Shown: piece after piece, positions 1-64,000 of the stretch
Layout of the letters: the number at the start of each line of letters is the position of its first letter
Position numbering within the stretch: position 1 is the first letter of the stretch
NCBI GenBank assembly: GCA_025201845.1
Contig: MU603944.1
Span: forward strand, 1 to 64,000
Direction of reading: 5' to 3'
Origin: Martensiomyces pterosporus
Lineage: Eukaryota; Kickxellomycota; Kickxellomycetes; Kickxellales; Kickxellaceae
Length of the DNA stretch: 64,000 nt
Notes under the pieces: generated by a model
What the model saw: the letters and a program-made list of their open reading frames with translations, nothing else
The model's database searches: none
What the model was told of the DNA's origin: nothing
Position numbers and translations under genes: made by a program

Positions 1-1918
1 CAGTCCTCACAACCCACACCTGCAACTCCTCTCATTTCTCTCAGAACATAGTGTGCCCCAAGCGCTGCAGAAGCCACGCACATGGGAACTGGATGCCAAA
101 AATTGCAATAGACGCTTTCAAAGCGCGCCACTGCCACGGAGATATTTAGTAAAAGGCGAAATATCTATACGCGCAATAGCAATGGCGCAGCGCCAATGGG
201 TGATTCCTGCAGTGGCGCCCAACCACCCGCCCTTTATACCAGCAGTCCTGCTGGCCAGTGTTTCTGAAGCTATGGGTTTCTGAATGCGCCATGCCAAGCA
301 TGCCAGGCGATCGCTGCTCCCAAGAACCTGGCCTGCTGCCTGCTCCCACACACCGCGGCCCGCCCCTGGCAGAGGAGTAGAACAGGCACCTTCACCCGTG
401 CATCGACGGAGGACTGCCGGTGAGTGGCCGTGGTGCCAAGCCAGCGGGTTTCCGGCGACACCGCCGGTCGCTGCTCCAACACCCACGCCCACCCTGTCGA
501 GCCTGCCCGCTTCTCTATGGCCATGGTAGCACCACAGTGCAGAGCCGCCTGTATAATTAGAACAGTGTGAGGAAGCGTGCGCGGATCAGATGCTTGGTGT
601 TGCTACTGTGGCCGTGTGAGCTGAGGTCTGCTCGGCTCTCACCACAGCCGCCAGTGCTTGCTGTTCTGCTCTCCCCTCCCCTTTCTTTTGCTCCTATTAC
701 TACTCTACCTTTCAGGCTTCTATTTGTATCGCGTCCCTCTCTTTATATAGTCTCGCTCTAGCCTTGGCCAGAAACATTAAGCAGTCTGCCTGGTTGTGAA
801 TCAGCAAGCACAGAAAGACCACAGTCCGACTCGCACCTTGTGCTTACCTGAGCCCTTCACCTCTCTAATACCTTGTGCACGAGGCCTATTACTTGGCTGC
901 CGTAATTCGGAAGCAGCATAGAATTCGAACCTTTTAGTTATTAGGTCGCCTCACAGCCAGCTTACAGCCACAGCTCGCTGCCTTTCCGACAGCACAGGCC
1001 ACACAGAGGTACAGAGAATGAACGCTTTCCTAGCTTCTGCTTCATCCATCTGCATCACAACCACAACCACCACCACCACAGCCCTTTTCTTGCTCTGGCA
1101 TCATCGTCGCCATCTTGTGTGCAGGAGGGGTGCCAGCGCATTTGCTGTGCGGATAGGATTGTAGCCCCTACTATCCAACTTGGCAGAAAGCAGTAGTGCT
1201 ACGCTTTTTCGCATCGCCAGAGAAGAGAGTAGGAAGGGAGGCGGGACTTGGCTCGGCTGGTGCCGCTGATGCTTTGTTTGATATGAGCGTGGCTAACAAC
1301 CCTACGCAAAAATACACCACACGGCACCACAGCTTTGCTCAAACAATAGCGAAGGCAGCCAGCGCAGAATGCAGAATAGATTAAAATGGAGCCCGCCAGC
1401 CCTGGCCCAAGCTGAAAGGAAGCATCGCAACAGCTGCTGTGTGCGCGTTTTATTTTGCAAAAGAGCACCCCCGCTGCACTCATATTCCACACAGCGCTAT
1501 TGTTATTCCAGTCCTTTGCGCTCGCAAGACAGCTGGGAGTTGCTTGCGTAGAACGTCGCTAATATATATTGCGTGTGAAGCGACTCGGTAGCAGCGGCAG
1601 CTGAAAAAGGGCGCCAGTCCGCTCGGGGCTCGCCTTTCCCTTTTCTGGTTCTCTGCCCTTCTATCGCTTAATCCTTTTTGGTGCACTCTCGTAGCCTGAT
1701 TCCCTCAGCTCACCACCATACCGTCTCTTGCCGTGGGCCTGTTTTGCAAATAGCTTGGCTCTAAACCACACGCAACCCAACTGCGGCTGTGTTCCCTTTT
1801 CTTCTCTTCATATTCGGATAGGTCGTCTATATTCTTTCTCCCCTTTTGCTCTTATTCTTCTTCAAACTCTTATCTCTCCGGGGTGTCGATATCCACTACT
1901 AGGGCTTCTATACAGCAA
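1..1918. other. Intergenic region and presumed promoter/leader of LARP1
   Basis: No convincing coding region is present. The short open frames on either strand have no recognisable domain and no splice partners. Visible elements are a CCAAT pentamer at 193-197, AT-rich TATA-like stretches at 552-557 and 742-749, a CAC/CAA-rich run near 1054-1080, and a pyrimidine-rich stretch in the last 150 bases before the ATG at 1919. The stretch is long for this gene-dense window. It could hold an untranslated first exon or the end of a neighbouring gene to the left, but I cannot show either. Confidence 0.5.
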
Positions 1919-4900
1919 ATGTCTCCGTCTACCGCTACTCCTGCGACAGATACAGCTGTTGGCAAGCCATCTGCTGCCGAGCAGCAAGACCAGCAGCAGC
2001 AGCAGCAAGACCAGCAGCAAGACCAGCAGCAGCAGCAGCCCAGCAACAACGAAGCCACGGCCGCTGGCGCTGCTCCGGCCAACGCGTGGAAGGTTCCCGA
2101 CCAAGGCGCCTCTAGCGACAGTAAGTTCAGCACTATTCCCGCCTGTGCAAAACCTTTTCTGCTCCTATTGCTACCAGCAACCCTGGCTTTCTATTTGGCT
2201 TTCCAGCACGCGAAGAATATGTGTATTGGGCCCAGGTCTGATCGCATTGGAACTGGCGGCAAAAAGTGTTTTTGCGGGTGTGCTCCCCTGTGTGACGCGA
2301 AGGCCAGTGAGTGCGCTGTATGTTCTCTGCTCTTCGCCGGGCGGGCTTCAGGGCTGCTCTCCAATCAACCTGCACACGCACGCTATATGATGGCCAATCT
2401 CCATACCCCCTGTCTTGCTTATGCCCATGCTGCCATCCGCCCCCTGCCCTCGCCCTGTGCACCCATCAGCAGGCAGGAAAGGCGAAAAAATTTGTTTGCC
2501 CATATGATGGCCGTATTCCTCCTGCCGGTGCGCTCTTGTGCTCGCATCTCTTGTCGCCTCCCGCCGCCACCGCTACCACCTGATCTGGCCAAATAGGCCG
2601 ATCTAAAAGCGGCCCCCAGGCCTTTCTTCCGCCGCTATCTGTGCTGACTAAACGTGAGCTGCTGGTGCTGGGTCGAGCCACAGCCACGCGATGTCTATTG
2701 AGTGAATAGCAGTCCATGCTACAGTAAAGGCAGCGGACACAAAGATGAAAAATAGACACAATGCAGCCGATTCCACCACATTGTGTGCTGAATATCTATT
2801 TTGGCCGATGCTCTGTTCCGTAGCTACTGCCAAGGCTTCTGTCGCGGATCCGGCCAACTGGCCTGACCCTGCCACTGCTGCGTCCGAGAGCACCCTGCAC
2901 CCTCAGGCTGCTGCAAAGAAGGCAGCTGGAGGAAAGGGCAAGGGCAAGTGGTCGCCGCTCGACACTGATATCCAGTACACCAAGCCCAAGAGCGCCACGT
3001 CCGCGTCTTCCGCTCAGCGCCAAACAAAGCACCAGTCGAATAGCCGCAGTGCCAATAGCGGCGCTGCCAACGACAGCTCCAATGCCGGTCAGCAGCAGCA
3101 GGGCAGCGCCGACAAGCAGTCTGCCGCTCCCAAGGGCGATGCCCATGCTGGCGACGAGAGCGCTAAGCAGCCAAAGAGCGCCAGTGCTAACAGCAACAAG
3201 CAGTCGCAGTCGGAAGGCTCTCACAACAACCAGCATCACCACCAGAGCCAAAACCAAAACCGGAGCCAGAGGTCGTCTGGACGTGGTCGCGGCCGCGGCC
3301 GTGGCCAGGGCAACCACAGCAACCAAGGTCGCCGATCGGGCCATCGCTCGGCTGGCCACGCTCCTAGCCACTACCAGGGCAAGGGCAACGTACAGCCTGG
3401 CAGCTTCGCACCCGTCCCGCTTCCCCAGCCGGTTCTTGGCGACGAGAAGTCGATAAAGGACTTTGTTAGGGCGCAGGTCGAGTACTACTTTAGCGTCGAG
3501 AACCTGTGCAAGGATATTTTCTTCCGCACGCAAATGGACCCTGACGGCTACGTCCCGCTGACGCTGATCGGGGGATTCAACCGCTTGAAGGCCGTGACCA
3601 CGGACCTGGAGGTTATCTGCGACGCGCTCGAGGTATCGGAGAGGGTTGAGCTCAACGAGGCTCGCGATCGCGTCCGTAAGCGCGGCGACTGGGCCACCTG
3701 GCTCTTCCCCAAGCAGGAGGTTGTCCAGCAGCAAAGGAAGCAGAATGACGCCCTTAAAAGTGAGTGACTCCCCTCCCCTCCCCTCTTATTACACATACGC
3801 CATCTGTCTATCTCACAACCCCTTGCCCCTCGCTTCTCACATCTCGCCTCTCTTACTCGCTCTGTCGCACTTGCCTCGTGCGCACCACAAAGCTCGCATA
3901 GCTCTATAAATGCGTGCTCCAAAAATGCCTCCTCGCAAAGCATACTCCGCCCCCCTCCGCTCTCCTGCGCAGCTCTGCCGCCGACTTCTGCATTGCCCGA
4001 TCCCCCTGCCGTCTTTGGGGTCTATCTACTTGAGCGCCGGCCTCATCATAGAGAAAGGCTGGGCCCTTTTGGATATGGTGGTGGTGGAGCAGAGCTTGCA
4101 GCGCCCACTCTGCCGCAGCGGTACGGTGTGCTGTGTGCCGCGTTACGCCTTGCACGTGCTGTTCCAGCCCGCTCGCTCCATTTCATGCATCTCTCGTTTT
4201 CCGTATCCTCTTCGACAGGCAGCAGCGGGCAAAGGGCCGAAGGCAGCAGCGGCCACTCCTGTCTGGGCTTCCCTGCGCTTGCCTGTGCAGCCTCCTCGTT
4301 CACTTGCTGTGCGCCGCCGGCACTAGCCATCTCATACATGCATACACCCATGCATATATCCACACATACACACGTCCGTACACACACATCCAAAACTGGC
4401 ATGCTCCTCTGTGATCCTTGCTGCCACTCCCCTCCATTTCCTATGCAATTTTCCCTTGCTACCACCACCTACACTGGCCACTATTGCCTGTGTTGCAAAG
4501 AATTCGTCACCACCCACTTCATTTCTATTTATGTGTATATATACGCATTTACTGCTCAATAAATGCAAATGCTGCGCCTTCTCCTGTGCACCGCGCGCAT
4601 AAATCCCAACTCCCCTCCCTCCACTCTGCTCCACTCACGTGTGAAATGTGCCATGTTACTGCACACCACTTCAACGTGCGGCGTTGCAATGGCCAGCTCT
4701 ACGCCTGCTGCATAAAGGGACGGCCGATGTGGAAGTGTCTTTGAAGTCGGCGCGCATGATCACCACTAATCCCACCCCAACCTGCCTCTGGCTGGCTTGT
4801 CCACGTGAAATCTGCGCTCCCTAAACACCGATTCCCCCTTTTGCTGCACGTGCTTATTTTAGAGGACACTGCTGCCACGTCGAGCGCAGAGGGCGGCAGC

Positions 4901-6622
4901 ACACGGCTGCCTCCTACCCAGCCCATGCTTCCAGGCATCGCTGTCCTGCCACCTACTTCTGCCGGATGGACTGCAGTCTCTGGGCGCATCTCTTCCACCC
5001 GCCATCCTGGCAGCATCGGCCAGCCACTGTCTTCCCACCAGCCTGCCACTATTGGGGGCAGCTACGACGACGACGACGACATGTTCCAGCTCGACGAGGA
5101 GCTTGACAGCAGGAACCGCAAGGAGCGCCGCAACACCGGACACCGCTCTGTGAGCCGCTCTGCTCGCCGCGCGTCGACCAGATACGACAACGACGACTTC
5201 AGCCAAGACGAGGGCAGCGACTGGTACTCGGGCGACGAAGGCGACGACGATGTCGATGAGGAGACGATCGCGCGCCTGCTGATTGTCACGCAGAAGCGTA
5301 CCCGTGACCGCACGCACTACCAGTACGAGCGCAAGTCGGTGCAGGACGATCTGGCGGACATTATCAACGAGGGCCTGAAGAACTACGAGCGGGACCTCCG
5401 GCTGAAGCAGCGCCAGGAGAGGCAGAGCAACGTCAAGGTCAGCACTGTTGGCCAGGACGAGTTTGCCAGGATGCACGAGGACAGGTCGAGCGGTGCTGCT
5501 CTTGGCGGCGTTGGGTCGCCCGGTGCTGCTGGGTCGTTCTCGACTCTTGATGTTGCTGAGCAGATCCAGCGCGAGGTTGAGCAGGCTGAGCGCTCGCGCG
5601 CCATCCCCGTTGGCGATAGTGGCAAGCAGCGCGGCGGAAAGCGCAAGGACCGCCGCCTGGCTCCCCGGTTCATCCCCATCCGTGGCGCCGAAGACGCTGC
5701 AGCTGCCACAGCCAACAAGCATCAGCAGCAGCAGCAGCAGCAACCCGGGAGCGCCAGCTCGTATGGAAAGAGCCCGATGTTTGGACCCGGAAATGGACCC
5801 AGGTTCCCTCGCAAGTACCGCGACACTCGCAAGTACCAGGCACAGACCCCCGTTGGGTGGCTGGTTGGAACGCAGCCATACACGGCAGCCGAGGCCGAGA
5901 TGTCCAAGTCCCTTGACCGCGTGTCGGGCAGCAGCTTTGGAGCCAGCAGCTTTGGAGCCGGCAGCTATCTTGAGCAGCACATGGCTGAAAGCGTTGGATC
6001 GCAGCACTCGCTATCGGCCCACCACGAGCACCCGTCGCACGAGCTTTTGCGCGAGAACGGATTCGTGCAGCACAAGTACTACAGATACCACGCCAAGGCG
6101 CTGAAGGAGCGCAAGCGCCTGGGTGTCGGACAGTCGCAGGAGATGAACACGCTGTTCCGGTTCTGGTCGCACTTTATGCGCGACTCGTTCAACAAGAAGA
6201 TGTACTCGGAGTTCAAGCGCCTGGCGCTCGAGGATGCCAAGAGCAACTACCGGTATGGCATCGAGTGCATCTTCAGGTTCTACTCGTATGGACTCGAGAA
6301 GAAGTTCCGCAAGGAGATCTTTGACGACTTCCAGGAGCTGACCAAGTGGGATGTCGACCAAGGCGAGCTGTATGGGCTGGAGAAGTTCTGGGCGTACCTG
6401 TACTACCGCAAGGACAAGAGCACCAGGGTGCTGGCTGTGGACTCGGAGCTGCAGAAGAGGCTGGAGCAGTTCAAGACTGCTGACGATTTCAAAAAGGCCA
6501 ACAAGGAGAGGCGCAACTCGCTGGCTGGCGGGATCGGCGGGCCTCAGGAGAGCGCCTCGGTGCAGGCGCTGAACAACCAAAAGGCGCTGGCCGATGCCGA
6601 GCAGGTCGTTCCTTCGCAGTGA
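1919..6622 (+). CDS. LARP1: LARP1-type La-related protein with La motif and C-terminal DM15 region
   Basis: Three exons: 1919-2120, 2824-3759 and 4863-6622. Phases match at both junctions, giving 965 residues. The start is the first in-frame ATG, followed by a Gln-rich stretch (about 20-42). Exon 2 encodes a disordered region with an RG-rich patch, then an HTH La motif (about 315-375) with the hallmark segments [19 protein letters not shown] and DPDGYVPL. Exon 3 carries an acidic region, then about residues 769-925 a DM15 region with [28 protein letters not shown] and NKKMYSEF, very close to animal LARP1. In animals DM15 binds the m7G cap and first bases of 5'TOP mRNAs downstream of TORC1, and the La motif binds RNA or poly(A)-binding protein. 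Acting in the cytoplasm on translation and mRNA stability is inferred from the family. Yeast Sro9/Slf1 lack DM15, so this is the animal-like architecture. Both introns are long (703 and 1,103 bases). Confidence 0.93.
2121..2823 (+). other. LARP1 intron 1 (703 bases)
   Basis: The donor GTAAGT is at 2121 and the acceptor TTCCGTAG ends at 2823. Joining restores an uninterrupted frame, while other nearby AG dinucleotides fail the phase test. Two near-identical ATATGATGGCC segments occur at about 2386 and 2502. The second sits inside a weak box C/D snoRNA-like arrangement (2495-2593), reported under findings. No coding exon is evident inside. Confidence 0.75.
3760..4862 (+). other. LARP1 intron 2 (1,103 bases)
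   Basis: The donor GTGAGT is at 3760 and the acceptor TTATTTTAG ends at 4862, with a CTAAAC branch-point-like hexamer about 30 bases upstream. Both ends are in compatible phase (1/1). Just after the donor lies a C-rich run of CCCCT units (3769-3784). A CA/ATA-rich stretch covers about 4330-4390, and a TATATA-type patch lies near 4535. No exon with a recognisable domain was found inside. Confidence 0.75.
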
Positions 6623-7862
6623 TCGCAGGTTGTCCAGGAGTGCTCCCTCATAAAAAAAAAAGTCGCATTGGCGGTGCGTTTTCCGCTTATTACTTTATAC
6701 ATTTTCTTTGCTCACTTTCGCTCTATAGTTACTATTTGCTTTTTCTCTTGCCCAACTCGACCTTATCAAAACCCTTTCTGCGTTCTTCAATGAGCCTTTG
6801 TGCGTTGCCAGCAAGCCCAGCGTCGCACCAAGGCGCGTTGCCAGGTTGCTGGGGGGAGGTGCTGAGCTGCAAAGCGCAGGCGCCCCTCCCCATGTGGAAC
6901 ACGAGGTGGACATGGTGTTCGCATATGCCTGCATATGGACGCAGGCACATCGCTTCTGGGCAGCACGGTGACGTCGTAGAACGCCCGCAGGAAACGCCTC
7001 CTGTCTCGCCTGTGCACGGAGTGTTGGGCAGACGCCTGGAGCGAAAGGGCAGTGGGGTGCCATTGGTGCGCGGGCGAGAAAGAGGAACCGAAGCATATGG
7101 CCGTGCTCAATGTATCTCTTGCTGCCTTTGTTCAGTGGCATCAGTGAGCCAGCAGCTGAGCTCTTTTTTTTGCTGTGGATCTTTGCTGGTGTTTCCGCCA
7201 CGGCCAGGCAGCCAGAGGCGCTGCTTGTGGTCCAAACCGTTCCGCCGCTTTATTTTTAGCCCGAGGTGATAGGCGGCTGGCGGTCCCAGTCTTGAACTCG
7301 GCGAGCCTTTCTGCCGCCCAGGACGATCTTTGAAAAGGTCCGAGGCACAGCATCAAGAACAGCAGACACCCCCGGTTGTCTTGGTCGACAAACGGCGAAT
7401 GAATGAGGTGGTGCGGTGGTGGCAGCGCCTGGCTGTTTGTAGTGGATTGACATCTACTTCCTCTTCCTCTGCATTGACAACAAGGATAATATTGTTATTG
7501 TCGTCTCTGCTCTATTGTTGTTTTGTGCTTCCTCGCTCTGGCCTTGTCTTGGGTGGCATTCTAGTGAAACCTGCGTGTTCTACCCCCTTTCACAGCCATT
7601 TTAGCCGCCCTTTAGCTCGCACAGCTGTTGCGCTCTTTTGTTGGTTTCGGATTCAAGCACGTCTCCTTTCCTTTTATTTGTCCTGTCCTGTCCTTTTCTC
7701 CTTTAACAGCGCCTCTGCTCTAATTTCCACACCTTTTCCACACCTCTTAGCAGCAACCCTTTTGAAGCCGCACATTTCTCTCCCTCCCTTACCTTGTAAT
7801 CACGCTTTAGCCTTCCCTCTTACTTTGGCGCCTGTTTCCCTCTCTTTTTCCTTTGCCGAAGC
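6623..7862. other. Intergenic region between LARP1 and the Sec7 gene
   Basis: No gene is recognisable. An A-run (about 6651-6661) follows the LARP1 stop and may lie in its 3' UTR. The last 220 bases before the ATG at 7863 are strongly pyrimidine-rich, including a TGTCC/TCCTG tandem near 7678-7695, as seen upstream of other start codons in this window. Confidence 0.5.
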
Positions 7863-10800
7863 ATGGGCGATAACAGCAGCTCGGACAATGGCCACCCGGC
7901 GGCTGGCGGCCATCCGGGGCATGTAAATTCGCCCTTGCGAATCTTTACGCGGTCCAACAGCGCAGACCACTACCAGCAGCAGCGGCTGCGAGAGGACATG
8001 TCGCCGCGTCCGCGCGACCCGCGCGACCAGCAAACAGCCACCAATACGCTCCTCAGCAGTGCGTTCTCGCGGCCTTATGGCAGCGATGGGGGCGAGCTAG
8101 GCAAGAGGTCGGCGTCTGCCTCCGCTGTGGGGCAGCAGCTTACCGGGGCGGCAGTGGGGGGTGGTGGGGCGTCGGTGCGTGTGCCCAGAAAGCCCGCAAA
8201 GTTCGTTCCCCGTGTCGGCCGCAATGGCACTCAGTACCACCCCCTGCCCAGCTACTGGCGCGACGCAGAGACCGGGTCGTTGTCGAGTCCGACCAATTCC
8301 AGCGGGCTGGCATCGCCGGTTACGCCCGAGAGCGTGCTGGGCGAGGAGGCTGGCAGCGGACCCAGGAGCCTGCCTCACCAGCCTAACTCGCCGCTGGCCA
8401 TTGAGACGTCCAGGTCGTTCCAGAGCTCGAGAGACTACCAGCAGCAGCAGCAGGCGAGGGCGGCTAGGCAGGCGGTGGCTGTGGGGCAGAGCCCGGTGGT
8501 TAGCCCAAGAATCCAGGTGGGCATGCTGAAAGATGCGTTTGACTCGGCCTCGAGCTTGGAGTGGCAGAACGACAGGCCAGGGTCCACGTACTCGTACCAG
8601 AGCATCGACCAGCCGCTGCAGCCACCAGTGCAGGGGCAGAGCGAAATCCAGGCGGAGTCGCCGGTGGATGTTCCTGCACATGGCGGTCGGTTCCCGCCTG
8701 CGCTGAGTTCGATGGCGGTCAGACCTGGTGGCACGAGAGGCGGGCTCGGTTTGCAGCAACACCAGCACCAGCAGCACCAGCAGAGCAGGCACCATGCATC
8801 GGCGTCTACTTCGTCCTCGCATTACTCGTATATTGTCAACTCCCCGCCAGCCAGAGGCGCATCGCCGTTGAGCGCCAGCTCTACTGCACAGAGCCCTCCC
8901 GTCTCCAACAGCGTTCCGCTTTCGGAGGTTGCATCAGCTACTGCTACTCCTCCTCTTCCTCAGGCCACTTCGACGCCTAATGGCGAAGGCGGTGGTGGAG
9001 CGCAGGGAGAGGACATTGTACGCAGGTATTTTTCGCACCAGCACCAAAGGCGTGTTGTCACTGCCGGCAGCAGCGTCAGCCGCGGTGTTGCTTCTCAGGA
9101 CCTCCTTGCGCCTTCGGCTGCCCCGCCTTCAGCCACGCAGCAGCACGCTGTTGTCGAGCAGAAGCTGCTGGAGGTCGTTGAGCAGGCCAGCAGCAATGAG
9201 GGGGAGCACACACAGGCAATTGGCGGCTATCGCCGCGCCCTGTCGTCGGGCGACCTTCCGGGGCTCGAGGAGGAGGAGGAGGGCAGCCTCCAGAGCTACA
9301 TCACCGGCGGTCCCGCCGGGAGCAAGAGCTTTCTGGCACCCGATTTGGTAGAGTCGCCACTGGAGGCGCTTGTGCGAAGGCTCACCATCGAGCTGTTCCA
9401 ACTCTACGTGAACGAGGACCGCAGAAAAGCGGGAATCCAGAAGCGGCAAGCGAAGAGGCCCGGTGATCAGCAGCAGCTAATGGAGCTGGATCGGCAGCGA
9501 AAAGGATCGCTGGCCAGTCTCGGTGGCGACGGCGATGCGAGTGGCGGGAAAGGGGATGATCCTCGTTTGGATGATGGTTCGGTCTACATCCAGCAGTTCC
9601 GCCTGGGCCCCAGTCTGAGGTCTGGATCGACGACGCCGGCTGTAACCATGGATGGGTACTTTGTGCCCCAGAAGCATGCGGCTGGTGAGGGCGCGGGTGG
9701 GCCAAAGCCCCGCCCCCGGCATCGTCTGGTGCAGAGAACGTGGATGGAGGAGGCACTGATTAAGGCCAGGCGCGTGTCAACCATCGACGAGCACGCAGAG
9801 GAGTCAATCTTGCAGGGGCTTGACCGGGCTATCGCCGCTCGTGCTGCTGGATCGCCGCTGTTGCTCCCGCCTGTGCCAGCGGCCTCAGATGCCTCGGCCA
9901 GCTCGTCGCCGCCGGGGAATGAGGATTTGGCACAGTTTAGTGCAGCGGATGGCGCGCAGTCGCAGAGGGGTGCGCAGAAGAGCCATGTGTCTGCGGGCAG
10001 AGGCATGCAGAGCAGCTCTGGGCCTTCAGGCTTGGCTATTCACACGCGAGGTGTCAGTCTGGGTGCTAGCCAGCCGCAGCAGGCGGGTCCTGGGAGAACG
10101 CGCCCGCGCCCAAAGCTTGATCTGGCTAAGCTGAGCGAAGAGCCGTTCGGCTCGGCATCCGATCCACGCACGCAAGAGGTCATCAGCGAGCTGGCCAACG
10201 ACCGCCACCCAAAGTCCCCCAGAGGGTACTACAGAGCACGCGACCCGGCAGCCCCGCATAGAAAGCAGCTGCCGGTGGACAAGCGCAGCAAGGAGCGGCT
10301 GCTCAACATTTCGCCGGCCAGAGCATCGCTGCTTCGTGCTGTCGGCCGCAGACAGAGCATTCGGCTGCAGCCAGGCAAGGGCCAGATTGTGGTCGCCGAG
10401 ACGCAGCTGGGACCACGCTCGTCGTCGGGCGCCATTGGGGCGGGCGCGCTGGGCGATGCCAACAGCAGCAGAGCCTCGGCGCCAGTGACGCTGGAGCCTG
10501 ATGCTGTGGCCCGTGCTAAGAGGTCCAATTCCCTGCCTGGTCTGATGCAGGTGCCGGAGACCAAGGAGGTGTCGTACCAGGAGCTGCAGAAGAAGGCGGC
10601 GCGGAATGTGGAGCTCAAGAAGGCGCTGAGGTCGCGTGCACGCGTGGTGCATCGCGCGGAGCGAATGGTGCTGGGCGGGTCCCTGCCGCCCGGGTCGCGC
10701 GCCGACGACAGTGCCCCTGCCGGTGGTCGCCGCCGCCATGCACATAAGCGGGCGGGCAGTCGCGCGGACATGGACATGCAGCTGATCAAGGTCGAGCTGC

Positions 10801-13337
10801 CGCCGCCGGTGCCCTTGCGCGTGCGTAGGGAGCAAGTGAAGCTTGCACCGGAGCCGCTGATTATCGTGCGGCGGCCAGCGAAGAAGCCGCGGCAGGAGGC
10901 AGCCGCCACTGCCGACACGACTGAGCAGGAGATGCTTAGAGTGCACAACCAGCTTTTGGGTGCTCAGGCTGTGCTGTCGAGGCATAACACTGTGGTGGTA
11001 AGGCGAAACATCACGCCGACCAACACCAACGCCAACGCCAACCGGTTCTCCGCTCTCAACCCACACATGCTGCTCCGTCCTCTGGACAGCAACGCTGCTA
11101 GTGATGCTGCAAGCAGCAAGACGGCTGCAGATATCCGTCCTGCGGTGAAGAACGCCGTGCGGAGCGAGGCCCTCGACGTTGTCATGCTGGACAACGCGCT
11201 GAACGACCACATCGAGAAGGACGAGCAGCAGCGGTTTGCTGATGAAAAGCAGAGGCGGCGCAGAGACCGCCGGGAGAAGGGGCGGCAGCAGGGCGGCAGA
11301 GCTGCGGGCGACGAGACTGAGGGCGACGTGCAGCCTGTCAAGCCCTGGAGGAGCGCGAGACGGCGCTCTACGCTGCGCAAAAAGGGCAGGTCGCACCAGG
11401 GCGAGCAGACGGCTTCTGCAGATGCTGCAGCGCCCAGGGCACATGCGGCGCAAGAAAGGCGGCTGCTGCTGCATGGACCGGCGTACAGAATCTACTCGGG
11501 CATCAAGGCGCGGCCCGACACGTACCTTTTCCTGTTCACAGACATGCTTGTTGTCACCACGCGCGTGTTCGTGTCCCAGCCGCATGCAGGGTTTGACCCA
11601 ATGTCGATGATGGCCATGGCGCCGCCTTCGCCCGATGCAAACACCGTCCCAAGCGATAGCCGGTTCAAGGTGCACATTGTCATACCGCTTGCTCGCAGCA
11701 TCACGGCGCTCAGGTTTGCCCGCGAGAGCGGGTCGAAGCGTCCTGGCGAGGACGACGAGGCGGAGGAGAATAGGCTCAGCCGGCAGGAGGAGCGCATCAG
11801 AAGAGCGTGCCACATGTTTGAGAAGAACACGTCGGAGGCCGTTGTCTACTTGATCAACCGCGACATCATCGACCCTGTGCCGGAGGTGATTGCTGGGTTC
11901 CTGTACCGCTGCACGGCGCTGAGCCGCAGGCAGCTGGGGCACTTCTTGGGTGCCGGGATCCTTGGCGAGAACCTCCACGAGAACCCGACGCTGGATGAGG
12001 TCGACCAGGAGAAGCAGTTCCACAGGCAGATCTGGATCTCGTTCCTTGACCGCTGCGATCTGGTCGGCGTGCCCATCGACGAAGCCCTGCGGTCGGTTCT
12101 GTTCTACGTCCGGCTGCCAAACAACCCGCGGTCCATCAGCGTGCTCCTCGAGGTTGTTGCGCTGCAGTGGTACGTGAAGAACATCGAGCAGGGCCAGTCT
12201 GGAAACGTCTTCCTCCCCGACTCGCAGGACGTTGCTGTCAAGCTGGCGTTCGCCATCATGACGCTCAACACCGAGCTGCACAACCCGCTGCTGCGTGGCG
12301 AGATCCAGCCTGAGGTGGCGTTCCGCGACCTCACTGCCAAGTTCCGCGCGGCGCTGGTTGACGACCCTGCGGTTGCTGGCAAGCGCAAGGGCAATGTGCT
12401 GAGGAAGCGCGACCAGCCGCGCGTTGTCACGATCATGGAGGTGCCCACGGAGAACCTCAGGGCGATCTTTGAGCGCGTTGCAGCGAACCGCCTGGTCACC
12501 TGCTCGGATGCCCGGCCTGCGGCGCCGGAGTTTGAGATTGACTGGATCCGCGATGCCAGCGACCTGAACTCTCCGGCGCTTACGGACGAGCAGGTCGAGC
12601 ATGAACTCGAGGACGTGTACTGCGATCCCGGGTTCCGCGACGGCCTGCTGTTCAATGCGTCGAGCGACAGGCTGCCTGCCAAGTTCAGCATCAACCTGCC
12701 AGCGTGGCTCCGCGTCACTGTGCGCATCCCGGAGCCGGACCCGAAGCTGTCGATTAGGATCCGTGTTGTGGGTGCTGTTGCTAATGCCGGCGGGGGAGAG
12801 GTTGTGAGCGTGGCGCCCAGCCCGCGTCTCACGTTCCGCACCAGCGGTGCTGCCAGCTTTATTATCCGCCCGCACCAGATTGGCCACTTTACCATGCACT
12901 TCATTTCGGAGGGATCGCACGCGAGGTACTACCACCCGATCCCGTCGCGCACCATGGTTGTCGAGGGCGCGTTTATGCAGCACACCGTGCAGATCAGCTG
13001 GAGGCGCGGCGACGGGCAGGGCCACAAGGCACGCCACATGTTTGGCATGGACTCGCAGCCCACGAAGAACCAGTGGGCGAGGTGCCTGGAGGCTGCGCTG
13101 AAGGGCATGGCCGACACGCCGTCGAAGGAGGTGGCCAAGAGCGTTGAGCGAGCCACCATGTCCCTGTCGAGCCTGGCGCCCGCCTCTACGGCTGGCGACC
13201 ATCAGCAGCAGCTGGGCAAGCCGGCGGATGCGTCGCTGGGCAAGCCCGAGGCGGGCACCATGCCGCGGTCGATGTCGGGCGGCGACCAGCAGGGCATTAC
13301 CTCTGTCCAGCTGCTCTCCGCACTGGGGACGCTGTAG
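7863..13337 (+). CDS. Large Sec7-domain protein (putative ARF-GEF) with flanking PH-like regions
   Basis: A single exon of 1,824 residues; the start is the ATG right after the pyrimidine-rich leader. Residues 1-1190 are mostly disordered (Gln, Ser, Pro and basic-rich). About 1199-1300 looks PH-like (LLLHGPAYRIYSG, TYLFLFTDMLVVTTR). A Sec7 domain spans about 1310-1500, with AVVYLINRDII, IAGFLYRC and the motif-2 segment IMTLNTELHNP (about 1465-1474). A second PH-like module lies about 1615-1740, ending HMFGMDSQPTKNQWARCLEAAL. Sec7 domains catalyse GDP release from ARF GTPases at Golgi, endosome or plasma membrane. The catalytic glutamic finger expected in RLPGE is replaced: the residues are RLPNN (1417-1421). 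Nucleotide exchange may therefore be lost or done differently. The layout resembles fungal Sec7-PH proteins of the Syt1/Yel1/IQSEC type, but I cannot assign orthology. FHIP and an arrestin follow immediately. Confidence 0.9.
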   Translation: MGDNSSSDNGHPAAGGHPGHVNSPLRIFTRSNSADHYQQQRLREDMSPRPRDPRDQQTATNTLLSSAFSRPYGSDGGELGKRSASASAVGQQLTGAAVGGGGASVRVPRKPAKFVPRVGRNGTQYHPLPSYWRDAETGSLSSPTNSSGLASPVTPESVLGEEAGSGPRSLPHQPNSPLAIETSRSFQSSRDYQQQQQARAARQAVAVGQSPVVSPRIQVGMLKDAFDSASSLEWQNDRPGSTYSYQSIDQPLQPPVQGQSEIQAESPVDVPAHGGRFPPALSSMAVRPGGTRGGLGLQQHQHQQHQQSRHHASASTSSSHYSYIVNSPPARGASPLSASSTAQSPPVSNSVPLSEVASATATPPLPQATSTPNGEGGGGAQGEDIVRRYFSHQHQRRVVTAGSSVSRGVASQDLLAPSAAPPSATQQHAVVEQKLLEVVEQASSNEGEHTQAIGGYRRALSSGDLPGLEEEEEGSLQSYITGGPAGSKSFLAPDLVESPLEALVRRLTIELFQLYVNEDRRKAGIQKRQAKRPGDQQQLMELDRQRKGSLASLGGDGDASGGKGDDPRLDDGSVYIQQFRLGPSLRSGSTTPAVTMDGYFVPQKHAAGEGAGGPKPRPRHRLVQRTWMEEALIKARRVSTIDEHAEESILQGLDRAIAARAAGSPLLLPPVPAASDASASSSPPGNEDLAQFSAADGAQSQRGAQKSHVSAGRGMQSSSGPSGLAIHTRGVSLGASQPQQAGPGRTRPRPKLDLAKLSEEPFGSASDPRTQEVISELANDRHPKSPRGYYRARDPAAPHRKQLPVDKRSKERLLNISPARASLLRAVGRRQSIRLQPGKGQIVVAETQLGPRSSSGAIGAGALGDANSSRASAPVTLEPDAVARAKRSNSLPGLMQVPETKEVSYQELQKKAARNVELKKALRSRARVVHRAERMVLGGSLPPGSRADDSAPAGGRRRHAHKRAGSRADMDMQLIKVELPPPVPLRVRREQVKLAPEPLIIVRRPAKKPRQEAAATADTTEQEMLRVHNQLLGAQAVLSRHNTVVVRRNITPTNTNANANRFSALNPHMLLRPLDSNAASDAASSKTAADIRPAVKNAVRSEALDVVMLDNALNDHIEKDEQQRFADEKQRRRRDRREKGRQQGGRAAGDETEGDVQPVKPWRSARRRSTLRKKGRSHQGEQTASADAAAPRAHAAQERRLLLHGPAYRIYSGIKARPDTYLFLFTDMLVVTTRVFVSQPHAGFDPMSMMAMAPPSPDANTVPSDSRFKVHIVIPLARSITALRFARESGSKRPGEDDEAEENRLSRQEERIRRACHMFEKNTSEAVVYLINRDIIDPVPEVIAGFLYRCTALSRRQLGHFLGAGILGENLHENPTLDEVDQEKQFHRQIWISFLDRCDLVGVPIDEALRSVLFYVRLPNNPRSISVLLEVVALQWYVKNIEQGQSGNVFLPDSQDVAVKLAFAIMTLNTELHNPLLRGEIQPEVAFRDLTAKFRAALVDDPAVAGKRKGNVLRKRDQPRVVTIMEVPTENLRAIFERVAANRLVTCSDARPAAPEFEIDWIRDASDLNSPALTDEQVEHELEDVYCDPGFRDGLLFNASSDRLPAKFSINLPAWLRVTVRIPEPDPKLSIRIRVVGAVANAGGGEVVSVAPSPRLTFRTSGAASFIIRPHQIGHFTMHFISEGSHARYYHPIPSRTMVVEGAFMQHTVQISWRRGDGQGHKARHMFGMDSQPTKNQWARCLEAALKGMADTPSKEVAKSVERATMSLSSLAPASTAGDHQQQLGKPADASLGKPEAGTMPRSMSGGDQQGITSVQLLSALGTL

Positions 13338-13765
13338 GGCGCTGTGCACCGGCCTTTTGAATCGATTTTCTCTATCTCTCTTGCCTATATACTTTTACCC
13401 AATCCATCCTGCGCCTGGCGCCAGCCACAAGAGCAGCGCGGGCCACAGAGACCTCTGCGTCTACTGCAGGCCGTAAGCAGGCAAGGCAAACACGTGTAGC
13501 GCACTGATTTGAAGTCGCAGAAGGCATGCGCGTGGTGGTGGTGGCGGCAGCAGGCGCGCCTGGCTGAGCAGACATTGCAGCAGCGCTCCCTAGCCCCTCA
13601 CCCCGTCCCCTTTCCTGGGCGATGGGCGGCAGCTGCCAAAAGAGCCAGACGCTCTTTCTCGCTCTGCCTGTGCTGTTCAGCCATTTTCATTTGTAAACAG
13701 CGCCTTGTTGACGCAGTTCTATTTTTGCTCCATATCTGCTTTTTTTTTTCTTTCTTCTTTCGCCC
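13338..13765. other. Intergenic region, Sec7 gene to FHIP
   Basis: 428 bases without a recognisable gene. The end is a T/C-rich tract (13738-13763) running to within three bases of the FHIP start codon, typical of the leaders in this window. Confidence 0.5.
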
Positions 13766-16700
13766 ATGGAGTATTTTGCAAAGTTTACCAGACGAATCGC
13801 CACCCCTAAAAAGACAGCGCCCACGGGGACCACACAGCTGGCAAAGTTCGAGAAGGCATGGAAAACGGTGCAGAGCGTGTGCTACTACCAGTCGAAATGG
13901 CGAGGGATGCCCGTCAGCCAGACGCCGCTGCCCGCGCAGCTCGGCATAATTGTTGACCTCCTAGTGCAGGAGGACATTCGGCAAGCGGACATGGACGATT
14001 CGACGACGGGCGCGTGCATGGAGTATCTGCTGGGAAACAGCATTCTTGACGAGCTGGTAAAGCTGGCCGGCACAGACGCACCCGTGGGCGTCAGGGGCGT
14101 CGTTATTAGCAACCTCAGCACGTTTGTCAATCTTACTGAAGACAAGCTGCTCGTTCAGAAGGCCGTGCACAACCCGATACTCGAGCTCTTGCGGTCCTAC
14201 CTGGTGCAGGAGATTGAGACGCCGCCAGAAGCAGGGGGGGTTTCGCAGTCGGTCGCCAGCCTGTTCAACGCGCGCCAGCACGCGTATGACGACGACTTTG
14301 TCGACTTTATGTACGCCATCTGCAGCAAGATTCGTGGCGAGCCGATGCTGCTGAACATCTTCTTTCAGGACCGCAGGTGGCTGAAGAGCATCGAGCAGAG
14401 AAGCACCAGCACGGAGAGCATTGGGGCGCTTGGCCGGAGCATCGATAGTCTGCGGTCGAGCAGCAGCGGACAGCAGCAAGGAACCACCTACGAGTTCTTG
14501 CTGTTCTCGCATCTGCTCAGATTCATACATGTGGAGGGAAGGGCCGGGGACACAGCGAGAACTAGCCTGCTGTTCCTCCTCGAGCTGGCGACTACGGAGA
14601 TCATGGCCTCGACAGGCGGCAGCACGGCGTTGGAGCGGTTCATCCTGGAGGACAGCGGGTTTGCTGCTATTCTTTCGGCCACCTTGGGGGCGCTGTACTC
14701 GCAGCTGCCAAGGAGTGTGACAATATCGGCTGGACCGGCTGCCGTGGTCCCAGAGTCCTTCCCTAGCTACTCGGCGGACCTGCAAAATGCCATCGAGAGC
14801 TCTATATTCACGTCAAGCAGCGGAGCACGCGGCAGCCTTGACCGGTGGCCTGAGGACCGCGGAGCTGTCAGCACATCGACCCCGGAGTTCCGTGCCCGCC
14901 TGGCGTCGTTTGCACACCTCCTGGGGTTCATACAGGAGGTGCTTTATCGCTGTCCGTCGCAGTCCATCTGCGATGAGGTGCTAAAGAACATGAGGAACAA
15001 TTTCTTGCAGGCAATCTTGTACCCAAGCCTGCTGGAGAGCTCGGACACCGACGGAAGCAGCGTTGCCGTCATGAGGTATCTGGAGGCGATGCTGCAGGTA
15101 GCGCGGCACGAGAGCTTGGTCAGCACTATAATGGATTTCCTGACTGAGGAGAGCTCGGCTGCAGATGTCCACTCTGCCAGCAGCAGCACTACGGCATCTT
15201 CATCGCCAGGAGCCTCCCAGCAGCAGGCGCAAGCGACAACTCGCGCGGAGCCAATGTACTTGCCATTTACGCTGCGCGACCTCATACACACAAACATGCA
15301 GTCGTCGGTATCTAGCGACGCCGTCATATCTGCGCTTAACCTTCTGCGTCTGATTCTGAGCAAGCACTGCCGGTACTCCCCGCGGCTGATTGAGGTTGAG
15401 CGCGTGCAGCCCAGTGGAACCAAGAACGGGTGGACGACGAACTGCACGGTTGCCATCGATGTCCATCGCCAGGAGCTTGAGATGTACGCAAAGCTGATGA
15501 TGCAGCTGGAGAGCAGCAGCAGCGGTAGTGGCAGTAGCGGCAAGAGGGGCCGGGGTGGTAGCGAGGGACAGGTGCTGCATATCCCATGGCGGCAGGATGC
15601 AGGTCAGCGCGGCGTGTCTCGCGAGCGGCCGAGATCCAGTGTGCGGTCCATGGTCCCCGAGTCGTTTTCCATCGGGTATGACGAGTATTTAGAGGACGCT
15701 GCGCTGGACTGGGATGCGCACGAGGCGTACCATGCAGAGCTTGATGCCCTGCTTGCTGTCCAGTCGGCTAGAGCAGAGGCAGCCAGGCAGCTCGGCGCCT
15801 CGCCTGCAGCTGCGCCCATCGATGAGGACGTTGTTATGAGCACGCCAGGGCCCAGCTCGCGAAAGATTGGGCGGACGAAGCAGCGCGCTGTACGCCCGCG
15901 GAAATACTCTGAGGCTGTCATGATGCCGACCGGCGGCAAGGACTTGTCCACAACCTTGCCAAGCAGCAGAAGAGCAGACACTGCTACGGCCGTGCCATCT
16001 GGCCGGCCGCTCAACAGCGAGCCCAAGCCTGCACACCCAGATAGCACGAGCCGACGTGGCGTGCACTTGGAAGAAGGAAAGCATGCGAAATACAACGTGA
16101 AGCAGTCTGATCCGATCGTCCGGGTCCTGATGAGCCTCCTGACAAAGTACTTTGCGCAACCACGCGAGTGCAACTTGGCGCTGACCGGAGTGCTTGCGGC
16201 GCTGGTTGGGTGCCCATACCGGACGCTCGATCTCTGGCTTGGGTTCAACATGGCCTCCTTGCTCAACGGCGTTCTGATGAAGCCGTGGAACGTGTGGCTG
16301 GACAACCTGCGCAGCATCAGCGATGACAAGCACGATGGCAGCGCCGGCGAAAGCGACAGCGAGGGCGAGGATGACCCGCGTGGTACTCGCAGATTCGGCG
16401 GTGCGCCAGCTGCTGCGATCATGGCGGCTGATGCGTCAAAGTTCTCGGGGCTGGACCAGGAGCTGCAGGATGCGGTCAGGGCGCTGCCTGCTGGAGCCAC
16501 GCCACCGTCGCTCTACCTAGTCATTGGCGGTCTGGTGCAGCAGGCAGTGGTGCTTAGAAACGAGGTTCCGGATTTTGCGCGGAGGCTTAAGAGAGCGAGG
16601 AATGCGCTGATGGGCATTGTCGAGGACGTGAATGACTTGGACGAGGAGCTGGAAAACACGGCAAACTCCCACGATGTCCTGCTGACGGCCAGTGCCAGTG

Positions 16701-17227
16701 GGAACCGGAATCGCGACCGCGGCCTGTCGTCGGCCAGCCTGGATCAGACCCGGGGCACGCCGGTTATTCAAGGCAGCGCTCACAGCCCAGTGCTCTCTGC
16801 GGCCAGCCACCGCAACCGCAGCGACAGTGTGAACACCCACTCTGTCCACTCGACGATAGCCATGGACCAAACACAGGATGCGCACTCGAGCACAGCTGGC
16901 GAGTCGGCGCATGGTCGGATGCGGGCCAACTCTGGCGGACACATGTCAGACATTGCGTCTACCTCGTCGGAGATTGCTAGCCTTAGTGGCAGAGCTGGAC
17001 CACCGACGATCTCCACGGCAAACACGAACTTTACGTCGGGAGGCGGCAGCCCGCATGCAAGCTCAATCGCTGACACCACATGGCATGCGCTGAATGTGCC
17101 TCCAGCCAATGCAAACATTGCCGAGTTCCTTGAGAACGTCATTATTCTGCAAGAGTCGATAAAGGAGATTATTGCCCGTGTGCAAGTACGGCGCGAGAAC
17201 GGCGGAGACGAGGATGCCATCTTCTAA
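13766..17227 (+). CDS. FHIP / RAI16-like protein (FTS-Hook-FHIP complex subunit)
   Basis: A single exon of 1,153 residues. The N-terminal half is helical and matches the RAI16-like/FHIP family: a start of the MEYFAKF type, WKTVQSVCYYQSKW, DDFVDFMYAICSKIRGEPMLL, TYEFLLFSHLLRFIHVEGRAGD, and ERFILEDSGFAAILSATLGA. The C-terminal conserved part lies at about 780-850, with VLMSLLTKYFAQP, TGVLAALVGCPYRTLDLWLG and PWNVWLDNLRS. The remainder is low-complexity, Ser-rich linker. Known members join Hook adaptors to early endosomes and recruit dynein (FhipA in Aspergillus, FHIP1B in animals), so a role in microtubule-based endosome transport is expected. It lies 428 bases after the Sec7 gene in the same direction, with no intron. 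Linker length and sequence are divergent, but the family call is firm. Confidence 0.87.
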   Translation: MEYFAKFTRRIATPKKTAPTGTTQLAKFEKAWKTVQSVCYYQSKWRGMPVSQTPLPAQLGIIVDLLVQEDIRQADMDDSTTGACMEYLLGNSILDELVKLAGTDAPVGVRGVVISNLSTFVNLTEDKLLVQKAVHNPILELLRSYLVQEIETPPEAGGVSQSVASLFNARQHAYDDDFVDFMYAICSKIRGEPMLLNIFFQDRRWLKSIEQRSTSTESIGALGRSIDSLRSSSSGQQQGTTYEFLLFSHLLRFIHVEGRAGDTARTSLLFLLELATTEIMASTGGSTALERFILEDSGFAAILSATLGALYSQLPRSVTISAGPAAVVPESFPSYSADLQNAIESSIFTSSSGARGSLDRWPEDRGAVSTSTPEFRARLASFAHLLGFIQEVLYRCPSQSICDEVLKNMRNNFLQAILYPSLLESSDTDGSSVAVMRYLEAMLQVARHESLVSTIMDFLTEESSAADVHSASSSTTASSSPGASQQQAQATTRAEPMYLPFTLRDLIHTNMQSSVSSDAVISALNLLRLILSKHCRYSPRLIEVERVQPSGTKNGWTTNCTVAIDVHRQELEMYAKLMMQLESSSSGSGSSGKRGRGGSEGQVLHIPWRQDAGQRGVSRERPRSSVRSMVPESFSIGYDEYLEDAALDWDAHEAYHAELDALLAVQSARAEAARQLGASPAAAPIDEDVVMSTPGPSSRKIGRTKQRAVRPRKYSEAVMMPTGGKDLSTTLPSSRRADTATAVPSGRPLNSEPKPAHPDSTSRRGVHLEEGKHAKYNVKQSDPIVRVLMSLLTKYFAQPRECNLALTGVLAALVGCPYRTLDLWLGFNMASLLNGVLMKPWNVWLDNLRSISDDKHDGSAGESDSEGEDDPRGTRRFGGAPAAAIMAADASKFSGLDQELQDAVRALPAGATPPSLYLVIGGLVQQAVVLRNEVPDFARRLKRARNALMGIVEDVNDLDEELENTANSHDVLLTASASGNRNRDRGLSSASLDQTRGTPVIQGSAHSPVLSAASHRNRSDSVNTHSVHSTIAMDQTQDAHSSTAGESAHGRMRANSGGHMSDIASTSSEIASLSGRAGPPTISTANTNFTSGGGSPHASSIADTTWHALNVPPANANIAEFLENVIILQESIKEIIARVQVRRENGGDEDAIF

Positions 17228-17935
17228 AAGCCGGACGCCGCTTTTTCGAAAGCTGCTTTGCAGCCCTGCGTCCCTGATAAGCGCCTGTCCTCGTGCGCCT
17301 CATGTGTCGCCGAAACGGTGCCGGACACCGCTACAGTGCTCTGCAAAGTGCGAGGGCGCAAAGGCTGTAGGCAACAGCGGCAAAAACCAGATTGGCAGGC
17401 GAGCAAGATCCCAGCAAAGATGGCGATCAATCCAGGCCCCGCTGCCTGACATCGCGTGTCACTCACGGTGCCCAGGCCGGATTTGTCTTTGGTGCCCATT
17501 CCGCTGGTCAGCAGGGAGGATTTGTGACCTGCCTTGGTGCTGCCGCTACAACTGCTTGTTCTGCTGCTGATGCTTGTCTCCTGCAGCATATGCCGGGCAC
17601 GAGGGCTCGCTTGGGCACTTAAAGGGCAGCCAATCCGCCCGCCCGTCCCCCTCCATCTCTTTGCTTACCCGCTCAGCAATCTGCTTTTCTCTCCCGCTCA
17701 GCACCCCAACACACCTGCACCCTGCGACAATTGTCCTGTTCAAAACACTCTTTGTTCTTGGAGCCTTTTTCTTCCTTTTCTCGTGTCTTTGTAACTTCAT
17801 TAACGGTAAAAGGGGCTGCTGGGCACAAGGCCATCGGGAAAGTAGTCTGCAGGAACAAAGCAGCACTGGTACAAACAAACAAGCAAACAACCGAACAACC
17901 GAACAACCGAACGAACAAAAACACGCTCCGCCACG
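17228..17935. other. Intergenic region, FHIP to alpha-arrestin
   Basis: 708 bases with no recognisable gene. The last 70 bases are an A/C-rich imperfect repeat (see the repeat at 17870-17929) that would form an unstructured 5' leader for the arrestin mRNA. Confidence 0.5.
17870..17929 (+). repeat. A/C-rich imperfect tandem repeat in the arrestin leader
   Basis: Units of CAAACAAACAAG type pass into three consecutive ACAACCGA-type units and end seven bases before the ATG at 17936. It is probably transcribed as an unstructured leader. Confidence 0.8.
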
Positions 17936-19222
17936 ATGCGACCAACAGCAGTCACAATCACCCTCGATACACCCACGGTGAACCTGTTTGGCGAGCGCAC
18001 AGCCTCGGCCGGGTTCATTCTTGCTGGCAAGGTATGCCTCAGCTTCCGCACAGCAACCAAGGTGAGGGCACTCGACTTGAGTCTTTTTGGCGAGCAGGTC
18101 ATTAGCTTTATCCCAAGAGCCAGGAAAGGCATGCCCAAGCCTACAGCAGCTGACACAGTCGTCCTCAACAAATGCCTGGCGGATATCCCTCAGAGGCTGG
18201 TAGAGCCCAGCGACGGCAGCAAGAGCGTGCAGTACGCAGCAGGCACGCATGCACTCCACTTCGAAATCGTGCTTCCCGGTGACCTGCCTGCCTCAGCCGT
18301 GCTGCTGTTTGGCCGCATCTCTTACTGCCTGCGTGCGCGCCTGGTGCTCACCGGCCTGCGGTCTACCTGCACCGCTGAGGTGCCTGTGGTTGTTGCGCGC
18401 AACCCGGGCGAAGGGAGCGAGTGGGCGGCTGCCGCATTCGATGCCCTGTGCGTCAGCGCAAAGTGGGCAGACAAGCTCAGGGTGACGCTTTCCCGCGACT
18501 CGCGGGCGCTGACTGAGAACTCGTCGGCAGAGTTTACTGTGACCATGGACCCGTCCATCAAGAATCTCCGCCTCACTGTGCTGGATCTGCTGATGAAGGA
18601 GATCCAGTCGGTGCACCAGGACGGCGCTCAGGAAAGCCCCGCACACAAGGAGGTGCGGGTGGTTGCACGCAAGCGTGTTTCGTTTGGCCGCGAGGGCGTG
18701 GAGATTGATGGTACAGATGACCACCGGATACGGCTGAGGATTCCAGAAGCATATGGCGGTGTGCAGTACGAGTGCGAGTCGCCAACGGTGGCTGTGACAC
18801 ACCATCTGGTGCTCACTGCACTCATTCAGTCGCCAGAAGGCTCGGTTATCGAGGTTTCGCTACCGACTCATGTCTCGGTGCTGCCGCGCGCAAGCACTGA
18901 CGGAGGATCCGACCTGCCGCTATATGAAAAGTCTGGGCACGATCAGCTGATCCAGGCATCGGAGCCTCCGCCAGCACAGAATGTTCACAGAACCACCACC
19001 AGCCGACCAGCACCTGCGTCATCTGAGACAGCTAGCAGCGCGGAAACCGCACGCGCACTGCCACCGTATTCGCTCCCCGTGTGCGATTCGTGTGGCAAGG
19101 AAGACATCTCTGTGCTCGAGTGCCGAAAGGCGATTGTTAGACACAGCAGAATGCGGTCGAACGCAGAAATCGAGGACCTGTGTGCAGAGCTGGCGAACGA
19201 AGCTAGCTTGCGAGCAAACTAG
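17936..19222 (+). CDS. Alpha-arrestin (arrestin-related trafficking adaptor)
   Basis: A single exon of 428 residues; the start is an ATG right after an A/C-rich leader. The N-terminal arrestin sandwich covers about 5-170 (VTITLDTPTVNLFGE, AGFILAGKVCLSF, THALHFEIVLPGDLPAS). The C-terminal sandwich covers about 180-310 (WADKLRVTLSRDS, VEIDGTDDHRIRLRIP). The tail holds two LPxY motifs, LPLY (327-330) and LPPY (375-378). These are known docking sites for WW domains of Rsp5/Nedd4-type ubiquitin ligases. Such adaptors bring the ligase to nutrient transporters and receptors for endocytosis. A CxxC pair follows the second motif (CDSCGKED). The protein is shorter than most yeast ARTs. The cargo cannot be predicted. 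Confidence 0.85.
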   Translation: MRPTAVTITLDTPTVNLFGERTASAGFILAGKVCLSFRTATKVRALDLSLFGEQVISFIPRARKGMPKPTAADTVVLNKCLADIPQRLVEPSDGSKSVQYAAGTHALHFEIVLPGDLPASAVLLFGRISYCLRARLVLTGLRSTCTAEVPVVVARNPGEGSEWAAAAFDALCVSAKWADKLRVTLSRDSRALTENSSAEFTVTMDPSIKNLRLTVLDLLMKEIQSVHQDGAQESPAHKEVRVVARKRVSFGREGVEIDGTDDHRIRLRIPEAYGGVQYECESPTVAVTHHLVLTALIQSPEGSVIEVSLPTHVSVLPRASTDGGSDLPLYEKSGHDQLIQASEPPPAQNVHRTTTSRPAPASSETASSAETARALPPYSLPVCDSCGKEDISVLECRKAIVRHSRMRSNAEIEDLCAELANEASLRAN

Positions 19223-19756
19223 CAGCGCCGATATCCCGTCAGCCCCAGCACACATGTACATTATTTAATAGGATATACCCCCGACATTGGAGCTAATCGC
19301 TCTGTGGCTTTGAAGACGATTTATTCTAGCTTCTGCTTAGTCCAGGAAAAGCACAGCGTCAGCAAGGGCAGCGGTGGAGGCGAAGTAGCCCCTTTGCGAA
19401 CGCGTTGCTGGGTGGAGTGGAGATGCCGCTGTTTGAGACGGAGGTGCCAGAGCAAAGAGCCCCAGCCTCTATGAATGCACCCCTTTTGTGCCAAGCACAA
19501 AGTAGATGGATTCCAGCATTCCAGTGCCACGGTGCTTAGTCGCTGCCTGAAGCAGCCAACACGCACGTGCTCTGATCCCTTGATGAAATCGCCATGATTT
19601 GAGCCCAAGCGTCAGGCTCGATTCAAAACAAGCTGCGCAGCGCTGCTTGTTTGCACGCGCTTTTCCTTTCCCTCTTCACCTTGTTTTTCTTTCTTTCTTT
19701 CTTCTCCTTGCCTGCTTGTCACCCCTTAGCAAACACTGCTTCTGCAGCCGCGGAAA
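19223..19756. other. Intergenic region, arrestin to methyltransferase
   Basis: 534 bases with no recognisable gene. A TTTC/TTTCTT tandem (about 19683-19710) precedes the next start codon. Confidence 0.5.
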
Positions 19757-21223
19757 ATGGATACCGCTATAGGCACGGGGCATGCAACAGCAGCGGCAGC
19801 AGCGGCAGTCAGTCCCCCTAACACAGCGCTACTGTTCCTAGCACAGCACTGGGTGCAGGTTCTTACCAGCGTGCTGGTTTTTCTGGCTACCTACGGCTGG
19901 GTGAAGCGCGTGTACACAGCGCCCTACGCGCCCTCGGCGATATTCGTGCCATCGACATCCGTGTATCCATCCAAGGCATACACAGCAAGGCGCAAAATCC
20001 CCGTGCAGCAATTCCTTGACGACTTCATTCGCGGTCGCATCGAGCTGCGTGACGCGCAATCGGGCCAAGGGATGGAGCATATCACCAACGTCGTGTCGTT
20101 CAAGTTCAGCCCGTCACTCGCGTGGCGGGCGATCCGCGTTTTCCTTGCGACTTCGCACTCGGACCGTAGCGACAAGCGCAATGTGGAGCAGTTCGTACTG
20201 AAGAACGACTCGCTGCTGGAGGAGATCCTGGGGCCCGACAGACTCCCGCTTGTTGGGTATGTCCGCGACGGGATGCCTGAGCAGCTGGAGGAAAGCTTGA
20301 GCGTGCAGATGGAGCGCGTGGGCAAGGAGTACTTGGATCTGAGCCCGACTGACCGTCTCCTGGACGTGAATGCGCAGTGGGGCGATTTGGCTGTGTACCT
20401 GGCTCACGAGTTCCATGTCCCCACGTGTGCAATTGTGGCCACGTCGTCGCAGCTAGCGCATGCGACCAATCTGACCGGGGAGTCTCAGGCACAGAGGTTC
20501 TTGAGGTTTGTCACAGGCGATTATCGCGCAATTGGACAGTGTCTGCCGCCCGGAATACCGCCCTTTACAAAGGCGGTGGCATTTGACACACTGGACACTA
20601 TTGGGCCGAGGAATATTCCGGCGTTTTTGAGATCGGTGAATGAGGTGCTGGAGAGCGGCGGCCGGTTTCTTTTGCAAGTCACCACAACCCCTTCGAGCCT
20701 TGGCTACAAGCCCAAGAAGCACCAGCTTTCTCAGCAGCAGCAGCAATCTGCGGCTAGTATCGGCGGCTCGGCAACTGAGTCACCCTCACCGCAATCTGCA
20801 CAGTATCCTGGCCGCCGTGCGCCAGCTGTGCCATTGAGAAGCGAGGAGAGCATCGCTGATGACGGGAGCGAGCTCAGGATCAGAGGCGAGGAGGAATGGG
20901 CCGAGCACTGGTGGTACCATTTGTTCCGACTGCGCTACATCCAGCCTGGGTCCGACACCAGCGCGTTTGTCAGCATTGAGCAGGTGATGTCTGAGCTGCA
21001 AAGGGCCGGATTCGATGTTCTGCAAGTGGAAAGCCTGACAACGGATGCTGCGCTGACCACAGCCATCTGGTGCAGCCGACTGTGTGCGGCAAAGCGCCAG
21101 ATCGAGATGGAGCTGGGCGAGGAAGCGTACCGCATGTGGGAGCTCTACCTGAACTGGACACAGAGCCTGTATGCGCGCTCTCGGCTCCACAAACACTTTA
21201 TTCTTGCAGTCAAGCGTGCATAG
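19757..21223 (+). CDS. Membrane-anchored methyltransferase-like protein (CFAS / sphingolipid C9-methyltransferase fold)
   Basis: A single exon of 488 residues. One membrane helix is at about 24-46. The Rossmann core begins near residue 200 with the region VGYVRDGMPEQLEESLSVQM followed by RLLDVNAQWGDLAVYLA. The C-terminal part (about 370-488), with RYIQPGSDTSAFV, ELQRAGFDVLQVESL and AYRMWELYLNWTQSLYARS, follows the order of cyclopropane-fatty-acid synthases and fungal sphingolipid C9-methyltransferases. Those methylate lipid substrates with S-adenosylmethionine in the ER. The glycine-rich SAM motif, normally D-x-G-C-G-W-G, is D-V-N-A-Q-W-G here, so two glycines and the cysteine are lost. A Gln/Ser-rich insertion sits at about 315-365. 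It could be a diverged enzyme or a catalytically dead relative. Confidence 0.68.
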   Translation: MDTAIGTGHATAAAAAAVSPPNTALLFLAQHWVQVLTSVLVFLATYGWVKRVYTAPYAPSAIFVPSTSVYPSKAYTARRKIPVQQFLDDFIRGRIELRDAQSGQGMEHITNVVSFKFSPSLAWRAIRVFLATSHSDRSDKRNVEQFVLKNDSLLEEILGPDRLPLVGYVRDGMPEQLEESLSVQMERVGKEYLDLSPTDRLLDVNAQWGDLAVYLAHEFHVPTCAIVATSSQLAHATNLTGESQAQRFLRFVTGDYRAIGQCLPPGIPPFTKAVAFDTLDTIGPRNIPAFLRSVNEVLESGGRFLLQVTTTPSSLGYKPKKHQLSQQQQQSAASIGGSATESPSPQSAQYPGRRAPAVPLRSEESIADDGSELRIRGEEEWAEHWWYHLFRLRYIQPGSDTSAFVSIEQVMSELQRAGFDVLQVESLTTDAALTTAIWCSRLCAAKRQIEMELGEEAYRMWELYLNWTQSLYARSRLHKHFILAVKRA

Positions 21224-21373
21224 CCGAATTGAGGGCTTTTCTTATTATTGAGTGGAAGCAAAACAATGTCTTCTAGCAGCCAAAGAAGGCGGCAGCATAT
21301 ACAAGCAACATCATCGACATGCAAACCACGAGGGGCGTAACAGTGCATGGGGAAAGGGTGTCTCGGCCAGGAG

Positions 21374-21379
21374 AATAAA
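21374..21379 (+). terminator. Candidate poly(A) signal of the methyltransferase gene
   Basis: AATAAA about 150 bases after the stop at 21223, in a stretch with no competing gene. The call rests on motif and position only. Confidence 0.35.
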
Positions 21380-22063
21380 TACAAAGCATGCCCGTCTGCC
21401 AGCACAAGAGAGGAGGTGGTGCTGTGTGGAAAGGGGCCGCAGAGGAGAGGAGGAGGCCAAGGGAGGTGAATTAAATGGTACTAGAAAGAGCACTACGACG
21501 AAAGAAAGAAAAAGGATATATAAGCTATAGGAGAAGGGCACGTGTGGACATGTTTTGTTCAAGGGGTTGGTGTCTAGGAAGGACAGCGGCTGCGCCGGCG
21601 TTTCTTGCGGCTGGTTCTCGCGCCCTTCTCCATCGCCTGCATGCTGTTTGCACAAGAAGTGGGTGGAAGAGAGCTGATGTGTGCGCCTAAACAACAGAGC
21701 ACACTCCACATGTCAACAGAGGCCTTTGGCTGTATTTTGTGGCGGGAAGAGTGCACGGCGGGCGGAGGGTGCTCAGCGGGCGAGCAAAAGCAACGAGGAT
21801 GGTAAGTGAAGCGGCACGTTGCGCTAAGCCAAAGAAAAAAACCAAAGCCTATCTTGCCACGCATATGCGCGGTTGTCGCTGGAGTTGAGTTGTTGCTGGC
21901 TGGAAAGAGATATGGAGCATGGTATGCACTGCAGGCACCCACGTTGGCTTGCATGGCCACAGCAATGGAGCTCTCTCTACACACATGTCGGGGGGATGCA
22001 GTGTGCGCGAGGCATATAGCGCGGGCGATCCAAGGTTCAGAGCAAAGCAAAAGAGGGTGTGGT

Positions 22064-22083
22064 GGGTGGGTGGGTTGCTGGGG
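22064..22083 (+). other. G-quadruplex motif (C-rich in the KH gene A transcript)
   Basis: Runs G3-T-G3-T-G3-TTGCT-G4 give loops of 1, 1 and 5 bases, a canonical quadruplex pattern. On the - strand, about 450 bases past the KH gene A stop, it reads as CCC repeats spaced by single A, the type of sequence bound by PCBP-like KH proteins. Confidence 0.75.
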
Positions 22084-22533
22084 ACAGTGTGTGCACGTAC
22101 AATCTCAGCTACAGCATCTACAGTTGTCGAAGGGCGGGTGGGAGGGGATGCAAGAAAGGTAGAGGTGAGCGGTTGGGATATGGACAGTGTGAATAAGCAG
22201 CAGGCGGCACACATGGAAAGACGATGGCGCTGCAGCAAAAGAGCGGCATACGCCACAAGCAATAAATGCACCGGAGCAGCAACACATTGGGAGAGGGAGT
22301 CTTACCTCGTTTAGAGTACAGGAGAGCAGGATAAGAGGAGCAAGGGAGGCGTAGTCGGAGGTTGGGAGAGGGGAGCGAAAGCATGTGCGGGCGTGTGTTC
22401 AGAGAAATGGGGGGGGGGCATAAGGGGAGGCGCAAGCGATGCGAACACACGCTCCACGCAAGCAGCTCTAAGAGAGCACCAGGATATATGGAACGAGGCA
22501 GCAGAGGAGAAAGGGGGTGAGGGCATAGGGCGC

Positions 22534-24759
22534 CTATGGTCGCAGCGCAGGCCGCGCCATATCGACCTTGTTCTTTATCATGTAGTAGGCCGAGCGCACC
22601 TGGTCATACCCGCCGGTGATGATGACCAGCCTCTGCTGCGCGCCCTGTGCCGAGTCCTGGATATCGACACGGGCGTTGGTTGTCCGGCGGATCTCATTAA
22701 TTGTCTCTCCCCGCCGGCCAATGACGGCTCCAATCTTATCGCTCGGCACATAGATTTGCTGAATTGTCTGCCCCGAGGCATCGCCTGGCATTCCCCCAGA
22801 GCCAGCGGCTGAGCTGGCGCCTCCAAGGCCGCCACCTCCAAGGCCGCCACCTCCAAGACCGCCGCCCGCGCTGCCGCCGCCAGACATAGGCGCCTGAGGC
22901 ATCTGTGGGCGACCACCACGGGGCGCATAGGGCCGGGGCTGGTATCCGCCAGAGGGCTGGGCTGGGCGGCCACTGTACATGTTCTGCATTGGAGCGGCTG
23001 TGTACCCGTAGCTAACGGGAGCAGGGAATTGATATGGTGAGGGCGCAGCGTTGTAGCCGCTGGTGTAAGGGCTGGCTGCAGGAACAGGTGCTGCGCCAGA
23101 TATGCTACCACCGTAGCGAGAGTTGGGCGGTCCGGCGGCGACGGCGGCGCCAGCTGCCTGCGTGCCATATGCCGGATAGCCACTTGCTGCAGGAACGGCG
23201 TAGCCGTAGCTCATGGCTGGCGCAGCTCCAGCTCTGGCACCTCCGGGCTGGCTGGGCATGCGGAAGCTGGGCTGGCCGGGAGAGGGTCCAGGGCCGGTGT
23301 TGCCAATCGGCGTGCGGTTGACATTGCTCATGCTGCCAGGCCCACGGCTGCGCCCGCCTTGGCGGTCGTTATGTCTGTTGTACCTGTCATGTCGGTCACG
23401 GTTGTTGTTGCTGGGTTTGTTATAGTTCCGGGCGTTGCTGTTGTTGTTGCTGTTGTTGTTGTATCCGCCATTGTTGTTGCGGTATCCATTGCCTCTATTG
23501 TGCCCATGGCTGCTGTTGCCAATGTTTGGGTCATGGCCACGGTTGCCCTGGTGGCTGTCGGTGTGGCCCTGGCGTTTGCCATCCTTGCGCTTGCGGCTCT
23601 GGGTCTCCACAGTCATCGCAGATGGCAGATTTGCAGCAGGCACATAGTAGTCTGCGCTGTTGTAAGCCGCCATATCCTTGGTAAGTGCCTCAGCGATAAG
23701 CTTTATCGCCTTTTGGATGGATGGCGGCGTGCCCACAAGCTCAACAATGCGTTCCGAGGAGCGTGGGAGCGTGGATTCGGAGGTGTGGATGTTGACAGTG
23801 GACGTGTCGCGGATGTTGTTGATGGTCTTGCCGCCATGCCCCATGATGCTGCCAACGCACTTGTGGGGAACCAGGATGCGGAGCGTAATCTTGGAGCCAC
23901 TGTCCTTGGATGGCGTTTCCTTTGCCTTTGAATCGGCTGTCTTGCTCGCACCAGAGTCCTTGTCCGTGTCCTTGTCGGTAGCACCATCGGCATCACCATC
24001 AGCGGCAGCATCGGGATCAGCAGCAGGGCTAGTCTCCTCGGCAGCAGCGACCTCCTTCTCCGCCGCCTGCCTAGCCGCACTCATCTTAATGGCCAGCATC
24101 CCCTCGGCAATGTGCAAGTAGGCAGTCGCAACGTTGGCGATCGGGCCCTTGATAACCAGAACGCGGTCGACGACAATGTCGGGGTCATCCTTGCCCGCAA
24201 CGATTGAAATCGAGGCTCCGGTTTGCTCTTCGAGCTCCTCCTTCTTCCCCTCCTCATGCTCAAAGATGACCTCAACATCCTTGCGAGTTACCACCGCGCG
24301 GATAGTAAAGCTGTCAAGCGCGGTGTGGCCCTTCTTCACGGCAACTGGCCCGCTGTCCTGTGCTGCTGGCGCAGCAGCAATGCGCTTGGCTGAGTGCTCT
24401 TTCTCCTCCTTCTCGTCCTCGGACCACTCTGCATCAACGTGGAGCTTGAAATCGTCGCCAGCACTGTCGTTCTTCTCGGTGTTGCTCTTCTTGTCGCCCT
24501 TTGACGTCCTGCGCGGCCTCTTGTTTTTGCCACTCGCAGTCTTGCCACCGGTCTCCTGAACAGGCGTAGCTGGCGAGTTGGAGTCTCTGCTAGATTCGTC
24601 GCTGTCATCCTGGCTCTTGGCTTGAGATTGCTTTTGGGCTGGCGCACGCGAATTCTCGCTTGCCTCGTGCCGAGCATCAGCGACCTCAGAGGGGCTGCCG
24701 CTTCCCTCATCAGGAGTAGCGGAAATCGCATACAAATCGGGGCTGCCTCCATCCGACAT
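22534..24759 (-). CDS. KH gene A: three-KH RNA-binding protein (Hek2/PCBP-like)
   Basis: A single exon of 741 residues, read from an ATG at 24759. An acidic/basic disordered N-terminus covers 1-145. A first KH-like fold is at about 149-225 (DSFTIRAVVTRKDVEVIFEH) in which the GxxG loop is missing. KH2 is at about 290-360 with ITLRILVPHKCVGSIMGHGG and a normal GHGG loop (307-310). A long Gly/Asn/Tyr/Pro-rich linker of prion-like composition follows, then KH3 at about 664-735 with IYVPSDKIGAVIGRRGETI and a normal GRRG loop. The order matches fungal Hek2/Khd1 and Rnc1 and animal PCBPs, which bind C- or CNN-rich RNA and control mRNA localisation, stability and translation. Binding to C-rich RNA is inferred from the family. 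It shares a 508-base divergent promoter with CSN4 and lies near two more KH genes. Confidence 0.9.
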   Translation of the reverse strand: MSDGGSPDLYAISATPDEGSGSPSEVADARHEASENSRAPAQKQSQAKSQDDSDESSRDSNSPATPVQETGGKTASGKNKRPRRTSKGDKKSNTEKNDSAGDDFKLHVDAEWSEDEKEEKEHSAKRIAAAPAAQDSGPVAVKKGHTALDSFTIRAVVTRKDVEVIFEHEEGKKEELEEQTGASISIVAGKDDPDIVVDRVLVIKGPIANVATAYLHIAEGMLAIKMSAARQAAEKEVAAAEETSPAADPDAAADGDADGATDKDTDKDSGASKTADSKAKETPSKDSGSKITLRILVPHKCVGSIMGHGGKTINNIRDTSTVNIHTSESTLPRSSERIVELVGTPPSIQKAIKLIAEALTKDMAAYNSADYYVPAANLPSAMTVETQSRKRKDGKRQGHTDSHQGNRGHDPNIGNSSHGHNRGNGYRNNNGGYNNNSNNNSNARNYNKPSNNNRDRHDRYNRHNDRQGGRSRGPGSMSNVNRTPIGNTGPGPSPGQPSFRMPSQPGGARAGAAPAMSYGYAVPAASGYPAYGTQAAGAAVAAGPPNSRYGGSISGAAPVPAASPYTSGYNAAPSPYQFPAPVSYGYTAAPMQNMYSGRPAQPSGGYQPRPYAPRGGRPQMPQAPMSGGGSAGGGLGGGGLGGGGLGGASSAAGSGGMPGDASGQTIQQIYVPSDKIGAVIGRRGETINEIRRTTNARVDIQDSAQGAQQRLVIITGGYDQVRSAYYMIKNKVDMARPALRP
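22819..22864 (-). repeat. 15-base tandem repeat encoding Gly-Gly-Gly-Gly-Leu units
   Basis: About three copies of a 15-base unit (CCTCCAAGGCCGCCA on +) inside the KH gene A linker encode the GGGGL repeats just before KH3. The copies are nearly identical at the DNA level, which suggests recent slippage. Confidence 0.8.
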
Positions 24760-25267
24760 GTTTATTATTTATAGCCTGCGTTATAGTAGAATCAAACCTC
24801 GTGTGTGTGCGGGGGGCGCGCGAATGTGTATGCTTTGTTTTTAGTAATAGAAAGCAGAATAAAGGAAGGCTCGAGTAAACGAGAGGCGCGTGTAGATATT
24901 TCTTTTTGTGTGCAAATGAGATCAGCAGGGGGAACAGAGCAAGATTGCAGCAGGGCGCATAGAGAGAAGAGCGCTGGAATCGACACGGCTCCAGCGCCAG
25001 ACCCACGCCAGCGCCTTTGCGTCTCCTTTGGTGAGCCACAGGCCAATAGCATCCGCGCACGTGATCCCAATGGCGCGAAACATAGCGCCAGCCCTTCGCT
25101 CGGCGCGCTTGCTTCAGCTGCGCCTGGCCCTGCTGCTTACGTCTCTGCTAGCCCACACCCGCCCTTTAGAGGAGCACACTTTCTGTTTTTTCTTCGCATT
25201 TCAGCATCCCTCTTGCACTGCTCGTTTTTTGTGTTTGAGACAGGCTACTGTGAAGGCTACGATCAAA
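24760..25267. promoter_or_regulatory. Divergent promoter of KH gene A (-) and CSN4 (+)
   Basis: 508 bases between two start codons. They contain CCAAT boxes at 25043-25047 and 25067-25071 flanking a palindromic CACGTG E-box at 25058-25063, and an AT-rich patch just upstream of the KH gene A start (about 24760-24790). The CCAAT/E-box group lies 200-225 bases from the CSN4 ATG. Function is inferred from motif type. The CSN4 frame is open upstream to 25028 but lacks an ATG. Confidence 0.5.
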
Positions 25268-26611
25268 ATGAGTCAGGTCGCAAAGCTTGCCGAGAGCATA
25301 AACGCCCAGTTCCGCGGAGAGTCTTTGAGCGAGGACAGCTCAGTGCCCGTCGAGGAGTTCCTTCTGTCCAAGCTCGCTGCGCATCGCCGGTGTGTGCCAG
25401 TGCCACAGCAGCAAGAGGCGCAAAAGGAGCTGCTTGTCAACATCATCGACGCATGTCTCAGCGAGCAGGTCATCCTCGCAAACTCACGCGTGGTTTTGCA
25501 CAAGCTAGTGCACATCCTCGAGGAGCAAAAGGACCACCTCAGCAACGACACGCAGGCCAAGGTGCTGCGGTACCTCTTGGACAAGATTCGCCAAAGACTG
25601 TCATCATACGAGGGCGTGATTTTTGATGCCATCGACAGGCTGGCAGCTGTGCTGGAGGAGGACGAGCTGTGGGAGGAGGCTGCGCGCCAGCTGCAGAGCA
25701 TTCAGTTTGAGCGCTCCCAGAGACAGTATGACGCGGATTACAAGTTCAAGGTGTATGTGCATACGATGGAGCTGTTTTTGATGGCCGAGAAGCCAGAGCT
25801 TGCCACGTCGAGCCTGAACCGCGCCGCTGCGCTGCTGCCGGAGATCCAGGATAAGCACCTGATTATCAGGTACCGTTTCTGCCAGGCACGCATCCTCGAC
25901 TCCATAAACAACTACATTGAGGCGGCTACAGCGTACCAGAACGTCGGCCAGTCGGAAGCGCTGCCCAAGGAGCAGCGCAACATGGCGATGGCATCAGCCA
26001 TCAACTGCGCGGTTCTGGCGTCGGCTGGCCCGCAGAGAGTGCGCGTTCTGTCCAGACTGTACCACGACAAGCTGGCCTCCGACATCCCGACGTTTAGCCT
26101 GCTGGAGAAGATGTTTTTGAAGCGGCTGATCAAGCCCGATGAGTTCAGGCAGTTTGAGGAGGGCCTGGAGCCCCACCAGCGCGCCCTGCTGCCCGACGGC
26201 AAGACCACCAAGCTGACGCGCGCCGTGCGTGAGCACAACATGCTTGTCCTCTCGTCGCTGTACTCGAACATCAAGTTTGAGAACCTGGGTCGCTCGCTGG
26301 ACATGGACGCCGATGCGGCAGAGGAGATGTGCGCAACGATGATTGCGGAGGGCCGAATGAAGGGCCGAATTGACCAGATTGAGAGCGCCATCACCTTCGA
26401 CGGCGCTCGCGAGGTGAAGGAAGTCACTGCTGCCATCTCGATGAAGAAGGTGGCCTCGGAGCAGCCGCCTCCCATGTACCTGCGCGAGACCGTGGCTGCC
26501 AAATGGGACCAGCGCATCATGGGTCTGTGCCAGAACATTGAGGATGCGGTGGACAAGCTGATAGAGCGCCAGCCGGTGTATGCCAGGGCGCTGTTCAGGA
26601 ACACCAATTAG
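25268..26611 (+). CDS. CSN4: COP9 signalosome subunit 4
   Basis: A single exon of 447 residues, starting at the first in-frame ATG (MSQVAKLAESINAQF). The N-terminal two-thirds is a helical-repeat solenoid (KLVHILEEQKDHLSNDTQAK, LWEEAARQLQSIQFE, RYRFCQARILDSINNYIEAA). It is followed by a PCI winged-helix module at about 300-385 (AVREHNMLVLSSLYSNI, FENLGRSLDMDADAAEEM, IAEGRMKGRIDQIE) and a C-terminal helix. Length and motif order fit CSN4 rather than the proteasome lid paralogue Rpn5. The COP9 signalosome removes NEDD8 from cullins and controls cullin-RING ubiquitin ligases in nucleus and cytoplasm. The F-box protein at 46.5-47.8 kb could be a client-type component, but there is no evidence of a direct link. 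Confidence 0.93.
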   Translation: MSQVAKLAESINAQFRGESLSEDSSVPVEEFLLSKLAAHRRCVPVPQQQEAQKELLVNIIDACLSEQVILANSRVVLHKLVHILEEQKDHLSNDTQAKVLRYLLDKIRQRLSSYEGVIFDAIDRLAAVLEEDELWEEAARQLQSIQFERSQRQYDADYKFKVYVHTMELFLMAEKPELATSSLNRAAALLPEIQDKHLIIRYRFCQARILDSINNYIEAATAYQNVGQSEALPKEQRNMAMASAINCAVLASAGPQRVRVLSRLYHDKLASDIPTFSLLEKMFLKRLIKPDEFRQFEEGLEPHQRALLPDGKTTKLTRAVREHNMLVLSSLYSNIKFENLGRSLDMDADAAEEMCATMIAEGRMKGRIDQIESAITFDGAREVKEVTAAISMKKVASEQPPPMYLRETVAAKWDQRIMGLCQNIEDAVDKLIERQPVYARALFRNTN

Positions 26612-26844
26612 CAGACAGGCTGGCTGCGCGGGCACCCTGCAAGAGCAAAGGACATGCAAATGTCTGCCAAGGGGCTCCATGCGCACGCTACGTGGTTACT
26701 TGTTTATTTGTTTTGGTTTGTGTGTATGTATGAGACATGTAAATGGAGGGCGGCCGAAAGTAAAGAAAAATAAGTTAGGATGGTGGTGGCAGAAGGACAG
26801 GACAATTCTTCGGCCTTCCTTTTGGCGCAGCCTACAGCCTTGGC

Positions 26845-29161
26845 TCACTGCTCCAGGTCCTCAAAGCTCCGCACGCTGTCTCTAATCAGCCTGCACGCAG
26901 TGGTCACTTTGTCTGGCCGGCCAACAATGGTGACGATGCGATCAGACATGTTCTCGACGCGCGGCGACAGCTGGATGTGCGTGCCACTACGGTCCTGCAG
27001 AAGCGCCAGGTGGGTCCCGTTGCGGCCGATCAAACGACCAGCAACGCGATCGGGGATAACCAATTTCTCCTCCCTCTCCCTGCCATTGCCACTGCTGCTG
27101 CCATGACCGCCACGCCTGCTGCTGCTGATGCTGATGCCCATGCTGCTGTGGCTGCCACGCAGTGAGGATGATGGTGAGTGTCTTCTTGGGCGGGTGCTGG
27201 ATCCACTGCGGGGCCTAGAGGAGTCGCCTTTGCCGCGGTCGCTGTTGTTGTCCGACAGACGACGAGCGCGCTTATGCGCCGATGAAGAGGCGGCCGCTGA
27301 GCCATCGGCCGAGTCAGCATGCCCGAGGCCAAGCATTGAACGCGAGCGCTTCCTGCTGCCCTCGCCGCCAGCACTCAGGTGCGACGTGGGTGTCGAGGAA
27401 GCGGTTGCAAGTCTTGCCGAATCATGCGAATCGGCCGAGTTGGCGGGCCGCTGGTTGATGGCAAGGAACTGGCGCAGCCCGTCTCTCACTGGCTTGTACA
27501 GCGTCGATGACTCCTGCAGCTGCGTAAGGTTTGACTTTGTGTGCTTCAGCAGCCACGCCGATGCTGTTTCCATTCCCTGTGCAGTGGCGCCTACCTCAAC
27601 AATGCGCTCCTGGGTGAACGGGATGGTGCTCTTGTAGATGTGCAGGCGGTGGATGCCTGGCTCCGTCCGCAGTTTCTGGACGTAGGAGCCTCCGGGTCCG
27701 ACGATGGCCCCGACGCACTTGAATGGGAACAGGAAACGCAGGGTGAGTGTTTTGGCGTTCGGTTCGGTGTCGGCTGTGGCCGCGCTCTTGGACTGCTCGC
27801 ACAGGTGCTTGGCCAGCTCGCGAACCCCCTGTTATTTTGTTTGTTCGGTAGATGTGGAAAGAGGACAAGGTAGGGAGGGCATGGCGAAGTAAGTAAACAT
27901 GGCGTGTGTTTGTGTGTGGATGGGTGGTGGTGGGGAGTGCAGGGCATCGAAGAGCGAGCTTGGTGAAGAGGGAGGGAGGGGTGGAGGGGTGGGGATGGAT
28001 TTTGGCTACCGCCGACAATACGGCGCAATAAAGCAAAACAAAGCACGATCTCTCCACACTGAGGGGAAGTGCCCCAATAGAATAAGCAAGCAAGCAAACA
28101 AACAGACAAGCAGGCAGGCAGGCAGGCAGGCAGACAAGGACCGCATCTCAAGGCGACGCTGCTTGTCTTGTATGCGGGGAAGGCGCCCCCATGGCACGAT
28201 CGAGAAATGGTGCGGGGAAGCTACTGGAGAACTGCAGAGCACGCTTGCTGTGTATGAAGACAAGTGGAGACATGTAGAACTGCACTTACATCTGCAATGC
28301 TGCCAATAGACCCGCGCAGTATGACGACCCGATCCTCGTGGTTTGTGTTATTGCTCGTAATAAACCAAGTGGCCGACGACGCCTCCTTGAGCTTATTGAT
28401 GTACCGGCCCTCCTTGCCGATCAAGACGCCGCCGTCCTCATGAGGGAACAGAAGCCTCAGCGTAAGCTCCTTGTCTCCAGCTGACGACACTGGGGATGGC
28501 GATGGCGAGCGAGACAGCGAGCTGCGCTTGCTGTTGCGCAGCGACCCCGAGTCACCAGTTGCTGTGGAGCTCACGCTGTCCCTTTCGCTGGCGTCGCTGT
28601 GGCTTAGCGCGTCTTCCTCCTCGTCAGGGGTTTCTTCAATGTCTACCTGCAAAGAACCGGGTAATATACACAAAGGGCGCATGTGTACATCAGCAGCGAA
28701 TGTGAGCGAGTGATGTGCCGCGCATTGCGACAAAGGGGCGGTGGGAGGACAGCACCCCGCAGCCGTGTACAGGTTCATTCAAGCCATGTTTGGAAATCAA
28801 TTAATGTATGGCACCCGTTTGCTACTGAAGCAGCAAGTGCGCCGCCATCGCTTGGCGTAGCAGGCAAATTCCTTTCTGCCACAGCACCCGCTGAGCACCG
28901 AGCTTTTCGCCAGGGTGCACAGAGCAGAAGGCGCCGCGGCAAAGGCGCTTTGCATAGATGCGAACAGCCCACCCAGTGCTGCGTTCAGCGCATGCCAGGG
29001 GGAGGAGGCGGGTGTGTATGCCAAACCAGTCACGAGCAGGATAGCCGGTGGTTGTTACCTAGAGCCATGTCAGAAAGGCTGTAATCGTCGTCGCCGTGCT
29101 GCGCCGTGGCATTAGGCTTTGGTGCCGGTGTGTGCGGCTCTTTGTCGGCAAGACAAATCAT
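26845..29161 (-). CDS. KH gene B: three-KH RNA-binding protein (Rnc1/PCBP-like)
   Basis: Three exons on the - strand: 29161-29059, 28642-28290 and 27828-26845, giving 479 residues. Exon 1 is short; it begins at an ATG (MICLADKE) and ends SLSDMAL. KH1 is at about 93-163 (LRLLFPHEDGGVLIGKEG, GKEG at 110-113), split by intron 2 after residue 152. KH2 is at about 178-250 (LRFLFPFKCVGAIVGPGG, GPGG at 195-198). A basic Ser/Arg-rich linker precedes KH3 at about 404-475 (KLVIPDRVAGRLIGRNG). All three GxxG loops are intact, so canonical RNA binding is likely. The exon 1-2 junction requires the second AG of a GCAGGTAG tandem acceptor; the first would give a stop within three codons. KH1 and KH2 are most similar to KH gene C, which lies head-to-head. 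Exon 1 is the least certain part; an alternative ATG at 28778 opens the KH1 exon directly. Confidence 0.83.
27829..28289 (-). other. KH gene B intron 2 (inside KH1)
   Basis: The donor GTAAGT lies at 28289 and the acceptor ATAACAG ends at 27829, phase 0. The sense strand is C-rich: CCCC and CCC runs at 27994-27970 and CCCCACCACCACCC at 27935-27922, 95-165 bases before the acceptor. A CAAG/CAGG microsatellite lies at 28083-28138. The intron interrupts KH1 at the same residue as the KH gene C intron. Confidence 0.85.
28083..28138. repeat. Tetranucleotide microsatellite, CAAG then CAGG
   Basis: CAAG/CAAA units grade into six or so perfect CAGG units within KH gene B intron 2. It is a simple slippage repeat and likely variable between isolates. 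Confidence 0.9.
28643..29058 (-). other. KH gene B intron 1 (416 bases)
   Basis: The donor AG/GTAACA is at 29058 and the acceptor is the tandem GCAGGTAG ending at 28643. Phase 1 at both ends supports the pairing. No other exon is apparent inside. Confidence 0.6.
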
Positions 29162-30318
29162 GGCTGTGCTTGAGAAACAGGATGTGAGTGTGTCGTGAGA
29201 GAGGGAAGGCCAGGGCCGAAAACAATGCTATGTGTGGTGGCAGGGAAAAGAAAACAGATCCGCGGTGTGCTGCTGTTATAGGAGAGGTGCAGAGGCGGGG
29301 AGAAGAGAGAAAGTGGAGAGAGCGCGAGTGGAGAAGAGGGGGGCGCGGAGAGACGGGCTGTTTGAGCTGAGGCGTATATGAAGCTGTGTGCAGGGCAGCA
29401 TAGAGTGGAATGAGAAAAATCGAAGCAGCCTTGTGCAACTCATGCGAGGGCAGAGGCAATACAAAACCATATTGCACCCCATGTCCTTTTCTCCATCTCT
29501 CCACACTTTCCTTTTCCTCCAGCAGCGTCACACCAAGGCTCCTGCTCTTTTCTTGTGCCAGATGCGGGAGGGCTGGGTGTCTGTCAGCGACAGCGCAGTC
29601 CCCCAGCTAATAATAGACGTGCGTGGGGGCGGCCATGTGAGGATCTGAGCTAGGCTCTCGCATGTCTGGACGGGCTGGGAGTATGGCTGGAGCAGCCTCG
29701 AGCTAGCCGGCTGGGCAGCGAGGTGTTTGTGCCAGCGCTGCTGCCCTGGCCGCAGAAGCTGCCAGTCTCATAAACGTGGATGCAAGTGGGTGCGGATGCT
29801 CCGGAGAGGGGAGAAGGCCCGCAAATGCGGCCCACCCACTCCACATGTGCGCACGCTAGCCTTGTCTGCTCTCCCGCACCCCTGCTTGAGCAGCAGAGGC
29901 GGACCGCTGAGGAGATACATGGGATGTGTGTGTTGGCAGCTGGCGAGCCGAGCCAATTTGGCTTGGATGCGGCTCGCCTGCAGGAAATGCAGCCCGCATT
30001 TTGGTTCGGTAGCAGCCGCAAGCGGGTGAGAATGAGTGGCTCCACCGCACCGAGTTCCACCAAGGAGGACGGGAAAAGAGAGCCTTGGGTCCTCCCTCCT
30101 CTCTCTGCCTCCTTGTGATCACATCTCATACGCCTAGAGCAAAAAGGGCCTTTTAGGAACAAGACGCGTGTTTTTCCAAGAGCACAGGCTTTTTTTTTTT
30201 ATCTCCACCTAATTTGCTTGCCCTGCTTGTTTACTTTACTCGCGCTCGAAACGCAGCTTTTTGCCTCGCTCGGCTCCCGCACCCAATCCTCTTATCACTT
30301 GCGTTTTAGTTATCAGCC
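29162..30318. promoter_or_regulatory. Divergent promoter between KH genes B and C
   Basis: 1,157 bases separate the start codons of the two paralogous KH genes. On the KH gene B side (about 29290-29380) the + strand is a nearly pure purine tract, so the KH gene B leader would be pyrimidine-rich. On the KH gene C side a T10-type run (30189-30199) and a TC-rich leader precede the ATG. No ORF inside has recognisable content. A shared or mirrored control region is an inference from the arrangement. Confidence 0.5.
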
Positions 30319-33300
30319 ATGAGCGACGGGCCAAAGCGCTTCTCGCTCTCCGATTACCAAAGCAAGCGAGGGCATGCAAGGCCCGTCGAGGCCCTGCTGC
30401 CCAATGAGCAGAAGAACGAGCTGGAGGAGCTCCACATGCTCCTGGGCACTGGCGTGGCCAATAGCAGCTCTGGTCAGATTGACGACGTTCTGCGCACGCC
30501 CGGTGCCTCGCCAGACAACGGCGAGGGCCAAGGCGAATCTGGCAATCCCGGCGGAACTGACAATGAGGAAGGCGAGGATGTCGAAATGGGCGATAAACAG
30601 GAGAATGGCGGGCGCCGCGGCGACAGCAAGCGCGATGGAAGAGATGGCAAGGGCCGTGGTCGCCGCCGTAGGCGCAGCAGACGCAGCCGGTCGCCCCGGT
30701 CGCGTTCCCGCTCGCGCTCGCCCTCCAAGTCCCGCAAGTCGAGGACACGCTCCGACTCGCACTCGAGCGGCGAGGACCGCTCGCGTAGCCGCAGTGGCCG
30801 CTCGCAGCGCAAGAGACACGACCAGCAGCGCAGCAACAGGTCGCGGTCCCCGTCGAGAGACAAGATCAGCATGCGCTGCGTCTTCCCGTACGAGGACGGC
30901 GGCATCATTATTGGCCTGCGCGGCGCGCACCTCACGAAGCTGCGCAGAACGACGCCCACAGTCGACTGGCGCATCTCTAACGAGACCAACGACAGACAAG
31001 ACCGCATCCTCGTGGTGCGGGGCTCTGTCAAGCATGTCTCTCAGGTACGTTGTTTTGCCGGGTTTGCTCTTGCCTGATTTCTCTGCAGCTCCCGCTACCT
31101 GCCTGCTCTGTTTTTTTTCCTTGCAAGCACGCCTCACAGGGTGCTCTTCTGGCGCTTGCCCGCCCCCATTCCTGCCCCCAAATGCAAGCAGCCATTTTTG
31201 TGGCCAGAAATCACCGCATTTTGCAGAGGCTGTTCCTGTTTTGGGCGAATGGCTCCGAGGCTTCTGCGTTCAAAATATGTGCTCTGGTTGTTGGATGCAA
31301 GCCAGCGCAAGGCCAGCTGCTGCGAAACCCCTCCTCCTGGCCCCTCCCGCCACTCCCAGGATTGCGTGTGCTGCGTTCTTTTCGCCATGCCTCATCTGTT
31401 TGCGAGTGCCTCCCGCTGCTGCCAAGGGTGTGCGAGGAGCTGGCGGCCTCTGCAGTGCCTCCTGGTTCATATGGCTCCCATATGAGCTGCGAGGAGGGCG
31501 AGGGGGAGAGCGACCATTGCAGTGATTGATATGAACACCAGTAGCAACTGACTTGCGCCGTGGTCCAAGAGCCTCGAGCCTCGAGCCCAAAGTGGCCAGG
31601 GCCGCCGCAGTCCATTTCCCCAAGCACCTCCATCATCTTGCCTTCTCTGCACTCGCCTCACACCTTCAGAAATTCACCGCTGCCTCCACTTCGATGCGCT
31701 GTTATCTGCAAGCCAGCCAGCTCTGTCTTCGTCCTTGGCTATGTCTGTGCCAAGCACCCTCCAGAAGCTATTCCACCAGATGCCACCCAAGACTACAACA
31801 CAAGGCACTTCATTCACTCACACGTCTTCCGCACCAGCGCCACTGCAACGGGCAGCACTGAGCAGGGGATGAGAGGCGCGCTGTCCATGCTGTCCACCTG
31901 ATCCCTAGGCCAGCGCCCTTCTCGTCCTCTCTGCCAGCCCAGCTGCCACGCACGCGCTGCCTTGCTTCTTGTTTCTCCCAGTCTATCTCATCAGTGTGTG
32001 CTCATCGCTCTATCTTTAAGCCGCTACTATCTGCGGCCATGCAATCCCTGCTTCTTGTGCTCTCTACAGCCATACTGCCTTCTGCTTCATGCCTTGCCTT
32101 GCCTGCTACCGCTACCCTCTACCCCACCACCCACCCACCCACATTCACACGTACTTCGTGCACATACAGCGCCATAACTTGCCTACCCAAAGCACCCGTC
32201 AGCGCTAACTCTTTCTTCGTCACCTTCATTCTCTACCCATGCCCTGCTTCCGTCTGCATCTTCACCCCAGTCTAGGCGTTCAAAGAACTTGCCGAGCACT
32301 TCATCTCGCAGGGAATGCACGTCGACTACCCGCCGCAAATGCGCGGCCGCGGATCCAAGGAGGTGGACACCAGCAAGCCGTTCGTGCCGATCCGCCTCCT
32401 CATCCCGCACAAAACCTGTGGAGCCATCATCGGGCAAAAGAGCGAAACGCTCATAAACACCCGTGTCAACTGCGCTGCCCGCCGCGTGTATGTGTACCGC
32501 GAGCGCATTGCAGATAGCCGCGAGAGGGTGGTGGAGATTGTTGGCACTCCAGAGTCAGTCGAGAAGGTCATTGAGGTTCTGGGCGAGCAAGTCGCCCGCA
32601 CCCTGACCAGCGACCAGATGGAGTCCGACCCCTACGTGCCCGAGCGCGATGGGCTGCGCAGGTTCTTGAGCAAGCAGGGCGTGCCCAGATCCCGCGTCAG
32701 CCTGGAGCCTATCAAGCCTGTCGAGAAGAGCAGCAAGTCGTCGGCTTCATCCTCCTCTAAGAAGAGCGGGTCCGGCAGGAGGAGCCGCTCCAGGTCGTCG
32801 TCTGGGTCAAGATCTAGGTCCAGCTCGAGGAGTCGCTCCAGAAGCCGCTCGCGCTCGCGCTCACCATCGCGTAGCCGCAAACGCCGCAGCAGGCGCCATA
32901 GCAGGCGCTCGCGCTCCAGGTCGCGCTCAAGATCTCGCTCAAGATCCCGCTCTTACTCGAGATCAAAATCGCGCAGGAGCAGGCGTAGCCGCCATCGCAG
33001 GTCGCGCACGAGCAGGGACGACAGTCGCGATAGGAGCAGAAGCAGAAGCAGAAGCAGAAGCAGGAGCAAGAGCAAAAGTAAGAGCAGGAGTGGAAGTAGG
33101 GGCCGTAGCAAGAGTGCGAGCAGAAGCAGAAGTAGGAGCAGAAGCAGAAGCCATGACAGGAGGAGAAGGAGGAGAGGAGCCACCAGCGGCAGCAGCAAGC
33201 ACCGCGACCCAAAGAAGCAGAATGGCGGGTCGTCGAGCAAGCCGAGCAAACCGCGTGTGTCTGACGTCGAGATGAAGGACGCAGAGGAGCACGAGGGCGG

Positions 33301-33499
33301 AGAGGATGCTGCGCAGGTGAATGGGGACAGCGCTGCTATGAATGCGGGCTCGGTGGGTCCAAAGCAGCCGGCTGGTGGTTCTCAGAACTACTCTGGGTGG
33401 GAGGACGAGAGCGTGTCGAATGCTAGCGATGCTGACGCGTCGAAGAACAGTGAGGGGTGGGGCACGGATCGCAGCGCGCTGGGCGGTGGATCGTGGTAG
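30319..33499 (+). CDS. KH gene C: two-KH, RS-rich RNA-binding protein
   Basis: Two exons, 30319-31044 and 32276-33499, joined in phase 0 to give 649 residues. The N-terminus includes SLSD and an acidic patch, then a first RS/RG-rich block (about 108-178). KH1 is at about 181-252 (MRCVFPYEDGGIIIGLRG, GLRG at 199-202), split by the intron after residue 242. KH2 is at about 279-352 (IRLLIPHKTCGAIIGQKS) with the loop GQKS (295-298) instead of GxxG. A long second RS domain (about 395-540) is followed by an acidic, Trp-containing tail. RS domains are typical of nuclear splicing proteins and are phosphorylated by SR kinases; PCBP-like KH domains bind C-rich RNA. A nuclear pre-mRNA role is therefore inferred. 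It is the divergently oriented paralogue of KH gene B with an identical intron position, but has lost (or never had) the third KH. Confidence 0.87.
31045..32275 (+). other. KH gene C intron (1,231 bases, inside KH1)
   Basis: The donor is CAG/GTACGT at 31045 and the acceptor CAGTCTAG ends at 32275. Reading through gives a stop after about ten codons. The 3' part is C/T-rich, with CCCCACCACCCACCCACCC at 32122-32140, about 135-153 bases before the acceptor. No further exon with recognisable sequence was found despite the length. Confidence 0.85.
32122..32140 (+). other. C-rich tract (quadruplex motif on the - strand) in KH gene C intron
   Basis: Runs of 4, 3, 3 and 3 C separated by ACCA, A and A. 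This is a canonical i-motif/quadruplex pattern and a plausible PCBP-type binding site in the pre-mRNA. It closely resembles the tract of KH gene B intron 2 at 27935-27922. Confidence 0.75.
32740..33180 (+). repeat. Arg-Ser coding low-complexity block of KH gene C
   Basis: It encodes the C-terminal RS domain. Two codon dialects are visible: a CGC/TCG-type part (to about 32960) and an AGA/AGC purine part with hexanucleotide repetition (about 33020-33160). This suggests the second half expanded by hexamer slippage. Confidence 0.8.
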
Positions 33500-34352
33500 C
33501 TCAATGGCTCTGCTCTGATCTTCCTTCGCTCATTTTCTTTCCCACCTCAATGCTTTGCCTTCTCTTTTTATGGTAGGTGTAACCACGTATTTATGAATGC
33601 TTAATACATGTTCCGTGAGCACTCGCCACTCGTGGCCACAGAAGTGCACCAGACCAGTGGCCATGCTGAAGAGAAGAAAGCCATGGGTGCGCAGACGCGG
33701 ATTTCTGATCAGGTGCATGTATCACTAGTGGGGATGTAAAAGCACTAGCGGCTGTGTAATGCCGGCATTTACATGGTATTGTGTGTTTCCGATTTCCCTC
33801 TATTGTATTGCTCATTCTCATTCTCGTTCTCATTCTCGTTTCACACTCGCTCTCAAGGCACGTCCAATGGTCCCTCATCCGCCTGCCCAAGCAGCAAGAG
33901 GGCCAGTCAAGAAACACTGAACCCGATCTGTGCTGTTCGTCATTCTTAGCATGACCAAAAGGGCTATCAGGAGAACAGCGTGATAAGGGTTCGGCTTGGA
34001 AAGACCAGCATGTGTACAAGCCTCGTCTTTGTGCTCCCAGAATAAGAACGATATCAAGAAGCGACTACTGATGGTCATGGTGATGGTGGTGATGGTGGTG
34101 GTGGTGATGGTGATTCCTGCCATGTTGTGACGTGTAGCACCCAGCTCTGCCGCATGCTGGTTCTGTTGTTTCCTCGCCACCTTCTTTTTGTTTCCAGTCC
34201 TAAGAGCGTATATCCACTTGCCCGCCATCTCTCATCCTCCTTGCATCCAGGTTTCTTTCGCCGGCCCCGAGCGTGCACGCACATACTGCCGCTGCCACGC
34301 GTCGACGCAAACAAGCACTCACATTGCACATTAACGTGTAGGACATCACGCC
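33500..34352. other. Intergenic region, KH gene C to MIOS
   Basis: 853 bases with no recognisable gene. It holds a CATTCT/CATTCTCG hexamer run (33811-33842) and a GGT/GAT trinucleotide repeat (34069-34115). The last 100 bases are pyrimidine-rich ahead of the candidate MIOS start. Confidence 0.5.
34069..34115. repeat. Trinucleotide microsatellite (GGT/GAT)
   Basis: An imperfect run of ATGGTG and GTGGTG units upstream of MIOS, non-coding. Confidence 0.85.
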
Positions 34353-37300
34353 ATGTCAGGTGCCGGTTCGACGCCGGTGGAGTGGATGCTGTCGTTCAGT
34401 TTTCTGTCCTCGCCGCGGAAAGGCACACTCGCTGCCAATGCAGACGATGGCAGGGAGAGCACACGATTACTGGGTAACGAAAACCAGCATATGCGTAGTA
34501 TGCAGGTGTCAAGGTGCCTTGCCCGCACTACGCGCACACTGCCTTGTCGGCTCGCTGCCTGCACTGACTTGCCAGCCGCGGCTCGCGCTCAAGCATGTAC
34601 CACATTCTATGCTGTGCTTACCTCATGCATCTCTCCTTGGCTGCTTGCCGCTTCATTTCACTGCTATTTTTCCTCTGCCCAACCACTTCGCTTCAGCAGA
34701 CTGCAGCCTAAAAATTAACAACTAATTCCCACATCTTTTCACAGTTCACACGTTCCTTTCTGCGCCTTTCCTTTTCTAGAGGCTGTCGACACAGCAGCAC
34801 CAAAAGCCAGAAACAGCGAAAAGGACAAAGGCGAAATGGCCATGCGCAGAGTGCCCGTAATGAGCTGGGTCCAGCCCGACTCTGGGTGCAAATTCGTCGT
34901 GGGCAACGACTCCGGGCTTCGCCTGTATCGCATTTCACCGAGCCATGTAAGCGTCTGCTCCACACGCGTGCGAAGTAGACAGCGAGCAGCTTCGCATGCC
35001 GTTCTCAGCCAAGCGCCTTGTTGTGTGCGCACGCTACTCACTGCGGCGTTTTTGTTGTTTCCTTTGTTGCTGTAGAATGACGGCAGCGTTGAGCCAAAGT
35101 TTGACATGGTCGAGTTCCGGCCCATGCGCCACGCAGCGACAGCCATCGCAGCGTACCCGCGCACACTGGAACAGTCGAGCGTCATGGCTGTTGGCAATTC
35201 GGTTGGCGAGGTAGGGCTGCACTTCTACTCGTCGCAGGAGACCAGCGATCCAGACAGCTTGAGTGTCCCGCCGAGCGTTGGTGTCTACGAGGCATCAGGG
35301 AGGGTGTGTCGCGAGATGGCGTTTAATCCCGAACACAACGACCTGCTCGCGTGTGGATTTGACCACAAGGAAGGGCACCCTAGCTTGCACATCTATGATA
35401 TTACGCGCAATGCCGATGTTCGCCAGCTGCTGGGCACACAGTCGACACCCTGGTCCACGTATAGCGAGAGCTTGGACCACGTTTATGAGGGATCGCAGAT
35501 TTTGTCGCAGCGCAGCCATGCAAGACAGTTGTCAGCAGGCTCGGGTGGCTCCTCGCGCCCCGATAGGGAGGGCGAGTATGGCCCGGCACACAGCGGCTCG
35601 GGCGTGACGTCGCTGAGCTGGATCCCGGGCTCCGTGGACGATATCCTGGTGGCATCGAAAAAGACCAGGTGCTCAATCCGGTGGTACGACCTGCGCGCGC
35701 GCAACAGCGGCGAGACCTTCCTGTACATAGCCAACCCCGGTAAAGGCCCAGGCGACTCGGGGTGTTCGACGGCAGGCACGGTGTATGATTTGCAGTTCGA
35801 CCCGTTTAACCGCGTCCGGTATATGGCCCACGACCGATGTGGAATCGTCAACATGTGGGATATTCGCTGGGCCACGCAGCCCATTCACACATTCGACATT
35901 GGAAAGAAAAACATTGCCAGGATGCGGTACTCGCCGCGGAGGAGCGGCGTTATTGCGGCGTTGGCGGCCAGCTCCAGCGCACTCGACATCTTCACTGTCC
36001 ATGAGTACAGCAATGGCAAGATTGTGGAGGGCGGGCGGTTTGCGGCAAACACGTTTTTGGACGACGCCAGAATGAAGGAACGGTATGACGACGACCGGGC
36101 TGCATTGGTTTCGGCGTCGCCACCCAAAGGCCTGCATGTGTGGACCAGACACACGGCTGCAGTGCCTACGCAGGCTATGGCTGGCGAGCAGAACAGCATG
36201 TTCCTGTGGATACCGCCTGTGGTCTCGAGCAAGGCATCGCATGGACAGCAGCTCATTACCTGGAGTAATAGCGACGCGCCGCGTGCGGTTGGCTTGCCCA
36301 TACCGAGGGTGGCTGCGTTTAATTGTCGTGGCGACATGGCGATTTCAAACAACTGGAGCAGGCTTGGAGACATGGTCCCCAGCTCGGACACGGAGATGTC
36401 GATGTTCCATATTGGCGTCGCAGAGTTCCGCGAGCTTGCGTTGGACCGTGCTGCAAGGCACGCTCATGCTATGCGCGAGGCATCAGCGGAGCCGGCGGGC
36501 AGAAGGCCATCTGCACCCATTCAGCAGCGGCGGCAGAGTGCAGTGGCGGCCAACAGCTTGCTTGCGCGTAGATACCAGGCGGCTAGACAGCAGAGTCTGG
36601 ATGGCAGCATGAAGGCGCAGCAGCTTAGCGACACACTGATTGCCATGAATCTCAATATCAGCAGCGGCCAAACGGCTTCCGGTGCAGGCGCAAAGACATC
36701 GTCGCCGCTGCTATATGAGCGGCTTGCGTCGGGAGCCGTGGTGTATGACCCGTCGACCGACGATGGCCGTGTGCCGGGCGATGATCGTGTGGAGGCTGCG
36801 TTGGCAGGCGACATCCTTGTGCAGATGCGCCGGCGCGTTATGCAGGGATATGGCATAAATGCGGACAAGAACACGCGGATATTCAGTCGCGACTCTCCGA
36901 TCAGTGATCTGTGGCAGTGGATTAGGGATGCAGACATAAGAAGGCACGACGGATCTTTCTTCGTTGCGTCTCGCGTGGACGCCAGCTTCTACGGCATATA
37001 CGATATCATGAAGCTCAAGAAGAAGCAGCTCAACTACCTGTACGAGCACTCGTCCTCGGCGGCTCTTAAGCGAAGGCCTGTTATCAGGGCCAAGTCAAAG
37101 CTCAATAGGCAGCGACGTCTGGCGCTGCAGCATTGCGGGTGGGGTCTAGAGGGATATGTGCGCGAGCAGCACATCATGGCGTTGGAGCATGCGGGTGAGT
37201 ACTCGAGAGCTGCCGGTGCGTCTTTTGTCTATGGCGACCATGAGCGGTGTCTGCAGTCCCTGGAGCAGAGCACGGCGCAGGACCAGAAGCTCCTGTCGTT

Positions 37301-38420
37301 TATGCTCAAGGCGCAGATGAGCGAGACCAGCAGGCTGGCGCGTGCGTTTTCAGGAAATAAGGACGCGGCGCCAGGCGATATGTTTGCGTGCCCCCACCTG
37401 CAGATGATATTCATGTACCTGGTCACTGGCGACTGGAACACAGTCATCGAGAATATGGGCAGATTGCCACTGAGCCACCGCTTGGCAGTGGCGCTGAGGT
37501 ATTTGGACGATGCTAGCTTGATGCGCTATCTGAGGCGTGTGTGCAGGCTGGCTGTGCGCAGTGGCGGGCTGGATGGTCTTATTGTGACGGGAATCGCCAG
37601 CTACGGGATGCTGGTGCTGGGCCAGTACGTCGACGACACGGCGGATGTGCAGACAGCCGCGCTGGTGGCGACGTTTGATCCCGAGGGCAACTTGGCGGCC
37701 GGTGAGCCTGCGGAGAGGTGGATCTATGCGTACCGCCATCTGCTGAACAAGTGGCGCATGTTCACGACAAGGTGTTTGTTTGATATCGCACATGGGAATA
37801 GACGCGAGCTGAAGGGGCTGCCGCGGATGTCCAAGGTTGGCCAGGAGATCTCGATCCGGCCGGCCGACGTGCGGTGCACGTTCTGCCACCAGAGCCTAGG
37901 CTACGACGTCAACAAGCAGCGTGCAGCAGCACGGCGTGGCGGTGTGTCGCTGTCTGATCGAGTTGGCGGTTCCATTGGCGCTGGCGGCGGCGGCGGGCCT
38001 GGGGTTGGCGGTGTGCATGGCGGCAATAAAAACAGCGGTGGATCTGGCGGCGACATGCGCGGAGTGCACTCGGGGGCTGTGGCACAGTCGCGTGTGGCCC
38101 CGCCTGGATCGGGCGCTGGTGAGCCGGCGAGAAAGCAGCCGCAGCCGTCGCAGACGCGGTTGCTGTATACGCACTGCCCCAAGTGCAGCAACAGCCTGCC
38201 GCGGTGTGTGGTGTGCCGCATGACTCTGGGCACGCCTGTGGTGTCACCTGGCACTGAGAGCGACTCGGCCGTGGCAACGGGCGGCGAGTTCTCGCAGTGG
38301 TTTTCGTGGTGCCAGACGTGCGGGCATGGCGGCCATGTCTCGCACCTGAAGAGCTGGTTCTCGACCCACGCCGAGTGCCCCATTCCTGGATGCAGCTGCG
38401 AGTGCGAAAAGAGCTGCTAG
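34353..38420 (+). CDS. MIOS/Sea4, WD-repeat and zinc-finger subunit of GATOR2 (SEACAT)
   Basis: Exons 34353-34473, 34780-34946 and 35076-38420, with phases 1 and 0 matching, give 1,210 residues. Exon 2 onward shows the MIOS pattern: VMSWVQPDSGCKFVVGND, then beta-propeller repeats (FNPEHNDLLACGFDH, SLSWIPGSVDDILVASKK, GIVNMWDIRW), a helical solenoid, and a C-terminal zinc region. That region begins RCTFCHQSLG (about 1028), continues CPKCSNSLPRCVVCRM, and ends WCQTCGHGGHVSHLKSWF with CPIPGCSCEC. GATOR2 sits at the vacuole/lysosome and counters GATOR1, so it promotes TORC1 activation by amino acids. Exon 1 (40 residues) rests on phase, splice signals and an ATG; if it is wrong, the start is the ATG at 34836 in exon 2, which fits the usual MIOS N-terminus well. 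A Gly-rich insertion splits the zinc region. Confidence 0.88.
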
Positions 38421-38779
38421 CCTCTCCAGCCAGAGCGCCTGTGCTGGCTGAAGCAGGATCAGCAGGCGCGACAATGTAGTTCTGCGTTTCATTAAAACAT
38501 CTTCTCTTTTGTGGCCGGGCACTTGAGCACCTGCAAGCCGCGCATTCATTTGCACAGGCGCAGCAACCCTCCCTCGTCTCCTCGCCTCGCTTCCCACCCT
38601 CGATTTTCCGTGCTTTATTTTCGCAATTGATTTCTTGAACGGCCGTAGCCAGCACGCAGAAGACACCCGTGCTCAAACCCTCCCTGCGCTGTCCAGCTTT
38701 CCATAGTGGCCCGGCTTGCGCGTGGCTGCAAGGCCTTTTTCTTCTTCAGACTTTCTATTTTACTTTCCTTGTTTGTTGA
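38421..38779. other. Intergenic region, MIOS to ABC transporter
   Basis: 359 bases; nothing recognisable beyond a TTTTCTTCTTC-type pyrimidine leader just upstream of the ATG at 38780. Confidence 0.5.
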
Positions 38780-40774
38780 ATGTCAGCGTCGCATTCGCAA
38801 GAGGCGTTTGAAATGCTCCCAAACGACCGGACACTAGTTTCCAGCGCAGTAGACGCCCTGAGGGGAGCCGCAAATGGCAATGGCTTGTCCAGCGCGGCAG
38901 TATACACGCCATTGAACAATAGCGACGAGGGCGCAGGCGGGGAAACCCAGCAGCCCGAAATGGCCGAGAAGCGCAACACGGGCCAGCAGCAGTACTCGGT
39001 CGGGCTAATACTGCTGCGTCGCCTTAAGCGGATATTCAAGGTGCTGCTCTCCAAGCAGACGCCCGATCGCATTGCACTCTGCTGCCTTGTGCTTCTGGTG
39101 GGGAAGCTGCTGGCTGAGGTGGTTTACTATTTCTCGGGCAAGCTGCCCTCGGAGTTCTACAAGGTGCTGGGCGACAAGAACTTGAAGGCGTTCTTCCCCC
39201 TGCTGGCCAAGTGCCTGCTTGTGGTGGTCTTGTCGGGCACGGCGAAGGCGGCCTTGGCGTTTGTTGGCGGCCTTCTGGGCGTTATGATGAGGAATGCACT
39301 GACAGTGTACACCCACGAGCGGTATATCCGCGCCAGGAGCTTCTATCCGCTGATAAGCCAGGGCGCCATCGATAATCCGGACCAGCGGATCACGCAGGAC
39401 ATCGAGAAGCTGTCGGCCAACATGGCCGAGGTTCTCTCCGAGCTCATTATTGCGCCGGTGCTGATTGCCTACTACACAGTCAAGTGCTGGTCGATGTCGG
39501 GGTTCTTTGGCCCGCTCTCCGTGTACCTGTACTTTATCTTTGGTGCCCTGATCACTCGCTGGGTGATGCCGCCGATCATCCGCAACGTGTACCTGCAGGA
39601 GCAGGAGGAGGGAAACTTCAGATTCCACGAAGTGAGGATTCGCGAGTTTGCCGAGTCCATTGCTTTCTACGGCGGCGAGGAGAAGGAGAAGGCGGTGGCC
39701 AATGAGTCTCTGGACGCCGTCGTGCGCGTGCAGAGGAGGCTGCTTTGGAAGCAGTTTTGGCTCAGCCTTGTCACGCAGATGTTCTCGTACCTGGGTGCTT
39801 CGGTGTCCTACGTTATCATTGCCATCCCTATCTTCGTGGGCGTGTATGACGACAAGACTGGGCCGGACCTGAGCAGCATTATTAGCATGAACGCATTCGT
39901 GTCGATGTACCTCATTTACAGATTCACCGTGGTCATTGAGCAGGCGAAGAAGCTGACGGATATTGCTGGGTTTGCGGCGCGTATCGTGCAGCTTTGGGAG
40001 GAATTGGATGGCCTGGAGGCCCTTGGAGCGGACTCTGACGAAGGCGAGCAGCGCCCTGGCGACGGAAGCGAGACAGGCATATCGGCGCAGGACTTGGCCG
40101 TGTGCACGCCCTCGGGAACGCCGCTTGTCAGAGGTCTTACTGTGGACATTGAGCCTGGAAACTCGCTTATCATCACTGGTGCCAATGGCGTGGGAAAGAC
40201 GTCCGTGCTCAGAACGCTGTGCGGGCTCTGGCAGCCGTCTAGCGGCAATGTCCGCCTGCCATATTCCGGCGGAGCCCCAGATGTGTTCTTCCTCCCTCAA
40301 ATGCCGTACATCGTCGGAGGCAGTCTGCGTGAGCAGCTCAGCTACCCTGGGTCGTGGGGCAGCGAGTTGCGCGTGTGCAGGGACCGCGATCTCGACGACC
40401 TCCTTGAAACCGTCGGTCTCCCCCGCCTTATCGCCAAACTCAGCCAGGCGGCTTCTAGCGAGCAAGTGGCCGCAGATAATTCGTCGGCGTCGGTGTATGA
40501 TAGGCGGTACTCGGTGCAGTTCTGGCTGAAGACGCTGTCGCCGGGCGAGCAGCAGAAGATATCGATTGCCAGGGTGCTGTTCTGGAAGCCAAAGTTTGCC
40601 GTGCTGGATGAGTGCACCAGCTCGCTGGACCAGGCTGCTGAGGCCTCGCTGTACCAGGCACTGGTGGACAACAACATCACGCTGATTTCGGTCAGCCACC
40701 GCGACGCACTGCTCAGGTACCACCGTAGGCGCCTGGATCTGACCACTCAGGGATACACCATTACCGACATTTAA
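38780..40774 (+). CDS. ABC half-transporter, ABCD family, ABCD4-like
   Basis: A single exon of 664 residues. A short disordered N-terminus is followed by an ABC_membrane_2-type domain (about 75-400) with RNALTVYTHERYI and the family segment NPDQRITQDIEKLS. The nucleotide-binding domain has Walker A GANGVGKTS (467-475), signature LSPGEQQKISIARVLF (from 586), Walker B FAVLDECTSSLD and switch histidine SVSHRD. LSxGEQQ and LDECTS are typical of the D subfamily, whose half-transporters dimerise. ABCD1-3-type members import fatty acyl-CoA into peroxisomes. ABCD4 moves cobalamin from lysosomes and lacks the long N-terminal peroxisomal region. The compact N-terminus and early domain start favour ABCD4. 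Some early-diverging fungi use cobalamin, which would fit, but the substrate is inferred. Confidence 0.85.
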   Translation: MSASHSQEAFEMLPNDRTLVSSAVDALRGAANGNGLSSAAVYTPLNNSDEGAGGETQQPEMAEKRNTGQQQYSVGLILLRRLKRIFKVLLSKQTPDRIALCCLVLLVGKLLAEVVYYFSGKLPSEFYKVLGDKNLKAFFPLLAKCLLVVVLSGTAKAALAFVGGLLGVMMRNALTVYTHERYIRARSFYPLISQGAIDNPDQRITQDIEKLSANMAEVLSELIIAPVLIAYYTVKCWSMSGFFGPLSVYLYFIFGALITRWVMPPIIRNVYLQEQEEGNFRFHEVRIREFAESIAFYGGEEKEKAVANESLDAVVRVQRRLLWKQFWLSLVTQMFSYLGASVSYVIIAIPIFVGVYDDKTGPDLSSIISMNAFVSMYLIYRFTVVIEQAKKLTDIAGFAARIVQLWEELDGLEALGADSDEGEQRPGDGSETGISAQDLAVCTPSGTPLVRGLTVDIEPGNSLIITGANGVGKTSVLRTLCGLWQPSSGNVRLPYSGGAPDVFFLPQMPYIVGGSLREQLSYPGSWGSELRVCRDRDLDDLLETVGLPRLIAKLSQAASSEQVAADNSSASVYDRRYSVQFWLKTLSPGEQQKISIARVLFWKPKFAVLDECTSSLDQAAEASLYQALVDNNITLISVSHRDALLRYHRRRLDLTTQGYTITDI

Positions 40775-42087
40775 TAGCAGCTCTAGCCTATGCACTCTTG
40801 CATGTGATGCCTGCCATTCCACCTTATTGTTGCTGTCATGGGCACTCTGGCGCAGGAAGCATTGTTGAAAAGGACAAGAGCGGCGGGCGGCGTCAGACAA
40901 GGAGTGCCAGCTTGCTTGATGAGCAGAGGGTGCCAATCTCCCATGCACCGCGCACACGCTCACAAACAGCCCATCCTCCAGCTTCACTAGCAGTGCTGTT
41001 GCTTTAGGTCAGTGCCTGCAGCCATGACATAGGAAGAATTAGATGTTTCATGAAAACCAGAAGCGAGCGCCGTGCAGACTGGCCATCGTGTCATGTGGGG
41101 ATGTTGCAATGTTAGCTCCTGGCGAATATGCACTCTCAGCTCCCGCATGCAAACAGGCGCGCCTGCTATGCCCTTTTTCTCTCCACCAAGCAGCCCAGGC
41201 GACTTGCCAGCGTGCTCTGAGCAGAAAAGGCAGCGTCCCTTTTGACGCTTCCAAATCTGGCGGCGGAGGCTGCTTGTCCTGGCGCTCCATGCTTGGTGAG
41301 AGCGGGGCTTTGGCGAGCGACGAGGTGTGCGAACAGGCCTTTGCAGCGTCTCCGTGCGTTCGCTATTCCCAGTCAGCGGCTTTCTTTGCTTTTGCTTTCT
41401 TTCCGTTGCGCTGTGTAGTTGATTACCAACCTACCTGCTTGCTCCTCTTCTGTCGCTGCTTTTAAAACTCAGCAGAGATTTGCTTTTGTTGCACAGCTTG
41501 CCGCTGCTCCCGCTAACAGGCGCCAGAAAAGACACCTCAGAGTTGTGGCTGCAAGAGCAGGCCATTGTCGCGGATTAGACTCGCTTCTTGTTGCTATTGC
41601 TGCTATAAAAGAGCCTTCTGTCCCCATCCCCCGGCCTGTGCAGAGCAAGACCAGCGCTTCTGAACTCGTACCCACACAGCTCCCCCCTCTCCTCTGCTTA
41701 GCCTTTTCTTTGAAGCCTCTGGCTGCTTTCCACTTCTACTGTCTTTGGCCTCTACCGCGACGCTTCGTTTCTCAAGCAGGCCGCTCCTTAACAGAAAAGC
41801 TACAGCGCTACCTACGCCTCGGGCATTTTCGGCACGCCTTGCGGATACCACGCAACGCAGTAACACACGCGTGTGGGGGCTGCACGAAGCACTTGGCGGC
41901 GTTCTTTGCGGCTGTTAGGGTGCCCAAAAAAAAACCAAGACCGCTCGCTTCTGGCCTTATCGGGACCACAGCAGCGACCACCTGGCACATACGTCACACT
42001 GCTTGCTTCGCATCAGCGCCTAAATAGGCTATCAAACAAGCGCACGCACAGCCAGTCCCCTGCCATCCACGGCGTTTTCGTTAGCAG
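40775..42087. other. Intergenic region, ABC transporter to septin
   Basis: 1.3 kb without a convincing gene. A 140-codon ATG frame at 41043-41465 has no recognisable feature and atypical composition. A TATAAAA box lies at 41604-41610, about 480 bases before the septin ATG, and an A8 run near 41926. Confidence 0.5.
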
Positions 42088-44055
42088 ATGGCGGAAGCAC
42101 ACACCAGTCCTGCCGGCGGAGCAGCCAAGGATATTGGCGACTGTGACGCTGACCGGCTAGAGATGCAGCGCGCGCTCTCGCACCGGCGCCACTCGCCTGA
42201 GTCCTTCAACGTGATGGTGGCTGGGCGCAGCGGAGTGGGCAAGTCGACGCTATTGCAGACCCTGTGCGACTCGTTCTACTCGCTCAAAATCGAGTCTCTC
42301 TACCAGGGCGACTGCGCACTCTTTGAGAGCACGGACCCAAGCAATCCGCCCAGAGCCGAAGAGGTCCTTGACCCGTTCTGCGTCTTTGACACGCTGTCGG
42401 CTACCCAGTCCATTCGCCGGTGTGTTGTGGAGACGCCGGATCTAGAGCACCACCGCCCCATTAGGATTGAGCTGATTGATACGCCCGGAATTGACTCGTT
42501 CGATGAGGCGAAGGCCGGCAGTACCATCAATGCGCTGGCGTGGGAGATCGAGCGCAGGCTGCTGGCTACGCTTGAGGACGAGGTGAAGACGCGCAGAGGC
42601 AAGTCCCTCCACTCGTCGCACATCCATGCCGTGGTTTATGTGATACCGCCGCCTGTGTGCTCGACGTTTGTGTCAGACTCCCCCAGCCACCGTCCCGACA
42701 CGGCCATGGACATTTTGACGGACACGGACATTCTTGCCATCAAGCAGCTGGGCAGGTTTGCAAACGTCATCTTGGCTGTGGGCAAGTCCGACACTATTGG
42801 CAAGTCCGAGTGGAAGCTGATCAAGGACGGGAGATTCTTTAGCGAGGTCCACGAGCTGATCGAGCCAGTCAAGCTGTACAGCTTCTCTGATGTCGAGAAC
42901 ACGCTGAAGGAGTCTAGGCGCCTGGTATCGGCGTTCCAGAAGCAGCTCATACCAAGGCTGCCCTTTTTTGTCTGTGGCAGCATGCATGTCGACGAGTGGC
43001 AGCAGATGCGGCTGCCCGAGTACCAGACATCGTCTCATAGCCATGTTGCGGTCCAGGACTGGCGGGTCCTGTCGTCTGAGCACAACCGCGTTTGCGCGCC
43101 ATCGGGGATTATCACCAAGGGCATATTCAGCGAGCGGCGACAGAGCCTGCGCCCAGATTCGCCGTCCCGGAGCCACGCGCATGTGGAGCCGCAGACAAAG
43201 GCCAACGAGTCGCTGATCTCGGTCCACTCTATGCGAACGCATTCGGATTCGGTGTTTATCAAGCGCCTGCAGCAAAGACGCGAGGTCTTCCTCGTCCGCG
43301 AATTTGGATGGGGCCAGCTGCAGCTCAACAACCCGGACCACTGTGATTTTGCCCTGCTGGTCGCCGTCGTGTTCCACAGCTTTCGCCAGTCGCTGGAGAT
43401 CTGGACGGACAAGGTGCACTACGAGACGTTCCGCATGCAGCGCATGTCGGTGGATGCAAGGTACCGCGAGCACAGCCGAGATGTCGGCGTGTACTTCACA
43501 CACGAGAGGGCGCTGAAGGAGGTACCGAGGCCTAGCCGGCGCAATGTTGAGCCGCTGCGCATAGGTGCTGCCACAACTATGCAGGCCATGTCTGCCAGCC
43601 AGGCGCAGACCGGAAAAAGAGACCGCACGAAGACAGCATCCAGAGGAAAAGACACAGCACAGATACTCGGCCTCAGCACCAGCCTTGTGTCCGATGCCCC
43701 TGCTCCAGCAGGCGTTCAGTCTCTCAGCTTGGCTTCGGGTAAATCTGGATCAGATGGCACAGCTACGCCCCAGTTTGCCTTCCAGATCCCCTTGGCCTCG
43801 AACAGCGGACAGTCGCCGACTGGAACGGCGGTTGCTGAGCAAAGCAGGCGCGAGGACCCGTTCAGAAGCTCGCATAGGGTGTCTGGCGCAACTACGCTAG
43901 CGACATTGGCGTCGATTTGCTCGCCCCACAGCGGCCCATCGAAGCGCGAGTCGGCATCTGGAGCCTCAAGGCGAGAGTCAACCAAGCCAGCCCGCCTCCA
44001 GCGGAACCGCCGCTATACCATCAGTGCCAGCACCGAGGCTGCTGCATTTGCGTGA
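42088..44055 (+). CDS. Divergent septin with long C-terminal tail
   Basis: A single exon of 655 residues. The septin GTPase core begins SFNVMVAGRSGVGKST (G1 at 46-54), with the G3 DTPG at 131-134 and a G4-position VGKSD (231-235) where most septins have AKAD. The septin-specific element is present: FGWGQLQLNNPDHCDF (about 404-419) followed by the typical C-terminal part with RYREHSRDVGVYFTHE. An insertion of about 70 residues rich in Ser/Arg/His (about 315-385) interrupts the domain before that element. The last 160 residues are Ser/Ala-rich and disordered, with no coiled coil visible. Septins form filaments at septa and the cell cortex. The departures suggest a lineage-specific or AspE-like septin rather than a core Cdc3/10/11/12 subunit. 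It is convergent with the PPR gene, 159 bases apart. Confidence 0.83.
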   Translation: MAEAHTSPAGGAAKDIGDCDADRLEMQRALSHRRHSPESFNVMVAGRSGVGKSTLLQTLCDSFYSLKIESLYQGDCALFESTDPSNPPRAEEVLDPFCVFDTLSATQSIRRCVVETPDLEHHRPIRIELIDTPGIDSFDEAKAGSTINALAWEIERRLLATLEDEVKTRRGKSLHSSHIHAVVYVIPPPVCSTFVSDSPSHRPDTAMDILTDTDILAIKQLGRFANVILAVGKSDTIGKSEWKLIKDGRFFSEVHELIEPVKLYSFSDVENTLKESRRLVSAFQKQLIPRLPFFVCGSMHVDEWQQMRLPEYQTSSHSHVAVQDWRVLSSEHNRVCAPSGIITKGIFSERRQSLRPDSPSRSHAHVEPQTKANESLISVHSMRTHSDSVFIKRLQQRREVFLVREFGWGQLQLNNPDHCDFALLVAVVFHSFRQSLEIWTDKVHYETFRMQRMSVDARYREHSRDVGVYFTHERALKEVPRPSRRNVEPLRIGAATTMQAMSASQAQTGKRDRTKTASRGKDTAQILGLSTSLVSDAPAPAGVQSLSLASGKSGSDGTATPQFAFQIPLASNSGQSPTGTAVAEQSRREDPFRSSHRVSGATTLATLASICSPHSGPSKRESASGASRRESTKPARLQRNRRYTISASTEAAAFA

Positions 44056-44214
44056 GCCGGCCAGGCGCGCTCCTATATATACACATCTATACATGCCACA
44101 CACCAGCACTATCATTACCACCACTTTTGCCTATTTATTACACACCTATTTCAGGCCGTTGTATATATGCTACAATTACTCTAGACTCGTGCTTTTGCTT
44201 GAGGTGTGAGGACT

Positions 44215-46290
44215 TCACCACGGTATATCGGCTGGGCGGCTGTGCGCCGCCATATGTGAAAAGGGGCCTTGCACCCCCCATCTGTCGTACGGCGTTGGCT
44301 GTTCCTGCTGGGGCACCGCATGCTCTGCGGGCTCACCAGACTCGAACTCAGCAGCAGCCATCCTATTTCTCGGCGTCTGCAGTGCAGCTCTGTGGTTGGA
44401 GAGGCACAGCTTGACAAACTGGGCAATCTCCTGGTGCTGGCTGAACGAGAACGCATTGCGTTCTTCGTTTGCCCACGCATTCAGGACATCCTCGTATCTG
44501 CCTAGCAGCGCCTGTCTCGCCAGCGACCGAGCCAGCGTCATGTAGATGTATGGCGACATCTTCAGGGTTCGCACCTTGGACTGGAAGCCGTAGATGTCCT
44601 CCCAAAGCTGCACGAGCGACGACGAGTCCCCGAGCTCGCCCACCGCATCAAGTGCGCAGGCGAGGACGCTGCGGTGCCACACCAGTTCGTTGCGCTCCAC
44701 AAAATAATCGACAAAATCCTCAGGGCGCAGCAGAGAGCCAGGGCGCATGGCATCTCCGTCGCTCATGGGATTCTTGGGGCTAGACCCGTAGAACTCCAGC
44801 CCGCTGTGGCCCACAGCATCGTCAATGCTCACGGCCCTCTGCTGCATATCTGTCTTTTGGCTTTGCGCAGCAAGGGCCTCATGGATGACATGGTACCAGC
44901 GCACAACCATTTCAAAGTTGCCCAGCCGCGTAAACGCCTCCATTGCAGCCAGAACTACAACGTACGTGTAGGGGATGCCACGCGAAGCCATGATACCCAA
45001 GATCCGGTCACAAGTGTCGACCTGTCCTTGTTTGGCAAACCCAAGCAAGATCCGCTTCCATACAAAGCCCGGGATGACATGTCCGTCCTCTTCCTCCATC
45101 GCTGCCAGGTACCTCTCAACCTTGTCCCACTGGCCCTCATGCGCGAGGAGCCCCAGTAGCGAGTTGTACATCGAGGTGGTTGGCACCAGGCCGAGATCGC
45201 TCCGCACGTATTCGAACACAGCCTCGGCCTCGCTCGCATACCGCACTTTGCTCAGCCCTTTGAGCAAGAGCTCATACTTCTGCGCCGTCTGCATGGCCGC
45301 CACATCGTCGCTCAGATCATCGCGGTTGGTCGTTGCTGCTGCAACCTCAAACGCCTCGTCGACCTGGCCGTTCATCGCCAGTCCGTATATCATGATCTTC
45401 TCGGCCCAGTACCCGGGGACCACGCCCTCCCAGCGCCGCGAGAGCACCATCTGGTATGTCTTGACAGCCAGATCAACACTGTTTACATGCATTGCCAGCT
45501 TCAGCGCAAGTTGCACGCAGGCTCTCGACGGCCTAAACTCTGGTATATCTATCAGCGCCGACCACAGCCTGCATGCCAGCTGGCGGTCAGCCAGCGTGCC
45601 CTGCAGCTCCGCCAAAACAGCCGCCAGCGTCCTTGAGGTTATCGGCACGGGTCTGATACAGACGTTCGCAACGCTCTCGCGCAGCCTGTCGTCCATGCCC
45701 AGGTGCATATGGGCACAGACCAGCAGTTCCTGGACGCCCTGAGCTTCGCTGCCATAAAGCACACGAATCGACTTTGATATCCACTCCAGTTCATCCGCGC
45801 TCTTGTAGTCGTAGCACTTACTAAGCAGTATCCAAGGTGTCATCGAGTGCAGCGGCAACTTTGGCGCTGTCTCTCGATACAGCTTAATCGCACTAGCCAT
45901 GGTGTCCGGGCTCTGCGCCAGCTTGATGATCTCGCCCTCCTTTTCACACACCGATGGCGCAGCTGTGTATCTGCGGCACCCTGCCGTCTCTGGCAGCCGA
46001 AGAAGCGGCACATAGCTTGCCACTCGGTCCTGCGGCGCGAATGTGAGCAAGGAATGCATGGCCCGGCCCCAAATCGTAAGCACGGTGAGCGGGACCACGG
46101 GGAGAGAGCCCTGGGAGCGGGGCATTCTAATGCTCGTGAGCTGCCGGCATTGCGTGGCGAGCGACAGCGTGAGTATGTTCGTGCTAAGCGGGTCGATTGG
46201 CGTGGTCAGCGCTGCCCTTGAACGACCCTTGCACTTTCCGGCAGCAAGAATGTGCGTGTTTCCGCTGGCCTTTGAGCTTTTGGAATCCAT
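44215..46290 (-). CDS. Pentatricopeptide-repeat (PPR) protein, probably mitochondrial
   Basis: A single exon of 691 residues from the ATG at 46290. Another in-frame ATG at 46125 (MPRSQGSL, 636 residues) gives an Arg-containing, acid-poor N-terminus and may be the real start. The protein is a helical-repeat solenoid. Clear PPR units are seen around TSMYNSLLGLLAHEGQWDK, FVWKRILLGFAKQGQVDTCD and VVVLAAMEAFTRLGNFEMVV, with further degenerate units on both sides. PPR proteins bind organellar RNA and act in mitochondrial mRNA processing, stability or translation; the target here is unknown. The frame stays open upstream of 46290 but no ATG is found there. The stop faces the septin stop. Confidence 0.75.
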   Translation of the reverse strand: MDSKSSKASGNTHILAAGKCKGRSRAALTTPIDPLSTNILTLSLATQCRQLTSIRMPRSQGSLPVVPLTVLTIWGRAMHSLLTFAPQDRVASYVPLLRLPETAGCRRYTAAPSVCEKEGEIIKLAQSPDTMASAIKLYRETAPKLPLHSMTPWILLSKCYDYKSADELEWISKSIRVLYGSEAQGVQELLVCAHMHLGMDDRLRESVANVCIRPVPITSRTLAAVLAELQGTLADRQLACRLWSALIDIPEFRPSRACVQLALKLAMHVNSVDLAVKTYQMVLSRRWEGVVPGYWAEKIMIYGLAMNGQVDEAFEVAAATTNRDDLSDDVAAMQTAQKYELLLKGLSKVRYASEAEAVFEYVRSDLGLVPTTSMYNSLLGLLAHEGQWDKVERYLAAMEEEDGHVIPGFVWKRILLGFAKQGQVDTCDRILGIMASRGIPYTYVVVLAAMEAFTRLGNFEMVVRWYHVIHEALAAQSQKTDMQQRAVSIDDAVGHSGLEFYGSSPKNPMSDGDAMRPGSLLRPEDFVDYFVERNELVWHRSVLACALDAVGELGDSSSLVQLWEDIYGFQSKVRTLKMSPYIYMTLARSLARQALLGRYEDVLNAWANEERNAFSFSQHQEIAQFVKLCLSNHRAALQTPRNRMAAAEFESGEPAEHAVPQQEQPTPYDRWGVQGPFSHMAAHSRPADIPW

Positions 46291-46489
46291 CGATTCATTC
46301 GAGCTGGCTCCAGCGAATGCGCAGCCCAATAAAAAATAGCGTGCAAAAGAGAGCAAAGAGAAAAAGCTGCAGAATGCAAAATGGAAACAGCAAGAAAAAG
46401 AAAAGAAAAGAAAATCACCGCAAGGCCCACTTTGAGCAAGGGAGGCTGTGTGGGGAGGAGCAGATAAGGAGGAGCGAGTGGAAGAGCGA

Positions 46490-47806
46490 CTAGGGCTTTG
46501 TGCTGCGCGAGAACACTAGCACAGCGACCCCAGCGCCATTGTAGCCGAGCACAGCAGTGGTATCATCTATAGTAGCAACGTCAGGGATACAGTCAGCAAC
46601 CAGCGCCGTCGAGGATCCGCGGTCTGAGCTGGGCCTTGGTATTCTCAGCGCCTTGTGCTCTCTGTCTGCGCCACAGACCACCCTCCTGTGCGAGGGGTCG
46701 AGGCTCAGCTCAAATGGGCCGTGTACATCGAGAAGCTCGAGCTGGCTGGCAGTGCGCCTCTGCATAACGGGTCCCTTGGACCCAGTGCGCATCTTGATAG
46801 GGCACGTTATGTGGCCGCGCTTACACCACAGCGTCGCTAGAAGGGTATCGGTAGCCGTGGTATATGATGCCTTCAGCCTCGGTGTCTGCATGCTCGGCTG
46901 CTTGAATGAGGCGATGTCCGTGCTCAGATCCAGCTGATAAAGCTGCGCTCTTTCCTTGATGCTGAAAACGAGGATCTGCCAGTCTGCAGTTGCAGCAACG
47001 AGCAGGTCGTTTGAGCAGAGCTTTATATCGCACACCTGGATATGGCCAGCAGCAAATCTTACGTCCAGCACTCTATCCTTCCACCGGTAAACCTCGATGT
47101 GGCTGTTCCGCTTGAGCACTGCAGCCCAGTCATGGCGAAGATCCACTTGGTCGATAGGGACAGTCGCGGATCTCGCTTCAAAAAGCAGCTCGCTGTCAAC
47201 AAGCGAGTATATCTTTGCCTCGCGCAGGTAGCTGGAGAACATCACCGCGCGTGCAGTCGTGCAGATGGAGATGCGGTTGGCAGAGTTGGCCCTGACATTG
47301 AGGCACAGGCGCAAGACGCCATCGGCTTTCCACACTCTGAGGAACCTGTCGTAGCTCGCAGCCACCCATGAGCCATTGACAGCTAGCGCAGAGATCTTGC
47401 TCTTTGCATCGACCGTCCTTGCAAACGCTGGCCGAGCATTCTCCCAGCGCCATTCGCGCTCCTCAAGCCACCGGTAGACGCTCAGAGGACCGCTGCTCAG
47501 CGGAGGGATCTTGCTGTAGACGCTGGCCGACTCGACAACCGCCTCGACCAGGCTCTTTGACAAGGCATACTCGCGCCACGTCCTGCATGTCCTTCTACAT
47601 GCACGCAGTGAGGCCATGTTGAGTAGGCGAAACACGCGAAGTGCAACCTCTGTCGGGAGGCACGATATCACGTCGAACCTCACGCTGCCCTGCCTAAGCA
47701 GCTCCTTCCTGGCGATGGCAAGCTCATACGACGAGAGGCTGGCGATGATCTCTTTGAGAGCTTTAATCCGCTCCGTCGGACCCAATCTAGAGAACTCTAT
47801 CGACAT
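46490..47806 (-). CDS. F-box protein with C-terminal WD40-like beta-propeller
   Basis: A single exon of 438 residues from the ATG at 47806 (MSIEFSRLGP). An F-box is at about 38-85: VRFDVISCLPTEVALRVFR, then LRACRRTCRTWREYA. Propeller-like blades follow (ALAVNGSWVAASYDRFLRVW, VCDIKLCSNDLLVAATADW). F-box proteins link substrates to Skp1-Cul1 ubiquitin ligases, and the propeller would bind the substrate. The blades are weak and few are clear. Only 199 bases separate its stop from the ATG of the PPR gene on the same strand. No specific orthologue is recognised. Confidence 0.75.
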   Translation of the reverse strand: MSIEFSRLGPTERIKALKEIIASLSSYELAIARKELLRQGSVRFDVISCLPTEVALRVFRLLNMASLRACRRTCRTWREYALSKSLVEAVVESASVYSKIPPLSSGPLSVYRWLEEREWRWENARPAFARTVDAKSKISALAVNGSWVAASYDRFLRVWKADGVLRLCLNVRANSANRISICTTARAVMFSSYLREAKIYSLVDSELLFEARSATVPIDQVDLRHDWAAVLKRNSHIEVYRWKDRVLDVRFAAGHIQVCDIKLCSNDLLVAATADWQILVFSIKERAQLYQLDLSTDIASFKQPSMQTPRLKASYTTATDTLLATLWCKRGHITCPIKMRTGSKGPVMQRRTASQLELLDVHGPFELSLDPSHRRVVCGADREHKALRIPRPSSDRGSSTALVADCIPDVATIDDTTAVLGYNGAGVAVLVFSRSTKP

Positions 47807-48000
47807 TTGCAGGGGTGTGTGCAGTAACGAGGGTGCGGTGCTTGCAAGATCGCCGAAATACAGCAGCCGCGCGATGGAAATGGGCGGTGAGCGATGGAAA
47901 TACACATTATGCTCGCGGACAAGTTAAACTATGGATATATGTGTGCAAAACAGATACAGGTTCTGGCAAAGCCCCGTGGGTGGTGCAGGCACTGCTTTCT

Positions 48001-48723
48001 TCATGCCAAGCAGAGCAATCGGCGCAATACGCAAGAAAAAGACGTTTGAGGCCTGCCACCGCGCCCATGAACCCCTCTGGCGTCCTTGGTGTCCAGGTCG
48101 TCCTCAATGTCAAACCGATGGTATGCGATTGGGTCGCCATGCCTTGACGGCCGTGGCTGTGGCTCGGGCCCATTCTCCCCTGGAGCCCGGCTCTTGAGCC
48201 AGTGCTGATGGCACATTGCCGCTATGGTCCGAAACGCCAGCGCGACATTGTTCCCGGTCCGTGCGCTCGTTTCTACGCATGCAGCATATTGGTCTCCAAA
48301 GTGCCTGCGCGCAAGCTCCTTGGCCTCATCGTCGCTCACTCGCCGGTCCAAGTCAGACTTGGCTTGCACCAGCAATACAGGGACGCGCTTGCTTTGGCTA
48401 CTGGCGATGGCACTAACAGCTGCAAAGTATCTGTCCAAGCCATGCAGGGATTCGGGGCTTGTGCCGTCGTACACAAAGATGATGCCGTCAGCATCGCTGC
48501 ACAGCGAGTTGGTTATTGTAAGATCCTGCGCGTGTCCGTCGGTGTCCCAGATCTGCACCGCGACCAATTCGCCGCTGTCCAGTGCGATGTAGGTGGCGAC
48601 AAAGTCCGGGTTTGTTGTTGGCGTGTAGTGCCAGGTGTAGTTTGTGTAGAGAAAGCAGTTGCGCAGCGATGTCTTTCCGCTTTTGGCTCCGCCAAGCATG
48701 ACTGTTTTGAACACCTTCTCCAT
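48001..48723 (-). CDS. Atypical Ras-superfamily small GTPase
   Basis: A single exon of 240 residues from the ATG at 48723 (MEKVFKTVMLG). P-loop GGAKSGKTS is at 11-19, a switch I threonine lies near 37, and G3 WDTDGH covers 59-64, where canonical proteins have DTAGQ. The catalytic glutamine (Ras Gln61) is thus His64. The G4 position reads QAKSDLD (120-126) instead of NKxD, so the asparagine that reads the guanine base is Ala121. G5 ETSARTG (151-157) is intact. The tail (about 185-240) is Pro/Arg/Gly-rich and ends with Cys three residues from the C-terminus, so there is no CaaX box or terminal CC/CxC for prenylation. The fold is Rab/Ras-like, but nucleotide hydrolysis and specificity are probably altered. 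The function is unknown. Confidence 0.8.
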   Translation of the reverse strand: MEKVFKTVMLGGAKSGKTSLRNCFLYTNYTWHYTPTTNPDFVATYIALDSGELVAVQIWDTDGHAQDLTITNSLCSDADGIIFVYDGTSPESLHGLDRYFAAVSAIASSQSKRVPVLLVQAKSDLDRRVSDDEAKELARRHFGDQYAACVETSARTGNNVALAFRTIAAMCHQHWLKSRAPGENGPEPQPRPSRHGDPIAYHRFDIEDDLDTKDARGVHGRGGRPQTSFSCVLRRLLCLA

Positions 48724-49101
48724 TTCCGCCGGTGCTTGTGCAGAAGACAGTGGCTGCAGCAGAATGGGCAGTAGTACCGTGTTGCTATACAAGAAAGGAG
48801 GAGAGCGAAATAAACAAATAATAGCTGTAGAGCAGTATTATGTAAAATAGGATGCAGCGAGGCCTTGCAAAAGAGAAGACCAACGCAGATGCCGCCTGCC
48901 AAGGCTCCTGCTTTTTTTTTTTTTACTGGCACACGTGGACTCGCTAAGGCATCACGGCTGCTGGCCGTCCCTCCCCACAGCCCGGGCACTGTCCTCGTTC
49001 CCGGCCTAGTAAAAGAACACATGCACGCACATATACGAAACGGATGCAACTCTTGGCGTGGCTGGCAAGTGAATGCGAAAAGCGCCTGTGGGCGTTAGAG
49101 T
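48724..49101. other. Intergenic region, UPF2 stop to small GTPase start
   Basis: 378 bases. It contains a T13 run on + (48912-48924), i.e. an A-run in the - strand transcripts, and AATA/ATAA-rich sequence near 48810-48850. No gene is seen. Confidence 0.5.
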
Positions 49102-52100
49102 TCACAGGAAGTGGTCGGGAATTCTGGTCTTCAGCGTGGTGCGCGGCTGCTGGCTCTGAGCGTCGTGGGCAGCGGCAGACTTTCTCCTCCGCGAGGCTGT
49201 CGGCTGCGGCCTGCCGACGAACGTCGAGCCCGGAACCACACGGGGCACGGGGCTTCTATACGCAGATTCCGTCCTGGCTGATGCCGAGGCGTAGCCAGCT
49301 CTGGCTCTCCTCACCGCTAGCTCCTTCTCGTAAAGCTGCCGCTGCTCGTCAGCCTCGCGCCGTTCGTAGTCAAGCACAATCTTTTTCAAGTGGGCCTTCT
49401 CCCTCAAAGTGGCTTCCTCCTGCTGCCTCAGGTTCTTGGCAATCTGGGACTCCACTGGGATGTCGACCTCGCGAACCACTGGCCGCTGCTTCTTGCCAGT
49501 GAGCAGCGAGAACTTGATCGCATTGGAGCCGGTGGTCTCGCCATTGTCTGTGCTGCGATCAGCTGGTGCAGCGGCATCGCTGCTCGTGCGCATCTCGGAG
49601 CTCTGCGCTGCCGACGACTTGCCCAACAGGTGCATGGGAATGCCAACGTCGAGCTTGCCAGAGCGCTCGTTCTTTCGCGAGTCAATCGACTCGGCCATCA
49701 GCTTGTTGAACTCGCGCTCCAGCCGGTCCTCCTCCTCCTCTTCCAGCAGGGCCTTCATAGCCTCCATCTGACGACGTGCCTCCTCCATCTCTGCCTCTTC
49801 GTCTTCCCGGCTTCTCTGGTGCACAGCATCCTCATCGCCTTCCTCGTCGTTGGCGCTGTCGTTTTCGCCATCAGAGCCACTGGTTGTCGTCGCGTCAAGC
49901 TTATCGTCAGCGTCGCCGCTGCTGGCATTGCTAGACCCCAAACCACCGCCCTCGAGTCGCTCGTCGCCAGCATTGCCCTTGGACAGGTCGAGCGACATTG
50001 ACAAGATCGAGCCAGCCCTTGCACGTCCGGCTGCCTGGTCGTCAGTCGTGTCCACGACACTGGTGCTGCCGCCTGCCTGTTGGCTGCAGGTCTCCTGCGC
50101 CCTGGCGTGCATGAGGTCGCTCATGGCCTGTGCCGCCTCTCCCCAGGTAGCGTACCGCCTGACTTTAGGGAACACGGTCTCGTACATCTGGTCGATGCTA
50201 TAGTCAATGTCGATGGGAATTGGCTGCTGCTTCGCAAGAAAGTACATCTGGAAGTATATCGAGTACTCCTCCAGAACCATGCGGTCGTCAGCGCTCGATA
50301 TGAATCGCCCACAGGTCGAGAGCAAAGTGCACACGAGCCTTGTGCGGAAGTAGTCAGCAGACGAATCAAGCTCGCAGTCACGGCCAGGGAATGGATGCGG
50401 CTCGCTGTGGCCAAAGCGAGTTAGCAGGTAGAGCAAGTCAAGCACCTCCTTCGAGTCGACGAACTTGTAGACGAACATCTCGCCCACGTAGCGGACCTCG
50501 GACACCCTCCGCTGGTTGTGCGCAAACAGGTTACGCTCCAAGCCCAGCCTGATGTTCTCAAACACGGTGTCGGCCACGGCAACGCGGAACCACGGGTGCA
50601 GGCGGCCGAGTGCGTTGGCGATCATCGTAACCAGGTACACATGCGAGTGCTTGACCTTCCAGATCTTGCTGAAGCAGCTAACCAGCGTGCGCTTGACGCG
50701 CTGTGTGTCATCTGGCGAGCCGTCGTTCCATGGCAGCTTGCGCAGCTTTAGGCATACCTTTTCCGCAGTGTGCCGAGACAAGTCCTCGTAAACAAGCTTG
50801 CGGATGTACTGCTCGTAAGGCGTGCGGTACTTTGCGACTTGCCCTCCGCCAAGAGCCGACGGTCGGCATGTACGGCACGCGTTTTCAATGAGCTGGTTGG
50901 TGCGGTCGTCTAGGTTGAGCACCTGGCGCTTGCGCATAAGGATGTCAAGCAGGGTCGACACGCGAGCCGATGTTTCGGGCTGTGCCAGGAGAAAGCGGCC
51001 ACAGTCCTCGAGCAGCGAGCACAAGACCTCCAGGTTCTGCACGTGGAATTGCTCGAGAAGCGCCTTTGCGCAGTGGAAGGGCACATGCAGAGGCGCAACC
51101 CTGAACTTTGTCAGCTCAGAGATGTACTTGATGTTCTTTAAGCGCGTCTCCAGGAGGTCCTTGAAGCGCTTCTTTGTGAGCCAGCGGAACTCGTGGTTCA
51201 GCTCTTCAATGACGCCGTTGCCGATTTCTGGGAAGTAGGGGTGCAACGTGGCAATGAATCGGGCATAGAACGGGATGATATACAGCTGGCGCCGAGGGAC
51301 GTCGACCAGCGACTGGATGAGCTTTGCTCTGTTGGCCTTGTTGTTCACATAGCAGAAATCCACTGCCGTCTCGTCGATGCCGTCCTTGCTAGCAAATGCG
51401 GGCAGGCGGCGCAGAATGTCGCTGAACTTCAGAGGGGCGACGGTTTGGGTCACTTCCTTGGTGGACCCAGTCTGCTGCACGATTGTCAGCGCGCTGCTAC
51501 CTGCTGAATTCTCGTCACCGACTTTGCCCTCTGTGGCACCCGCAGCTGCTGTCGAGCTAGCCGGCGCACCTGCAGCTCCACTCGCGCTGGAGCTGACATC
51601 AGGATGGGGTCCAGGTGTCTTGTCGCTGTCTCTTTCGCCCGATGCGTCATCGGCGCGCTTCCGCTGTTTGAGGTACATCTGGTACTCCATCAGCCCAGCA
51701 GCAGCCACTGCTGCTCCGTCGTTGGCGTCGTCGTCTGCATCCTCGCCATAGGCATCAGCGCTTGCCAGTGCATCAACATCGATGCTGTCCTCGTTGATGT
51801 CCTCGATCTCTGTGATGCCGTCGCCACTGCCTGTCGTATCGGCGCCTGCGTCTGCAGCCGCGTCATCCTCGGGAAGCGGCTGCTTTTGAGAGGAACCGTC
51901 GTCCCTGGCGCTGCTATTGCTATTGCTACCAGCACTGCTGTCTTTGGCTTTCTTGCGGTGGCTTGTAAGTAGAGATGGCGGGAGGCGAGACTGCAAGTCA
52001 AGCACTGCTTCGTAGAACGCGCGCTCCTCCTCATCCTCCCAAGGCCCGGGCATGCTGTCCTTGCCAACTGGTGCGACTGGGCCGTCAAAGTTGATGCCCA

Positions 52101-53211
52101 GCTTGTTTTCACCGTCAGCGCTGTCCTCCAGATGCGGTGGCTCACGCGCCAGTGCCTCGCAGAGCATGTTGACGCTTTCGCTGAGGCGCTCAAAGGACTT
52201 TGTGTGTCTCTCAATCTTCTCCTTGACGTCTGCGTGCACAATGCCCTTGTTGAACAGCTTCTCCTCGTTGTTTCGGCGCAGCCTGACCAGGGTCTTGTGC
52301 ATGTCTGTTAGGTGCGAGATGGCAGTGTCGCAGTAGTCGCAGAGGATAGCCTTGATCCGTCTGCAGCTCTCCGCCGTAACCATGTGTTCATCAGCGTCGC
52401 CCTGCAGCTGAGCGCCGGTGTGGGAGCACGCTGCATGCTCCAGCGGGCTGTCGTCCGTAAGTGCAAAGTCCTCCTTAAAGGCCTTGGCCACCGCTGTGGC
52501 TAGCTGAATGCTCAGGTGGTGCTCTTTGTCGCTCAGAAACAGGTTCTGGAGCACCCCGACAAACACGCAGTGGCCGGGTTGCTGCACCATCTCCCTAACC
52601 TTGGCCATCAGCTTCCCGCTACTGCTGCCCGAGCCACCTGGGTGCGAGAGCATAAACGCCGAAGCTCGGTCCAGCCCATCAGCGCCACCCGGCAGGGAAT
52701 CTATGCCCCAGAACAGGCCACACAAGTACATCTCACCAGAGATCCTCAGCAGCGTCTTTTGCCGAGCCAGCCTCGCCTGCTCCTCCTTTTCTCGCTGCTC
52801 AGGCGACATCGCCGCAAGCGCGGTCAAGTTCGGTGGTGCCAGGGACTTTAGGATCTGGCTGATTAGCGGGGCCGTAAACAGCAAAGGAAAGCGCGAGTGA
52901 AGCGACGACATGACGTCAATAGCTGCACTAACGTCCGCACTTGCCTTGCACTTTAGCAGGCCCTCGGCTGCGGCAGGCACGATCTCGCTCACATATTTTT
53001 CGAGCTTGAGCAGCTTGACCTCGCGCAGGAGCTGGGCAGCGCTGTCTTGGCCCATGCTGGCTTTGCACTTTTTGATGAACCCGGTGTTTTTCTTCAGGTT
53101 GGCGTCGAGGCCCTTTGCATCGATGCGTGGAGCACGCCCGCACCAAGAGTCTCTGTTTGCTCGCTGCAGCTCCTGCTGCCTCTCTCGGCGCTTTATCAGG
53201 CTGTCGTCCAT
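49102..53211 (-). CDS. UPF2: UPF2/NMD2, nonsense-mediated mRNA decay factor
   Basis: A single exon of 1,369 residues from the ATG at 53211 (MDDSLIKRRERQQEL). An upstream in-frame ATG at 53301 adds 30 residues with no family likeness, so the downstream one is preferred. Three MIF4G domains are present. The first starts near residue 20 (LDANLKKNTGFIKK), the second near 637 (RRQLYIIPFYARFIATLHPY), the third near 830 (RTLVSCFSKIWKVKHSH). Acidic disordered linkers sit at about 415-530 and after the third domain. The C-terminal UPF1-binding region (about 1170-1285) shows EREFNKLMAESIDSRK and FSLLTGKKQRP. UPF2 bridges UPF1 and UPF3 on mRNAs with premature stops in the cytoplasm. Its presence means that the intron-retention and frameshift isoforms predicted for the KH genes would be NMD substrates. 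Confidence 0.95.
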   Translation of the reverse strand: MDDSLIKRRERQQELQRANRDSWCGRAPRIDAKGLDANLKKNTGFIKKCKASMGQDSAAQLLREVKLLKLEKYVSEIVPAAAEGLLKCKASADVSAAIDVMSSLHSRFPLLFTAPLISQILKSLAPPNLTALAAMSPEQREKEEQARLARQKTLLRISGEMYLCGLFWGIDSLPGGADGLDRASAFMLSHPGGSGSSSGKLMAKVREMVQQPGHCVFVGVLQNLFLSDKEHHLSIQLATAVAKAFKEDFALTDDSPLEHAACSHTGAQLQGDADEHMVTAESCRRIKAILCDYCDTAISHLTDMHKTLVRLRRNNEEKLFNKGIVHADVKEKIERHTKSFERLSESVNMLCEALAREPPHLEDSADGENKLGINFDGPVAPVGKDSMPGPWEDEEERAFYEAVLDLQSRLPPSLLTSHRKKAKDSSAGSNSNSSARDDGSSQKQPLPEDDAAADAGADTTGSGDGITEIEDINEDSIDVDALASADAYGEDADDDANDGAAVAAAGLMEYQMYLKQRKRADDASGERDSDKTPGPHPDVSSSASGAAGAPASSTAAAGATEGKVGDENSAGSSALTIVQQTGSTKEVTQTVAPLKFSDILRRLPAFASKDGIDETAVDFCYVNNKANRAKLIQSLVDVPRRQLYIIPFYARFIATLHPYFPEIGNGVIEELNHEFRWLTKKRFKDLLETRLKNIKYISELTKFRVAPLHVPFHCAKALLEQFHVQNLEVLCSLLEDCGRFLLAQPETSARVSTLLDILMRKRQVLNLDDRTNQLIENACRTCRPSALGGGQVAKYRTPYEQYIRKLVYEDLSRHTAEKVCLKLRKLPWNDGSPDDTQRVKRTLVSCFSKIWKVKHSHVYLVTMIANALGRLHPWFRVAVADTVFENIRLGLERNLFAHNQRRVSEVRYVGEMFVYKFVDSKEVLDLLYLLTRFGHSEPHPFPGRDCELDSSADYFRTRLVCTLLSTCGRFISSADDRMVLEEYSIYFQMYFLAKQQPIPIDIDYSIDQMYETVFPKVRRYATWGEAAQAMSDLMHARAQETCSQQAGGSTSVVDTTDDQAAGRARAGSILSMSLDLSKGNAGDERLEGGGLGSSNASSGDADDKLDATTTSGSDGENDSANDEEGDEDAVHQRSREDEEAEMEEARRQMEAMKALLEEEEEDRLEREFNKLMAESIDSRKNERSGKLDVGIPMHLLGKSSAAQSSEMRTSSDAAAPADRSTDNGETTGSNAIKFSLLTGKKQRPVVREVDIPVESQIAKNLRQQEEATLREKAHLKKIVLDYERREADEQRQLYEKELAVRRARAGYASASARTESAYRSPVPRVVPGSTFVGRPQPTASRRRKSAAAHDAQSQQPRTTLKTRIPDHFL

Positions 53212-53975
53212 AAAAAGCAAATGAAATCCGGCTCCGCCTTGCTTGTTGGTGCGTGAATAGTAAGAGTGCGAATGGAAAGCGGGCAGGTGGCAGTGCGACA
53301 TGCAGCAACGATTACGTGCGCATTAGGGAGAAAGGAATGGGAGAGCGGAAGCAGCAAGGGCAAAAGCGCAGGTTTGCTGGCAGCCGGCAAACTCGCGAGT
53401 GGCGGTGTGGGGGCGCGAAAAAAACCGGCGCACTGGCAAGGGGCCAAGAGTCGCAGCCGGCTCGGCTTGGATCGAGCGAGCCTCGGGCCGATGACCGGAC
53501 AGCGCGAGCAGCTCAGCGGCTGCATGATCGAGGCGGGCGATGGCACATGCAGCCATGGCGTGTCTCTGGCGGGATAGGTGCTGCGCCGGGCTATTCGCAC
53601 CAGCAGCAAGGCAGCCGGCCTGTGCATGCGGCGCACGGGTATCGCCCAGATGGATCGGTGCCAGCAGCTTGCCTGGCCGACACCAAAACAGCCAGGGGCT
53701 AGGCCCAGCACATGAAGGCATGGCGGCCAGCATCGAGGCTGGCTCGGCAGCACAAGGAGCACCATGGCGTGGAGGAAACGGCATGTGCAGATCGCCCTTG
53801 AAAACAAAGCAGGCTTGCAGAGGGCCGATTCTGGAATGTGCAGATCATGCTTTGCACAACGCCGTGTGGGTCCACGCGGCAGCGAGCTGGTTGAGGAAAA
53901 CGTGGATTCTTTGCAACAAATACAACAGGCAAATGGGGTGGGGAAAGAGAAAGAAGGCAGTGTATTAAACGGCAC
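53212..53975. other. Intergenic region upstream of UPF2
   Basis: 764 bases between the UPF2 start and the stop of the next - strand gene. Several frames stay open on both strands, one for nearly the whole stretch on -, but composition is Cys/Pro/Leu-rich and no domain is seen. I treat it as the UPF2 promoter and the neighbour's 3' UTR. Confidence 0.45.
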
Positions 53976-55040
53976 CTACGCAAACGAAAGACCAGCTTTG
54001 CTGCGCTCGACAGAACGGGTGTATTGGAACCTGAACTGGTACCTGCGGATGGTGCCCGCGATGTGAGCAACGAGGCCAACACCAAGGATGCTGCTGACCA
54101 GGTAGAGGCCAATGCGCGGACCCACAAGCTGGGTGCCAAGGGGGTCGATGCTGAGGTCGTAGTTGGCATCGCCCTTGACGAACTTGGGCTGCGGCAGGTG
54201 CGTTGTGAGAATAGGCGAGGTCTTGTTGGTCTCGGGAACCTTGGTCGTGTCAGTGGGGCCTGGCTGTGCAGACGACTGGGCAGAGCCGCTGTCTGTAGGC
54301 GTTGCTTGGGGGAATGGGGCGTTTCCGGTCTTCAAAATGCTCAGGTTGCCGCTCGAGGTCTGCGCAGGGCTGCTGGACTGCGGTGCCGAACTCGACGCTC
54401 CACCACCGCTGCTCTGCTGCGAGGCAGTGTTTTGCGAGACATTTGGGATGGACTCTGCGTTGGTGTTGGCAAGCGACAGCCAGGGGCCGAATGCCTTCTT
54501 GGGGATCTGGGCCAGGTTGACGTTGGCGTTGATCGTGTACGTCTGGTCCTTCATCAGCGTGTACCCGAGTGAGCGACTGCTTGGAACTGCGCTGGGCACC
54601 AGAATGATGGAGGTCGGCTCGGCGAGCTTCACAACGGTGTTTTCCAAGTCCATCTGCCCGCTCGAATGCACGGTAAAGTACAGGGGATCGAAGGGTGTTG
54701 TGCTCGGCATCAGCGCCCACGAGGAGTAGTCGTAGATACCGAGCCCCCAGCCGCTGGTAATCTGCGTGATGTTTGCATTCGCGGTCTTGTCATACCGGAT
54801 GAGCAGAGACCACGGGGCAGAGCTGTCGAACGAGGACTGGGCCGTTGCCTTCATGCTGACGCCGAACGTGGACGACTGGACATCGACCCATGCCAGCTTG
54901 TAGTCAAACGAGATGTCTCCAGGATTTATGTCTGCCGCACTAGCGCCAAGCGCAGAGAATGCGAGGATGCAGTGCAGCACTGTTAGAATCAGGGATGCCG
55001 AGCGGAACCAGCGCCTCGGCGAGTCTGTGGGCAGCGCCAT
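53976..55040 (-). CDS. Unrecognised single-pass secretory-pathway membrane protein, Ser/Thr-rich
   Basis: A single exon of 354 residues from the ATG at 55040 (MALPTDSPRRWFRS). A signal peptide is clear: a hydrophobic core of about 17-35 (LILTVLHCILAFSALGASA) with a likely cleavage after ASA. A beta-rich luminal domain follows (about 37-215, SFDYKLAWVDVQSSTFGVSM, WSLLIRYDKTANANITQIT, GWGLGIYDYSSWAL). Then comes a Ser/Thr/Pro/Gln-rich stalk (about 215-300), a membrane helix near 320-342 (LYLVSSILGVGLVAHIAG) and a short basic-aromatic tail. N-x-S/T sites suggest glycosylation. The layout fits a cell-surface or wall-associated protein or an ER/Golgi type I protein. I do not recognise the family and assign no function. 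Confidence 0.72.
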   Translation of the reverse strand: MALPTDSPRRWFRSASLILTVLHCILAFSALGASAADINPGDISFDYKLAWVDVQSSTFGVSMKATAQSSFDSSAPWSLLIRYDKTANANITQITSGWGLGIYDYSSWALMPSTTPFDPLYFTVHSSGQMDLENTVVKLAEPTSIILVPSAVPSSRSLGYTLMKDQTYTINANVNLAQIPKKAFGPWLSLANTNAESIPNVSQNTASQQSSGGGASSSAPQSSSPAQTSSGNLSILKTGNAPFPQATPTDSGSAQSSAQPGPTDTTKVPETNKTSPILTTHLPQPKFVKGDANYDLSIDPLGTQLVGPRIGLYLVSSILGVGLVAHIAGTIRRYQFRFQYTRSVERSKAGLSFA

Positions 55041-56064
55041 GGTGTGTGCAAGACGAGTGCGTGTATGTGGCGAGCAAGGGTAAGAGTGAGAGGGAGATGC
55101 GGGGAAGGAAGAGAGAGAGAGAGTGAAGAGACGGATATGGAAGGGCGCAGGGGTGGAAGAGAGGGCAAGGGAGAAAGGCGAGGTGTTGGGACTGCCGAAC
55201 GAGGGCAGTACAGAAAAAGTGCGAGGCAAGAATGCTCAAGGCTAAGAATGGTGTGGCTTGCCAGCCAATGGGCTTCAACCTTATTTATTGGCTTTGCGCA
55301 GACTTGGCTGCAGTGGTTGAGGGCTGCCGCGAGGTGTGCAGGATGGCCTGTTTGTTAGCTGTGTGATACAGAAGCAGCACGAGTCTCCAGCCAGAGGGGT
55401 GAGGCGTGGCTGTATGGCGAAGAGCGTGGTAGCAAACACGAGGTAGAGCGTGGAGCTGCAAGCCAAGGTATGGCGGTTCGCTGTGCGTGAAGGGCCTTTT
55501 GAGCGGCAAAGTCGTTTATGAAGCGTGAAGGCGCTGTGTTCGGAGCCAGCCAAAGACAGCGAAATGGGAGTGAGGGGCAAGAAACGTAGGTAAGAGCGGA
55601 ATAAGGTTAGCGTAGGGGGAAAGAGGTGTAGAAAGCGATGCAAGAAACAAAGCATGCAGAGGGAGGAGTGGCGGAAAAAGGAAGCCTTGGACATGCGGCA
55701 TTAACATCTCGGCCTTCTGCCAGCAGCGAGGGCTTCCTGGCCTGCTGGGCTGCAGAGCTATTTCTGGCGCGGAGGAGCCCGTAAGCGCCAGGAGCACCGC
55801 CTCTGGCCGAGGCAGCAGTCTAAGAATAGCGCATGCAGCCCGCATGAACCTGCCTCAGGGCCTGGAAATCGAGCCGACAGGCGACGAGCCGGCTTGCGGC
55901 TTTGCTTGTGGGCAGCAACAGCTGATTTTGTTGCCGTTCGCAGCTTTGTCTTTGTGCTCTGTGCCTTTGTCTATTTTTGCTCTTCTCAGAGTTGCTTCTA
56001 TCTGGCCTTGCAGTTGAACCTACCGGCTTACGCAGCAAACAGACAGAGAAAGGCGGCGGTTGCC
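55041..56064. promoter_or_regulatory. Divergent promoter, surface protein (-) and EngB (+)
   Basis: 1,024 bases between two start codons. A GA-rich tract at about 55083-55170 (GAGAGAGA at 55111-55122) makes the leader of the - strand gene CT-rich. No gene is recognised. An open frame runs upstream of EngB from 55894 but has no ATG. Confidence 0.45.
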
Positions 56065-57183
56065 ATGGGTTCATCGCTTTGTGCAAAACGCCTCGCAGGC
56101 AGGGCTGCTGCCCTTCTGCCGACTGGAGCTATCCTCCCACACGCAGCCGATCCATGCCGTGGACAGCGCATCAGCCACGCAGCATCAATGGCAGAGCAGC
56201 GATCGCACACAACCACAGCAACGCACACCCGTAAAGCTGCTGTGCCTGTGCGCCATCAAGGCAGCAGCAGCAGAAAGCAGGGCCCCGAGTTCAACACATC
56301 GATAGAAACGCTGCAGCAGGTCGTGAAGGTCGGCGAGAGCGAGAGCGTCTCCAACAGGCAGCTGTTTTCGCGCCTCCAGCCAGACCCAAGGACGCTGGAC
56401 AAGCTCAACATGTATGAGCTGGGAAACGAGAAGCGTGGCCGGTTTGAGCGCAAAAAGTGGTTTCGGTACAACGAGCCTCCTGTGAAGCTGCCTCACATCG
56501 ATTTCTTTGCTGGTGCTCAGGCCGCCGAGTCGTTCCCCAAGGAGTCCGTGCCCGAGATCGGGTTTGTGGGCCGGTCCAACGTGGGCAAGTCGACGCTGAT
56601 CAACAAAATATGCGGGTCAACCGCAGCGCGGGTCTCTGACAAGCCTGGGCTAACGCAGCAGATCAACTTTTACACAGCAAACAACGAGTTCCATCTTGTG
56701 GACATGCCTGGGTTCGGATTCGCGTATGCCAAGGAGGACACCAAAAACACGTGGGTGCCGCTGATTGAGACGTACATTCGCCAGCGAAGGACGCTCAAGC
56801 GTGTGATGCTGCTGCTGGATGCCAGACACGGGATCAAGGCCAACGATAGAGAGTTCATGGGGCTGCTGGATCGCACAAACACCAAATACCAGATCGTGCT
56901 GACGAAATGCGACCTTATTCACCGGATCGACCTGGCAAAGCGCCACCTGCTTGTTAGCCAGGAGACTGCAAAGTCAAGAAACTGCATCCAGCGTGTGATG
57001 ATGGTCAGCGCTCGGCACGAGAATGGCCTCAATGAGCTGCGAAAGGAGATTCTGCACACCTGCGGGCTCGGCCAGAAGCACCTCGCCTCGCACAAGAAAA
57101 AGGAGGTCATTGCGCAGACCGAGTATTTTGAGCAGCTCAAGGTCTTCAAGGACACCTCTCGCGCGAAAAAGCGCCGCCAGTGA
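56065..57183 (+). CDS. EngB/YihA-family GTPase, mitochondrial (Mrx8-like)
   Basis: A single exon of 372 residues; the start is the first in-frame ATG (MGSSLCAKRLAGRAA), which gives an Arg/Ala-rich N-terminus typical of mitochondrial import signals. The GTPase domain covers about 165-345: IGFVGRSNVGKSTLINKICG (G1), a switch region DKPGLTQQINF, DMPGFGFAYA (G3), LTKCDLI (G4) and SARHENGLNELR (G5). All GTP-binding motifs are intact. Bacterial EngB assembles the large ribosomal subunit, and yeast Mrx8 acts in mitochondrial translation. COA1, also mitochondrial, follows 211 bases downstream in the same direction. Confidence 0.9.
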   Translation: MGSSLCAKRLAGRAAALLPTGAILPHAADPCRGQRISHAASMAEQRSHTTTATHTRKAAVPVRHQGSSSRKQGPEFNTSIETLQQVVKVGESESVSNRQLFSRLQPDPRTLDKLNMYELGNEKRGRFERKKWFRYNEPPVKLPHIDFFAGAQAAESFPKESVPEIGFVGRSNVGKSTLINKICGSTAARVSDKPGLTQQINFYTANNEFHLVDMPGFGFAYAKEDTKNTWVPLIETYIRQRRTLKRVMLLLDARHGIKANDREFMGLLDRTNTKYQIVLTKCDLIHRIDLAKRHLLVSQETAKSRNCIQRVMMVSARHENGLNELRKEILHTCGLGQKHLASHKKKEVIAQTEYFEQLKVFKDTSRAKKRRQ

Positions 57184-57394
57184 ACAGCTGCGCCTCTAGC
57201 GAAGCGTGCGTGCGTGCGTGCGGGCTCGATCGGCTCGGCCGCCCTCCAGACGCAGCTCCCCTGGCGGCTCACGCCCCTTGCTTTTCAGCACAGCAGCGAG
57301 ATAGCTGCCTGTCTGGCGCCCTGCACTTTTCTCTGCAATCTTTTTCGAATCTAGCTGCAAAAACACACAAAACACACAAAACACACGCACCGCC

Positions 57395-58045
57395 ATGTTT
57401 CCGGCATTGAGGACATTGCAATTCGCACGGGTCTCGCAGGCATTCTCGGGGCGGCTGTATTCGGCTGCAGGGCGTGCTGGCAGCCCACAGACGGCAGTTG
57501 CTAGCCGTCTGCCTCTGTCTGCCAGGTACAGCACGCAGGGAGCCACAGCAGCGCCTGCGTCGGCAGCAAGGAGCACCGGGGCCAGCCAGTCGGCATCGGG
57601 GCGCACATGGGAAGCAGCCAACGCAAAGAACCCCGAATTCGCCATTGAGCGCGACCTGCCCGGACCAAAGAGCCGCAAGAAGGAGGTGGGGATCTTCATT
57701 GCCGTGGCGGCTGTTACCTGGGGGCTGGGCAGCATCATTGCGTTCAACTACCAGCGCATGACTAGCACGCCTGTCACGGCTGCTCTTTTTACTGCTCGAC
57801 ACAGCAGCGAGATCCGCGAGGCGTTTGGATCGCAGCTGAACTTCACGTCGGCGTTCCCCTGGATCAGCGGCGACATTAGCCATCTCAAGGGATTTGTCGA
57901 TGTCGAGTTTGATGTGGTCGGCGACAAGGGCATCGTCGGGCATTTGGTGCTGAGGTCGCGGCGAATCGGCAAGCAGAACGGCGAGTGGCGCACGCTAGAG
58001 TTCTACGTGTCTACGCCAGATGGCCGCAAGATCGACTGCCAGTGA
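57395..58045 (+). CDS. COA1: COA1-like cytochrome c oxidase assembly factor
   Basis: A single exon of 216 residues. The N-terminus (MFPALRTLQFARVSQAFSG) is a typical mitochondrial presequence, with an RYS-type site near 50. A membrane helix at about 98-117 (GIFIAVAAVTWGLGSIIAFN) follows a short conserved lead (PGPKSRKKE). The C-terminal domain (about 125-216) carries the COA1 pattern of a hydrophobic strand, WISGDISHLKGFVDVEFDV, then VGHLVLRSRRIGKQNGEW. COA1 acts in the inner membrane during early assembly of complex IV (Cox1 maturation). The length matches yeast Coa1. An A/C-rich CACAAAACA leader precedes the ATG. Confidence 0.85.
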   Translation: MFPALRTLQFARVSQAFSGRLYSAAGRAGSPQTAVASRLPLSARYSTQGATAAPASAARSTGASQSASGRTWEAANAKNPEFAIERDLPGPKSRKKEVGIFIAVAAVTWGLGSIIAFNYQRMTSTPVTAALFTARHSSEIREAFGSQLNFTSAFPWISGDISHLKGFVDVEFDVVGDKGIVGHLVLRSRRIGKQNGEWRTLEFYVSTPDGRKIDCQ

Positions 58046-58561
58046 ATGGAGCAGTGCTCAAGAGACCGGTGCTCCCAGCACTGCAGCCTTGTGGAGACGC
58101 CTGCTTTATTGCTCGAGCATTTTTGTGCGATATTCTTCCCATTGCCACAACACGCATTATTCAATGGTGCCCTCTTTTTTTTTTGGCTATATTTGGGGGG
58201 TGGGGATTGCGGTGCACAAATAGAAGCAAGCATCGTGACGCGAGCACACTGGGCAGGCCTGATCCCTCGCCCAAGGCTGCTTTTGAGCAAGCGAGGCGAC
58301 GATTAATTCTGACCCAGCCTCCCCTCTCTTCTCCCCTCCGGCCCACTAGCTCCACAATACTCCCCGCGGTTTTCTCTACACATCCATTTGCCTGGCCAAG
58401 CAGTCCTGCTGTTCTCCATTCGCGCCTGCTTATCTGTGGTCTCTGCTCTAAGCAGGTCTGTATTCTTGCAAAATACGTGCAAAGTGCAAAGCGCAAAGTG
58501 CCGCTCTTTTTCTATTGTCGAATTTCTGAATATTGGGAATTCCACAAGTATCCTGTAAATT
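58046..58561. other. Intergenic region, COA1 to P5B ATPase
   Basis: 516 bases. It holds a T10 run (58175-58184) followed by G6TG4 (58195-58205), and a CT-rich stretch (about 58315-58350). No gene is seen. Confidence 0.5.
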
Positions 58562-61500
58562 ATGACTGAAGGAAGCGCTGGAAATGGCCTGCTTTCGACC
58601 GTGACCTCTGGCAAGGACGACGCCAGTACCGACAACAGCCCGGGTGCCACCACCGCCACCAGCAGCGGCCAGTCTCTTGCCGTGCATGTCTCTCATTCCT
58701 CCGCAAGGCAGCAGCAGACAGGAGCTGACAGCAGCGATGCGGGCAGCCAGAGTGCTGCGGCTAGCCGAGTTGGCACACCCACCAGACAGTATGCCTCTAT
58801 CAACATACTTCCATCCCCGCAAGACCGAGCTCGCAAGACTGGTGCGATTGCTGCAGCTACTGCGCCGATCGCCAGCCTGGTCTCACCTATTTTGAATCAC
58901 GCAGTGCTGGACGATGCTGGTGCGTCTGCGCCGCTGACCGGCGGTTCCGGCGTGCAATCAAGCGCAAAAATGTCATTTGAGTCCCGGTCGCGTGCGTCGA
59001 CAGCCAGCCAGCAGGGGAATGGCGCTGACGGAGATGAAAGCGTGCCGTTCACTTATTCTGGAGTTTTCTCTCGGCATGTTTGGCACGATAAGAGTGCCGA
59101 GAGCAATGGCACGAGTGCTACGGCAGCCAGCGCAAGCGGAAACGAGGACAGTACTGGGTTTTCTGGGAAACATGCGGCCGGTGGCACTGCGCACGGCCAT
59201 TCTGGTTTGCACGAGGCCAGCTCAGAATTAATGAGCGGACACATGCCCAGGAGTGCCTTGTCCGCCCAGCAGCAGTCATCTGACGAAGAGAGCGATAGCG
59301 AGGAGGATGACAGCGGCGGCGAGAGCGATACAGAATCCTACGAGGGAATGGCCGTCGACGACATCAACGAGACCTACGACCAGAGCCTCCCAGAGTATGG
59401 TAGGTGCTCAATTCAGCCTTTGTCCCTTCGATTCAGGACTGCAACCCCCCTGCCCGCATTACTGAACCACACGCTTGTCTTCTCCGCCCATCCGGTTGAA
59501 ATTGCATAGTTCCCAACCCTGATCCATACACGCAGAGCATCTATCTGGAAGAGGAGGGCATCGCCGTAAGTATCTCTATTTGCCACCCGTGAGAACGCGA
59601 GTGCAGGTGAAAATGTGCCAATCAGCAATGGAAAAAAAAAAAAAGCTGCCCGCATGGCCAGAATTGATGGCGCCCGCTTCAGCTGCTGAGCAGTTTTGTT
59701 TGAACCATGCAGTGCTTGATGCCACGCAGCTACAGATCCTTTCCACACCTGAGGCAACTACGCCGGCTGCTGACAACATCAACACAACCGCCGTTATTTG
59801 CCTGGTTCAATTGGAGTAGATCAGCGTCCGTGGCATGTCGTACAGTGCGGCGGCTTTATGGATCTATAGCGCTATTGGGGTCTTGACGTGCGGCATCGTT
59901 CCGCTTCTCTGCCGGTGGATCCCGCGATGGAAGATAGCATGGACAATGAAGCAGGTGCCGCTCGGCGATGCGGATTTTGTCGTGATGGTTGATGAGTTTG
60001 GCACTATCGCGGTCGAAGAGGTCAAGCGCCGGTTCTACGGCGGCACGCTCGAGTCCATCTTTGGGTCGCTGACCAGAAAGGGGCCGCTGCAGGACCACAA
60101 CGACGACGTGGTGACCAGCCTTTCCATGTTCTCGCACCGCTACTACCGCTTCGTCTACCACCCCTACCTGGAGAAGTTCCTGCCCAATGCATGCTGGATG
60201 GACTCTGGGTGGACTCGATCTCCGCTGTCGATTCGGTCGGGGCTCTCCTATGACATCAGGGACCTGCGCAGCACGATATTCGGAGACAACAGCATCGACA
60301 TTGAGGAAAAGCCCATTGCCAAACTGCTCTTTGACGAGGTCCTCAACCCATTCTACATGTTCCAAGTCGGCAGCGTGATCCTCTGGTGCTTCGACAACTA
60401 CTACTACTATGCGTCGTGCATCCTGATCATCTCCATCTCGGGAATCGTGGAGACGCTTGTTGAAACACGGCGGAACACGAGGAAAATCAAGGAGATGGCC
60501 CACTTCACCTGCCCCGTACGCATTCTGCGCGACGGTGCGTGGCGGGACGGCGCTGCAGAGGATCTGCTTCCGGGCGACGTGTTCGAGGTCGCTCCCCGAA
60601 TGCACATTCTGCCATGCGACGCGGTGCTGCTTGAGGGCGACTGCATTGTCAACGAGAGCATGCTTACGGGCGAAAGCGTCCCTGTGGCAAAGACGCCTGT
60701 GGTGCCTGCGGTGTTTGGCAAGATGCGTCTGGCCAGCTCGACGTTTGGCTCGGACATTGCCAAGCATGTTCTGTTCTCAGGGACAAAGCTTGTCAGAGTC
60801 AAGAAGACGTCGCCGGGATTCGGAGGCAGCCACTGGCTAGGGCTCGAGCCACGCACCGGTGCTGGGATGCCTGCGAAGGCAACCGCAATGGTTCTTCGCA
60901 CTGGATTCAATACGACCAAGGGCGCTCTGATCCGCTCGATCCTGTTCCCCAGGCCGAACAAGTTCAAGTTCTACGAGGACTCGTTCAGGTTCATCGGCGT
61001 GCTCGCCGTCATTGCTGTCTTTGGCTTTATTGCCAGCATCGGCAACTTTTTGCGGCTGGGGCTTACCCCGCACATCATCACCGTGCGCGCACTGGACCTC
61101 ATCACCGTTGTTGTTCCACCAGCTCTGCCAGCGACTATGTCGATTGGCGTCAGCTTTGCGCTTGCGAGGCTGCGCAAGAGGCACATCTACTGCATCAGCC
61201 CTACGCGTATCAACGTCTGCGGCAAGATCAACGTGATGTGCTTCGACAAGACAGGGACTCTGACCGAGGAGGGCCTGGACGTCCTGGGCGTGCGCACAGT
61301 CGACTACGACAGCTGCGAGTTCAGCAAGCTGCAGGAAAACCCAGAGCTACTGCCGATGGGCGTATCTGCTGTGCCCAGTGCGCCCAGCTCGGCATTCAGC
61401 AGCGTGGACAATCGCGGCGGTGCTGCTGTAAACCAGGGCTTGGCTGGACTCTCCAGAAGCGCATCTGTGTCTGCACCAAGGCGAGCTGCGGACCCGTCAA

Positions 61501-64000
61501 AGCTCTGCGTACTGCACGCGCTGGCGACATGCCATGCCGTCAAACTGGTCGAGGGCCAGCTGGTTGGCGACCCGCTGGACGTCAAGATGTTTGAGTCCAC
61601 AGGCTGGGCCTTGGAGGAGGGCGAGGATAACCACGACCCGCTGGCGTCTGCTGGCCAGGAAAGCTTCTCTGAGGCACAGGGCCCGTTGCTTGGCCTCTCA
61701 GGCCCCTCAGGCCCGCAAGGGGGCACGGCCGGCAGTCCTGGAAAGGCGCGACCGGCCATGCCTGTGCCGACGGTTGTGCGCCCGCCCCATGCCAGCCGCT
61801 TTACTCTCGATGCCGCAGGTGGCGTGAACGTGTACGAGCTGGGGATCATCAGAACGTTTGACTTCTCAGCTGCCCTGCGGCGACAGAGCGTCGTTGCTAA
61901 GCGTCTGGGTGCCAAGTACAACGAGGTGTACGTCAAGGGAGCACCGGAGGCCATCCGCGAGCTGTGTTTCGCAGACACGATCCCTAGGCACTTTGACCAG
62001 GCCCTGCTGGAGTACACAAACCATGGCTACCGCGTCATTGCTCTTGCTGGGAAGCCCCTGAAGATGGCGTGGCCCAAGCTACAGCGCCTCAAGCGCGACG
62101 CGGTCGAGCAGGACTTGGTCTTCTTGGGATTCCTGGTGTTTGAAAACAAGCTAAAGCCCACTACGGCGCCGGTGCTGGACGAGCTCCGCAGCGCAAAGAT
62201 TCGCCAGATCATGTGCACAGGTGACAACGTTCTCACCGCCATCAGCGTCGGGCGCGAGTGCGGGATGGTGCCCGAAGACATGCAGGTGTTTGTGCCAAGG
62301 CTTATCCGCCCAAAAGAAGCCGCTCCACCACAGCAGCTGCCCAGCAGTGGCTCCAGTGGAGCGCACGATGTCGCTCATGATGAGGGAGAGGCTGGGGGTG
62401 AGGTGCGTGCGATGGTTGTGTGGGAGAGCCCCGGCGATGAACTGCGCGTGCTGGACCCGTATACCCTTGAGCCGCGGATCGCCAAGTCACCCGTCAGCGA
62501 AGATCTGGTTGCTTCAGACACTGCGGCAACGGCCGAGGAGATGCAGGAGCAGCAGGAGCAGTACTGCCACTGGCTCCACAACTACACCAATGCCGACATG
62601 TCGCTGGCCACCAGCGGCAACTACTGCGTTGCAGTGACTGGAGAGGTGTTCCGGTTCATGATGGATGAGGCGCCCGAGATAACCGTTGGCCGCATGCTGA
62701 TGCGCGGAGCAATCTACGCACGCATGTCCCCTGACGAGAAAGCCGAGCTGGTTGAGAAGCTCCAAGGGCTTGGATACTGCGCTGGCTTCTGCGGTGACGG
62801 TGCCAACGACTGCGGTGCGCTGAGGGCTGCCGACGTTGGGCTGTCGCTGAGCGAGGCCGAGGCTAGCGTCGCCGCGCCATTCACCTCGCACTCGACGGAC
62901 ATCCAGTGCGTCCTGGAGGTGATTCGCGAGGGCAGGGCGGCGCTTGTTACAAGCTTCAGCTGCTTCAAGTACATGGCCCTGTACAGCATCATCCAGTTCA
63001 CATCCGTCAGCCTGCTGTATGAGTTTGGCGGGGGGCTGGGGGACTTCCAGTTCCTCTACATCGACCTGTTCATCATCGTTCCCCTCGCTGTGTTCATGGG
63101 CCGCACGCCCGCATTCCACCGCATCACCCCCAAGCGGCCAACTGCTAATCTGATGAGCAAGCGGGTGCTGACCTCGCTGTTTGGCCAGATCATTATAAAC
63201 TCGGGGATCCAGTTCATCATCTACCGCCTAGTCAAGCAGTCGCCGGGCTACACGCTGCCTGTCCGCAAGGACCCAACGGACCTGGACACGCTGCTGATCC
63301 TGAGCTTTGAAAACACGGCGCTGTTCCTGTCGTCCTCGTTCCAGTACATCCTGGTTGCCTGCGTGTTCAGCATTGGCCCGCCGTACCGGCAGTCCAACCT
63401 GCGCAACCAAGGCCTGGTCGCCGCCTGCACGCTGCTGGTGCTGTTTACGGTGTTTATCACGCTGTGGCCTAATCAGTGGGCGAGCAGTGTGTTTGAGCTG
63501 GTCGACGTCAGCAGCGGATTCCGGAGGACAGTGGTTGTGTGGGCGGTCGCTAACCTTGCTCTGAGCTCGGTGGGCGAGGGCTGGGTGTTCCCGTGGCTGG
63601 CTCCGACCATGGCGAAAGCAGCTCGCATTGTCAAGTACCTCGCCCGCCGTCACTTGTTCAGAAACGCGCGTCGCTATTACACGGAGCTGTCATCCAGTGC
63701 AGACGACCGTGGCCCTGCTGCTGACCGCAGCGGCAATAGCGGCGTCTCTGGCGAAGCGATCGGTGGCAGCAGCAGCAGCAGCACTAGACTGCAAATATCG
63801 CTGGCAAAGAGGCTTGATACCCGGGCAGCCGACTATGCTGCAAGCGGCGGTGGCCAGGGCGCATCCACGAGTGCCAACGGGAGCGCCAGTGCCACCATTG
63901 GCGGCGGCAGCGACATGGACCCTGCATGCGCGGACGCTGACCTGGAGGATGGCCGTGTGCCGCCAACATGGGAGGAAATCGCCCGGAAGACCGACATCAA
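58562..64000 (+). CDS. P5B-type ATPase (Ypk9/ATP13A2-like), 3' end beyond window
   Basis: Exons 58562-59399, 59510-59565 (56 bases) and 59820 to the window end have matching phases; no stop is reached. The N-terminal 290 residues are disordered and acidic. Exon 2 encodes PNPDPYTQSIYLEEEGIA. The P5 N-domain then follows (LLCRWIPRWK). Landmarks are TGES (581-584), the P5B-specific membrane motif PPALP (731-735), phosphorylation site DKTGTLT (Asp774), KGAPE in the nucleotide domain, and GDGANDCGAL (about 1290). Six or so membrane helices lie downstream. P5B pumps sit in the vacuole/lysosome; ATP13A2 exports polyamines and Ypk9 gives metal and polyamine tolerance. PPALP rather than PPELP argues against the P5A (Spf1) class. 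Gly/Pro/Ser-rich insertions occur near 800-840 and 920-950, and a Ser/Gly-rich C-terminal tail (about 1590 on) is cut by the window. Confidence 0.93.
59632..59644 (+). repeat. A13 homopolymer in P5B intron 2
   Basis: A pure A run inside the 254-base intron 59566-59819. Non-coding. Confidence 0.9.

What the first reader, a model, noticed from the sequence alone, without database searches (positions are those of the whole stretch)
22534..33499. Cluster of three PCBP-like KH genes, two as a head-to-head duplicate with the same intron
Three genes encoding PCBP/Hek2-type KH proteins lie within 11 kb, with only CSN4 between them. Genes B (-) and C (+) are divergent neighbours. In each an intron interrupts KH1 exactly six residues after the conserved R-G-S, in phase 0, and the downstream halves align (GVRELAKHL versus AFKELAEHF). 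Both N-termini also carry a SLSD segment. Shared intron position plus inverted neighbour orientation points to an inverted duplication followed by specialisation: B kept KH3, C has RS regions and a damaged KH2 loop. A physical KH family cluster like this is unfamiliar to me.
Basis: partly seen in the sequence, partly recalled or inferred. Interest (0 to 1): 0.75.

Follow-up and report, generated by a model that had tools for sequence, protein, structure and literature searches.

The report
Old head-to-head duplicated RNA-binding genes
In a small fungal genome, two neighbouring genes for RNA-binding proteins are most likely ancient back-to-back copies of one another that have since changed at very different speeds; the arrangement is real and its linkage is shared with related fungi, but it is a fairly ordinary product of gene duplication.

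Summary
Order: A(-), CSN4(+), B(-), C(+), in a 17.4-Mb fungal genome of Kickxellales affinity. B and C share an intron in KH1 at the same codon, phase 0; A and the genome's other PCBP-like gene (contig C52) read through there. Over KH1-KH2, B and C match each other best among five KH proteins of this genome (113 bits; others at most 61.6). They group in a 41-row tree (99/98), and share a one-residue insertion in KH2 and a short element after it that A and C52-type proteins lack. Linkage: 15 contigs of relatives carry at least two of the three genes, 4 all three; order and orientation there were not seen. Corrections: A is not shown to belong to the B/C duplication; SLSD is not a B-family feature; C's GxxS loop is in 25 of 25 C proteins, so not recent damage; no C protein (0 of 25) shows a KH3. 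The split is old, probably before Kickxellales and Harpellales parted (not settled). Most likely: an ancient inverted tandem duplication, with C a slowly evolving RS-rich two-KH protein and B a fast-evolving three-KH PCBP-like protein. Functions are inferred, not tested.

The parts
22534..24759 (-). gene A: 741-aa protein with three KH domains, single exon; KH1 lacks GxxG
25268..26608 (+). CSN4 homologue between A and B (PCI and PSMD12-CSN4_N domains)
26845..27828 (-). gene B exon 3: end of KH1, KH2, YKPVRDGL element, linker, KH3, stop
27829..28289 (-). gene B intron 2 (461 bp, GTAAGT...CAG, phase 0) inside the last helix of KH1
28290..28642 (-). gene B exon 2: most of KH1 (GKEG loop)
28643..29058 (-). 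gene B intron 1 (416 bp, phase 1; acceptor read as GGTAG|AC, chosen to keep the frame)
29059..29161 (-). gene B exon 1, start MICLADKEP, contains YSLSDM
   Evidence: similar starts MISLA in P0001, P0002
29162..30318 (.). 1157 bp between the B and C start codons, divergent arrangement; no Rfam match at E up to 1, no Pfam match over cut-off in its four longest frames that lie inside it or nearly so
30319..31044 (+). gene C exon 1: conserved N-terminus KRFSLSDYQSKR and ELEELHMLLG, RS-rich stretch, most of KH1 (GLRG loop)
31045..32275 (+). gene C intron (1231 bp, GTACGT...TCTAG, phase 0) at the same KH1 codon as B intron 2
32276..33499 (+). gene C exon 2: end of KH1, KH2 with GQKS loop, YVPERDGL element, RS-rich tail, stop
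27466..27498 (-). B side of a 33-nt inverted DNA match (73%) that covers the Y-x-P-x-R-D-G-L-R element; the C side is 32633-32665 (+)

Best explanation
B and C are ancient inverted tandem (head-to-head) duplicates of a PCBP/hnRNP K-like gene that already had an intron in the last helix of KH1. Shown: homology, sister grouping, shared rare characters, conserved linkage. Inferred: the ancestor had three KH domains and C lost KH3; the duplication predates the Kickxellales-Harpellales split. Afterwards the copies diverged unequally. C became a slowly evolving RS-rich two-KH protein, with RNA contact left mainly to KH1 (GxxG kept) and KH2 kept as a folded GxxS scaffold; by its RS stretches it most likely acts in the nucleus on pre-mRNA (inference). 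B kept three GxxG KH domains and evolves fast, as a PCBP-like mRNA-binding protein (inference). A is an older PCBP-like paralogue that lies beside them.
Against: The support comes from KH1: KH2 alone puts A with B (91/77, not starred), though B+C is not rejected (p 0.356); KH1 alone does not reject A+B (p 0.097). The program warns of long branches that meet in these trees, and A+B is rejected only narrowly (p 0.044). Exon by exon, C52 is the best single row for both B and C in the whole genome. The AU test does not settle whether the split predates Smittium (p 0.078). No B was listed for Mycoemilia or Smittium, nor for several Coemansia with A or C listed (C. reversa, C. guatemalensis, C. biformis, C. 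interrupta, sp. RSA 1365, RSA 988, Benny D115); one search scored only the 7991 candidates sharing most words. In Mycoemilia A and C lie on different contigs (338796 and 72969). The Dipsacomyces B model P0001 is spliced near but not at the site. Order and orientation in relatives were not seen. No transcripts; no test of RNA binding, location or splicing.
Confidence: 0.82

Rival explanations
1. Late duplication: B arose from C inside Kickxellales, evolved fast and gained KH3 from another KH gene.
For: Of the 29 close B hits 28 bear Kickxellales names and one is unnamed (order of Coemansia, Linderina and Kickxella recalled); joining B to all C rows but Smittium is not rejected (p 0.078).
Against: None of 25 C proteins shows a KH3 at the threshold used, at least four of them partial or shortened models, so B would have had to acquire one; B joined to the nine Coemansia-type C rows is rejected (p 0.013); B is outside all C rows in the tree.
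Confidence: 0.15
2. B is a mosaic: KH1 from a C-like gene, KH2 and KH3 from an A-like gene next door.
For: KH2 of B is on average nearer to A (33.1%) than to C (27.3%); the KH2-only tree joins A and B (91/77); B KH3 lies near A KH3 and the C11 domains (87/78).
Against: B and C, not A, share the extra residue in KH2 and the element just after KH2; KH2 alone does not reject B+C (p 0.356).
Confidence: 0.07
3. The shared intron is older than the whole PCBP family and says nothing special on B and C; both are old separate clades that happen to be neighbours.
For: Intron positions of animal PCBP genes and of other fungi could not be read here.
Against: A and the C52 gene have no intron there; B and C share other characters and group in the tree.
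Confidence: 0.05
4. All three genes A, B, C come from one local expansion.
For: The concatenated tree puts A beside B+C against X and PCBP2, weakly (86/56); A is linked to B or C in relatives.
Against: In the single-domain tree A KH1 and A KH2 go with X (95/77 and 85/75); A has no intron at the site, no KH2 insertion, no post-KH2 element; A and C are on different contigs in Mycoemilia.
Confidence: 0.2

Closest known systems
PCBP2/hnRNP K-type triple-KH proteins (human PCBP2; fungal C52-type, P0030-P0032)
   Different: B and C have one more residue in KH2 (29 against 28) and the post-KH2 element; C lacks KH3 and has GxxS in KH2
IGF2BP/IMP KH1-KH2 tandem
   Different: 15 and 19% identity; Pfam finds no RRM and no fourth KH in B or C
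SR proteins (defined by RRM plus RS domain in the abstract of PMC3173450)
   Same: C has RS-rich stretches on both sides of its RNA-binding part
   Different: KH domains in place of RRMs; Pfam finds only KH_1 in C
KHNYN extended-diKH (PMC11997328, passages read)
   Same: di-KH with one domain lacking GxxG
   Different: there KH1 lost the loop and no RNA binding was detected; in C it is KH2 and KH1 keeps GxxG; no sequence comparison was made

Membership tests
Inverted tandem duplicate pair (B, C) | each is the other's nearest paralogue in the genome | tested here: met
   five own-genome proteins compared: 113 bits against at most 61.6. Exon by exon over the whole genome C52 is the best single row, since B and C meet in two pieces
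Inverted tandem duplicate pair (B, C) | neighbours in opposite orientation with no gene between | tested here: met
   1157 bp between start codons; four spacer frames scanned with Pfam, none over cut-off; no Rfam match
Inverted tandem duplicate pair (B, C) | shared intron position | tested here: met
   splice sites by sequence only
Inverted tandem duplicate pair (B, C) | sister relationship in a tree with outgroups | tested here: met
   99/98; KH2 alone leans to A+B without rejecting B+C
Inverted tandem duplicate pair (B, C) | same order and orientation in relatives | not testable with these tools
   only shared contig lengths and names
Triple-KH PCBP/hnRNP K type: gene B | three type I KH domains | tested here: met
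   29 of 30 B proteins, the other partial
Triple-KH PCBP/hnRNP K type: gene B | GxxG in each KH | tested here: met
   GKEG, GPGG, GRNG
Triple-KH PCBP/hnRNP K type: gene B | poly(C) binding | not testable with these tools
   none
Triple-KH PCBP/hnRNP K type: gene C | three type I KH domains | tested here: not met
   two KH in own C; no KH3 in 25 of 25 C proteins, some of them partial
Triple-KH PCBP/hnRNP K type: gene C | GxxG in KH2 | tested here: not met
   GxxS in 25 of 25
Hek2/Rnc1/Pbp2 orthologues | nearest relative of named yeast Hek2, Rnc1 or Pbp2 | not tested
   no named yeast sequence was in hand; source names such as 'PAB1 binding protein' were not checked
SR protein: gene C | RRM | tested here: not met
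SR protein: gene C | RS-rich domain | tested here: met
   108 RS/SR dipeptides in 649 aa; per 100 residues 3.8-17.1 in 25 C proteins, 1.6-4.4 in 30 B

The most novel reading that the evidence does not exclude
C defines a Kickxellomycota-specific kind of splicing regulator built on KH domains instead of RRMs: RS-KH1-KH2(GxxS)-RS, in which KH2 has become a protein-binding scaffold under strong constraint, and it is kept head-to-head with its fast-evolving paralogue B because the two share a promoter region and regulate each other, with the long 1231-bp intron of C (in-frame stop at codon 11 if retained) as a self-limiting switch.
Probability: 0.15. Interest if true: 0.55.

Novelty: new variant of a known kind. 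Interest (0 to 1): 0.35.

Why it matters
It gives a clean case of unequal evolution after an old inverted duplication: over KH1+KH2 this genome's C is 82-88% identical to 8 Coemansia rows, its B only 49-58% to 7. It also shows an RS-rich KH protein with one loop fixed as GxxS in both fungal classes sampled (25 of 25 proteins; classes). Neither overturns a known principle.

Tried and rejected
SLSD as shared ancestry: rejected, 3 of 30 B proteins against 21 of 25 C. 'Damaged' KH2 as decay: rejected, GxxS in 25 of 25 C. Mosaic B: considered because KH2 alone leans to A; made unlikely. A known structured RNA in the cluster (22000-34500): no Rfam match at E up to 1. A hidden gene in the B-C spacer: four frames scanned with Pfam, one match at E 0.099 far under its cut-off; no homologue search was made for them. 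DNA trace of the inversion: eight inverted pairs of 20 bases or more in 26700-33600, one of them the RDGL element, the rest not followed up.

Papers: (Kickxellales + KH domain) found 0 papers. Searches (97 papers, 12 listed; 3; 2; 357, 12 listed; 2; 17, 10 listed) showed nothing on this cluster or on the B and C families in the titles and abstract beginnings listed; unlisted papers were not seen and the library holds open-licence papers only. I saw listings for these, five passages of PMC11997328, and the abstract and outline of PMC3173450. Recalled, from no call: FUBP-like for C11, what Hek2/Rnc1/Pbp2 look like, poison-intron control of SR genes, the order of Coemansia, Linderina and Kickxella.

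Limits: DNA of relatives was not obtained. Scans of metagenome contigs were capped at 0; genome contigs holds bacteria and archaea; viral contigs was not tried; G000 has no relatives in the genome tool. Gene order in relatives therefore rests on equal contig lengths with equal organism names. The KH1+KH2 tree has 41 rows (11 A, 13 B, 12 C, 5 others), of which 36 of the 97 returned proteins, the rest own genes and PCBP2; rows were picked for spread; P0033 and the C11 protein were left out. The domain tree has 70 domains of 26 proteins. Structure alignments used 17 of 24 C and 21 of 29 B proteins. The label 'Kickxellaceae C' means this genome and eight Coemansia rows; NCBI puts Mycoemilia in Kickxellaceae too. 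Some groups were named after the tree had been seen.

Against linkage: different contigs for A and C in Mycoemilia (339 and 73 kb), Coemansia sp. RSA 988 (32 and 18 kb), C. interrupta (58 and 12 kb), C. guatemalensis (6 and 12 kb) and C. biformis (4 and 10 kb), and three contigs of 3-9 kb for A, B and C of sp. RSA 1933; only in Mycoemilia are both contigs long.
Full report
What is there. The window is part of contig C16 of a 17.4-Mb, 216-contig genome; homologues place it in Kickxellales, nearest to Dipsacomyces (55% for B, 66% for A). Gene A (24759-22534, minus) is one exon and codes for 741 aa with three KH domains. CSN4 follows on the plus strand. Gene B (minus) has three exons and 479 aa with three KH domains; gene C (plus) has two exons and 649 aa with two KH domains and RS-rich stretches on both sides. 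1157 bp lie between their start codons, with no Rfam match and no Pfam match over cut-off in the four frames scanned.

The intron. B intron 2 (461 bp) and the C intron (1231 bp) are both GT-AG, phase 0, and cut the last helix of KH1 at the same column of a locally gap-free alignment. A and the C52 gene read through that site. Relatives support it without DNA: partial models P0028 (B, Coemansia sp. RSA 2399) and P0053 (C, Coemansia erecta) begin exactly at the exon start; the Linderina models P0002 and P0005 differ by an extra stretch exactly there, which I read as a retained intron; P0046 uses the same acceptor with another donor; P0055 and P0056 begin at what would be the first methionine of exon 2. 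The Dipsacomyces B model P0001 drops four residues around the site, so it is close but not exact.

Relationship. Among five KH proteins of this genome, B and C are each other's best match over KH1-KH2 and the next 45 residues (113 bits; with B or C as query the others give at most 61.6). Exon by exon over the whole genome, C52 gives the best single row for both (52.1 and 55.9 bits), because B and C meet in two pieces (45.2 and 44.2; 53.8 and 39.6 bits). In a tree of 41 rows B+C has 99/98, with B, C and A each one clade; the program warns that long branches meet. AU tests reject A+B (p 0.044), A+C, B+X and C+X. The signal comes mainly from KH1 (100/99.5; A+B not rejected, p 0.097); KH2 alone leans to A+B (91/77) without rejecting B+C (p 0.356). 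Two characters outside that tree speak for B+C: the distance from the GxxG loop to the ER of strand 3 in KH2 is 29 in 29 of 30 B (30 in one) and 25 of 25 C, but 28 in 39 of 39 anchored A (1 of 40 not anchored), 4 of 4 C52-type proteins and PCBP2; and an element Y-x-P-x-[RKQESH]-[DNHS]-G-[LIF], just after KH2 where I looked, is in 28 of 30 B and 25 of 25 C, but 0 of 40 A and 0 of 7 others, one of which (PCBP2) is a fragment that ends before it. Of the two B exceptions, P0002 skips the stretch in its model (P0005 of the same species has it) and P0029 has a one-residue variant.

Age and direction. None of 25 C proteins shows a KH3, including Mycoemilia and Smittium; 22 hold KH1 and KH2, and some models are partial. 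B KH3 groups with A KH3, C52-type KH3 and the C11 KH domains (90/86). So the ancestor most likely had three, C lost KH3, and the duplication is older than the Kickxellales-Harpellales split. The tree agrees (B outside all C); B with only Coemansia-type C is rejected (p 0.013), B with all C but Smittium is not (p 0.078). No B was listed for Mycoemilia, Smittium or several Coemansia that have A or C listed, so this remains inference.

Linkage. Comparing the longest-contig lengths listed for 39 A, 29 B and 24 C proteins, 15 lengths are shared between families with the same organism name (in one case both unnamed): 4 hold A, B and C, 6 hold A and B, 3 hold A and C, 2 hold B and C. A and B share an 8169-bp contig in Coemansia erecta; A and C of C. 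reversa have locus tags 93760 and 93763, which leaves room for two genes between. In Mycoemilia A and C are on different long contigs.

The own-genome gene that groups with the fungal PCBP-type outgroups is on contig C52. A is a separate PCBP-like paralogue; its place is unresolved. SLSD is not a B-family feature. The C KH2 loop is GxxS in 25 of 25 C proteins, a fixed feature. A too has one degenerate KH: its KH1 loop fits GxxG in 1 of 38 A proteins that hold KH1.

Verdict. A real, well-supported, old inverted duplication with conserved linkage; biologically tidy, not surprising in kind. The RS-KH-KH(GxxS) make-up of C is the least ordinary part.

Noticed in passing
22534-24759: KH1 of gene A lacks GxxG (EHEE), and so do 37 of the 38 A proteins that hold KH1, this one included.
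   Followed up: partly
31045-32275: The C intron is 1231 bp, long beside the two B introns (416 and 461 bp); retention would give an in-frame stop at codon 11.
   Followed up: partly
30319-30450: C carries a conserved N-terminus, [ST]LSDYxSxR-like and ELEELxxLLG-like, also seen in Smittium and Mycoemilia; role unknown.
   Followed up: no
35103-38417: MIOS-like protein (zinc_ribbon_16, MIOS alpha-solenoid) downstream of C.
   Followed up: no
19757-21220: CMAS-type methyltransferase (cyclopropane synthetase family) beyond gene A.
   Followed up: no
L008:984-2024: Contig C212 of the same genome codes for a KH plus AKAP7 2'5' RNA ligase-like protein, by recall the ASCC1 type.
   Followed up: no
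P0097 (Coemansia sp. Benny D115): A 1106-aa model joins A KH1 to a C-terminal part without KH; probably a fused gene model.
   Followed up: no
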